Part shown: positions 1-34,231 of the stretch, piece after piece
Position numbering within the stretch: position 1 is the stretch's first letter
Layout of the letters: every line of letters begins with the position of its first letter
From: a virus
DNA length: 34,231 nt
Virus record (IMG/VR): IMGVR_UViG_3300005347_000006
Location: 1-34,231 of that record
Strand: one strand, 5' to 3'
The notes under the pieces: model-generated
What the model was told of the DNA's origin: nothing
Seen by the model: only the letters and a program-made list of their open reading frames with translations
Databases searched by the model: none
Translations under genes and position numbers: made by a program

Positions 1-93
1 CCAGGGCCAATGCTCGTACGCCAGGCCATAGAGGTTCATCGCGACGGCGACGCGGCGGACGAACGGGCTGTCATATTGGCCGATCAGGATCAT
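1..93 (-). CDS. Glutathione S-transferase-like protein, N-terminal fragment (host)
   Basis: Reading leftwards from an ATG at 93, the 31 visible codons begin MILIGQYDSPFVRRVAVAMN and continue with LYGLAYEHWPW. This is the start of a thioredoxin-fold GST domain: a first beta strand, the Y-D-S-P-F-x-R-R-V segment that lies near the glutathione site, and the first helix. The gene runs off the left edge of the window. It is a typical chromosomal gene of Proteobacteria and is not phage-like, so it marks host DNA beside the prophage. The start codon appears intact, so integration happened upstream of this gene and not inside it. Confidence 0.8.
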   Translation of the reverse strand, partial: MILIGQYDSPFVRRVAVAMNLYGLAYEHWPW

Positions 94-284
94 GGCGGGA
101 GTACCCGGTTTGTGTGCGCGTGATCAGCTGGCTGACCCGAGCTTCCCGGCGATAAACAATATTTGGCGCGCCCGGAAGGAATGACGCAAATCAATGAAAA
201 CAGCAAGGTAGCCAAATTGCAATACCCGACAACGGGCGCGGAAATCTGCGGGTCCCGAGACTTTTGGCTAGCAGGAAAAACAAC
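94..284. other. Host/prophage junction, candidate attachment region
   Basis: This 191-base gap separates the host GST start from the first phage-side gene on the opposite strand. It must hold the GST promoter and probably the left attachment site. I see no tRNA gene. An 8-bp inverted pair, TAGCCAAA at 209-216 and TTTGGCTA at 263-270, sits in the half nearer the phage, but it could be chance. The actual core sequence cannot be named without the other end of the prophage or an empty site. Confidence 0.4.
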
Positions 285-863
285 ATGACCGAAGCCTACC
301 CCCTCCAATGGCCGGCAGGCATCCCGCGAACGAAACGCCCCGCGCGGTCGGCCTTCGGCGACGTGACGATCCATCGTGCCGCGAAGGAGCTTATCTGGGA
401 AATCGAGCGGATGCACGGCCGCCTTCCGGTGGTTTCGACCAACCTCGAATTGCGGAACGACGGGCTGCCATACTCGAAGCAGCGCCCTATCGTCGATTGT
501 GGAGTCGCGGTCTACTTCATGCGCCGCGATAAGCAGATGGTGTTCGCCTGCGATCGTTGGGACCGGATCGAGCACAACATGCGGGCGATCACTAAGACGA
601 TCGATGCTTTGCGAGGCATTGAGCGGTGGGGCTCGACGGACCTCATGGAGCGCGCCTTTACCGGCTTTGAGGCCCTGCCAGCGCCTGAACAATGGTGGCA
701 GGTGCTTGGCGTGATCGAGGGCGCGTCGCTGGATGATGTTGACGCGGCCTATCGTCGTAAGGCGCGTGAGGCGCATCCCGATACGGGCGGATCAGATGCA
801 GCGATGGCGAGGCTCAATGCTGCTCGGGATCAGGCCCGATCGCGCTCCGTAGCCACCCCTTAA
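285..863 (+). CDS. J-domain (DnaJ-like) protein
   Basis: The 192-residue product ends in a compact J-domain of about 55 residues (137-192): a W-Q-V-L-G start, a helix with Y-R-R-K-A-R-E-A, then the diagnostic HPD tripeptide at 164-166, a D-T-G-G turn and a third helix. J-domains bind DnaK-type Hsp70 and stimulate its ATPase. The first 130 residues are not recognised and may select the client. The ATG at 285 is chosen over an upstream TTG at 264 because an AGGA lies about 8 bases before it. The gene is first inside the prophage, next to the host junction and on the strand opposite the late operon, which suggests an accessory or lysogeny-expressed role. That role is inferred; the J-domain is visible. 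Confidence 0.8.
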   Translation: MTEAYPLQWPAGIPRTKRPARSAFGDVTIHRAAKELIWEIERMHGRLPVVSTNLELRNDGLPYSKQRPIVDCGVAVYFMRRDKQMVFACDRWDRIEHNMRAITKTIDALRGIERWGSTDLMERAFTGFEALPAPEQWWQVLGVIEGASLDDVDAAYRRKAREAHPDTGGSDAAMARLNAARDQARSRSVATP

Positions 864-1039
864 TGCTTAGGCGCCCTCCTCGGATATATATCGCACGAAA
901 GCCGCAGCTGCCTTGCGATCTGGTTGGCGATGAACAGATGGTCCTCGGGCTTGGGCCTATGCTTGCCGCGCATAAGGTGCAGGGCCATTTGGATTTTGGC
1001 GACGAGTTCTTGCTCGGTGATGCGATTCGGTGGGGTCAT
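860..1039 (-). CDS. Small hypothetical protein, antisense to its neighbours
   Basis: A 59-codon frame on the minus strand starts MTPPNRITEQELVAKIQMAL and continues with a charged, helical stretch (H-L-M-R-G-K-H-R-P-K-P-E-D-H). By my count its third codon positions are clearly richer in G/C than those of the competing + frame that begins at 863. No clear ribosome-binding site precedes the ATG. It overlaps the end of the J-domain gene by 4 bases, tail to tail. The alternative is a + strand ORF at 863-1066 that starts in a TAATG overlap with the J-domain stop; its protein looks less natural. I do not recognise either product. Confidence 0.45.
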   Translation of the reverse strand: MTPPNRITEQELVAKIQMALHLMRGKHRPKPEDHLFIANQIARQLRLSCDIYPRRAPKH

Positions 1040-1062
1040 GGAGCCGTGGTAAAGGAGAAGCT

Positions 1063-1236
1063 ATGACGCAGGAAGAATTTCGCACCGCCATGAATGAGGC
1101 CAAGCGTGAGAACCGCTTGCTGTGGGTCAGGAATGGCGACGTGCACGGCATCGCGCTAGGATATGACAGCGGGACCGATGAGGTCGTGCTGTTCAGGAAT
1201 CAGCGGCTCCCATTGGACTGCCTGACCGTCGAGTAG
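1063..1236 (+). CDS. Small hypothetical phage protein
   Basis: The 57-residue product begins MTQEEFRTAMNEAKRENRLL and continues with a beta-rich half (W-V-R-N-G-D-V-H-G-I-A-L-G-Y). The ATG at 1063 is preceded by AAGGAG about 6 bases upstream, a strong ribosome-binding site, so it is preferred over the in-frame ATG at 1030. The pattern of one acidic helix and then a short beta sheet is common among small accessory phage proteins, but I do not recognise the family. It lies in a + strand run of small genes with the J-domain gene. Confidence 0.65.
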   Translation: MTQEEFRTAMNEAKRENRLLWVRNGDVHGIALGYDSGTDEVVLFRNQRLPLDCLTVE

Positions 1237-1277
1237 TCTGCTGTGGTAGGATATGGTTTCGCGCAAGGGGAGAGGGA

Positions 1278-1646
1278 ATGAGATTCGTAATCTATGACGA
1301 CGAGACGCTAGAGCCGATCACGGTCGTCAATCTGCGCGGCGTTGGCTGGAAGGACATCGAGCGGCGCGGGAGGCATTGGAGGGTGACTGTGCCGTCTCCG
1401 CCTCCGACTGTACTGATGCGCGATTCCGAGGTGCCGCCGAAGTTTTACGAAATGCGCATCGTCGATCTTTGGTTCGAGCGTTTCCGGCGCAAGGATCAGG
1501 AAAGCTGGATGTGCTTCACGAAGCAGACTGACTTGGCGATGCTTCTCCTGCCCGACTGGCTGCCCGGTCAACGGGCTACGATCGATGAGCTGGAGCGGCA
1601 CAACGAACACCTCGTCGAAATCTTGCTCGCCGCTGTCCACCTCTAA
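1278..1646 (+). CDS. Hypothetical protein
   Basis: This 122-residue protein has a GGGGAGAGGGA ribosome-binding site directly before its ATG. The N-terminal half is beta-rich (R-F-V-I-Y-D-D-E-T-L-E-P-I-T-V-V) with a W-x-x-x-V-P-S-P-P-P turn. The C-terminal half holds an aromatic, basic segment (L-W-F-E-R-F-R-R-K-D) and a final amphipathic helix. There is no signal peptide or membrane segment. The family is unknown to me. It is collinear with the other small + strand genes near the host junction and is probably co-transcribed with them. Confidence 0.65.
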   Translation: MRFVIYDDETLEPITVVNLRGVGWKDIERRGRHWRVTVPSPPPTVLMRDSEVPPKFYEMRIVDLWFERFRRKDQESWMCFTKQTDLAMLLLPDWLPGQRATIDELERHNEHLVEILLAAVHL

Positions 1647-1659
1647 CCAGGACCGACCA

Positions 1660-1830
1660 ATGGACTATAAGCCGCTGAGTGATGAGGAGGCGCTGGAATT
1701 GGGCAGAGAGCTTGCCGAGTTTGCCCAGGCGAGTCTGAGCTATCGCGTCGACCGAACCGTGCTTATCTCTCTCGGCCGCATCGCGTACAAACGGTCTCTC
1801 GCATTGGCCAAGGAACGCGCCCGTGGATAA
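1660..1830 (+). CDS. Small helical hypothetical protein
   Basis: The 56-residue product starts MDYKPLSDEEALELGRELAE and is predicted by eye to be almost all helix, acidic first and basic at the end (K-R-S-L-A-L-A-K-E-R-A-R-G). The start is the ATG at 1660, 13 bases after the previous stop, with only a weak ribosome-binding site (CCAGGACC). Its last codons overlap the next gene by 8 bases, which supports a real gene in an operon. I cannot assign a function. Confidence 0.6.
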   Translation: MDYKPLSDEEALELGRELAEFAQASLSYRVDRTVLISLGRIAYKRSLALAKERARG

Positions 1831-1981
1831 CCCCTATCGCTTCGACATAAAGGAAGATGGTGTCTGGCTGATCCGGCCGGGTGGTGCTGTGAACCTCGGG
1901 CCGAAAGAGGATGCAGAGCAGATCATGGAGGCTATGGTTTGCCTGTTGGAGCGGGAAGATTTCGGAGAATCGGTGCAGTGA
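1823..1981 (+). CDS. Small hypothetical protein
   Basis: A 52-codon frame begins with GTG inside the last codons of the preceding gene, an 8-base overlap typical of translational coupling. The product reads MDNPYRFDIKEDGVWLIRPG, then G-A-V-N-L-G-P-K-E-D-A-E-Q-I-M-E-A-M and an acidic tail. A short beta hairpin followed by one helix is the likely fold. The family is not recognised. It is the last + strand gene before the convergent lysis genes; the 48 bases that follow show no clear terminator hairpin. Confidence 0.6.
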   Translation: MDNPYRFDIKEDGVWLIRPGGAVNLGPKEDAEQIMEAMVCLLEREDFGESVQ

Positions 1982-2029
1982 CGTTCGCTCGCGGTGTCAC
2001 CCATACCATTATAGCTTTATCGTTAGTGT

Positions 2030-2548
2030 TTATTGTGGTGGTGTGGCTGATCGGTTGATGGACTGTTGACCAGTTACCCAATCAATGAGCCTGCCAAGCT
2101 GAACAGTGTTCAGAGCGCAGGCAAGTGAATCGGGCGCGGAGGCTGGATTAGTTCCGCCGGGGGTGTTGGGAACTTCGGGCACTGCCGTTCCTCCGCTACG
2201 ACCGGAAGCGGTTTTGGCCGTTCCTGGGTGCAGGCGCAGATTTGTATAGCGACGCTGCAAATCAGCAATATCCGCACGGTACTTCTCCAGTGTTTCGAGT
2301 GATACTGTTTTCTGGTTGGATTCGACGCGGGCGGCGTTGGCTGCGTCTTGAGCCTTTGCCAGAGCGGTCTTGTCACGAACTGCTTGGCGTTCCGTGTCGA
2401 GCGCAGCCTGTGTTTCGATCGAGCGCGTCTGCCACTTCGCGGCGCGAGCGGATTCCGCCTTGCCGTTCAGCCACAGGAGGCCAGCGACGATGACGAGAGC
2501 GCCTATCGCAGCCTCACGCCAGAAGCGGAGAATTGCTAGAAATTGCAT
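2030..2548 (-). CDS. Rz: Rz-like inner-membrane spanin
   Basis: The 172-residue product has a short N-terminus, one membrane helix (about residues 12-27, A-A-I-G-A-L-V-I-V-A-G-L-L-W-L) and then a long periplasmic coiled coil rich in Q, A, E and R. This is the layout of the i-spanin that joins with an Rz1 lipoprotein to fuse inner and outer membranes at the end of lysis. A second lipoprotein gene is nested inside it in another frame, the lambda-type arrangement. The C-terminus (P-N-T-P-G-G-T-N-P-A-S-A-P-D-S) is flexible and overlaps the coding sequence for the proline-rich Rz1 tail. It is the last gene of the lysis region. Confidence 0.8.
   Translation of the reverse strand: MQFLAILRFWREAAIGALVIVAGLLWLNGKAESARAAKWQTRSIETQAALDTERQAVRDKTALAKAQDAANAARVESNQKTVSLETLEKYRADIADLQRRYTNLRLHPGTAKTASGRSGGTAVPEVPNTPGGTNPASAPDSLACALNTVQLGRLIDWVTGQQSINRSATPPQ
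2110..2277 (-). CDS. Rz1: Rz1-like outer-membrane lipoprotein spanin, nested in Rz
   Basis: A GTG at 2277 lies about 6 bases after GGAGAAG, a strong ribosome-binding site, and opens a 55-residue frame wholly inside the Rz gene. The product starts VRILLICSVAIQICACTQ: one basic residue, a hydrophobic stretch and a lipobox ending in I-C-A-C, with the last Cys the likely lipidated residue. The rest is short and proline-rich (E-R-P-K-P-L-P, P-T-P-P-A-E, P-P-R-P), as in known o-spanins. A longer version of the frame with an ATG at 2376 is possible, but it would put 30 residues before the signal peptide, so the GTG is preferred. Confidence 0.75.
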   Translation of the reverse strand: MRILLICSVAIQICACTQERPKPLPVVAEERQCPKFPTPPAELIQPPRPIHLPAL

Positions 2549-2595
2549 AGATTATGGGCCTTGTTTGGCAAGGAAAATCGTGCTAATGCCTGGTG

Positions 2596-2850
2596 ATGTG
2601 GCAGCCAATCGAAACAGCGCCCCATTCCGGGGAAATTATTGAACTAACCGCGTTCGAATGCGACGGTGAGATATTTGAGATCCACCCGATGCGATGGGCG
2701 CACATTCAGCGGAACGGATTATTCCCAGGCGCCGTCGGCATGTGGACGCACCCTAGCGGCACCTACACCTGGAACGATGACGGCCTTGGTGGCGGCCCGA
2801 CGCATTGGCGTCCCGCGACCTTACTTACAGAGGTAAGTCCCTCGGATTAG
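2596..2850 (+). CDS. DUF551-like phage protein
   Basis: The 84-residue product opens M-W-Q-P-I-E-T-A-P-H-S-G-E-I-I-E and ends near G-G-P-T-H-W-R-P-A. The W-Q-P-I-E-T-A-P start and the T-H-W-x-P end are the hallmarks of the small DUF551-type proteins found across phages and prophages. Their function is unknown. The gene sits on the + strand within a minus-strand lysis region, and its last 30 bases overlap the protease gene tail to tail. No strong ribosome-binding site is visible, and GTG at 2593 directly precedes the chosen ATG. Confidence 0.7.
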   Translation: MWQPIETAPHSGEIIELTAFECDGEIFEIHPMRWAHIQRNGLFPGAVGMWTHPSGTYTWNDDGLGGGPTHWRPATLLTEVSPSD

Positions 2851-3405
2851 CCGCCCGAGCATTTCAGACTGGCTCCCCGCATCCAGAACACCAATTACCC
2901 GCCCATTATAGAGTATCGCAGAACCCGACTGCCCCGCCGTCGCAGCGCCTCCGAAGATCGCCATCCCGGCAAACTCGCCTTCTGGGACGAACTTCCCCGT
3001 TGCAAGAAAGACCCTCAGTTCAAGTCTCTCACCCCTTGGATAGCCATAGACCGAGACTATCCGTCCCTTACGTGGCTTTCCGCAATCGAGAGGAAGCCAC
3101 CTCGGAACACGCGATTCCGTCTGTAGGACCGCTATGTCCTGCTTCGTGTTGACGTAGATGAGCTTAGTGGGTTCGCCGTCGACGTAGCACTCATGCCCCG
3201 CAGCTACATGCGCCGCCGTAAGCAGGACATTAGGTCCGATGTACGACCCGGAGCCGACCAACATTGTGTGTGCGTCTATGGGGCACTCGATCAGACGGGC
3301 CAGCGTGTGGGGTTCCGGCGGTGCTCCGGCGATGCCCTGGCGATGCTCCGGCGATGCGGATGTAAGAAAGACAAGCGCCACCAATGCAGCAAACACCGCT
3401 TTCAT
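2821..3405 (-). CDS. Secreted trypsin-like serine protease
   Basis: The 194-residue protein has a clear signal peptide (residues 1 to about 18, M-K-A-V-F-A-A-L-V-A-L-V-F-L-T-S-A-S) and a compact S1-type protease domain. The catalytic triad can be placed: His66 in L-T-A-A-H-V, Asp90 in Q-D-I-A-V-L, Ser160 in G-Q-S-G-S-A. The domain is short for the family, closer to the minimal DegP/V8-like core, and no PDZ domain follows. It would act in the periplasm or outside the cell. It lies between the Rz genes and the holin candidate, which suggests a part in lysis or envelope opening, but that is inference; such a protease is not a standard lysis gene. A GGGGGA precedes the ATG. Confidence 0.8.
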   Translation of the reverse strand: MKAVFAALVALVFLTSASPEHRQGIAGAPPEPHTLARLIECPIDAHTMLVGSGSYIGPNVLLTAAHVAAGHECYVDGEPTKLIYVNTKQDIAVLQTESRVPRWLPLDCGKPRKGRIVSVYGYPRGERLELRVFLATGKFVPEGEFAGMAIFGGAATAGQSGSAILYNGRVIGVLDAGSQSEMLGRLIRGTYLCK

Positions 3406-3419
3406 TCCATATCCCCCGA

Positions 3420-3758
3420 TTAAAGGTTGTTCTTCACGTCCTGAGCTGCATCCTGTGCAGCGCCTGCGACTTGTTCAGCGGCAGCGACCGTGGCCTCATC
3501 CCCGCCCGATGCCTCGAACCCGTCGCGCGATAGCTTCAGGGTGCGGCGGTTGATCGCGAGGCCCAGCGACAACAGTACGGCTCCGATGATCGCCAAAAGG
3601 CCGTATGCGATGTTTGCGAGCGGATCGGCGCGAACCCAGATTTGAAACAGGTAGATGATCCACGCCAGAAGGCCCGTCAGGACCGCAGAGCCAGCGATCG
3701 AGGCTAGGAGCGCTATCAATGCCCGCCAGTCCCTAGGGGGCCACCCAGGGACGCTCAC
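3420..3758 (-). CDS. Two-helix membrane protein, holin candidate
   Basis: The chosen GTG at 3758 overlaps the endolysin stop by 4 bases (GTGA), so translation is probably coupled; a longer frame from 3833 would lie inside the endolysin gene. The 112-residue product has two membrane helices, about 14-42 (A-L-I-A-L-L-A-S-I-A-G-S-A-V-L-T-G-L-L) and 51-70 (Y-G-L-L-A-I-I-G-A-V-L-L-S-L-G), with a short loop and a long C-terminus rich in Ala, Gln and acidic residues. Two helices beside an endolysin fit a class II-type holin, which would form the membrane lesion. A spanin partner or other membrane protein cannot be ruled out. Confidence 0.6.
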   Translation of the reverse strand: MSVPGWPPRDWRALIALLASIAGSAVLTGLLAWIIYLFQIWVRADPLANIAYGLLAIIGAVLLSLGLAINRRTLKLSRDGFEASGGDEATVAAAEQVAGAAQDAAQDVKNNL

Positions 3759-4180
3759 GAGAGATATAAGTCGCGTTCGGCGGCACGCCGTTTGACGAGC
3801 CCGGGAAGAACCCTGCCCCCGCCCCGGGTCCAACGCAGAAATTCGTCGCCGGCTCGGGCGAAGTCCCCTGCCTTGTGCCGCTTCAGCAGCGTCGAGGACA
3901 TGAGGGCGCCTAGGCCGAGGTTGAACGCAAACGATACCAGCGCGTCAAACTGCCCCTGGGTGCACCTCCCCACGATAGCGTTTACGCCATCCTCGAACCG
4001 GCCCACGTCCCCGCGTAGCAGCCTGTCGGCCTCTGCTTCGTCAATGACCATTCCGGCCTTCACATGCGAACCCGTTGAGCCGTAACCGATCGTGAGAACC
4101 CCAGCGGGGCATCTGTAGGCGTCAAGGCGCAGGCCCTCGAACATCTTGAGGAGGTCCAAGCCCTTTTGGCTGATGTTCAT
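3755..4180 (-). CDS. Phage endolysin, GH24 lysozyme (T4/P21 type)
   Basis: The 141-residue protein is a complete single-domain muramidase. Glu15 in F-E-G, Cys24 in Y-R-C-P-A-G and Thr30 in V-L-T-I-G-Y-G form the E-8-(D/C)-5-T pattern of GH24 endolysins, in the version with Cys in place of Asp. The A-F-N-L-G-L-G-A segment and the final R-R-A-A-E-R-D-L-Y are also typical. There is no cleavable signal peptide or signal-anchor, so export should depend on the holin. It cuts the MurNAc-GlcNAc bond of peptidoglycan at lysis. The ATG follows a GGGGA at suitable spacing, and the stop overlaps the holin candidate by 4 bases. Confidence 0.9.
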   Translation of the reverse strand: MNISQKGLDLLKMFEGLRLDAYRCPAGVLTIGYGSTGSHVKAGMVIDEAEADRLLRGDVGRFEDGVNAIVGRCTQGQFDALVSFAFNLGLGALMSSTLLKRHKAGDFARAGDEFLRWTRGGGRVLPGLVKRRAAERDLYLS

Positions 4181-4192
4181 GATTGATCCCCG

Positions 4193-4378
4193 TTAGGTGC
4201 GGTGCGCGCAAACCCTGCCAAGCGCCTCAATGTCGCTGGCGTTCTGGGCTATGTCTCCGCCGCTCATTATGCGGTCGAGGAGAACTAGGTTTTGTCTTAC
4301 GTAAGCGACTATCCAGTCGGGGCGAGAGAGCGTCCTAGGATCTGTGCTCAGCTCGTCCGCAAGGAAAGTGTGGCTCAC
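4193..4378 (-). CDS. Small hypothetical protein in lysis region
   Basis: The ATG at 4378 overlaps the stop of the upstream metallophosphoesterase gene (ATGA), the usual sign of a coupled phage gene. The 61-residue product is helical, with D-W-I-V-A-Y-V-R-Q-N-L-V-L-L-D-R-I-M as its most hydrophobic stretch, too polar for a sure membrane helix. It lies 12 bases before the endolysin start. The family is not recognised. Confidence 0.6.
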   Translation of the reverse strand: MSHTFLADELSTDPRTLSRPDWIVAYVRQNLVLLDRIMSGGDIAQNASDIEALGRVCAHRT

Positions 4379-5475
4379 GCTGCAATCATTTCCGGACAGA
4401 CCGTTACCCGTCCCACTTGCCCAAATCCGCTATGATACGTGATTGCGGACATGGAGCGATCAGCGAACCAACCGCCGCGCGCAGCGTAGGCGTCTCTGGC
4501 AGCGAGCGTCGGGTGTTGGATGACAGTAGCGCCGCAATGCTCTTTTTCCTCGACATGATGGAGGTTCCCGGTGTGGATGTAGCGGCGCTTTGTCAGCCCC
4601 CAATCACTAGCAAATTGTGCCGCAATTAGCAACGGAAGTTGAGCATTTTTCTTGAGATGCGAGTGATGAAATGCTAAGAGAGTTTCACCGTGGCGATAGA
4701 CGTAATACGGCAACGCGGAATCATCCACGGTTATTCTTGGCTCTTTCTCATACAATGCTTTGAACATGGTTCGCAGCCACACGCTGGACGCCATGTCGTG
4801 GTTGCCTTCTGCCAGAACGAGGTGAACCCGTTCATGCTTGGCAAGCAGCATGTCGATCACGCGGCGCAGGACCCTTACGGCGACTTCCACCATTTTGGTA
4901 AAGCGCCCATCCGCATCCAGGATGTGCCCGCTCGTCGGTGTGACGGCCGACAAGCCATCATAATGCAATAGGTCCCCGAGTTGGTTCAGGATCGCCAGAG
5001 CGGATGCAGGCGTTCCCCTGATAGCCTCTTCGAAGCATCCGACGATTGTTTGCTCGGCAATGGTAAGGTCCCAATCCGCCCCGCCCTCACGGTGCCAAGC
5101 CAACATACCGATATGCGCGTCGGTAAGGGTGTAGACCGTGCAGAGGTCTATAAAGGTTGAGCCCTTATTCTTTCCAGTTGGCGGCAACCGTGGCAATTCG
5201 CTTGCCAGTGCCTCAAATGCGGCCTGCCTCGCCTCATCTTCCCGGTCCCTGTCGAGTGAGGTCTTTTCCCACTCCATGACAACGGAACCGGACGAATCCC
5301 GGAGCGTTGATCTCCCAGTGACAATGAAGTCACTCAGCCCTTCCTTTGCAAGCCACGACTTGTAGGTGCTTGATGAGATCCCGAGCGATCTTGCAGCGGC
5401 CTCATGGCTTCCCGGAAATGCCTCTCGGGCCATAAGCCTTCGTTGGCGTTCTTCGTCTGAGACTTTGACTGCCAC
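4375..5475 (-). CDS. Metallophosphoesterase with N-terminal helix-turn-helix
   Basis: The 366-residue product joins a helix-turn-helix (about residues 17-43, H-E-A-A-A-R-S-L-G-I-S-S-S-T-Y-K-S-W) to a calcineurin-like phosphoesterase domain. The metal ligands are in order: Asp119 and His121 (T-D-A-H-I-G), Asp168 (L-G-D-L-L), Asn225-His226-Asp227 (E-G-N-H-D), His270-273 (F-H-H-S-H) and His301 plus His306-307 (H-T-G-N-L-H-H). This family is common in phages, sometimes labelled oxidoreductase; its substrate is not established and may be DNA or a nucleotide. The start is GTG at 5475 with CGGGAG about 8 bases upstream. It lies upstream of the endolysin in the same transcript. Confidence 0.8.
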   Translation of the reverse strand: MAVKVSDEERQRRLMAREAFPGSHEAAARSLGISSSTYKSWLAKEGLSDFIVTGRSTLRDSSGSVVMEWEKTSLDRDREDEARQAAFEALASELPRLPPTGKNKGSTFIDLCTVYTLTDAHIGMLAWHREGGADWDLTIAEQTIVGCFEEAIRGTPASALAILNQLGDLLHYDGLSAVTPTSGHILDADGRFTKMVEVAVRVLRRVIDMLLAKHERVHLVLAEGNHDMASSVWLRTMFKALYEKEPRITVDDSALPYYVYRHGETLLAFHHSHLKKNAQLPLLIAAQFASDWGLTKRRYIHTGNLHHVEEKEHCGATVIQHPTLAARDAYAARGGWFADRSMSAITYHSGFGQVGRVTVCPEMIAA

Positions 5476-5567
5476 ACAGATCGCTCCCGCAGTTGCTGGG
5501 CTACTTCATCGTAAATTCTAGCTATTCCGAGCTTCCCCGCTTCCAGGGCGTCGAATGGTTCGTTCAC
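5334..5567 (-). CDS. Small hypothetical protein overlapping the phosphoesterase start
   Basis: A GTG at 5567 overlaps the stop of the XhlA-like gene (GTGA). The first 30 residues (M-N-E-P-F-D-A-L-E-A-G-K-L-G-I-A-R-I-Y-D) look like a genuine helical phage protein and fill the gap between the two neighbours. The last 46 codons run inside the start of the phosphoesterase in another frame and read like non-coding sequence, rich in R, Q and S. Either the gene really ends this way or a small indel removed its proper stop. Confidence is moderate because of the long overlap. Confidence 0.45.
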   Translation of the reverse strand: MNEPFDALEAGKLGIARIYDEVAQQLRERSVWQSKSQTKNANEGLWPERHFREAMRPLQDRSGSHQAPTSRGLQRKG

Positions 5568-5848
5568 GCCCCGAAGTGTCTCAACAGAGCTGCGATGATC
5601 GCGGTGATAACGACGCCGCCGAATGCCCAGAGAACCTTGACTGTCCCGGCAACACCCTTCCGCTCGCCGTCGCTCAGAAGCTTTGAAGCCTCCAGAACGC
5701 CTATCCTGTTAGCGTGAAGTAGCTGTGCGGCACGGAGGTCTCGAACGTCATTGTTGGTCCTGTCCTGCCCAGCCAGGATCAGTTTCACGTCACCGCGAAT
5801 TTCTGCGAGGGCGACCCTTGCATCGGCGTCCATGCTAGCTTCTGACAC
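5564..5848 (-). CDS. XhlA-like small membrane protein (lysis accessory)
   Basis: The 94-residue product has a long helical N-terminal part with heptad-like spacing (A-E-I-R-G-D-V-K-L-I-L-A-G-Q-D) and a C-terminal membrane helix (about residues 70-90, V-L-W-A-F-G-G-V-V-I-T-A-I-I-A-A-L-L). This is the layout of the XhlA/haemolysin family, which works with a holin and endolysin in several phages. The GTG start at 5848 follows AGGTGA by 6 bases. It heads the lysis run that ends at the spanins. The specific role is inferred from layout and position. Confidence 0.6.
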   Translation of the reverse strand: MSEASMDADARVALAEIRGDVKLILAGQDRTNNDVRDLRAAQLLHANRIGVLEASKLLSDGERKGVAGTVKVLWAFGGVVITAIIAALLRHFGA

Positions 5849-5899
5849 AGAAAGTCACCTGACGCATTTGCGCTTCCCTTGGTGTGAGGCGATTGGAGG

Positions 5900-6199
5900 T
5901 CACTGTCCAAACCGATGCATGCCGCCCCACAGCCCTTGCGGTGCCATTGGCGCTGCCTGACCGCTGTTGCCGGCGAAGTAGCTGGGTTGTTGTCTGTGAT
6001 GTCCCTGGAAGGCATCGCCGCCGCCCTGACCCATTCCACCGAACATCGGAGAGTGACCCCATAGACCGCCCATCATCGGGAATTGGCCCTGCTGCGGGGG
6101 CATCTGCGCCGGGGCCTGCTGCTGTTGGCCGTTGACCTGGAACTGTGGATTCTGGCCCATGGGCTGCTGCCCCTGCCAGCCTTGGCCGAAGAAATTCAT
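5900..6199 (-). CDS. Gln/Gly/Met/Pro-rich low-complexity protein
   Basis: The ATG at 6199 has AAAGGA about 7 bases upstream, so it is preferred to the start 10 codons earlier. The 99-residue product is almost wholly Q, G, M, P and F (Q-G-Q-Q-P-M-G-Q-N-P-Q-F, then P-P-Q-Q-G-Q-F-P-M-M-G-G-L), with no recognisable fold. Such proteins in tail or head modules are often minor virion parts or linkers. It lies between the large ejection protein and the lysis genes. Function unknown. Confidence 0.6.
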   Translation of the reverse strand: MNFFGQGWQGQQPMGQNPQFQVNGQQQQAPAQMPPQQGQFPMMGGLWGHSPMFGGMGQGGGDAFQGHHRQQPSYFAGNSGQAAPMAPQGLWGGMHRFGQ

Positions 6200-6258
6200 A
6201 TCAGGTCCTTTCGAGTTTGTGTTACGCACCGTGCGCCGGCTTGCGCGGGGGTGGATTA

Positions 6259-6348
6259 GTGAACTGGATCAGGTTTTTGCCTTGGGTGGTTGTCATCGGC
6301 GTTGGGCTGATTCCTGTGTTTCTGCACTTTCGCAGGAAACGTGATTGA
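6259..6348 (+). CDS. Possible 29-residue membrane peptide
   Basis: On the + strand in a 214-base gap between minus-strand genes, a GTG opens M-N-W-I-R-F-L-P-W-V-V-V-I-G-V-G-L-I-P-V and ends with a basic tail (H-F-R-R-K-R-D). That is one membrane helix with a positive inside end, and a GGGGGTGG lies just upstream. It is against the direction of all late genes nearby. It may be a chance ORF, so it is offered only as a possibility. Confidence 0.25.
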   Translation: MNWIRFLPWVVVIGVGLIPVFLHFRRKRD

Positions 6349-6413
6349 GGGCCTGGATCACCCCCTTGCGGACTTGGAAGCTGTGGCTGTTGCTGCCCCT
6401 TGTTTGGTACTAT

Positions 6414-8909
6414 CTACCGAACCTGATTGCCTTGATCCTGAGCCGCCGCACTGACGGTTGGTGACGACTGGAAGCCGGCGAGCAGCCTTTTTTGCAGCTC
6501 AAGAACGTCATTCGCGGCGGCTGGATTTTGGGTGGCTATGCGCTGCAACTGGCCGACGACCGCGCGAGCCTGCTGCGGGGTCCTTGATTTCCCCAGGGTG
6601 GCCACAACGCGAGCGACACCCGGTGTCGATAACGCCTTTCCTATTGCATAGAATGAACCTTGGGTTGCAAGGCCGGCCGTCAGATCCTGCGTAGCAATTA
6701 GCCCGGTAATGCCGTTAAGGAAAATACCACCCGAGTTTGAGTGATTTGCGTAGCGCGCCGCGTCCTTCACATGGGACGAAACACGGATAAGGCTGTCCAT
6801 AGCCTCCCGATCACCGGGCGCGAATAGGGCGTGCTTGGCCGTGGGCGTCAACTTGCTCCAATTGGTGAGCAATGTTCCGAATGAGAAAGCCTCCCCGCTC
6901 GCGTCCTGTGCGCCAGATGTTGCCCTCCCAAGAGCATTGATGAGCGACGCGCGGACTTGCCCGCCTTCTTCCTCAGGGAGCGCCTTGACGAACTGCGCAA
7001 ATCGCGCGCCATTGCCCCTCGTTGCCGCTTGAAGCGCATCTGTGACCTGCTCCCCGGATTTCTCGCCCTTCCGCCCGATGATCGGCATAATCACGTCATC
7101 AATCATCTTCGCACGCTGTGACCATGCCTGATCGGCTTGGCGATAAAGCTGTGCCGCCTTGCCCTTGCCGGACTGGATAAGCGTCTGCTCGATGTCCTGG
7201 CTGATCGTGTCCACAATCCCGTTAACCCGGCGCTCAATGTCAGAGCCGCGCAATCCATCCTTATAGAACTTGTCGCGGAGTTGGGTGCGTAGGCCGCGAA
7301 GCCCTTGAATCGTGACGCCTTGCGGGAAGCGTTGAACAAGCTCGTCCTTCAACGACGATAGATAATTGGCTGCGTCACTACCCATCGGCACCTGTGAAAG
7401 TTCAGCAAGGTTCGCGTCTAGCTGGGCTACAGCTCGATCTGGATTGACGCGCGCGCCAGCAGATAGCTTGTCGGCTTGGTCGTAAATCCGTCCGATGGCA
7501 TCCCTACTGGCGTCGCGATAATTGAGCGCACCTCGCGTTGCTGTTTGGCCAGCCGCTTCCGCGTTCTGTATTTCTCCCTGCCCGGTGGCGATATTTCGAA
7601 GCGCATCTTTACCCTGTGCAACCATGCGTTGAGCACCAGCAACAACAGGGCGCGCGCCGCCGATTGTCTGAGCCGAAAGCGAAGTGAGAAGTTTGCTTAC
7701 CGGACCTCCGACTGCGGAAGCCGTCGGCTGGATTCCCAAGCTGTCTGCGTCGCGAATGACTGAGGGCGGCGGTGGTCGAAAGGCGGCTGGCGGTGGTGGG
7801 GGCACCTTCCCGACGATGCCTTCGGTTATCATGTTGCTCAATTTTGCAGGGAACCCGAGAGCGCCGCCTTCAAGTCTCGCGGCCTGCCGCGCGCCCCAGT
7901 TGTTCCAGTCTTGCGGAACTGGAACTTGATTGCGGATCATGTCACCGATTTGCGGCGTATTACGTAGAGCGTCAGCCGCGTTCGGAAAGCCGAGCGCATC
8001 GGCGCCAAAGCCCATCGCCTGGCCCATACCCTTCGCCGCCATGTCGGGCAGCGCCGTTAATCCCTCTCCGATGCCAGCACCGACATTGAGCAGGCTTTTA
8101 CCGGCTTGCTGTAAAAGGCTGGGGTCAGGCGTATCGTCGGTAATATCGATCGGCCCGAGCGGGCCTTGGGTAATTCGGCTACCGGGCTGGCTGCCGAGAT
8201 CAAAGTTGCTCGGCATCACTCCAGCTGGTTGATCGAACGCCTTCAGCCAATCGCCAGCTTTCTGCTTAAGATCGCCAGGAACGGCAGGCCCCGCGCTGTC
8301 CATAAGGCCCATGATGGCCCGGCGACGAGCTTCACGCTTCTGAGCGATGATAGTCGGATCGGTTTCGCCGGGCTGCGGGAAATAGATTTGCTTCTGACGC
8401 ACCAGTTCCTCGGGAGGGATCGCCGCACCAGAATCCTGCCGTAGCGTAGCCGCAACAAACTCGTCTTGCGTCGTGTCGAAGCGTTGGCGATCAGGACTGT
8501 TCCCGACGAAGGCCGGAAGCTGGTTCAGAACATCCGGCGCGTTCTCATGCATCTTTTGTCCGACGTAGGATCGCGGCCCCAAATCAAGCCCCTCAAAGTC
8601 GATGTTCGATCCAAGCGCACGGCGCAGAAACGCCGTCGACTTGCTTTGATACTCGTTGAACTGCGGCCCCATCTCAAGTTTTCGGCGGGCCTCCGCGGCA
8701 TCTGCGACCGCTTTGTCAGCATCGGCCTTGGCGACAACTGGCGCATAAGGGGCCTCGGCAGCAGCCTTGCGGTTGTCCAAGACCTTCCCCGTCAGATCCG
8801 CTTCAGCAGTCGGCACCTTATACGGCAAAGTCGGATCAGCCGGTTTCGTAACGATCCCCGCCTGCTGATCCTCGCCATCGGGGAAGGCGTCCCACCAGTT
8901 CTTTTGCAT
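6414..8909 (-). CDS. Large virion (DNA-ejection) protein
   Basis: The 831-residue product follows the transglycosylase frame with a TAATG overlap. Its N-terminal third is hydrophilic; the middle has Ala/Gly-rich, weakly hydrophobic stretches (S-L-L-N-V-G-A-G-I-G-E-G-L-T-A-L) and a proline run near P-P-P-P-P-A-A-F-R-P-P-P-P; the rest is mostly helical (Y-D-Q-A-D-K-L-S-A-G, R-A-S-L-I-N-A-L-G). Size, composition and position at the end of the tail module fit a P22 gp16/gp20-type protein that leaves the capsid with the DNA and helps form the channel across the envelope. No enzyme motif is seen. The stop is TAG; the same frame stays open for about 64 more codons. Confidence 0.7.
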   Translation of the reverse strand: MQKNWWDAFPDGEDQQAGIVTKPADPTLPYKVPTAEADLTGKVLDNRKAAAEAPYAPVVAKADADKAVADAAEARRKLEMGPQFNEYQSKSTAFLRRALGSNIDFEGLDLGPRSYVGQKMHENAPDVLNQLPAFVGNSPDRQRFDTTQDEFVAATLRQDSGAAIPPEELVRQKQIYFPQPGETDPTIIAQKREARRRAIMGLMDSAGPAVPGDLKQKAGDWLKAFDQPAGVMPSNFDLGSQPGSRITQGPLGPIDITDDTPDPSLLQQAGKSLLNVGAGIGEGLTALPDMAAKGMGQAMGFGADALGFPNAADALRNTPQIGDMIRNQVPVPQDWNNWGARQAARLEGGALGFPAKLSNMITEGIVGKVPPPPPAAFRPPPPSVIRDADSLGIQPTASAVGGPVSKLLTSLSAQTIGGARPVVAGAQRMVAQGKDALRNIATGQGEIQNAEAAGQTATRGALNYRDASRDAIGRIYDQADKLSAGARVNPDRAVAQLDANLAELSQVPMGSDAANYLSSLKDELVQRFPQGVTIQGLRGLRTQLRDKFYKDGLRGSDIERRVNGIVDTISQDIEQTLIQSGKGKAAQLYRQADQAWSQRAKMIDDVIMPIIGRKGEKSGEQVTDALQAATRGNGARFAQFVKALPEEEGGQVRASLINALGRATSGAQDASGEAFSFGTLLTNWSKLTPTAKHALFAPGDREAMDSLIRVSSHVKDAARYANHSNSGGIFLNGITGLIATQDLTAGLATQGSFYAIGKALSTPGVARVVATLGKSRTPQQARAVVGQLQRIATQNPAAANDVLELQKRLLAGFQSSPTVSAAAQDQGNQVR

Positions 8910-9304
8910 TAGTTGCTCCCGTACCGGCGCAGCACTTCATCAGCGTAGCGATTGGTTTTCGGCCCCCAGAGTTTCCGGTTCGGGCCTCCGTGATAATACA
9001 TCAGACCGCCTCGGAGCGACCCGGTCTTGTCCACGCCCTCTTGCAGATAGGCGTTACCCAACGCAGACTGATATTGGGCCGCTTCCGGCGTCTTTGCCCG
9101 CATCAGTTCGGGACGCCACGGCAAGCCTAATTTCTGGGCCATTTGCTGTCCGGTGCCGTCTTGCACCTGCATGTTGCCATATGCGCGTCCGTAGGGCGTC
9201 TGCGGGCCTACAGCGCCGGGTTTACCGCCGCTTTCCTGCTGCATCACCGCGCCGGATAGTCGGTCAAAATTGAAAGCCGCCCGAACCCCCTGCGGGGCCG
9301 GCAC
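8909..9304 (-). CDS. Lytic transglycosylase (SLT) domain
   Basis: The frame holds a complete small SLT domain: F-D-R-L-S-G-A-V-M-Q-Q-E-S-G-G with the catalytic Glu, then Y-G-N-M-Q-V, L-G-N-A-Y-L-Q-E-G, L-M-Y-Y-H-G-G-P-N and the end helix Y-A-D-E-V-L-R-R-Y-G. It cleaves peptidoglycan and in phage virions opens the wall for DNA entry. The given start is a GTG at 9304 that sits directly on an AGGAG, too close for good initiation. The domain really begins at Asp encoded by 9265-9263, exactly where the upstream ORF stops one frame away. It may therefore be made as a fusion with that ORF (339 residues) instead of alone. Confidence 0.75.
   Translation of the reverse strand: MPAPQGVRAAFNFDRLSGAVMQQESGGKPGAVGPQTPYGRAYGNMQVQDGTGQQMAQKLGLPWRPELMRAKTPEAAQYQSALGNAYLQEGVDKTGSLRGGLMYYHGGPNRKLWGPKTNRYADEVLRRYGSN
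9263..9269 (-). other. Candidate +1 frameshift site, TTT-TGA-C
   Basis: On the minus strand the upstream ORF ends CAA TTT TGA and the next base is C. A Phe tRNA on TTT can re-pair with the TTT one base on, because the run is TTTT, and the next codon is then GAC in the transglycosylase frame. This matches the 'shifty stop' logic of the bacterial prfB site (CTT TGA C). A GGGCGG lies 7 bases before the TTT and a GCAGGGGG about 15 bases before it; neither has the prfB spacing. A one-base indel in the T run, real or from sequencing, would give the same picture. Confidence 0.45.
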
Positions 9305-9929
9305 CTCCTGGTACTTTCTTGACGGGGCCACCGGGATAGGGTCGGAACGATGAACCGGGCGGTAGTTTCGCGGCATCCGCTGCGGATGAAACGACAGGAA
9401 TGTCCGCGCCTCCGCTAAGCTGCGACGGGTGAGCGTAAACGAAGCGAGACTCGCCGGTTGCCGGGTTATTCTGTATCGTGCTGACCATCGTCGCCTTGGC
9501 GCGAATGTCGGCAGCTTCCTGAGTGCGCCCTTGGCCTTCGAGCCATTTGGCAGTCTGTTCCCAATCTGGCGTGTTGTCCTTATTGGCACGCTCATATTCC
9601 TGTTTCGCCTGCCAATCGGCCATCTCCTGCTGGCGGCGCTGTTCGTACTTCGCCTGATCCGCCTCGATCTGACGGTTCTGCTGCATGGCATCGGTATAGA
9701 TACCCTTCCCCCCAAAGCCGTCACCGATTGCGCCGATGATATCCCAGAGGGTTCCGCCCTTGCCCGCGAACCCTGGTTGAGGAGGCGGCAAAGCGGCGTT
9801 CTGCTGCAAAGCGGAGTTGATCGCGGTCATCTGGTCGGCAACACCGCCGCCGTAGCCGCCGTTGAGCGGGGGCTGTTCAGGGGCGCCCCACAAACCGCCC
9901 GGCTGTTGAAAATCCCAAAAGCTCGCCAT
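9264..9929 (-). CDS. Tail/ejection protein, N-terminal part of transglycosylase fusion
   Basis: The 221-residue frame starts M-A-S-F-W-D-F-Q-Q-P-G-G-L with GAGGA 8 bases before the ATG. It has a Gly/Pro-rich start, a Q- and E-rich coiled-coil middle (Q-N-R-Q-I-E-A-D-Q-A-K-Y-E-Q-R-R-Q-Q) and a flexible Pro/Gly end (P-G-G-A-G-P-A-G-G-S-G-G-F-Q-F). It has no enzyme motif. Its stop falls exactly where an SLT domain begins in the +1 frame, and the Gly-rich end reads like a linker to that domain. Probably a virion component delivered with the DNA. Confidence 0.7.
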   Translation of the reverse strand: MASFWDFQQPGGLWGAPEQPPLNGGYGGGVADQMTAINSALQQNAALPPPQPGFAGKGGTLWDIIGAIGDGFGGKGIYTDAMQQNRQIEADQAKYEQRRQQEMADWQAKQEYERANKDNTPDWEQTAKWLEGQGRTQEAADIRAKATMVSTIQNNPATGESRFVYAHPSQLSGGADIPVVSSAADAAKLPPGSSFRPYPGGPVKKVPGGAGPAGGSGGFQF

Positions 9930-9932
9930 CCC

Positions 9933-11279
9933 CTAGATCCTCGAATAGTCGACTGTCTGATACCCGCCGATCACCGGCCCCAGCGCATGTGGTGCGTGGA
10001 TAGCGACCTCGTCGGCCATCACCCCTTCGCCCGACTCACCCCACGCATAATCAAAGGCGTACCAGCCCAATGGACCACGGCTTCCGATCCGGCGGATATT
10101 GGTCTTCAGCCTGCGGTCGGAGAATTTCATCGCGGAAGCCCCGGCCGCCGCGATATTGCCGAGGATGGGTCCAAGCGCCGCCGTGCTGCTCGATTTGCTG
10201 CCGATGTAGGCAGAGGGAGGAATTGCCCCATAAAGCTGGGCCATCATCTGCAACTGTGTCGGGACGGCATTTAGTTGCTCGGATGTAATCCCTCTCTGCT
10301 GCTCGCCAAGCGCCGCTGTAAGCCCGAGATCGGCCCTAGCGCCGGTATCCTGTGCGGTGCCGATGTTCGACACCAACCCGGCGGCCTGGAGCGCCTGTGC
10401 GGCCTGCTGCTGGGCAAGCTGTGCATTGGTCTTCGATACGTCCGTCGCCTGTCCGGCATTGAAGATGCTGGTCTGCTGCTGTGCCGCTGCGGCATCCCTT
10501 GCCGCCTGCATCTTCATCTGCGCTTGCTGAAGCGCGAAGTCGTTCTTGAACCCGGCATTGGCTAGTGCGACCTGCTGGGCAAGTTCCGCCTGTGCCTGTT
10601 TGAAGCTGTTGTCTGCACCCGCGTTCACAAGGCCGGTCTGCTGCCGGAACCCCGCGTCCACCCCGGCCGCACCGAGAGCGTCGGAATAAGCCTTGGCGCG
10701 AAGCTCAGCTTCGGTCAGTGCCCGGTTCCGGCCGGATTCGGCGTCGAACTGCCCCGCCTGGATGCCGTAGCGAGAGCCGCCAAACGCTCCCGAACCTGCC
10801 GCCCCCGCTTCCATCGCGGCGCGCTGTCGTCCGGTCTGCGCATCGTAGCTCGACATAGTGGCATCGACGAGCGCCTGAATCTCCGGGTCCATATATTTGG
10901 ACACGCCGCCGTTATCGAGGATTGAGGCATAACCGGCATGGACAGCGGGGCCGATATTGGTTTGACCCGCCAGTGACGCATTTCCGAGCTGCGGCGCATT
11001 GTAGGTGAATGCGTTGGCGTTGGTTGCCGTAGCCGTTGGAGCTGGAAGGGCCCCAGCTGCTTTCGCCATGTCCAGCGCGCTGGTCTGCGCGGCCTGTCCG
11101 GCGCCGAGGTTTCCGACCGACCCGAACGCCTGCTGCTGCAATGCGGAAGCCGGTGCGACATATTGAGTGGGGTCTGTTTTACCGAAGTCAGCAATCTTCT
11201 GCGAGAGCCCATCCGGGCCAAACAGATTGCCCTTCATCGGGTCCGTGACAATGGGTTTCGTCTTCGACTTGCTTTTCAT
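9933..11279 (-). CDS. Virion protein with C-terminal S74-like chaperone domain
   Basis: The 448-residue product has an Ala/Gln-rich helical body (repeated Q-Q-Q, N-A-G and A-A-A-Q-Q-Q-T-S-I-F-N-A-G) and a last 63 residues that match the start of the peptidase S74/intramolecular chaperone domain: F-S-D-R-R-L-K-T-N-I-R-R-I-G, then W-Y-A-F-D-Y-A-W and G-V-M-A-D-E-V. Ser387 and Lys392 have the spacing of the self-cleavage Ser-Lys pair in endosialidase-type domains. Such proteins are usually called tail fibre domain proteins, but the position beside the ejection proteins and the helical body suggest an internal or tail-hub role. The domain is shorter than usual. Confidence 0.7.
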   Translation of the reverse strand: MKSKSKTKPIVTDPMKGNLFGPDGLSQKIADFGKTDPTQYVAPASALQQQAFGSVGNLGAGQAAQTSALDMAKAAGALPAPTATATNANAFTYNAPQLGNASLAGQTNIGPAVHAGYASILDNGGVSKYMDPEIQALVDATMSSYDAQTGRQRAAMEAGAAGSGAFGGSRYGIQAGQFDAESGRNRALTEAELRAKAYSDALGAAGVDAGFRQQTGLVNAGADNSFKQAQAELAQQVALANAGFKNDFALQQAQMKMQAARDAAAAQQQTSIFNAGQATDVSKTNAQLAQQQAAQALQAAGLVSNIGTAQDTGARADLGLTAALGEQQRGITSEQLNAVPTQLQMMAQLYGAIPPSAYIGSKSSSTAALGPILGNIAAAGASAMKFSDRRLKTNIRRIGSRGPLGWYAFDYAWGESGEGVMADEVAIHAPHALGPVIGGYQTVDYSRI

Positions 11280-11647
11280 ACCGCGTCCTTAATCAACGTC
11301 ACGCTGTAGTCCCTGTAGCCATGGCCTTTCAGGATGCGCTTCCAGCCCAGCCGGCCCTCGAACATGATCCGCGCGCAACCGGCCTTCCAGAACCCGGTCT
11401 CGGCCTGAGGGATCAGTTCAGCGACGATTTCGTCAATGTCCCCAACCACCCAATCGGCTTGCCCAATCCTGTCGGCGCCGTCGTGATGGACAATCCGCGT
11501 CACCATTGCGCTGTTGTCGCAGCTCCAGAATTGCACGTCCCCTGCGGCGATTTCGTGATCCAGTTCCCGGATCGTGTACATGCGATCGGTCTCGATCAAT
11601 TCCTTGAACTTGTCGCGAAACCTCAGATATTCGTTGAGGTTGTTCAT
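11276..11647 (-). CDS. Phage protein, possibly GNAT-like
   Basis: The ATG at 11647 overlaps the gp10-like gene stop (ATGA), so the upstream part of the frame is discarded. The 123-residue product starts MNNLNEYLRFRDKFKELIET, has a beta-rich middle (V-Q-F-W-S-C-D-N-S-A-M-V-T-R-I-V) and ends G-W-K-R-I-L-K-G-H-G-Y-R-D-Y-S-V-T-L. The last segment resembles the final strands of phage acetyltransferase-like proteins seen in podovirus tail modules, but the acetyl-CoA loop is not clear. It could be structural. It overlaps the next gene downstream by 4 bases. Confidence 0.6.
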   Translation of the reverse strand: MNNLNEYLRFRDKFKELIETDRMYTIRELDHEIAAGDVQFWSCDNSAMVTRIVHHDGADRIGQADWVVGDIDEIVAELIPQAETGFWKAGCARIMFEGRLGWKRILKGHGYRDYSVTLIKDAV

Positions 11648-13149
11648 CGCCGGCCGAGCTCTTTCGCGTCGAAAACGGGCTTCCCAAACCGGACGTATCC
11701 AGTCCCCGACCATTGCAATGCGAGGATATTGGCCGAGACCCGGAAATCCTTCTTTCGTTGCCCCTCGGCGAACAGATAAGGCCCGTGCGAAGTTGCCGTC
11801 TGCTGCGGCTCACGTCGTGCAGTCATCGACAGACTGACATCGCCGGACTGATCCTCGAAATCGGGGATCATGCCCTGGATCTGAAGCACCTTCTCGGCAT
11901 TGCCGATATATTGGTAGGCAGTGGACAGGCTCCATGAAACACTGCCCGGCCCCCGTTCGTGCGAGTAAACGATACCGTCATACGTCACCGCTGTCGGATA
12001 GATGGCAACACCCGCGTCAACCGCCGCTGTCCGCGCGATCTGGCCCCGGAACCAAGCCCTTGGCGTAGTGGAGGAAATCAGCGTCGAGAGCGCCATGTAG
12101 CGGCTGTTCTCGATCCCATCGCGGCTGTCGGGATAATAGAACCAGACCTCGCCATATTGAGCTATGCCTGAGGCGACGATCTTTGCCGCTTGCGCCAGTT
12201 CGACATTGTCGGTGAAATCAGACCGGATCGGGCATTCAAGGATGTTCGGCTGGGCTCCCGGCTGCCAGATACGCCATTGGAGATCAGGAGCAACCCAATA
12301 GCAGGTCATGCCGTCGACCCAGACCGCATTCGGCCCGACCAGCCCGCAATTCACCGCGACCGGATCGAAGCGGTAGGTCTGCCCCGGATTGCCCAGATAC
12401 TGGCCGATATAAAGCCCTGTGTCGGTCCAGACGACGACATAAGGCCCGACCATGCGCCCAGTGATGATCTTGCCGGCTCCGGTCAGGATATGCTCGAATG
12501 CGTTATTGTCGGCCGCAGTCGTCCAGTCGGCCACATCTTCCAGATCGCAGCCCCGGATGCAGAGCGGGTTGAACGTGCCCGAACCTTCCTCATTGCAACC
12601 AAGGGCCAGAACCTGCCGTTGGGGAGTAACCACTATCGCCGTGATATTGTCGGGTGCCTGCGTGATCTCGGCAGCAACCACGGCGGGGTTGTTCGACCAT
12701 TGGTAGAGCGTCCCGCCCCTCGGGTTGGCGAGCAAGGTCTGCCCCCATGTCTGGAGCGACCACGTCCGGGCATAAAAGATGCTGTCCGGCGTCGAATAAG
12801 TCCCCATGCCATAGGAACCGGACCCATAGCCCGGAGCATCGCCTGCGGTATCGATGGAGCCAGCGGTAAGCCCTGACGGCGTGATGTCCGACAATGCGCC
12901 CGCGAAATAGACCTGCAATTTGCTGTGCGTCCCGAACGCCGTCACTGCATTGCCGGCCGTATCGGTCCAGAGCAGGACGTTGCGGCATACTCCGGTCAGC
13001 GTCGATGAAAAGGCCGTCTGCCACGACCCAATCGTCTGCATCTTGCCGCGCCACGGCCGCATATTGTTGCCGTCGTTGTAAAGCCCTTCCTCGGCAAAGT
13101 CGGTATCGTCCGATATGATGCCCGGAGCGGGGCTGAATGGAACCCTCAC
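11644..13149 (-). CDS. P22 gp10-like tail/DNA-stabilisation protein
   Basis: The 501-residue protein starts M-R-V-P-F-S-P-A-P-G-I-I-S-D-D-T and is rich in beta strand with repeated W-x-x-x-G and Y-x-x-G blades (Q-V-L-A-L-G-C, V-V-V-W-T-D-T-G-L-Y, C-Y-W-V-A-P-D). That fits the beta-propeller-like tail accessory proteins of P22-like phages (gp10), which plug the portal after packaging. It lies downstream of the gp4-like gene with fibre genes between. The start is GTG at 13149 in a GTGA overlap. Identification rests on composition, length and place. Confidence 0.6.
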   Translation of the reverse strand: MRVPFSPAPGIISDDTDFAEEGLYNDGNNMRPWRGKMQTIGSWQTAFSSTLTGVCRNVLLWTDTAGNAVTAFGTHSKLQVYFAGALSDITPSGLTAGSIDTAGDAPGYGSGSYGMGTYSTPDSIFYARTWSLQTWGQTLLANPRGGTLYQWSNNPAVVAAEITQAPDNITAIVVTPQRQVLALGCNEEGSGTFNPLCIRGCDLEDVADWTTAADNNAFEHILTGAGKIITGRMVGPYVVVWTDTGLYIGQYLGNPGQTYRFDPVAVNCGLVGPNAVWVDGMTCYWVAPDLQWRIWQPGAQPNILECPIRSDFTDNVELAQAAKIVASGIAQYGEVWFYYPDSRDGIENSRYMALSTLISSTTPRAWFRGQIARTAAVDAGVAIYPTAVTYDGIVYSHERGPGSVSWSLSTAYQYIGNAEKVLQIQGMIPDFEDQSGDVSLSMTARREPQQTATSHGPYLFAEGQRKKDFRVSANILALQWSGTGYVRFGKPVFDAKELGRR

Positions 13150-13775
13150 AGAAAGCCGCTCGATCTGCGGTTGCGCGACGCATAAAGCGCGATGGTCCAG
13201 GAGGCGACGCCGTTAGCGATTATGCCGGAGAATAACCCCGGATTGTCGGATGATGCCGTCGCTGTCTTATATCCGATGCTCGTCGATACGCCGTCACTGA
13301 AGCCCTGCGCGGTCGTAAGCCCGCTATAACCCGATGGCGCGCCCGCTGCGATGTCGGTCCCGCCAGCGGAAACTGCGGTGACCCAGAGAACATCGCGCGT
13401 GGATGCAATTGAATGGTTGGGCGGATTGGACGTGCTTGACGACGACCCCGAGACAGTGCCGCCGCCAGATACGCGAATAAGGACGGCCGAGAATTGCTTC
13501 GCGATGGTGGAATCGAGAGTGAATGAATCGCTGGCCGTATCCGCCGTTTTATAAAAGACCGCCGATGCGATATCGTCATCGATCCCCAGATCGTCGTGGT
13601 TTTGCTGGCCGAGCTTCGACCAGCCTGAACTGGCCGTGCTAAGCGTTGGGAGGCCAGCTGCGGAGACGATGAGAATAGACCCGTGGTTGACGTTGACTCC
13701 AGTGTAGACCGCCCAGCTCGTCGTGTCGGAACTTTGGACATACCCGGTCGCGGCGACGACGCTGGGGAACGTCAT
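13146..13775 (-). CDS. Beta-rich structural protein
   Basis: The ATG at 13775 overlaps the previous stop (ATGA) and has GGGAAG 8 bases upstream. The 209-residue product is Ser/Thr/Gly-rich (V-V-A-A-T-G-Y-V-Q-S-S-D-T-T-S-W-A) with alternating strands, like a single jelly-roll. I know similar small beta proteins from alphaproteobacterial prophages, but none with an assigned role. Position between a fibre-like gene and the gp10-like gene suggests a tail component or receptor-binding accessory. Confidence 0.6.
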   Translation of the reverse strand: MTFPSVVAATGYVQSSDTTSWAVYTGVNVNHGSILIVSAAGLPTLSTASSGWSKLGQQNHDDLGIDDDIASAVFYKTADTASDSFTLDSTIAKQFSAVLIRVSGGGTVSGSSSSTSNPPNHSIASTRDVLWVTAVSAGGTDIAAGAPSGYSGLTTAQGFSDGVSTSIGYKTATASSDNPGLFSGIIANGVASWTIALYASRNRRSSGFL

Positions 13776-14587
13776 TCGACGATCTTCCCAACGACATGGT
13801 CGAGCGTGGCATCCGCTGACGCAGGCGGGATGAGGTTGAGCAGATCGCCCGCCGTCACGGTCGAGTTGCTGATTGCAACTGTTGCCGTAGTGCCCCCAAT
13901 CGCGAACGTCGCGGTGCCGAGCGTGGTTGACCCGGCCGCGCCGCCCTTGATCGTGAAGACGGTAGAGGCTGTGGCTGCGGTGAACGCCTTGACGACGCAA
14001 TTGGCTTGGGTGATCGTGAACGAATAAGGCGCGACGCCCGCCGCCACTGGCTTGGTGCCGCTGAGATCGCCGGCTGCGAAGAATACCCAGCCCTGTACTA
14101 GTCCGAGATTCGACCGGGCAGCCGCTGCGGTGGACGCCCCGGTCCCGCCGTCCGCTACCGCAAGATCGGTCCCCAGCCAGTTGGCACCATTGATGATCGG
14201 ATTGGACTTGTAGACGACATTCCCGCCGACCGAGAGAATCCAGCATACCTCTCCGGTTTTCAGCGTTGCGGTAGTTCCCGATCCGGTCGTGAAGATGACA
14301 TCGCCAGAGGTGGCATTGCGAACCAGATAGTTCTTCTTGACGTTCGGGATGGTGACAGTTCCACCAGTTCCCGACGTGATATTGATGGCACGGGGACGGG
14401 ATTCGTCGGTCGTACCATTGGCGGTCGAGAGTGTTTTCGTGGTCGAAAGCGTGAAGGCGGTGACACCGTCCATCGCCTCGTCGGCCATGGCTATGGTGTT
14501 ATCGTTGAGGATCGTGCCCCAGCTGTTGTTGTTCTCCCCTGGGGCCTGCAACGTGAGCCGGTTGAGAGGGGTGTAAGTCGATGTCAT
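13772..14587 (-). CDS. Tail fibre-like protein
   Basis: The 271-residue product starts M-T-S-T-Y-T-P-L-N-R-L-T-L-Q-A-P-G-E-N and N-N-S-W-G-T-I-L-N, a common N-terminus of fibre proteins in alphaproteobacterial phages. It then carries the fibre signature V-A-D-G-G-T-G-A-S-T-A-A-A-A-R-S-N-L-G-L near residue 155 and a beta-sandwich C-terminus. It should be a trimeric fibre or base of a fibre that binds the cell surface. Its ATG overlaps the stop of the gene before it (TAATG). Confidence 0.75.
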   Translation of the reverse strand: MTSTYTPLNRLTLQAPGENNNSWGTILNDNTIAMADEAMDGVTAFTLSTTKTLSTANGTTDESRPRAINITSGTGGTVTIPNVKKNYLVRNATSGDVIFTTGSGTTATLKTGEVCWILSVGGNVVYKSNPIINGANWLGTDLAVADGGTGASTAAAARSNLGLVQGWVFFAAGDLSGTKPVAAGVAPYSFTITQANCVVKAFTAATASTVFTIKGGAAGSTTLGTATFAIGGTTATVAISNSTVTAGDLLNLIPPASADATLDHVVGKIVE

Positions 14588-15234
14588 TAGGAAGTGACCC
14601 CTTTGATGACCACAAAGCCAAGCACCAGCGTCTCAGCGAGTGCCCCGCCGGTCTCGTTCTTGATGATTATGCGGAAAGCTCCAGCACCTACGTTGCAAGC
14701 GCGCGCGGAGGTGGCACCACCCGTTACTTCGCCGGAAACGACGGCCAAAAGCACCTGGTCGCCAAGCGCAACCGTGGAATTAAAACAGACGAAATTCCCT
14801 GTCCCACCGCCAGCAAGGTTCTGATTATGCGTTGTGATCTGTCCGCAGATCTTGTCTAGCGTGACGTTGGTATTCTTGCTGGTGATCTGCGTGACCGTTC
14901 CGCCCGCCCCCGTCGCATATCCTATCCCGGCCGTGGGGCTGTCCGACTTGATCGAGCTTTTGCCGAGGATGGCGCCGAGGAAGGTCTGCGTGCCCGTGAA
15001 GGTATTCGCCGTGTCCGAGAGGGCTATCGTGTTCCAGTCTGTCCCGTTCGAGAACTTGGCCCGGTTGACGGTCGTGTCCCAAACGAGAGAGTGAGTATAT
15101 CGAAGATCCGTTGCATCCGGTAAGTCGGCCGTCGCATATTCGACGAGACCAAGCGGGTTATCCCTTCGTTCCCTAATCGCTGCTTCGATATCCCTTCTCG
15201 CGTCCTGGGATAGATCGGGGGAAAGGAGTCTCAC
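14587..15234 (-). CDS. Tail fibre/receptor-binding-like protein
   Basis: The 215-residue protein has a short helical start (L-S-Q-D-A-R-R-D-I-E-A-A-I-R-E-R-R-D-N-P), a fibre-like middle (S-N-G-T-D-W-N-T-I-A-L, F-T-G-T-Q-T-F) and a C-terminal domain beginning G-I-G-Y-A-T-G-A-G-G-T-V-T-Q and ending L-V-L-G-F-V-V-I-K-G. That last domain recurs at the ends of many phage tail proteins. It starts with GTG at 15234; no strong ribosome-binding site is seen. A 14-bp palindrome (ATGATCGCGATCAT, 15238-15251) lies just upstream. Confidence 0.7.
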   Translation of the reverse strand: MRLLSPDLSQDARRDIEAAIRERRDNPLGLVEYATADLPDATDLRYTHSLVWDTTVNRAKFSNGTDWNTIALSDTANTFTGTQTFLGAILGKSSIKSDSPTAGIGYATGAGGTVTQITSKNTNVTLDKICGQITTHNQNLAGGGTGNFVCFNSTVALGDQVLLAVVSGEVTGGATSARACNVGAGAFRIIIKNETGGALAETLVLGFVVIKGVTS

Positions 15235-15247
15235 GATATGATCGCGA

Positions 15248-16513
15248 TCATGGCAGGAACGTTAGCCAGGGCTGCGCCAGCATCAGTGTCGGATAAACAC
15301 CTTCGCTGATTTTGAAGTGACCCGTTGTGGTCGGGTGCGTGCCATCGGCAGAGTCGGTCGCGCCATCGAGCCAGATGCTTTCATCGGACAGGCTCGCAAC
15401 AAATGCGTTCGGATCGAGATAGCCGTCCGCGCCTGTGATTTCGCCATGTCTTACGCGGCGGTTATACTCGATCAGTTCGGCGTTGCTTGTCGTCCCGGTC
15501 GGGGTGGACTGGCGCGGTATCAGCGTGCAGACGATGGCCTTTGGGGTGATCAGCGGGTTCGCGGCGCTGAAAGCGGCCTTGTAGAGCACGATCTCAGCCT
15601 CGACCAAAGCGTCGAGCTGCGCCGCAGTCTTCCCGCCGCCGACGATATCGTTCGTACCGATCTGGAAAATGAGAACGGAGGTATAGGGATAGATCGCCCG
15701 CCGTGCCGTCCCGACATTCGCTAGTACAGCGGAAGCGCGAGCCGACATGGCGAGGGGGATTTCGGAGCCAAGCAAACGGCCCGCCTTCTTGAACGATCGC
15801 CGCACCCACGCCCCGCCGATCAGCGTGCGGCTATCCTGTCCGACCTCGCCGCCATCGCCGAAGTTTGTGTCGGTGTTATTATAGGCGATGCTGTCGCCAA
15901 GGACCGCGAACGTGTAGCCGTGGACGCCATAACCGAGCACAGCGCGCGGATGCTGCCGGTAGGTTGTGAGAATCAGGCTCGCCGGGCTGACTGTCGTGAG
16001 ATCGGTCGAACCGAGACCCATCGTCTTGCGTCCATAGCCGCCATATTGAGCGCCGGCTGTGTAGGGGATCGTCTGATAGCCTTGCCCGCCGCCGCTCGGA
16101 GCATCGACTTCGCGGTTCAGCCAGATCAGCTTGCCGGCGGCGATGTTGGCAGTGAGAAGGCTGCTCAGAACCCCACCCTGTCCCGCCGTGACGGTCGTGC
16201 GGGCGGCATCGGAGCCGATGCACGCGCCATCGACGATGTACCCGTGCCCGACTTGCTGATCGTTGGATATCGCCTGTTCGACGCCCGAACCGTCAACGTA
16301 AAATGCGCCGTTAAGAACCTGGATGGCGGTGATGTTGATTGCGGTGATGATCGGTATGCGCGTGAACTGCCGCTCGGCACCGGACGAAACAACCTGGCTG
16401 TTGAAGCCGATCTCGCCATATTCGCCGATGATCTGCCATGACGAAATGCCGGCAGCGGCGACGCCGCCACCGCCCTGCGTAGCGGACGCAAGGAGGATGT
16501 CTCGAAACTGCAT
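15248..16513 (-). CDS. SGNH/GDSL esterase-like tail protein
   Basis: The 421-residue product joins an N-terminal beta region (about 1-195) to an SGNH hydrolase fold. Ser208 sits in A-V-L-G-D-S-I-A, Asn288 in Q-I-G-T-N-D-I, and Asp390/His393 in D-G-T-H-P, the block I, III and V residues of the family. A clear block II Gly was not placed. Phage SGNH proteins usually remove acyl groups from capsule or O-antigen sugars, so it may act as a surface-modifying tail enzyme. The N-terminal half could anchor it to the virion. Substrate is unknown. Confidence 0.75.
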   Translation of the reverse strand: MQFRDILLASATQGGGGVAAAGISSWQIIGEYGEIGFNSQVVSSGAERQFTRIPIITAINITAIQVLNGAFYVDGSGVEQAISNDQQVGHGYIVDGACIGSDAARTTVTAGQGGVLSSLLTANIAAGKLIWLNREVDAPSGGGQGYQTIPYTAGAQYGGYGRKTMGLGSTDLTTVSPASLILTTYRQHPRAVLGYGVHGYTFAVLGDSIAYNNTDTNFGDGGEVGQDSRTLIGGAWVRRSFKKAGRLLGSEIPLAMSARASAVLANVGTARRAIYPYTSVLIFQIGTNDIVGGGKTAAQLDALVEAEIVLYKAAFSAANPLITPKAIVCTLIPRQSTPTGTTSNAELIEYNRRVRHGEITGADGYLDPNAFVASLSDESIWLDGATDSADGTHPTTTGHFKISEGVYPTLMLAQPWLTFLP

Positions 16514-16514
16514 C

Positions 16515-16823
16515 TTACTGCCAGTGGCCGAAAGCCGTAACCGTTACGTTGGCGCCCGTGGTGATCTTCCACCCTGTCGCCGCCTTCAGCCCGATCGGAA
16601 TGATGATCGGGCGCAGATCCGCCAGTGTGCCGGTGGTGAACGTGAAGATGGTTGTCGATCCGTCCTTGACGGTGACAGTGCCCGCTCCGGTTGTTCCAGG
16701 CTGGATAATGATATGACTGAGATAGTCCTTAGCTGCACCGGCGGCAGTGGTGCCGATGACCTGATCGGTCTGAGATGCCGCCACCGTCTCGTAACACGGG
16801 ATATATTCCAGGCTCGGGTACAT
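16515..16823 (-). CDS. Small beta-rich virion protein
   Basis: The ATG at 16823 lies 2 bases after the stop of the gp4-like gene and has a GAGGGGA upstream, so the longer frame from 16991 is rejected. The 102-residue product is a beta sandwich by pattern (Q-V-I-G-T-T-A-A-G-A-A-K-D-Y-L-S-H-I-I-I and T-V-T-V-K-D-G-S-T-T-I-F). It may be a head-tail or tail decoration protein. I do not recognise a named family. Confidence 0.65.
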   Translation of the reverse strand: MYPSLEYIPCYETVAASQTDQVIGTTAAGAAKDYLSHIIIQPGTTGAGTVTVKDGSTTIFTFTTGTLADLRPIIIPIGLKAATGWKITTGANVTVTAFGHWQ

Positions 16824-16825
16824 TT

Positions 16826-17476
16826 CTAAAAATCCCCTCGGTTGATGTCGAATACGGTCCGTGCGCCCCATGGCTCGGTCCCGGTCGAACGAAGCGTCTG
16901 CTGGCCCCTGCGGCGGGTTTCGCGCATCAGGCGGGATAGTTCCTCGGCCATCGTCATTGTCTCGGCCTGCCAGCCCTCCGTGTCGCGCCACAGGTCGCGG
17001 AACAGGAGGTATCGGGTGCGCGCCGCGATCAGGTCGTAGGCTTCAGTCGTCCAGATATTGGAATCGCCATCAGTCGCCGGGATGCCTGTCGAGGCGAGAC
17101 CGTAGACATAGATGGTGTATGCGGCATCGGGGATCGGCCAGAGCTGGATCGAGCCCTCATTCTCGGCCCAGCGGGAGGGAATTCCTGTCTCGGTGCGATA
17201 TTCGATGGCTTCCAGACTGGTGTCGAGCAGCGCCTCACCCGAATAGACGACCGTGTCAGGATAACGGACTCCGGAAGGCATATCGATCGTTGCAGATGCG
17301 GGCGTGGTGGTTCGGTATCCACTCCCCCGGTTGAACCAGAACTGCCGATCCGAGTAGAAAGCGATGGCCTGCGTAATGGCAGTGGTCAGAGCCGTCTCGG
17401 ATTCACCGCCGGATGCAATATCATCCTTCTTTGTTTCGAGCTGGATGCGGGTTTTCAGTTCGAGAAGCGTCGCCAT
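16826..17476 (-). CDS. P22 gp4-like head-to-tail adaptor
   Basis: The 216-residue protein starts M-A-T-L-L-E-L-K-T-R-I-Q-L-E-T and has I-A-F-Y-S-D-R-Q-F-W-F-N-R, then a beta middle (V-R-Y-P-D-T-V-V-Y) and a helical end (A-A-R-T-R-Y-L-L-F-R-D-L-W-R-D). This is the pattern of the tail accessory factor that binds the portal after packaging in P22-like phages. The start overlaps the stop of the MptE-like gene by one base (TGATG). P22 gp4 also has a muramidase activity; I cannot see evidence for that here. Confidence 0.75.
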   Translation of the reverse strand: MATLLELKTRIQLETKKDDIASGGESETALTTAITQAIAFYSDRQFWFNRGSGYRTTTPASATIDMPSGVRYPDTVVYSGEALLDTSLEAIEYRTETGIPSRWAENEGSIQLWPIPDAAYTIYVYGLASTGIPATDGDSNIWTTEAYDLIAARTRYLLFRDLWRDTEGWQAETMTMAEELSRLMRETRRRGQQTLRSTGTEPWGARTVFDINRGDF

Positions 17477-18288
17477 CAGGCAAATTCCTTATAGGCGATT
17501 AGCTCGTCATCGGAGCAGCCAAGGTGCTTCGCCAAATGGCCGGATAGCGCCACCACCTCCCAGGTATCGGGATGGTGAATCATGGCTCTCAGAAGCCCCC
17601 CAGAGCGTTCATGGAGGAACCTGGGGAACAGGTTGCAGAGCTTCGCCAGGTATTGGCTTTGCAGGTAGAATTGCAGGTTCGTGCGGTGGTCTTTCCCGCC
17701 CGCACGAACGATCAACTGGCTTTCGTGCGCCTCATCCTTGAAAGTGTGCGTTGTTTCGGCAAACGAGCCTTCGCAGCCGTAATAGACTATCTGTTTGTAG
17801 CCCATTCTCAGAGCCGCCAGTGGGGCGGAGCAGGCCGAGGTTGACCCCGGCATGATCGCGAACTTCTCACGAAGTGCCAGGACGTTCTGCGTAACCGGCT
17901 CATTCATGAAGGTGTGGAAGATCCGGACGTCTGACCCTTCCAGCGCATCGAATGCTGAGGGGTGACAGTTGGAGGCCAGAATTGCCCGCTCAACACCCTC
18001 GCACAGTGGCGGCATGTCATCGCCGGGATCTACCGAGAAAAGTATGGAATCTATGCCATGACCCTTCAGCCATTGGCATGTCCCATTGATTGCCCAGATG
18101 TCGGAATATCCGCGCAGCTCATCGAGCCGGGAAGCGGTAGAGGGACCGCCGCCTACTACGGCAAGCGGCCTCTCATGTGGCTTGTTCCGTTCGATGAACG
18201 GTAAGCCTCTGCGTTCAGCATCGGCAGCGTTTGCCCGGAGTTGATCCCAGCTCGCGCTGCCGATACCTTCGGCGTTCAGCCTGAACAC
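17476..18288 (-). CDS. MptE/DUF115-like protein
   Basis: The 270-residue product has V-V-G-G-G-P-S at 44-50, F-S-V-D-P-G further on, and P-G-S-T-S-A-C-S-A-P-L-A-A-L-R-M-G-Y with V-Y-Y-G-C-E-G-S-F, the conserved parts of the MptE-like/DUF115 fold. Known relatives are 6-hydroxymethyl-pterin pyrophosphokinases in archaea and flagellin-glycosylation (Maf) proteins in bacteria. The gene lies in the head module between the head fibre and the gp4-like adaptor. The start is GTG at 18288 directly after the previous stop, with no strong ribosome-binding site. Its role in the phage is unknown; sugar or nucleotide chemistry is a guess. Confidence 0.75.
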   Translation of the reverse strand: MFRLNAEGIGSASWDQLRANAADAERRGLPFIERNKPHERPLAVVGGGPSTASRLDELRGYSDIWAINGTCQWLKGHGIDSILFSVDPGDDMPPLCEGVERAILASNCHPSAFDALEGSDVRIFHTFMNEPVTQNVLALREKFAIMPGSTSACSAPLAALRMGYKQIVYYGCEGSFAETTHTFKDEAHESQLIVRAGGKDHRTNLQFYLQSQYLAKLCNLFPRFLHERSGGLLRAMIHHPDTWEVVALSGHLAKHLGCSDDELIAYKEFA

Positions 18289-18549
18289 TTACGAACCGGC
18301 GTGCAGTCCGAGTGCCGCCAGTGTGTCACGGATTTCCGTGATCTGGCTGATGACCGCATTCGCGCCAGTGATGGTCGCAAAGGCGATGTTTGAACTGGCG
18401 TCCGTGATGAACGTGGTCGCCAGAGTGACCATCGCGGCCGAACTGCGGCGCACAATGGGAGTTGCAAGACCGTAAAAGCCGATCTTGTCGGTCGAGGATT
18501 GGCCGAAGACCACCCCCTCCGGAATAACCGGGCCTGTCGTATATGCCAT
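18289..18549 (-). CDS. Head fibre-type protein
   Basis: The 86-residue protein has V-G-F-Y-G-type sequence (K-I-G-F-Y-G-L-A-T-P-I-V-R-R-S) followed by an alanine-rich stretch and a final helix (I-T-E-I-R-D-T-L-A-A-L-G-L). This is the usual pattern of the small phage head fibre/decoration family related to phi29 gp8.5. It directly follows the coat gene, which supports a capsid surface role. Confidence 0.65.
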   Translation of the reverse strand: MAYTTGPVIPEGVVFGQSSTDKIGFYGLATPIVRRSSAAMVTLATTFITDASSNIAFATITGANAVISQITEIRDTLAALGLHAGS

Positions 18550-18573
18550 TGTATGTATTCCTTCTTGTCAGGG

Positions 18574-19767
18574 TTAGCCGGCGAGGTTGGCAAGACGGCA
18601 AGCAAGCTGCCCGCGAAGCGTCTTGTAACCGTAGAGGATGTCCACGCGGCACGGCAGGCGATCGTTGTTGATGTCGTAATCACGAACGATACGTAAGGAG
18701 ATGCCGTCGTAGACCTCCCGAGCGCCCCAATCGACGCCCTTGGGCATCACCAGATCGGCGGTTGCGAAGGTGAACGCATCCTTGTGGTACACCATCGACT
18801 GACCGTAGTCGGTGGATGCAGTACCCGCGATGACCACCGCCTTCGACGCGCCGGCCGAGTTGATGACGATGTTCTGCGTTGCGCCCGAAGTCACCGGGGT
18901 CGGAGACACGGCCCATGCGCCAGTTCCCGTCGCCGTGGTGGTTACAACGAACTGCTGCAACACACCGGTATCGACTTTCGTCTCCGGGTGGACGGCATTG
19001 ACGCCCGCGACAGTGAACACTTCGCCGACGTTGATCGTGCCAGTGCCGCCAGTCGTGGTGATCGTCGCCGTGCCCGACGTGATGCCGGTCGAGGTGTTGA
19101 CCACATAGCTGGCTGCATCGCCGCGCGTCTGGTTGGGGATGTGCGTCGATTCCGAGAAGTCGAAGCCGGCCGCATAACCCATGTGGCCTTCTTTGTACTG
19201 CTTGGAAAGCTGTCCGCTATCCTGGAACAGACCCTTCAACGTATCGACAAGGCCAGCACTGTCGTTGGACGACAGCAGGGCGGTGCGATCGCTCGGGGGC
19301 GCCAGGGAGTCGTTCAGCTTGCGACGGCCACCAAGCACGTTGGCAAAAGTGATCGCCGATGCGGTGTTGTTGGCCTGCTGCCAGACAGTCTTACGCATCG
19401 TCTGGAGCGCATCGGCTTCCACCGAGGCGGCGAGAACGGCCATCGCAGGCTCGATGATGCGCTTCGAGAAGTCGTCCATCGACAGCGTCAGTTCGGCACT
19501 GGTGAACTGCATGCCGACATGCTTCTGCGTGGCGACCTGGAGCGAAACCGAGGACTCGGTCGTGTCCTGAAGCGCCAAAGCGGCGCCGGTCGTGACCGTG
19601 TACTGGTTCGGCAGGCGGATCTTGAGCGTATCGCCGATCTTTGCGCCTTCCTTGGCGAAAGAGTCGTCGTACTGCCGGTTGATCGAGCTGACGAAGGTCA
19701 GCTTCTGGTGGAGAATGCGCAATGCTTCGCGCGTCACCGCCGTTGGGGTGAGAATGCTATTTGCCAT
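18574..19767 (-). CDS. Major capsid protein, P22 coat family
   Basis: The 397-residue protein opens M-A-N-S-I-L-T-P-T-A-V-T-R-E-A-L-R-I-L and carries R-Q-Y-D-D-S-F-A-K-E-G-A-K-I-G, Q-D-T-T-E-S-S-V, and Q-K-H-V-G-M-Q-F-T-S-A-E-L-T-L-S. These closely follow the P22 coat protein N-terminal half. A beta-rich inserted domain (G-T-A-T-I-T-T-T-G-G-T-G-T-I-N-V) lies in the middle, as in the P22 I-domain. It forms the HK97-fold capsid. The next upstream gene is the scaffold. Confidence 0.9.
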   Translation of the reverse strand: MANSILTPTAVTREALRILHQKLTFVSSINRQYDDSFAKEGAKIGDTLKIRLPNQYTVTTGAALALQDTTESSVSLQVATQKHVGMQFTSAELTLSMDDFSKRIIEPAMAVLAASVEADALQTMRKTVWQQANNTASAITFANVLGGRRKLNDSLAPPSDRTALLSSNDSAGLVDTLKGLFQDSGQLSKQYKEGHMGYAAGFDFSESTHIPNQTRGDAASYVVNTSTGITSGTATITTTGGTGTINVGEVFTVAGVNAVHPETKVDTGVLQQFVVTTTATGTGAWAVSPTPVTSGATQNIVINSAGASKAVVIAGTASTDYGQSMVYHKDAFTFATADLVMPKGVDWGAREVYDGISLRIVRDYDINNDRLPCRVDILYGYKTLRGQLACRLANLAG

Positions 19768-19817
19768 GATGAAAAATCACTTTCGTGAAAATGACGTCTC
19801 GCGACGTGGGGTTGAGG

Positions 19818-20675
19818 TTAGGCCCGTTTCTGGACCTGCTTTTCGCGCCATTTCATCCACGCATCGGTGCTTCTCGGCTCGCTTGCCGGTGCGGAGCTTC
19901 CCCCGCTTGCCGCCTTTGCCGCCGGTACAACCTTCGCTGCTTGCTGGATGGTCTGGGCTTTCTTCTGCCCGGTCTGGCTCGCCTTGCCGCGTACCGCTGC
20001 GTCCAGAACGATAATCACGCGAGGATCGTCGATCCCCTCCAGGTCGCTGGAGGTGAGGCCGAAAATCTTCTGTGCATCGCTGAACAGCTTGGCGGAATAG
20101 GTGGGCGACCACTCCGGTATGTGCGACACGATGGTGGAGCGGCCTTCTTCCAGTCGCTTGGCAGTTTCCTGCTGCTCCTTGGATGTGCGCTCGGTCCGTA
20201 GTGCCGACAGATAATTGGTGGTTTCGGTCTTCGCGTCCTTGAGAAGCTGGTACTGCTGGAACGCCTTCTGAGCCTCGAAGGGATCGTTGTCGTTCCATGT
20301 CCTCCAGTCGACCTTGGCATATTGCGCGATCTGCTGATCGAGCATGGCAATGTTCCCACGGGCGCTGATTTCGTGCTCGTCGGCCTGGGTGATAGCTTGG
20401 CGCTCTGTCTCGAAAGCTTTGCGCTGCTCTGCCAGTTCCTGTGTCTTGCGCGTATAATCCGCGTTCAACATCAGACCCTTGCGCACCTTCTCAGCCAAAC
20501 TCTTGGGGAGCCTGAGCTTCGATTCGTCGTCTAGGTCTATTTCCTCTTCGTCCTCGGCTTGATCCTCAATGGGATTGCCGTCATCGTCGAACTGAGGTTC
20601 AGTTTCTTGAACTTCTGTCTCGACTTCCGCGTCCACCGTTTCGGTTTCGGCCGGATTGGTCGTTTCTTCGTCCAT
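19818..20675 (-). CDS. Scaffolding protein
   Basis: The ATG at 20675 has GAAGGAAAT just before it, so the longer frame from 20732 is rejected. The 285-residue product is very acidic at the start (E-E-T-T-N-P-A-E-T-E-T-V-D-A), has a coiled-coil middle (R-K-T-Q-E-L-A-E-Q-R-K-A-F-E) and a basic C-terminal helix (A-W-M-K-W-R-E-K-Q-V-Q-K-R-A). That pattern, and its place between portal and coat, fit the P22 gp8-type scaffold whose basic end binds coat protein during procapsid assembly. Confidence 0.8.
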   Translation of the reverse strand: MDEETTNPAETETVDAEVETEVQETEPQFDDDGNPIEDQAEDEEEIDLDDESKLRLPKSLAEKVRKGLMLNADYTRKTQELAEQRKAFETERQAITQADEHEISARGNIAMLDQQIAQYAKVDWRTWNDNDPFEAQKAFQQYQLLKDAKTETTNYLSALRTERTSKEQQETAKRLEEGRSTIVSHIPEWSPTYSAKLFSDAQKIFGLTSSDLEGIDDPRVIIVLDAAVRGKASQTGQKKAQTIQQAAKVVPAAKAASGGSSAPASEPRSTDAWMKWREKQVQKRA

Positions 20676-20747
20676 ATTTCCTTCGTGGGATGCGCCCGTC
20701 TCGCGAGGGGCTGGTAATGCCGCTGTCACCATGACTTGGCGGCAATT

Positions 20748-22763
20748 CTATTGAGCAGCGGGCCTCGGAGCCTCGGTGGGCTTCATCAAAGTAGCCGCCG
20801 CCTGCATGCGCTCTGTCTCTGCGCGAAAGCGATCAAGCTCAATCTCCTGATCCCGCTGCTCAAGCTCGCGCGCCTTCAACTGATGATCGCCCATCTTCGC
20901 GGCCATCTGCACCTTGAGCTGCTGATTCTCCTGTTGAAGCTGCTGCATTTGTTGCCCGCCCTGTTGGATGGTCTGCTGCATCTGCTCCACGGCTTGCTGC
21001 ATTTCAGGCGGTATCTGCGGCTGCTGCTGTGCGGCCTGCTTGGCAGGATTGAGGAAATCCAGTTCTTTCGACAGCTCGTCGGCGTCGGGAAGATCCATCA
21101 GCTTGGCAAGGCGTCCTGCAAGGAATGGTGCGGAATCGGGTACGGCTTGCATGATGCTGGTTAGGGTTTCGGTCAGTTCCTCGCGCCGTGAGGTGAACGA
21201 TGGGCCGGCAGAGACGGTGAGATCATATTTGCCTGCGGTGATGTCGTAGATGGCCATGATCGAGCCGTCTGGCTGCGGCACTTCCTGGACAGGCTGCCCG
21301 GTTGGCGCAATCTGCTCATTCTGCGGCTGCATATCCTCGCCAAGGACGCGGATCATTCTTTCGGTGGTGTAGACCTTCGGGATAAGGTCCAGTAAAATTC
21401 TTCCCCCGTGACGAATTGCACGGGAGAGATTATCGATGAAGTGAAAGGTCGAGACGTCTCCCTCTCGTTGGCGGGCCATAATAGCTCGTCCAGAGGTTTC
21501 GTTTGATCTGGCTCCCAGGCTGGCATCGTAAATCCCTATGATAGCCTTCATGTCGTCGGCGGCGTTCAGGGCCTCTTGCAAAGCCCCGGCGGGCACACCT
21601 GCGAATGGCTGCCGCTGCGGTATCTCGGCTCCATCGGGAACCATCAGATACGGATGCGCGGCGCTGTTCGCGGTGCTCCAGTTCGGGTCCAGCTCGAACG
21701 CCTTCTCGTGCCCGATAAATGGGGCTTTCGGAGCCAGCGCGACCATTTCCGTGGTCGTAGTGCGCCAGTAGTTGAGCATCTGCTGTGCGGACTTGGCGTC
21801 GCGGATCAGCGATCGGAAGTGCCGCCTGCCGTCTTCATCGATAACCTCATCACCGTAGACCGGGACGATGGGGATATATTTACCAGCCCACTCCACCTCT
21901 TTCAGGATCTCCGCGCCGGACATGATCCGCTGCGTCACCTTGTAGGTTTCGGTCTCCTTCGATCCGATTACTTGAATGCCGGCGGCATCGGCTTCGTCCT
22001 TGCGCTCCGCATATTCCTCGGCCTTCAGGATCGTGCCGTCCGACAGCGCGACAATCGTTCCCTTGACCTTCTCGCGCGTCCAATACTCAGCAACGGTTAC
22101 GTCATCACCGTCCAGCCAGTCGGCGCAGTTCCTGAAATCATGCTCCCAATTGACCCTTTCGGCATCGGGATATTCGGCCTCGAACTCGTCGCGCGTCATG
22201 GTTGAGACGATGAACGCCACGTTCCAATCGCTGCTATCGGCAAGGCTCGATCGAGGATCGCCGTAAACCGTGAATGGATTGGCTACCCGCTCAATGACGA
22301 TGTCCTGATCGAACACGTCGTCATCGGTGTAGGCGGTGTTGATCCGCCAATACCCGAACCCCTGCCCTACCGCATGCTCGATAGCCGTATCATAGGCCAC
22401 ATCGGCGTCGGACGTGGTTTCGATGTTGCGAATAAGCCCGTTGATGATCTCGGCAGTTCTTGGGTCTGCGCCGCTGTCCTGCGGATGAACCTTGATCGCC
22501 GGCTTGTTCTGCCTTGCGTCATTCACGACCTGCCGGATGAAGGCGGGCATCTTGTTGAACGTGAGGCAGGGGCGTTGTTCAAGCTCGCGCTGCTTGCGGA
22601 TGGCCTCATCCCATTGGATGCCGAGGCGGGCGAATTGCAGATCCTCTTTCGCGGCCTGCTGGTTTTCACGCCAATAGTCGCGAGCCGTCGCATAGGCTTT
22701 GAGCGCGGCTTCCAGGATGTCGTCTGTCTCGACAACGCCGGATTGGGTTTTCTTACCCTTCAT
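20748..22763 (-). CDS. Portal protein, P22 type
   Basis: The 671-residue product begins near D-Y-W-R-E-N-Q-Q-A-A-K-E-D and has R-P-C-L-T-F-N-K-M-P-A-F-I-R-Q-V, then A-V-G-Q-G-F-G-Y-W-R-I and P-F-T-V-Y-G-D-P-R-S-S, all typical of the P22-like portal family. The C-terminal 90 residues are a Q-rich coiled coil (E-Q-M-Q-Q-T-I-Q-Q-G-G-Q-Q-M-Q), as in the P22 portal barrel that reaches into the capsid. Its ATG overlaps the terminase stop (ATGA). Confidence 0.9.
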   Translation of the reverse strand: MKGKKTQSGVVETDDILEAALKAYATARDYWRENQQAAKEDLQFARLGIQWDEAIRKQRELEQRPCLTFNKMPAFIRQVVNDARQNKPAIKVHPQDSGADPRTAEIINGLIRNIETTSDADVAYDTAIEHAVGQGFGYWRINTAYTDDDVFDQDIVIERVANPFTVYGDPRSSLADSSDWNVAFIVSTMTRDEFEAEYPDAERVNWEHDFRNCADWLDGDDVTVAEYWTREKVKGTIVALSDGTILKAEEYAERKDEADAAGIQVIGSKETETYKVTQRIMSGAEILKEVEWAGKYIPIVPVYGDEVIDEDGRRHFRSLIRDAKSAQQMLNYWRTTTTEMVALAPKAPFIGHEKAFELDPNWSTANSAAHPYLMVPDGAEIPQRQPFAGVPAGALQEALNAADDMKAIIGIYDASLGARSNETSGRAIMARQREGDVSTFHFIDNLSRAIRHGGRILLDLIPKVYTTERMIRVLGEDMQPQNEQIAPTGQPVQEVPQPDGSIMAIYDITAGKYDLTVSAGPSFTSRREELTETLTSIMQAVPDSAPFLAGRLAKLMDLPDADELSKELDFLNPAKQAAQQQPQIPPEMQQAVEQMQQTIQQGGQQMQQLQQENQQLKVQMAAKMGDHQLKARELEQRDQEIELDRFRAETERMQAAATLMKPTEAPRPAAQ

Positions 22764-24034
22764 CCCATCCAGGCTCCTGATCCAGCGTGTGTTTTGGGTT
22801 TGGCTTTGCGCGGCGTTGACGCTTCACGATAACCAACAGCGAAATATCGGAATGCGTCCGCGTAGTGGCTTGTCCAGTCGTGCAGCGGGTGCTGCCTGAA
22901 CTCTTGCCGCTTCTCGTCGTAATCGCGGCGATACATGCGAAGGGCTTCGATCCCGTCCTTGCACTTGTCCTTGTCGAACCAGCATGTCGGGATCAGCATG
23001 CGGACAGCCTGAATGCCGTCTGCAATGGGAAGGTTCGGACAGACCGTTACCCTGAGCCCAAGACCCTCAAGAACCTCCTTGCGGCTCTTTCCGGTGCCTA
23101 ATTCCCTTACCTCGACGTCATGGGGAAGGTGATGATTGCCCCAGACGTAGCCGCGCTGCTGTAGCTGCTTTGCGTACCAGTCGAGGCCAACACCCTCACC
23201 CTTGAGCACGTCGATCACGCGCATTTCACGCCCGACTGTCTGGAAGAACCAAATTACCGTGGAATCGGCCATGCCCAGATCCCATGCGGTGTGGACCTGA
23301 AGCCGTGGATCGTACGGGACTGAGGTGATGCGTGGCGGATCGGCTATTTCCGCCTCGTTCATTTCCTTGCCGTAGTATGCGCCCTTTACGGCCGCTTCGA
23401 ACGAGCATTCATACTCTTGAGCGTACTCGTCCTCGCTCATCATCTTGCGGGCATCTGCAAGCTCGACGGGGTCAAGCAGCCCGGTCTCGGACGCCTTGAG
23501 CATGAGGCGTGTCCAGTCCGGATCATTCTCGGCCTCGACCCAGAGCCTGTGGAATGTGTTCTTACCCTTCGGCGTGCCGATGAAGGCGGCCCATCCCTTA
23601 CGATCGGAGAGCGCGGGACGGACAACCTGCGTCCATGTCGTTGGGTCCATGTCCCCGAACTCGTCGAGCACAGCCCCGTCGAGGTAGATACCCCTCAGGC
23701 GGTCCGGGTTGTCAGCTCCATAGATCCTGATGCGAGCGCCGCCGGGAAGTTCGACCCAAAGCTCGCCCTCATTGACCCGCCTACCGGGGATGAAGGCCGT
23801 GTATTCCTTCAGATAGGTCCAGGCTATGTCCTTGGCCTGGTTCAACTGAGGTGCGATGTAGGCGAAACGCGGGTTGGGAAGCGAACACTTGGTCGCGCCG
23901 ATCACCAGCTCGTTAATATCCGCAACGGTCTTGCCGGCTCGCCGATGGGCAACGCCAATGAACCAGCGGGTCTTGCGTGCGTGAAGTGGTCGAAACTGCT
24001 CTCTAACCTCGTAAGGCGAGGCAAGATCAATCAT
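22760..24034 (-). CDS. terL: Terminase large subunit
   Basis: The 424-residue protein has the ATPase motifs in order: Walker A-like A-H-R-R-A-G-K-T at 29-36, Walker B V-L-D-E-F-G with Asp124-Glu125, and I-G-T-P-K-G as coupling motif. The nuclease half shows W-D-L-G-M-A-D-S-T, H-D-V-E-V-R-E and D-W-T-S-H-Y-A-D-A-F-R-Y, the acidic RNase H-fold residues. It packages DNA into the procapsid with the small subunit and portal. It overlaps the small-subunit gene by 8 bases and the portal by 4. Confidence 0.92.
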   Translation of the reverse strand: MIDLASPYEVREQFRPLHARKTRWFIGVAHRRAGKTVADINELVIGATKCSLPNPRFAYIAPQLNQAKDIAWTYLKEYTAFIPGRRVNEGELWVELPGGARIRIYGADNPDRLRGIYLDGAVLDEFGDMDPTTWTQVVRPALSDRKGWAAFIGTPKGKNTFHRLWVEAENDPDWTRLMLKASETGLLDPVELADARKMMSEDEYAQEYECSFEAAVKGAYYGKEMNEAEIADPPRITSVPYDPRLQVHTAWDLGMADSTVIWFFQTVGREMRVIDVLKGEGVGLDWYAKQLQQRGYVWGNHHLPHDVEVRELGTGKSRKEVLEGLGLRVTVCPNLPIADGIQAVRMLIPTCWFDKDKCKDGIEALRMYRRDYDEKRQEFRQHPLHDWTSHYADAFRYFAVGYREASTPRKAKPKTHAGSGAWMG

Positions 24035-24293
24035 TCAAGCCCTTGAACACAACGCGGGCGATAACCTCGCCGCTATGCTCCGCATCCACCTGAAGCGGCA
24101 GGACCTTGCCCACCAGCGTCATGAAGTGGCCGGGGTTTTCCTTGGCCTGCTGAACAAGGTACGCGATGCCGCCAGCCTCGTTAAGCGCGGTGACGACCAT
24201 TTCCTTGATCGCAGCGGTTGTCTTGTTAGGTGAACCCTTAGGTCTGCCCTTGCCGCGAGAGCCTGGATTATCCGAGCCTATTTTATTGGTCAT
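24027..24293 (-). CDS. Terminase small subunit-like protein
   Basis: The 88-residue product starts with a basic G-R-P-K-G-S-P-N-K-T-T-A-A-I-K segment and ends in a helix-strand pattern (H-F-M-T-L-V-G-K-V-L-P-L-Q-V). The G-R-P-K-G-x-P-N-K motif is common in DUF5681-type and small terminase proteins directly upstream of terL. Position and DNA-binding style support a DNA-recognition role in packaging. A full HTH cannot be proved from the sequence alone. Confidence 0.7.
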   Translation of the reverse strand: MTNKIGSDNPGSRGKGRPKGSPNKTTAAIKEMVVTALNEAGGIAYLVQQAKENPGHFMTLVGKVLPLQVDAEHSGEVIARVVFKGLND

Positions 24294-24329
24294 GCAACCC
24301 TCTCTTCCGACTGCTCGAAGCTTGGTCGG

Positions 24330-24542
24330 TCAGGATTTCTTGGTGAGCTTGTCGGGCCGCGGAAACACAGCCTCGTGATCGTTCTTCATGTAACGATAGA
24401 AGTTTTCTGCGATGTCCTCGATCAGGGCCATGCCATCCTTGTCGGATGTGACCTTCTTCTGCTGATCGATGTTACTCACTATCACCGTTGCGCAAACAAC
24501 TGCTCCTGCTCTTAGGAGACAGTCCACATCATACGGGGACAT
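24330..24542 (-). CDS. Small hypothetical protein before terminase
   Basis: The 70-residue product starts M-S-P-Y-D-V-D-C-L-L-R-A-G-A-V-V and has a weakly hydrophobic start followed by a charged helical end (D-I-A-E-N-F-Y-R-Y-M-K-N-D-H). A ribosome-binding site is not obvious. It is collinear with the small terminase gene and probably lies on the late transcript. The family is unknown. Confidence 0.5.
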   Translation of the reverse strand: MSPYDVDCLLRAGAVVCATVIVSNIDQQKKVTSDKDGMALIEDIAENFYRYMKNDHEAVFPRPDKLTKKS

Positions 24543-24562
24543 GATGGCCGTTCATTACACTG

Positions 24563-24652
24563 CTACCAGGGCAGAGTGGGCTTGGCAGTGGCTAGCACGT
24601 ACAGCATCACTGCCGCGCCGATCACAATTCCGATGGCGATACCAAGGAACAT
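24563..24652 (-). CDS. 29-residue membrane peptide
   Basis: The ATG at 24652 has AAAGG about 6 bases upstream. The product is M-F-L-G-I-A-I-G-I-V-I-G-A-A-V-M-L-Y-V-L followed by a short A-T-A-K-P-T-L-P-W tail, a single membrane helix. The longer frame from 24790 has an Arg-rich start without a binding site, so it is rejected. It is the second or third gene after the candidate late promoter. Small holin-like or regulatory roles are possible but not shown. Confidence 0.5.
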   Translation of the reverse strand: MFLGIAIGIVIGAAVMLYVLATAKPTLPW

Positions 24653-24822
24653 CGCTGGCCTTTCGAATGTATCCGCCCGACTCGCCGTGAATAGCGCATC
24701 TCTGTGAGTGCATCGCTTTGCAGGGGTCGGGCGGTTCCGGCCCGAGGGCGCGGAAACTGGAAATAATCGCGGGAATTGAATCTCTGCCACTCAGGCAGGT
24801 TCACAATGCGCCCGCCGCTCAA
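24622..24822 (-). CDS. Possible small basic protein
   Basis: A TTG at 24822 or an in-frame GTG at 24804 opens a frame of 60-66 residues (V-N-L-P-E-W-Q-R-F-N-S-R-D-Y-F-Q-F-P-R-P and a basic end). It overlaps the membrane peptide start by 31 bases. It fills the space between the candidate late promoter and the next gene, and its composition is plausible, but the start codons and binding sites are weak. It could be non-coding leader. Confidence 0.3.
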   Translation of the reverse strand: MSGGRIVNLPEWQRFNSRDYFQFPRPRAGTARPLQSDALTEMRYSRRVGRIHSKGQRCSLVSPSEL

Positions 24823-24868
24823 TCGGCCTAGGAACCCGTTGGCCCGGTTTGTACCCGGAAATCTCTAG

Positions 24869-24921
24869 ACGCAACTATGGAGAATGATCAGTTGCGTAGC
24901 ACACATTTCAAACGAAGTCAA
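24869..24921 (-). promoter_or_regulatory. Candidate late promoter with inverted repeat
   Basis: On the minus strand TTGACT (24921-24916) is followed after 17 bases by TACGCA (24898-24893), with a TG one base before it as in extended -10 promoters. An 8-bp perfect inverted repeat, ACGCAACT (24869-24876) and AGTTGCGT (24890-24897), with a 13-base loop, covers the -10 and the likely start. The site begins 10 bases after the stop of the gene at 24931-25479 and reads towards the terminase genes. The hairpin could be an operator or an early terminator of the late transcript. Confidence 0.45.
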
Positions 24922-24930
24922 CCAGAGAAA

Positions 24931-25479
24931 TCAAAACCTCCTTGCGTTCGCAATCACACTAGCGATCATGCCGACCACCTGCTTGCACTTCTCGATCCGT
25001 CGTCCATTGTCTGTGGCCAGATGCTCGCCGGCAACCGTCGCGGGCGTATCCCAGCGCACCAGATCCTCGAACACGTTCCAGTAGGACAGGAACTCATGAC
25101 GGTAGTGTGCGAGCTGGGTAAGGGCCTCGGCCTGTTCCCATCCATGTTCAGGGCCACCCCCTCCCCCGCCGATCCAGTCAAGATTGGCTACCAGCTTTCC
25201 GCATGATCCGGTCGCGTGCCAAAGCTCGCGGCAATGCTCGATCGCTCGTTTCTGGGGCTGATCGAACCCAGGGCCACCCTCTTCCATCCATTTGTCCACC
25301 AGGGATTGATTGCGGCGGCGGATGTTCTTCACGTTCATATCGAAGTTGAGCACCTTGGCACCCTCCACCTGATGAGACGGGACGCCGGCAGCGATCAGGG
25401 CGTTGCGGCGGCGCTGATCGGCCTCGGCCTGTAGTTGCTCGCCGGTTTTGAGCTTCTTTCGTTTGTCTCGTTTAGCCAT
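24931..25479 (-). CDS. Hypothetical protein in the lambda Q position
   Basis: The 182-residue product starts with a very basic run (M-A-K-R-D-K-R-K-K-L-K-T-G-E-Q-L-Q), then a helical region (I-R-R-R-N-Q-S-L-V-D-K-W-M-E-E) and an aromatic C-terminal half (G-W-E-Q-A-E-A-L-T-Q-L-A-H-Y-R-H-E-F). There is no enzyme motif. It is the last gene of the early operon and stands directly before the candidate late promoter, where lambdoid phages keep the late antiterminator. That suggests a late-gene regulator, but there is no sequence match I can name. It overlaps the upstream gene by 8 bases. Confidence 0.65.
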   Translation of the reverse strand: MAKRDKRKKLKTGEQLQAEADQRRRNALIAAGVPSHQVEGAKVLNFDMNVKNIRRRNQSLVDKWMEEGGPGFDQPQKRAIEHCRELWHATGSCGKLVANLDWIGGGGGGPEHGWEQAEALTQLAHYRHEFLSYWNVFEDLVRWDTPATVAGEHLATDNGRRIEKCKQVVGMIASVIANARRF

Positions 25480-26143
25480 TGCCCATACCTCTCATAATTC
25501 CGCTCGCCAGCTTTCCAATCGGGCGCGGCGGGCCTGTGCTTTCGGTGCGGCCGATCTTCGCTAGGCGAGCCTCGTAGGTGGCTTGGTCGAAGGGCTTGGC
25601 AGGGGTTGCAGCAGTCGCAATCGTGTCCTCTCCTGGGTACGGTGCACGCCAACCGTTCATCACGGCCTTGTCGAGCAGCTTGGTTGGGCAATGGCCCTGA
25701 CCTCGGAGCGTTTCGAGCCGCGACACAACCCGGTTTGCAGCGTCCAACCCCCACGGCCACTGCCTATCTTTCCGTTCCCGCATCGCCACGAAGGCTAGCC
25801 AGGGTTCCGGGGGCATCCACTCGGGGGCATGGAACACGAACGCTGCTTTTTTGACCCTCTTTTTGGGGGGTATAAGGGGGGCATTATCATGGATAGGATT
25901 AGGAAGGGGTGCAGGGGAAACCTCAAGGGAAGGGGTGTCACACTCTGTCACGTCCTGTCCCGTGACTTCACGTGACCTAGCCTTACGCTCGCGTTCGTTC
26001 TTGCGTCGGTCGGCAAGCGCCGCACGCTCAGTCTCTGCGTTGAATAGCTCTTTCGCGACAGCGGCGAGCAACTGTGGCGGCGTTCCAGCCTCCGCGAGCT
26101 GCGCCACAAGCTCTGCAGCTGACTGCCCCCCCTGCCCGCTCAT
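25472..26143 (-). CDS. Replication-type protein (DnaT/O-like C-terminus)
   Basis: The ATG at 26143 overlaps the previous stop (ATGA), so the frame before it is not used. The 223-residue product has a Gln/Ala-rich helical start, a basic middle (R-R-K-N-E-R-E-R-K-A-R-S-R-E) and a C-terminal helical segment, W-L-A-F-V-A-M-R-E-R-K-D-R-Q-W-P-W-G, then V-S-R-L-E-T-L-R and L-D-K-A-V-M-N-G-W-R. The last pattern recurs at the ends of phage replication initiator and helicase-loader proteins. It lies in the early operon next to RusA, which supports a replication role. No helicase motif is seen. Confidence 0.55.
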   Translation of the reverse strand: MSGQGGQSAAELVAQLAEAGTPPQLLAAVAKELFNAETERAALADRRKNERERKARSREVTGQDVTECDTPSLEVSPAPLPNPIHDNAPLIPPKKRVKKAAFVFHAPEWMPPEPWLAFVAMRERKDRQWPWGLDAANRVVSRLETLRGQGHCPTKLLDKAVMNGWRAPYPGEDTIATAATPAKPFDQATYEARLAKIGRTESTGPPRPIGKLASGIMRGMGNG

Positions 26144-26355
26144 GCTTTGCCCATTGGATGATATGAGTGAATATCGAAGTCCCAGCCCCTGATCTGCCAG
26201 ATGCGATTGCGGGCCTTGTCGGGTCCCTTGGACTCTTGGCCGCACACGTACAGAAAGCGGCATTCAGCCTCTGGATTGCGGCGGAACGGGTTGTAGCCTG
26301 GGTTCTTGGTCCAGTATTCGTTCTCTGAGTGATATAGGTTTGGGCGGGCGCTCAT
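26140..26355 (-). CDS. Small hypothetical protein
   Basis: The 71-residue product (M-S-A-R-P-N-L-Y-H-S-E-N-E-Y-W-T-K-N-P-G start) is aromatic and basic, with N-P-F-R-R-N and C-R-F-L-Y-V-C-G-Q-E-S-K-G-P-D. The two Cys could take part in metal binding but no complete site is seen. It overlaps both neighbours by 4 bases, so it is coupled between RusA and the replication-type gene. Confidence 0.65.
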   Translation of the reverse strand: MSARPNLYHSENEYWTKNPGYNPFRRNPEAECRFLYVCGQESKGPDKARNRIWQIRGWDFDIHSYHPMGKA

Positions 26356-26687
26356 TGGATGATGCTCACCACGATCTTGCCGTTTGGCACTGGATCTTCG
26401 CGGGACAGCCAGAATGCGAACCTGTGGTCGTTTACCTCATGGGCGTCAGCGATGCCGTCTACACCCGCCTTGATGCTGGCGAGCATGTTGTCGAGATCGC
26501 GGCGGCGCTTGTCAGGCGGATGGAAGTCGAAGCGCAGATTTATCCGGCCCTCTGGCATGGCAAGCAACGAAGCCTTGGCGAGCCAATAGGCTTGTTCACG
26601 ATAGGCTTTGGTTGCTGCTGCCTTAGTGCGGAAATGGACGCGGGCGTTGGGCGATAATTCGCGGGGAGGCCATGGGAGGGTGATCAT
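26352..26687 (-). CDS. rusA: RusA-family Holliday junction resolvase
   Basis: The 111-residue protein has the RusA core: P-W-P-P-R-E-L-S-P-N-A-R at the start and H-P-P-D-K-R-R-R-D-L-D-N-M-L-A-S-I-K-A-G-V-D in the centre. Asp64, Asp66 and Lys73 match the catalytic acidic pair and lysine of the family, with a further Asp near residue 88. It cuts four-way junctions, which helps resolve replicated phage DNA before packaging. Its ATG overlaps the membrane peptide stop (ATGA). Confidence 0.88.
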   Translation of the reverse strand: MITLPWPPRELSPNARVHFRTKAAATKAYREQAYWLAKASLLAMPEGRINLRFDFHPPDKRRRDLDNMLASIKAGVDGIADAHEVNDHRFAFWLSREDPVPNGKIVVSIIQ

Positions 26688-26824
26688 AGGACCACCACCG
26701 CCGCCAGGCCTACGAAAACTGCCGAATTAGTACCGATGACGCCCTGCGAATGCAGTATCGCCACCGCAAGCAACGTTAGAAGGGCCGCGATAGTCTTGAT
26801 GGCGCTGGCGGATTGGTTGGTCAT
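26684..26824 (-). CDS. Small two-helix membrane protein
   Basis: The 46-residue frame starts M-T-N-Q-S-A-S-A-I-K-T-I-A-A-L-L-T-L-L-A and continues to a second hydrophobic stretch (S-A-V-F-V-G-L-A-A-V-V-V-L). It overlaps the stop and start of its neighbours by 4 bases on both sides (ATGA), strong support for a real gene. Two short membrane helices and no other domain are visible. Its role in the early operon is unknown. Confidence 0.65.
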   Translation of the reverse strand: MTNQSASAIKTIAALLTLLAVAILHSQGVIGTNSAVFVGLAAVVVL

Positions 26825-27012
26825 TCCACACCGCCGGCAGAATCAATGGCTTCATCAATTTCTCGCAGAATGGTGTTGCAGGCGAAAATCTCCCCGAACG
26901 CCCCCATGACCCCACCGGCATAGGCAGGGTCTATAAATGCGTCCCGGTTCGCAAGAACGATGGCTCGGGCTTTGGCGAGGCCGCCCACAAGAGCTTGGGC
27001 GCGCTCGATCAC
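26821..27012 (-). CDS. Small hypothetical protein
   Basis: The 63-residue product is helical (M-I-E-R-A-Q-A-L-V-G-G-L-A-K-A-R-A-I-V-L) with a mid loop rich in Gly and Phe. It starts with GTG in a GTGA overlap and ends in an ATGA overlap. No family is recognised. It is one of several coupled small early genes of unknown role. Confidence 0.6.
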   Translation of the reverse strand: MIERAQALVGGLAKARAIVLANRDAFIDPAYAGGVMGAFGEIFACNTILREIDEAIDSAGGVE

Positions 27013-27236
27013 TTCGCCACCCCCTCGACAAACACTGTGTCGTTATTGGGCGGTATCTTTGTCTGGTTGTGCAGTTGACGGGCTGCGATTGTCTCTCGTA
27101 GCCATTCCTCGGTAATGCCTTCGGACTCTGGATAGGTCTTTACGTAGCGACCGAGATTGATCACGCTCTCTTTGCTTGAATCCACTAGGAAATGGATGAG
27201 GTGTCTTAGGCTTCTTTGGGTTGCTGTTTCGGTCAT
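27009..27236 (-). CDS. Small hypothetical protein
   Basis: The 75-residue product begins M-T-E-T-A-T-Q-R-S-L-R-H-L-I-H-F and has a C-terminal segment E-E-W-L-R-E-T-I-A-A-R-Q-L-H-N-Q. A short helical bundle is the likely fold. It overlaps both neighbours by 4 bases. It carries no motif that I can link to replication or anti-host function. Confidence 0.6.
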   Translation of the reverse strand: MTETATQRSLRHLIHFLVDSSKESVINLGRYVKTYPESEGITEEWLRETIAARQLHNQTKIPPNNDTVFVEGVAK

Positions 27237-27964
27237 GCCCGGCGCACTCCACCTAGCGTGACGCGGCTGTAACCCTCAGTAAGACCAGCCCCCTTCTGTA
27301 GAGCTATCTCCTGTCTTTCGAATGGGGAGAGACGATTGACAGCCCGCTCTTTAGCGACACGGATTTCATCAAGGATGATCTGCTTGGCTTGCGGATAGGA
27401 CAGGTGCTTGGTCTGTCGAAGGAACCGATATTGTTCGAGGTATTCAGGCGGACACCATGCAAAGCGCGTCCGGAAAGCCTTCTCTAGGGTGTGCGGCTGC
27501 GCTGCGTACCACTTGGCCCGAGCCTCTGGGGACCAGACGTTTCGCATGAAACGTTCGCGAGCGCGCGAACAGAACCGCTCGCGCTTCTCTGGGTTCTCCA
27601 TTGCGACGCGAAAGTTTTCCTTTATCCGCAGCCGCGCTCGTCGAAGTTTCTCCGGGTCCTGGTACGCACGCTTCAGCCGTTCGGAACGCTTTGCACGCTC
27701 TTTCGGATCGCTATTGAGATGCTTCATCCCACAAGGCTGGCAACGACCGGATTTGTTATGCCACGAGATGCCAGCACCGCATGACGTGCAGGACGAATAG
27801 GAGTCCCTGCCCTGCGCCGAAACACCGACGACCTGCGCAATTCGCTTAATGGTCCACGGCGACCGGTTGAAAGCCTCCCCGATCTTGGCGAAGTTCTCGG
27901 TTGTCGTGTGGAGGCGGTGAAGTATCTGCTCGCGCTCCTGGGCGGTGATCGCGTGCTTGTTCAT
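27233..27964 (-). CDS. HTH and zinc-ribbon protein, homing-nuclease-like repeats
   Basis: The 243-residue product has an N-terminal helix-turn-helix (about residues 22-46, E-N-F-A-K-I-G-E-A-F-N-R-S-P-W-T-I-K-R-I), then a Cys4 zinc ribbon with Cys59, Cys62, Cys75 and Cys78. Next come basic repeats (K-R-S-E-R-L-K-R-A-Y-Q-D-P-E-K, F-R-V-A-M-E-N-P-E-K-R-E-R-F) like the NUMOD3 modules of GIY-YIG and HNH homing nucleases. I see no catalytic nuclease motif. It may bind DNA as a regulator or be derived from a homing nuclease. It sits in the early operon with ATGA overlaps at both ends. Confidence 0.65.
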   Translation of the reverse strand: MNKHAITAQEREQILHRLHTTTENFAKIGEAFNRSPWTIKRIAQVVGVSAQGRDSYSSCTSCGAGISWHNKSGRCQPCGMKHLNSDPKERAKRSERLKRAYQDPEKLRRARLRIKENFRVAMENPEKRERFCSRARERFMRNVWSPEARAKWYAAQPHTLEKAFRTRFAWCPPEYLEQYRFLRQTKHLSYPQAKQIILDEIRVAKERAVNRLSPFERQEIALQKGAGLTEGYSRVTLGGVRRA

Positions 27965-28431
27965 GCCGCCTTCCCCCGCTTGATCCCGTCTGCCTCTTCA
28001 ATGAGCGACGAGAGTTGAGCGACGAGCGGGCGGAATAGGTCGGCAAGCTCTACCGTTTCCCTGTGATCGCGCTTCAGATCGGCTAGGGCATGGGTCCATT
28101 GCGCCAGCCCATGGTTTAGACCTGAAATGGTCGCGTAGTCGTTCGCCGCTTGGCAATCGAGAAGCACGAAACGGCCACCGTAGAGGCTGAAAACCTCGTC
28201 TAGGGCAGTCGGGCACGCCAGCAGCGAATTAAGGGCTGTGTGAAGCTCCGGAAGCCCGCCGCCGGCAATCGCGCGGTCAATGGTCTTTGTGGTCTTGCTT
28301 CCCGTGTGATCGGTAAGCGTCCCCTTCCCTACATCGCGGGAAATGCGGAACCACGCATCGGATAGCGCGGAAGATACATCTTCCTTCGACAAGGGTTTTT
28401 TGGGCGATACTTTGCTGCTGCGGTGCATCAT
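27961..28431 (-). CDS. Hypothetical early protein
   Basis: The 156-residue product has an N-terminal helix (L-S-K-E-D-V-S-S-A-L-S-D-A-W-F-R-I), a polar loop (T-D-H-T-G-S-K-T-T-K-T-I-D-R-A-I) and a second half that is mainly helical, ending L-I-E-E-A-D-G-I-K-R-G-K-A-A. The N-terminal half could be a DNA-binding domain with the position of lambda cII, but no clear motif supports that. Two possible starts, ATG at 28431 and 28428, follow a GGGGA. Confidence 0.6.
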   Translation of the reverse strand: MMHRSSKVSPKKPLSKEDVSSALSDAWFRISRDVGKGTLTDHTGSKTTKTIDRAIAGGGLPELHTALNSLLACPTALDEVFSLYGGRFVLLDCQAANDYATISGLNHGLAQWTHALADLKRDHRETVELADLFRPLVAQLSSLIEEADGIKRGKAA

Positions 28432-28718
28432 TCGTCCCCATCATGTTTACGGACTATCGAAATGACATTGTCGTCAGACCACTTGGCGTATTCCCATGCG
28501 GGATCGTTCAGCGGGACGAGGGTAAGGTGGGAGACGGCGGGGACTTCTCCCTGACCAGCAACGGAAGGGGCACAACCGCTGTTGGTCAAACCAGTGAGAT
28601 ATGGGTCAGGACTGGAGAGCTCGTCCCCATCATCCTGTTCAATGCGTTCAGAGCTCGCAGCGATGATGCCGAGCGCGAAGCCCACACATGCGGCGAAAAG
28701 AAGGTCCCCCCGGACCAT
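28428..28718 (-). CDS. Membrane-anchored hypothetical protein
   Basis: The 96-residue product has one N-terminal hydrophobic helix (residues 6-22, L-L-F-A-A-C-V-G-F-A-L-G-I-I-A-A-S) and an acidic, flexible remainder that ends in D-D-N-V-I-S-I-V-R-K-H-D-G-D-E. The helix may be an uncleaved anchor. The stop overlaps the next gene by 4 bases. A role in the early operon is unknown. Confidence 0.6.
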   Translation of the reverse strand: MVRGDLLFAACVGFALGIIAASSERIEQDDGDELSSPDPYLTGLTNSGCAPSVAGQGEVPAVSHLTLVPLNDPAWEYAKWSDDNVISIVRKHDGDE

Positions 28719-28724
28719 GGCCGC

Positions 28725-28823
28725 TTAGTCGCGCCCCGCGCAGACTGCGAACCAGCGCAGTACGAAAACCACAAAGGCGATGTAAAAAAGGAGACCTGTA
28801 ACGGCCCAGCCAAGCGCGCTCAC
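28725..28823 (-). CDS. Small membrane peptide after cro
   Basis: A GTG at 28823 overlaps the cro stop (GTGA) and has GAGG 5 bases upstream. The 32-residue product has one membrane helix (W-A-V-T-G-L-L-F-Y-I-A-F-V-V-F-V-L-R-W-F) and a short basic end. The longer frame from 28934 has no good start and lies inside cro. Coupled translation supports it. Function unknown. Confidence 0.5.
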   Translation of the reverse strand: MSALGWAVTGLLFYIAFVVFVLRWFAVCAGRD

Positions 28824-29020
28824 GCTGCCTCGCTGCCACGGTCGTTGTTGAGGCGGATGGCGACGCCCTTTTTTCGGGCCAGCGCCGAGACTCCGTCCAT
28901 GCGCCACTTCGGGATGGAGCCGGCGGCCTTCCAACTGGACACGGTCGAAGGCGACAATCCGAGCGCGGAGGCCACCGAGCTAGTGCCCCCAAGGGCGTCG
29001 ATTATGGCGGTTGCTGTCAT
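28820..29020 (-). CDS. cro: Cro-like repressor
   Basis: The 66-residue product is a single helix-turn-helix domain (residues about 11-33, G-G-T-S-S-V-A-S-A-L-G-L-S-P-S-T-V-S-S-W) of the Cro/YdaS type. The ATG at 29020 is preferred over an upstream in-frame start that would overlap the operators. It is divergent from cI and heads the long minus-strand early operon. It should bind the shared operators and shut down repressor synthesis in lytic growth. No strong ribosome-binding site is visible; the predicted start site is only a few bases upstream, so the mRNA may be nearly leaderless. Confidence 0.8.
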   Translation of the reverse strand: MTATAIIDALGGTSSVASALGLSPSTVSSWKAAGSIPKWRMDGVSALARKKGVAIRLNNDRGSEAA

Positions 29021-29030
29021 GTCGTCCGCG

Positions 29031-29107
29031 ACGTTACGATAACCGTAACTTAGATGCAAGCGTTAATTACGGACTTCGTTATCGACCGCTGGTTACGATT
29101 CCCGCAA
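29031..29107. promoter_or_regulatory. Operator region between cro and cI, three dyads
   Basis: Three copies of a TTACG-n5-CGTAA dyad lie in the divergent spacer: TTACGATAACCGTAA at 29034-29048 (perfect), TTACGGACTTCGTTA at 29067-29081 (one mismatch) and TTACGATTCCCGCAA at 29093-29107 (one mismatch). On the minus strand TTGCAT (29059-29054), 17 bases and TAACGT (29036-29031) make a promoter for cro, with the first dyad across its spacer and -10. A clear cI promoter was not found. The set matches the O-R layout of lambdoid phages. Same dyads recur at 30319-30356. Confidence 0.7.
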
Positions 29108-29116
29108 TGTGAGCCG

Positions 29117-29806
29117 GTGCTGACCCATGATGAAATTCGCGAAGAATTGATCCGCCAGATTGATGAGGGGCGAATCAAAGGGGTCGATGTGGCGCGCAAA
29201 CTAGCCATCGCCCCGGCCCGCGTTACTGAAATGAAAAAGCGGGAACGGCGAGTGCAGCAGGATGAAATGCCGACACTCGCGCGAATGCTTGGATTAGTAA
29301 GGGAGCAATCCCCGTCCATCCGAGATATTGAGCAGAGTGCGAGCATCCCGAACTTGGGGAAAGTCGCCCAGGGCGTCTGGCTTGAACAAAGCCTCAGTAG
29401 CGAGGACCCTGAAGACCAAGAGTTCGTCAGTTATGATCGAGTAGCAGGTGATCCTCCGATAGACGATCTTTTTGCCGTCACTCCTGAGGGCACAAGCATG
29501 AACCGGAGTTTCCTACCGGGCACGCAGCTCATCTGCCGCCGCATACCCTTTGGGTCGGGCTCAATGCGCTCTGGCGATTATGTTATAGCCGAGCGCGAGG
29601 CGCATGACCTTCGGGAGCTAACGTGTAAGCGCGTCGAGATCGACGATGACGGAGTCTACTGGTTGCATAGCGAGTCTGATGACGAGCGCTACAAGGAGCC
29701 CTGGCGGATCGGGAAACCAGACGAGGGAATGTTCTGCGACACTGAGGTGATTGTAATAGCAAAGGTAATCCGGGCCGTTCAGGACTTCGAGCGTGGCCGA
29801 AACTGA
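29117..29806 (+). CDS. cI: CI-like repressor, S24/LexA type
   Basis: The 229-residue product has an N-terminal HTH (about residues 21-45, K-G-V-D-V-A-R-K-L-A-I-A-P-A-R-V-T-E-M-K) and a C-terminal S24 peptidase-like domain with Ser127 in P-E-G-T-S-M-N-R and Lys171 in T-C-K-R-V-E. The GTG at 29117 is preferred over ATG at 29054: it gives the usual L-T-H-D-E-I start of such repressors and leaves all three operators outside the gene. The cleavage position of related proteins, V-x-A-G-V-W, reads V-A-Q-G-V-W here (Gln85-Gly86). It should keep the prophage silent. Confidence 0.82.
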   Translation: MLTHDEIREELIRQIDEGRIKGVDVARKLAIAPARVTEMKKRERRVQQDEMPTLARMLGLVREQSPSIRDIEQSASIPNLGKVAQGVWLEQSLSSEDPEDQEFVSYDRVAGDPPIDDLFAVTPEGTSMNRSFLPGTQLICRRIPFGSGSMRSGDYVIAEREAHDLRELTCKRVEIDDDGVYWLHSESDDERYKEPWRIGKPDEGMFCDTEVIVIAKVIRAVQDFERGRN

Positions 29807-30320
29807 GGATAACATTGGCTGCATCCTGGGCGGTGCGTTCAGCATCTTCGCGGGAATATGGGCCTACAACCACTATACGATAAAGAAGATAGAGCCCCCT
29901 GTCGTCATAACACCAACATATGTCGGCGGCCCGCCCCCACCGATAAAGCCGTCACGTCCGACCGGACTGATATATGTAACATCTCTCGAAGATGGCACGA
30001 TCTGGCGCTTAGATGCGGACAGTGTAATTGGGCCCCGCCGAGCACGTCAGTTTTGGATTAAGGCGGATCACTCGAAAAGTAAGACGATAACTGCCAGAGA
30101 GACGCAGACTTACTACAGGGTGAATTGCGATACGACAGGCATCCGCACCTTAAAGGTCGTTGAGTACGACAAGGACGGGAAAGTCCTCCGGATGTTCAAC
30201 GAGTCCGTCTTCGGCAAGGAAGACGACTACATGCCCCCAGAGTCCATACTCGCGTCAGCTATCCGCACGGGCTGCGACCGTGCATACGACACGGCAGAAA
30301 GCGCGGCCGGAAAAAAATAA
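29793..30320 (+). CDS. Membrane-anchored, adhesin E-like protein in rex position
   Basis: The 175-residue product begins at a GTG inside the last codons of cI (14-base overlap, AGGA 8 bases upstream). One membrane helix (about residues 9-25, G-C-I-L-G-G-A-F-S-I-F-A-G-I-W-A-Y) is followed by a Pro-rich linker (G-G-P-P-P-P-I-K-P) and a domain that resembles the surface-adhesin E fold (Y-Y-R-V-N-C-D-T-T-G-I-R-T-L-K-V-V-E-Y-D then P-P-E-S-I-L-A-S). It is co-transcribed with cI and so should be made in lysogens. In lambda the same place holds rexA/rexB. Superinfection exclusion is a hypothesis. Confidence 0.7.
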   Translation: MAETEDNIGCILGGAFSIFAGIWAYNHYTIKKIEPPVVITPTYVGGPPPPIKPSRPTGLIYVTSLEDGTIWRLDADSVIGPRRARQFWIKADHSKSKTITARETQTYYRVNCDTTGIRTLKVVEYDKDGKVLRMFNESVFGKEDDYMPPESILASAIRTGCDRAYDTAESAAGKK

Positions 30321-30362
30321 TTACGATTCCCGTATTGACATCGTTACGATATCCGTAATAGA
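30319..30362 (+). promoter_or_regulatory. Early promoter with two operator dyads (pL/OL-like)
   Basis: TTGACA at 30333-30338 is a consensus -35; a -10 of the TAGAAA type (30357-30362, 18-base spacing) or ATAGAA (17 bases) follows. Two operator dyads flank and overlap it: TTACGATTCCCGTAT (30319-30333, one mismatch) and TTACGATATCCGTAA (30342-30356, perfect), 23 bases centre to centre. They match the dyads between cro and cI. Repressor bound here would block the + strand early operon that starts at 30390. Confidence 0.7.
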
Positions 30363-30389
30363 AAGGCTCCACCAACAAGGAGCCTGACC

Positions 30390-30674
30390 GTGAACCAGCT
30401 CTCACAAGTTCGACGCGCAGAGATTGAAGCGCAAGCCGACGCCCGCGATGATCGCGAGGACTGGCAGAAATTCCGTGACGCTGTTTCCTACGTCATTTGG
30501 TGCGACGATGGCGTTCAGGCGATTGCCGATCTTGCGCCGACCAAAGTCGAGACCGAAGGTTTCAAGCGCGCCAGTGATATTCTGGAAAGCGCCTACTCCG
30601 ATCTCGCTTGCCTACTGGATGATTGGGGCGTCGATCCTGACAAGCTGATCCGCGCTCTTACGGTGCTGAAATGA
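30390..30674 (+). CDS. Small hypothetical early protein
   Basis: First gene after the pL-like promoter. The GTG at 30390 has AAGGAG 8 bases upstream. The 94-residue product is acidic and helical (M-N-Q-L-S-Q-V-R-R-A-E-I-E-A-Q-A-D-A-R-D, later D-L-A-C-L-L-D-D-W-G-V-D). It holds the place of lambda N, but it lacks the Arg-rich RNA-binding start expected of an N-type antiterminator. The family is unknown. Confidence 0.7.
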   Translation: MNQLSQVRRAEIEAQADARDDREDWQKFRDAVSYVIWCDDGVQAIADLAPTKVETEGFKRASDILESAYSDLACLLDDWGVDPDKLIRALTVLK

Positions 30675-30772
30675 TCGGCCGCATCCTCCGTGATCCGGAC
30701 AATATCGCGATGTTCCTGATCATCGTGATCTGGACAGTCACCTTTTGGGCAATCGGGAGGTTGGTCGGATGA
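30671..30772 (+). CDS. Small membrane peptide
   Basis: The 33-residue frame (M-I-G-R-I-L-R-D-P-D-N-I-A-M-F-L-I-I-V-I then W-T-V-T-F-W-A-I-G-R-L-V-G) has one membrane helix. It overlaps the stop before it and the start after it by 4 bases (ATGA on both sides), which supports a real gene. Function unknown. Confidence 0.6.
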   Translation: MIGRILRDPDNIAMFLIIVIWTVTFWAIGRLVG

Positions 30773-30948
30773 ACCAGCGCAATCATTGCTTCCCGCAATC
30801 GGCCCCGGTCATCGACCTTTCCGCATTCCGTCGTGGCTGCGGTCATAACACCTGGGAGGATTGCCAATGCCGCAAACTCCCCAATGGGCTGGGCTGGGTT
30901 GATCCTTACTATCTGGAATGGCTCGATGAGCAGGAGGCCGAGAAATGA
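30769..30948 (+). CDS. Small Cys-rich early protein
   Basis: The 59-residue product has C-G-H-N-T-W-E-D-C-Q-C-R-K in its middle and ends W-V-D-P-Y-Y-L-E-W-L-D-E-Q-E-A. A Cys/His cluster of this kind may bind zinc. It overlaps both neighbours by 4 bases (ATGA), so the downstream start at 30769 is chosen over the in-frame ATG at 30745. The family is not recognised. Confidence 0.6.
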   Translation: MNQRNHCFPQSAPVIDLSAFRRGCGHNTWEDCQCRKLPNGLGWVDPYYLEWLDEQEAEK

Positions 30949-31814
30949 GCGATAATCTAGCGCTTTGGAACACGGTTTCCAAGACCAATCCCGCGAACAC
31001 CAAGAAGGTGAACCAGCGCGGCGGCTTCACCGCCATAGCTGCGCATTCGCAGATCATGGAGGCAACCCGTCAGTTTGGCCCGATAGGTATTGGCTGGGGA
31101 TATGAGTCCTCACCGCCGATGCTGTTCGATGGCCTGTTAACCGTCTGTGTAACGCTTTGGCATGGCAGCCGGGAAAACAGGTTCGGCCCGATCCCCGGCG
31201 CTGCGGAACTGCATAGCAGCAACGGCAAGATCGATCACGACGCGCCCAAGAAGGCGATGACGGACGCGATCACAAAGGGCCTTTCGCACCTAGGCTTCAA
31301 TGCCGACGTGTTCCTGGGTCTGTTCGATGACAGCAAGTATGTCGAGCAAATCAAGGCTGAGTTCGCGACGGCGGCAAATGACACCCCTCAGGACGAACCG
31401 CAGCCCCGCCAGAAGCTCGAAGGCAAGCATAGCAGCAAGACGGCCCTCGCCGCCGCATTGCGCTCCTACGGCCTTAAAGTCGGCCTTGCCGGGTCAACCA
31501 AGGAACTCGATGCGATCATCGAAGAATATGCCGAGGATCTGAAGCAGGGTGAACGCTATCTGCCCAAGTGGATAGCCGGCGACCCCGCTCAGGACAGCAA
31601 GGGCATTACCAGGCTCACCGAGGAGCGAAGGGTGTTCCTCGAACTACTCGACCGGATGCGCCAGAACCAAACGAAGAAGGCGCTCTCGTCATGGCTCGGA
31701 GCCTACGAGGAGGAGATCACCGCCCTGAATGATGGGCAGGGACGCGAGTTCGAAAAGGCTCTCGCAAAATTTGAAGTCGGCTTGAACCAAGTCGCGACGA
31801 TCAACGCAGGATAG
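30945..31814 (+). CDS. Single-strand annealing protein, Rad52/ERF-like
   Basis: The 289-residue product starts with L-W-N-T-V-S-K-T-N-P-A-N-T-K-K-V-N-Q and has A-A-H-S-Q-I-M-E-A-T-R-Q-F-G-P-I-G-I-G-W, D-A-P-K-K-A-M-T-D-A-I-T-K-G-L-S-H-L-G-F-N, typical of the Rad52/Sak and ERF-type phage recombinases. The C-terminal third is a separate helical region. It should anneal single strands during phage recombination. It directly precedes the SSB gene, the usual arrangement. Confidence 0.7.
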   Translation: MSDNLALWNTVSKTNPANTKKVNQRGGFTAIAAHSQIMEATRQFGPIGIGWGYESSPPMLFDGLLTVCVTLWHGSRENRFGPIPGAAELHSSNGKIDHDAPKKAMTDAITKGLSHLGFNADVFLGLFDDSKYVEQIKAEFATAANDTPQDEPQPRQKLEGKHSSKTALAAALRSYGLKVGLAGSTKELDAIIEEYAEDLKQGERYLPKWIAGDPAQDSKGITRLTEERRVFLELLDRMRQNQTKKALSSWLGAYEEEITALNDGQGREFEKALAKFEVGLNQVATINAG

Positions 31815-31820
31815 GAACCA

Positions 31821-32201
31821 ATGAACACTATATTCTTCACAGGCAATGTCGGCCGTGACGCGGAAGTCCGCACAGTCAACGGCACGGATGTTTGCAACTT
31901 CACCGTTGCGGTCAAGCAGGGCTTTAGCCGCGATGCTCCAACGGAATGGTATCGCGTCGCTGTCTGGGGTTCGCGTGGATCGTCGCTGGCGCAGTATGTC
32001 ACGAAGGGCGCCAAGGTTGCCGTCTGTGGCGAGCTGGTGATCGGATCTTACGAGGGTAAGTCGCAATACGAGGTTCGCGCGCACGAGGTCGATCCGTTCT
32101 GCGGCGGCAAGCGTGAGGAATCCACAACAGCCGGCGATAGCAACCGTGACCAGCGCCCGGTCTATGGCGATGACGAGCTAGACTCAGATGTCCCTTTCTA
32201 A
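31821..32201 (+). CDS. ssb: Single-stranded DNA-binding protein
   Basis: The 126-residue protein has the OB-fold start M-N-T-I-F-F-T-G-N-V-G-R-D-A-E-V, a W-Y-R-V-A-V-W-G segment and the G-A-K-V-A-V-C-G-E-L strand of bacterial SSB. Its acidic tail ends D-E-L-D-S-D-V-P-F, the tip that recruits replication and repair proteins. It is shorter than E. coli SSB because the linker is short. It acts with the annealing protein upstream and overlaps the next gene by 14 bases. Confidence 0.9.
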   Translation: MNTIFFTGNVGRDAEVRTVNGTDVCNFTVAVKQGFSRDAPTEWYRVAVWGSRGSSLAQYVTKGAKVAVCGELVIGSYEGKSQYEVRAHEVDPFCGGKREESTTAGDSNRDQRPVYGDDELDSDVPF

Positions 32202-32652
32202 ACCTTGCATCAAGTGTTCGGCGATCAAGCCCCTGGATGCCTATTACAGGCATTCGATGATGCGCGATGGGCACCTAAACAAGTGCATCGATTGCGTGAA
32301 GGCCGATATGCGCACGTCGCGCACCGCGCGGATCGAATACTACAAAGCCTACGACCGTCAGCGCGCGAAAGACCCGAAACGCGTCGCCGCACGGGTTGCT
32401 TACAACCAAAAGAACCCGCGACCGCGACCGGAGCTTGATCCGCAAAAGAAGGCGGCGAGGACAGCCCTCAGCAACGCAATTCGTGATGGCAAGATTATCA
32501 AGCCGCCAGAGTGCCAAATCTGCGCAGTTTCGGATGACGTGCACGGGCATCACGAGGACTACTCGTTGCCCTTGGACGTGATCTGGGTTTGCACCGGATG
32601 TCACGCGCTGATCCATGCCTACTGGCGCGCTCAAGATAGATTGGCCGGGTAA
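32188..32652 (+). CDS. Zinc-finger/HNH-like endonuclease protein
   Basis: The 154-residue product has an N-terminal Cys4 ribbon (K-P-C-I-K-C-S-A-I-K-P-L and N-K-C-I-D-C-V-K) of the kind found on phage HNH proteins, a basic middle and a C-terminal HNH-like core (C-Q-I-C-A-V-S-D-D-V-H-G-H-H-E-D-Y then W-V-C-T-G-C-H-A-L-I-H). The second His of the H-G-H-H-E-D-Y could be catalytic. It overlaps ssb by 14 bases. Nicking or homing activity is inferred, not shown. Confidence 0.65.
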   Translation: MSLSKPCIKCSAIKPLDAYYRHSMMRDGHLNKCIDCVKADMRTSRTARIEYYKAYDRQRAKDPKRVAARVAYNQKNPRPRPELDPQKKAARTALSNAIRDGKIIKPPECQICAVSDDVHGHHEDYSLPLDVIWVCTGCHALIHAYWRAQDRLAG

Positions 32653-32987
32653 TGGCTCTTCCCGCCAAAATAGATCGCAACAGCCATAAGCAGGATGCTG
32701 GCAAGCGTTCACCGGGTCATCGTGCCTGGGTGCGTCGTCATGCCTGTTCGGCTTGTGGATCTGCAACGGCGATAGAATGCGCTCATGTCCGCAATGGGAC
32801 GGGCGGCGGGATGGGCGTCAAGCCAAGCGATCGTTGGTGTATATCGCTCTGCAAGGACTGCCACGGATTACAGCATCACATAGGCGAGACGTCCTTCGAG
32901 CGGCGCTGGGGAATTAGCCTCAAAACGATTGCCGAGGAGTTCGCCAAGCAGAGCCCGCATTCTCCAAAGTTGCGAGACATGCCGTGA
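32652..32987 (+). CDS. HNH-like/DUF968-type protein
   Basis: The 111-residue product has a Cys-Cys pair (H-A-C-S-A-C-G-S), then I-E-C-A-H-V-R-N-G-T-G-G-G-M-G-V-K-P-S-D and L-C-K-D-C-H-G-L-Q-H-H, a zinc-bound HNH pattern found in phage DUF968-type proteins of the recombination region. The start overlaps the stop before it (TAATG). It may act in recombination or junction cutting; no target is known. Confidence 0.7.
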   Translation: MALPAKIDRNSHKQDAGKRSPGHRAWVRRHACSACGSATAIECAHVRNGTGGGMGVKPSDRWCISLCKDCHGLQHHIGETSFERRWGISLKTIAEEFAKQSPHSPKLRDMP

Positions 32988-33439
32988 GCCGCGCCAACAC
33001 AATTCAGGACTTCTTGGGCTTTGTTGCCGCGTCTGGGGATGGGGAGTGCTGGCCTTGGACCGGGTCTCTAGATCCCAAGGGCTACGGCGTCCACTGGCAG
33101 TCTGGCAGAGGTACGCGGGCTCACAGACTCATGTTTGCTCTACACTTCGGCCCAATCCCGAGCGGTTTGGTTATCAGGCACTCGTGCGACAATAGGCGCT
33201 GCGTCAGACCGGCCCATCTCCTTTTAGGTACGCAGGCTGAAAATGTGGCTGACATGGACAGGCGTGGCCGTCGCAACCCCGCCCGTGGCGCGACAAACGG
33301 TAAATCCAAGCTAACGGCGGACGCCGTGCTGGCCATCAGGGCAAGCGATTTGCCTTACTCGCGCTTAGCTAGGGCATTCGGAATCACGAAGGGGCATGTC
33401 GCCAATGTTAAGGCCCGCCGCGTTTGGGGGCATTTGTGA
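32984..33439 (+). CDS. HNH endonuclease (homing-type)
   Basis: The 151-residue product is a free-standing HNH_3 nuclease: C-W-P-W-T-G-S at the start, R-A-H-R-L-M-F-A-L-H-F-G-P-I, L-V-I-R-H-S-C-D-N-R-R-C-V-R-P-A-H-L with the H-N-H residues, then a linker N-G-K-S-K-L-T and a C-terminal HTH (Y-S-R-L-A-R-A-F-G-I-T-K-G-H-V-A-N-V). No intron or intein surrounds it. The start is GTG at 32984 in a GTGA overlap. Such genes are often selfish or used for DNA packaging nicks. Confidence 0.8.
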   Translation: MSRANTIQDFLGFVAASGDGECWPWTGSLDPKGYGVHWQSGRGTRAHRLMFALHFGPIPSGLVIRHSCDNRRCVRPAHLLLGTQAENVADMDRRGRRNPARGATNGKSKLTADAVLAIRASDLPYSRLARAFGITKGHVANVKARRVWGHL

Positions 33440-33867
33440 TGCGAGCGGCACCTCAACATTACCAAAAGACGGCTGCCGGGTTCATCCCCAAATCCACGGC
33501 CGCGCGTGAGTTCCACGCAAAGACGAAGCTCGGTCAAACAATCGAGCTGAAAGGCCGGCGCCCGCGCAATCCAGCGCATCATCGAAAGCTGTTCGCCCTG
33601 CTTGGGCTGGTCGTGGACAACACGGACCACTTCGCGAACGTGGACGATGCCTTGATCGCATTGAAGGCCGCGCTCGGTCGTGGGCGATGGGTTAAGATCG
33701 ATGGAACGTCGCGCGAGATATTCTACCCGGATTCAATCGCGTTCGATGCGATGGCCCAGGACGAATTTGAACCATTCTACGAAGCCGCCGTGACCGCTGT
33801 TCGGCGCTGGTGGCTCCCCGTCAACGACGACGAATTGAGAGAAGCTGTGGAGGCTTTTGCGGCATGA
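33439..33867 (+). CDS. DUF1367-like protein
   Basis: The 142-residue product starts at the ATG at 33439 overlapping the previous stop (TGATG). Features are L-K-G-R-R-P-R-N-P-A-H-H-R-K-L-F-A-L-L-G, then F-A-N-V-D-D-A-L-I-A-L-K-A-A-L-G-R-G and F-D-A-M-A-Q-D-E-F-E-P-F-Y-E-A-A-V. This is the DUF1367 family of phage proteins, found near recombination genes; some serve in Holliday-junction or replication roles, but none is firmly established. The GGGGG at 33426-33430 could be its binding site. Confidence 0.75.
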   Translation: MRAAPQHYQKTAAGFIPKSTAAREFHAKTKLGQTIELKGRRPRNPAHHRKLFALLGLVVDNTDHFANVDDALIALKAALGRGRWVKIDGTSREIFYPDSIAFDAMAQDEFEPFYEAAVTAVRRWWLPVNDDELREAVEAFAA

Positions 33868-34231
33868 AAACCATCTACGTCCAATTCGCCGAAGATGGCA
33901 TTCATATCCGCAAATGGTCGCATGAGCCGTTTGAGGGCGGTGATGCTTATTCGACGATGTCCAGTAGTACAGACACTAAGTTGGTCGAAACTGTCTCACC
34001 GGGGGCTCAGCAAGCCTGGGTCGATTATGATCCCGTAGGCCAGTTTGCCGAGAACATGTCGTTCGGCCGTTTCAACGGGATGATGCGTCATGCCTTCCTG
34101 AGTGGTTACCAAGCAGCCCTCACCGCCATCCAATCTCAGACAGGCGATGCATCCCAGCTTTGCGAGCGGTTGCGTGCGCCTGAGTTTGCGGAGAAGGTCG
34201 CGCTGGCGATTGAAACCAACATAGGCGCACA
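33864..34231 (+). CDS. Hypothetical early protein, partial (3' end outside window)
   Basis: An ATG at 33864 overlaps the DUF1367 stop (ATGA) and opens a frame still running at the window edge, 122 codons long. It reads M-K-T-I-Y-V-Q-F-A-E-D-G-I-H-I-R-K-W-S-H, then E-N-M-S-F-G-R-F-N-G-M-M-R-H-A-F and an acidic helical part. Proteins of this style are frequent in early operons of alphaproteobacterial prophages without a known role. It should be followed by the integrase or other early genes to the right. Confidence 0.65.
   Translation, partial: MKTIYVQFAEDGIHIRKWSHEPFEGGDAYSTMSSSTDTKLVETVSPGAQQAWVDYDPVGQFAENMSFGRFNGMMRHAFLSGYQAALTAIQSQTGDASQLCERLRAPEFAEKVALAIETNIGA

What the first reader, a model, noticed from the sequence alone, without database searches (positions are those of the whole stretch)
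9263..9304. Shifty stop TTT-TGA-C joins a virion protein to a lytic transglycosylase domain
Seen directly: the 221-residue minus-strand ORF stops at TGA (9266-9264) inside the run TTTT-GA-C, and the SLT domain begins at the very next codon of the +1 frame. No good independent start exists for the SLT frame; the nearest GTG (9304) sits directly on an AGGAG. Known: CTT-TGA-C drives programmed +1 shifting in bacterial prfB. Inference: the phage makes a short protein and, by +1 slippage on TTT, a 339-residue fusion with the enzyme. A simple one-base indel is the rival explanation.
Basis: partly seen in the sequence, partly recalled or inferred. Interest (0 to 1): 0.7.

Follow-up and report, generated by a model that had tools for sequence, protein, structure and literature searches.

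The report
Hairpin-assisted +1 frameshift arms phage enzyme
Some short-tailed viruses of bacteria appear to make ribosomes skip one base at a conserved RNA signal, so that part of one virion protein is made with a cell-wall-cutting enzyme attached; the signal (a ribosome-binding-like GGAGG, a small hairpin and the slippery letters UUUC) has kept its pairing in 28 different phages and, as far as I could find, has not been described before.

Summary
A 221-aa minus-strand ORF ends CAA TTT TGA C, and a lytic transglycosylase (SLT) lies in the +1 frame with no usable start.

Relatives settle indel versus programmed shift. In 28 IMG/VR phages (all pairs below 85% identity around the site, window included) an ORF stops where a peptidoglycan hydrolase begins in its +1 frame: SLT, M15 or M23 peptidase. 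In 26 the ORF matches the N-module profile (E<1e-5); in two it matches weakly. Three more relatives are single-ORF fusions; five lack the hydrolase.

All 28 share one RNA element: GGAGGN, a hairpin, a spacer mostly of 5-6 nt, then in-frame UUU followed by C (27) or U (1). Stems differ in sequence but pair (95.5% and 100% of cells), with compensatory changes no shuffle matched. The Gly codon is always GGA (background 10%), the Phe codon always UUU (background 20%).

Best reading: a programmed +1 frameshift adds a hydrolase to a fraction of a putative DNA-ejection protein. The two sites would give GGF-N-FDR or GGF-Q-FDR.

Frameshifting itself was not measured.

The parts
9264..9929 (-). Frame-0 ORF, 221 aa: N-module, putative DNA-ejection or virion protein; the product of normal termination
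   Evidence: relatives; moderate-confidence helical model with a flexible C-terminus
9304..9308 (-). GGAGG, invariant Shine-Dalgarno-like part of the shift signal (codons GGA GGT at 9308-9303)
   Evidence: Present in 28 of 28 sites; GGA is 9.8% of Gly codons elsewhere in the same ORFs
9279..9302 (-). Hairpin GCCGGCCCC GCAG GGGGTTCGGGC (9 pairs with a 2-nt bulge); followed by spacer GGC 9278-9276
   Evidence: Predicted -14.8 kcal/mol; the equivalent hairpin covaries in relatives
9272..9275 (-). TTT_C, most likely slip site (tRNA-Phe moves from TTT to TTC); reading resumes at AAT 9271
   Evidence: UUU_Y at this position in 28 of 28 sites, UUU_C in 27
9263..9269 (-).
   Evidence: L159 has TTT TGA C at the conserved position
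8909..9271 (-). +1-frame coding region after the shift: NFDRLSG... SLT lytic transglycosylase domain and stop
   Evidence: PF01464 E 2.4e-7; AF2 pLDDT 93 and PDB matches to lytic transglycosylases
9933..11279 (-). Upstream neighbour, 448 aa, virion/DNA-ejection protein
   Evidence: phrog_6121, phrog_4287
6414..8909 (-). Downstream neighbour, 831 aa, ejection protein
   Evidence: 32% identity to Pan3 ejection protein

Best explanation
A programmed +1 ribosomal frameshift in the gene of a putative DNA-ejection protein of P22-like podoviruses. Most ribosomes end at the frame-0 stop and make the 221-aa protein. A fraction slip one base forward when peptidyl-tRNA-Phe on UUU re-pairs with UUC, and read on through a peptidoglycan-cutting domain (SLT here) to give a 339-aa fusion. 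The signal in cis is GGAGG + a hairpin (7 bp in most phages) + a spacer of mostly 5-6 nt + UUU_Y. The hairpin, refolding behind the ribosome, would bring GGAGG close to the slip site and form, with or without SD:anti-SD pairing, the exit-side duplex that favours forward movement. The virion would then carry a limited share of ejection proteins armed with a wall hydrolase for use during DNA ejection. Shown here: arrangement, conservation, covariation, lack of starts, domain identities. Inferred: that frameshifting occurs, the exact slip codon in the window, the stimulatory mechanism, the ratio, and the role in ejection.
For: Hydrolase in the +1 frame in 28 mutually diverged phages, with three enzyme families. 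GGA GGN and TTT invariant in all 28 against backgrounds of 9.8% and 20.5%. Hairpin between them in all 28 with compensatory changes: 95.5% paired, 33 double-change cells, 0/500 shuffles; 100% paired, 12 double-change cells. No start codon near the junction in L149 and L161, and a stop in the +1 frame just upstream in L128. Single-ORF fusions exist (L139, L145, L155), so the fused protein is a viable product. N-module relatives without a hydrolase lack the element. UUU_Ynn is known to be +1-prone in bacteria (PMC5009743) and upstream hairpins stimulate +1 on 70S ribosomes (PMC6321510).
Against: No direct measurement of frameshifting. The window's own hairpin is irregular (bulge, 3-nt spacer): 9% of synonymous versions fold as well, a longer 85-nt context shows no excess stability, and the covariance model does not find it. 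L141 has the hydrolase in the -1 frame. Shuffle controls do not remove relatedness among sequences.
Confidence: 0.9

Rival explanations
1. [quoted passage not shown]
For: TTT TGA C is present; L159 has exactly TTT TGA C at the conserved position and L149 also ends TTT TGA C. UUU_U occurs in a minority of prfB genes (PMC5009743).
Against: Spacing: the first TTT lies 9 codons after GGA GGT, as in L089 and L135; the second lies 11 codons away, outside the 7-9 range of the family. In 27 of 28 sites the slip codon is followed by a sense codon or C rather than a stop.
Confidence: 0.25
2. The hydrolase is a separate gene started internally or by re-initiation, with GGAGG as its ribosome-binding site and the hairpin shortening the effective distance (a split RBS).
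For: GGAGG is a good SD; in the phages without a hydrolase, L166/L167, it sits before the ATG of the next gene (GGAGGTCAGTGAATG). In L056 an ATG lies soon after GGAGG. More distant SLT and M15 homologues are separate genes (L002, L003; L146).
Against: The codon at the effective start position is UUU/UUC. L149 and L161 have no ATG/GTG/TTG within 60 nt either side; L144 has none from TTT to the catalytic motif; L128 has a +1-frame stop just upstream. Starts available in the window cut the first SLT helix.
Confidence: 0.05
3. The split is a one-base sequencing, assembly or mutational indel in this contig.
For: Single-ORF relatives exist (L139, L145, L155), and raw reads could not be examined.
Against: 27 further contigs from different samples have the same +1 arrangement, with an invariant signal and covarying hairpin.
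Confidence: 0.02

Closest known systems
prfB (release factor 2) +1 programmed frameshift
   Same: +1 shift, internal Shine-Dalgarno-like sequence upstream, tRNA re-pairing one base forward
   Different: prfB uses CUU_UGA_C with the SD about 3 nt from the slip codon and a stop in the A-site; here UUU_C, a hairpin between GGAGG and the slip site, and a sense codon in the A-site in 27 of 28
Phage structural-protein frameshifts: Listeria PSA cps/tsh, SPP1 gp17.1*, Ig-like extensions
   Same: A fraction of a virion protein receives a C-terminal domain by (+1) frameshifting; some homologues are fused in frame (PMC5009743, PMC9022992)
   Different: Those use CCC_U-type sites and add Ig-like or other domains to capsid or tail-tube proteins; here an enzyme is added to a putative ejection protein with a different RNA signal
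UUU_CGN +1 frameshift (influenza A PA-X; amalgaviruses)
   Same: tRNA-Phe slips from UUU to UUC
   Different: Eukaryotic ribosomes, no known stimulator in PA-X (PMC5009743); here bacterial host, GGAGG + hairpin, and the A-site codon is CGN in only 12 of 28
Synthetic upstream hairpins as internal-SD mimics (Huang, Cho and Chang 2018, PMC6321510)
   Same: A refolding hairpin next to the E-site stimulates +1 shifting on 70S ribosomes
   Different: Engineered on CUUUGA in the absence of RF2; the phage element would be a natural, conserved case with GGAGG and hairpin together

Membership tests
Programmed +1 ribosomal frameshifting (general) | Downstream coding region in the +1 frame, overlapping the upstream ORF, without its own start | tested here: met
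   28 sites; no near start in L149, L161; +1-frame stop just upstream in L128
Programmed +1 ribosomal frameshifting (general) | Slip-prone codon and cis signal conserved at the nucleotide level | tested here: met
   GGA GGN and UUU_Y in 28/28; covarying hairpin
Programmed +1 ribosomal frameshifting (general) | Measured trans-frame product | not testable with these tools
   Needs reporter assay or proteomics
[quoted passage not shown]
   UUU_C with sense codon in 27 of 28; the window has TTT_TGA_C only as a second candidate
prfB-type +1 frameshift | Shine-Dalgarno sequence about 3 nt upstream of the slip codon | tested here: not met
   GGAGG lies 22-28 nt away in sequence, bridged by a hairpin
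UUU_CGN-type +1 frameshift | UUU followed by a CGN codon | tested here: not met
   Window has TTT CAA; CGN in 12 of 28 relatives
SLT lytic transglycosylase (PF01464) | Profile match above curated cutoff and lysozyme-like fold | tested here: met
   30.7 bits against cutoff 21.3; AF2 pLDDT 93, PDB hits to Slt
SLT lytic transglycosylase (PF01464) | Catalytic activity on peptidoglycan | not testable with these tools
   Glu of the QQESGG motif is conserved in all 7 aligned SLT relatives; no assay
Podovirus DNA-ejection protein | Gene lies among ejection-protein genes downstream of the stabilisation/neck genes | tested here: met
   Neighbours match ejection/virion proteins; same order in relatives where seen
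Podovirus DNA-ejection protein | Packaged in the virion and ejected into the host | not testable with these tools
   No virion proteomics; the AF2 model of the N-module is only moderately confident

The most novel reading that the evidence does not exclude
A new class of bacterial +1 frameshift signal: a natural, conserved case in which a hairpin between an internal GGAGG and a UUU_C slip codon drives +1 shifting on 70S ribosomes, carried as a swappable cassette that arms phage ejection proteins with different cell-wall hydrolases at a controlled ratio.
Probability: 0.6. Interest if true: 0.85.

Novelty: new variant of a known kind. Interest (0 to 1): 0.8.

Why it matters
+1 frameshift signals in bacteria are few and idiosyncratic; a 2024 tool paper states that no general motif has been identified for forward shifts (PMC10885494). 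Here a compact element of about 40 nt is conserved and covaries across many phages, which makes upstream (exit-side) stimulation of +1 shifting directly testable. It suggests that podoviruses set the dose of wall-cutting enzyme among their ejection proteins by frameshifting. It also warns that annotation will miss or mis-start such hydrolases; I found no annotated isolate phage with this arrangement using the queries tried.

Tried and rejected
First searches with the window's own proteins found nothing close. The first relatives by SLT (L002, L003) have a separate SLT gene with an ATGA overlap, not a shift. L094-L097 looked like the same gene but have a different middle protein; in L095-L097 the next gene starts with an ordinary overlapping ATG. 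I first suspected CCC_C or CCC_TGA as slip codon (from L056, L089, L128); the TTT CGC, TTT CAA and TTT CTC sites rule it out as the common denominator. A start at GTG 9304 was rejected for zero spacing and because the equivalent codon is not a start in L128, L126 and others. A -2 shift was considered unlikely because the codon before UUU varies freely. Searches of 385 Alphaproteobacteria genomes found no N-module or M15 relative, but without a positive control. No Rfam family matches the element (one sub-threshold lin-4 hit is chance). The covariance model from the 5-nt-loop class is specific but insensitive: it misses the 4-nt-loop class and the window. AF2 of the N-module (pLDDT 71, pTM 0.33) was not good enough for a fold search. 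Raw reads were not available.

Full report
WHAT IS THERE. The minus-strand ORF 9929-9264 (221 aa) ends GGC TTT CAA TTT TGA with C next. From 9265 the +1 frame encodes an SLT lytic transglycosylase domain (PF01464, E 2.4e-7) that ends at 8909, where the next gene (831 aa) starts. The window is an IMG/VR virus record with a P22-like virion module: major head, scaffold and portal proteins. The neighbours on both sides match virion or ejection proteins: the 448-aa protein upstream (PHROG 'virion structural' and 'DNA ejection') and the 831-aa protein downstream (32% identity to the ejection protein of Pseudanabaena phage Pan3). By position, the split gene is a probable ejection protein; this is inference from synteny.

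FINDING RELATIVES. Direct searches failed. The major head protein brought in 80 viral contigs; two of them, L056 and L089, hold the 221-aa protein (32-38% identity) followed not by SLT but by an M15 peptidase in the +1 frame. A third (L106, from the contig of L079) has an M23 peptidase in the +1 frame. Scans with the M15 domain and with the N-module gave 24 and 22 loci, several of them the same contigs.

THE +1 ARRANGEMENT IS CONSERVED. In 28 sites from different phages, window included (no pair above 85% identity over 350 nt), the hydrolase lies in the +1 frame of an ORF that stops at the junction. The enzyme is SLT in 6, M15-type in 21 and M23 in 1 (Pfam confirmed for those tested; the M15-like domain of L156 scores just under its cutoff). 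A profile built from four N-modules (window, L056, L089, L106) matches the frame-0 ORF of 26 of the 28 at E<1e-5; L144 and L126 match weakly. Three relatives are single-ORF fusions (L139 and L145 with M15, L155 with SLT). L141 has the hydrolase in the -1 frame, and L146 has an M15 gene with its own ATG in another context. Relatives of the N-module without a hydrolase (L123, L153, L157/L158, L166/L167, L169) are followed by an ordinary gene and lack the element described next.

THE SIGNAL. In all 28 sites the order is the same: GGA GGN, then 7-9 codons (8 in 23 sites), then TTT followed by C (27) or T (1). In the same ORFs GGA makes up 9.8% of Gly codons and TTT 20.5% of Phe codons, so the invariance is at the nucleotide level. 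The stretch between GGAGGN and TTT folds into a hairpin in every case; in most sites it has a 7-bp stem starting right after GGAGGN, a 4-5 nt loop, and 5-6 nt before TTT. Mean energy is -12.0 kcal/mol, against -7.1 for shuffled sequence and -4.1 for other windows of the same ORFs. The stems differ in sequence but pair. In alignment A5 (16 sequences, 5-nt loop register) 95.5% of cells pair, 33 cells have changes on both sides, no shuffle of 500 reaches this, and slid registers stay below 47%. In A6 (6 sequences, 4-nt loop) 100% pair with 12 double changes. These shuffles do not remove relatedness. A covariance model from A5 picks out only family members plus one borderline hit (E 1) in 1.67 Mb of searched loci, but it misses the 4-nt-loop class and the window. 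In the window the element is GGAGGT at 9308-9303, hairpin 9302-9279, TTTC 9275-9272.

NO INDEPENDENT START. L149 and L161 have no ATG, GTG or TTG in the hydrolase frame from 60 nt before to 60 nt after TTT; L128 has a stop in that frame five codons before TTT. In the window the later starts (9247, 9244) would cut the first helix of the SLT fold (model pLDDT 93; helix residues 8-20 = FDRLSGAVMQQES). The model resembles solved lytic transglycosylases.

WHERE IT SLIPS. UUU_C is the common denominator. tRNA-Phe pairs better with UUC than with UUU (established knowledge), and UUU_Ynn is described as especially prone to +1 shifting in bacteria even without a stop codon (PMC5009743). The next frame-0 codon is CCC (11), CGC (11) or another sense codon, and a stop only in L159. 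Both give 339 aa and differ only at residue 220 (N or Q).

HOW IT MAY WORK (inference). A hairpin that refolds behind the ribosome, next to the E-site, mimics the SD:anti-SD duplex and stimulates +1 shifting on 70S ribosomes in a synthetic system (PMC6321510). The phage element has both a GGAGG and such a hairpin, and the folded hairpin brings GGAGG to within roughly 6 nt of UUU. GGAGG could also pair with CUUUC as a lower stem, an alternative role that mutation would separate. The output would be a minority of ejection proteins carrying a wall hydrolase.

ORIGIN. L166/L167 show the state without a hydrolase...FGPGSAARVLGGQ stop, with GGAGGTCAGTGAATG before the next gene. L143 has ...FGPGASAKYIGGQ, then hairpin, UUUC and M15, then a similar next gene. 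L142 (M15) and L161 (SLT) share the same GGAGG and hairpin but carry different enzymes. Hairpin, slip site and hydrolase thus look like a cassette placed after an existing ribosome-binding site.

LIMITS. No experiment here shows frameshifting. Sequences come from assemblies. The window's own hairpin is less regular than most, and its +1 frame is long by chance. Searches of the phage collection and of bacterial genomes show only that the arrangement was not found there with these queries.

Noticed in passing
L166:2900-2990, L167:3390-3500, L143:2380-2800: Phages with and without the hydrolase differ by an insertion right after GGAGGTCAG; without it, GGAGG sits before the ATG of the next gene.
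   Followed up: partly
L142:2476-2517, L161:3454-3495: Identical GGAGG and hairpin but different hydrolases (M15 versus SLT) downstream, as if enzymes were swapped at the element.
   Followed up: partly
L141:2411-2561: Hydrolase in the -1 frame, with C CCT TTC (a possible -1 heptamer) and TTTC one base out of register; another solution, or an assembly error.
   Followed up: partly
L139:2447-2487: Single-ORF fusion that still carries the whole GGAGG-hairpin-TTTC element (47.7 bits).
   Followed up: partly
L123:3399-4037 (Microcystis phage Mvi-Yong1342-1, PP496355.1): The only isolate phage found with an N-module relative; it has no hydrolase and no shift element, and its lytic transglycosylase is annotated two genes further on.
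   Followed up: partly
15248-16513 (minus): 421-aa protein with a GDSL lipase/esterase domain among the virion genes, possibly a receptor-modifying enzyme.
   Followed up: no
L009:4319-6298 (Rhizobium phage RHph_I3_18): The gene at the equivalent position carries a Phage_lysozyme2 domain in frame, another way of adding a wall-cutting domain to a protein of this region.
   Followed up: no
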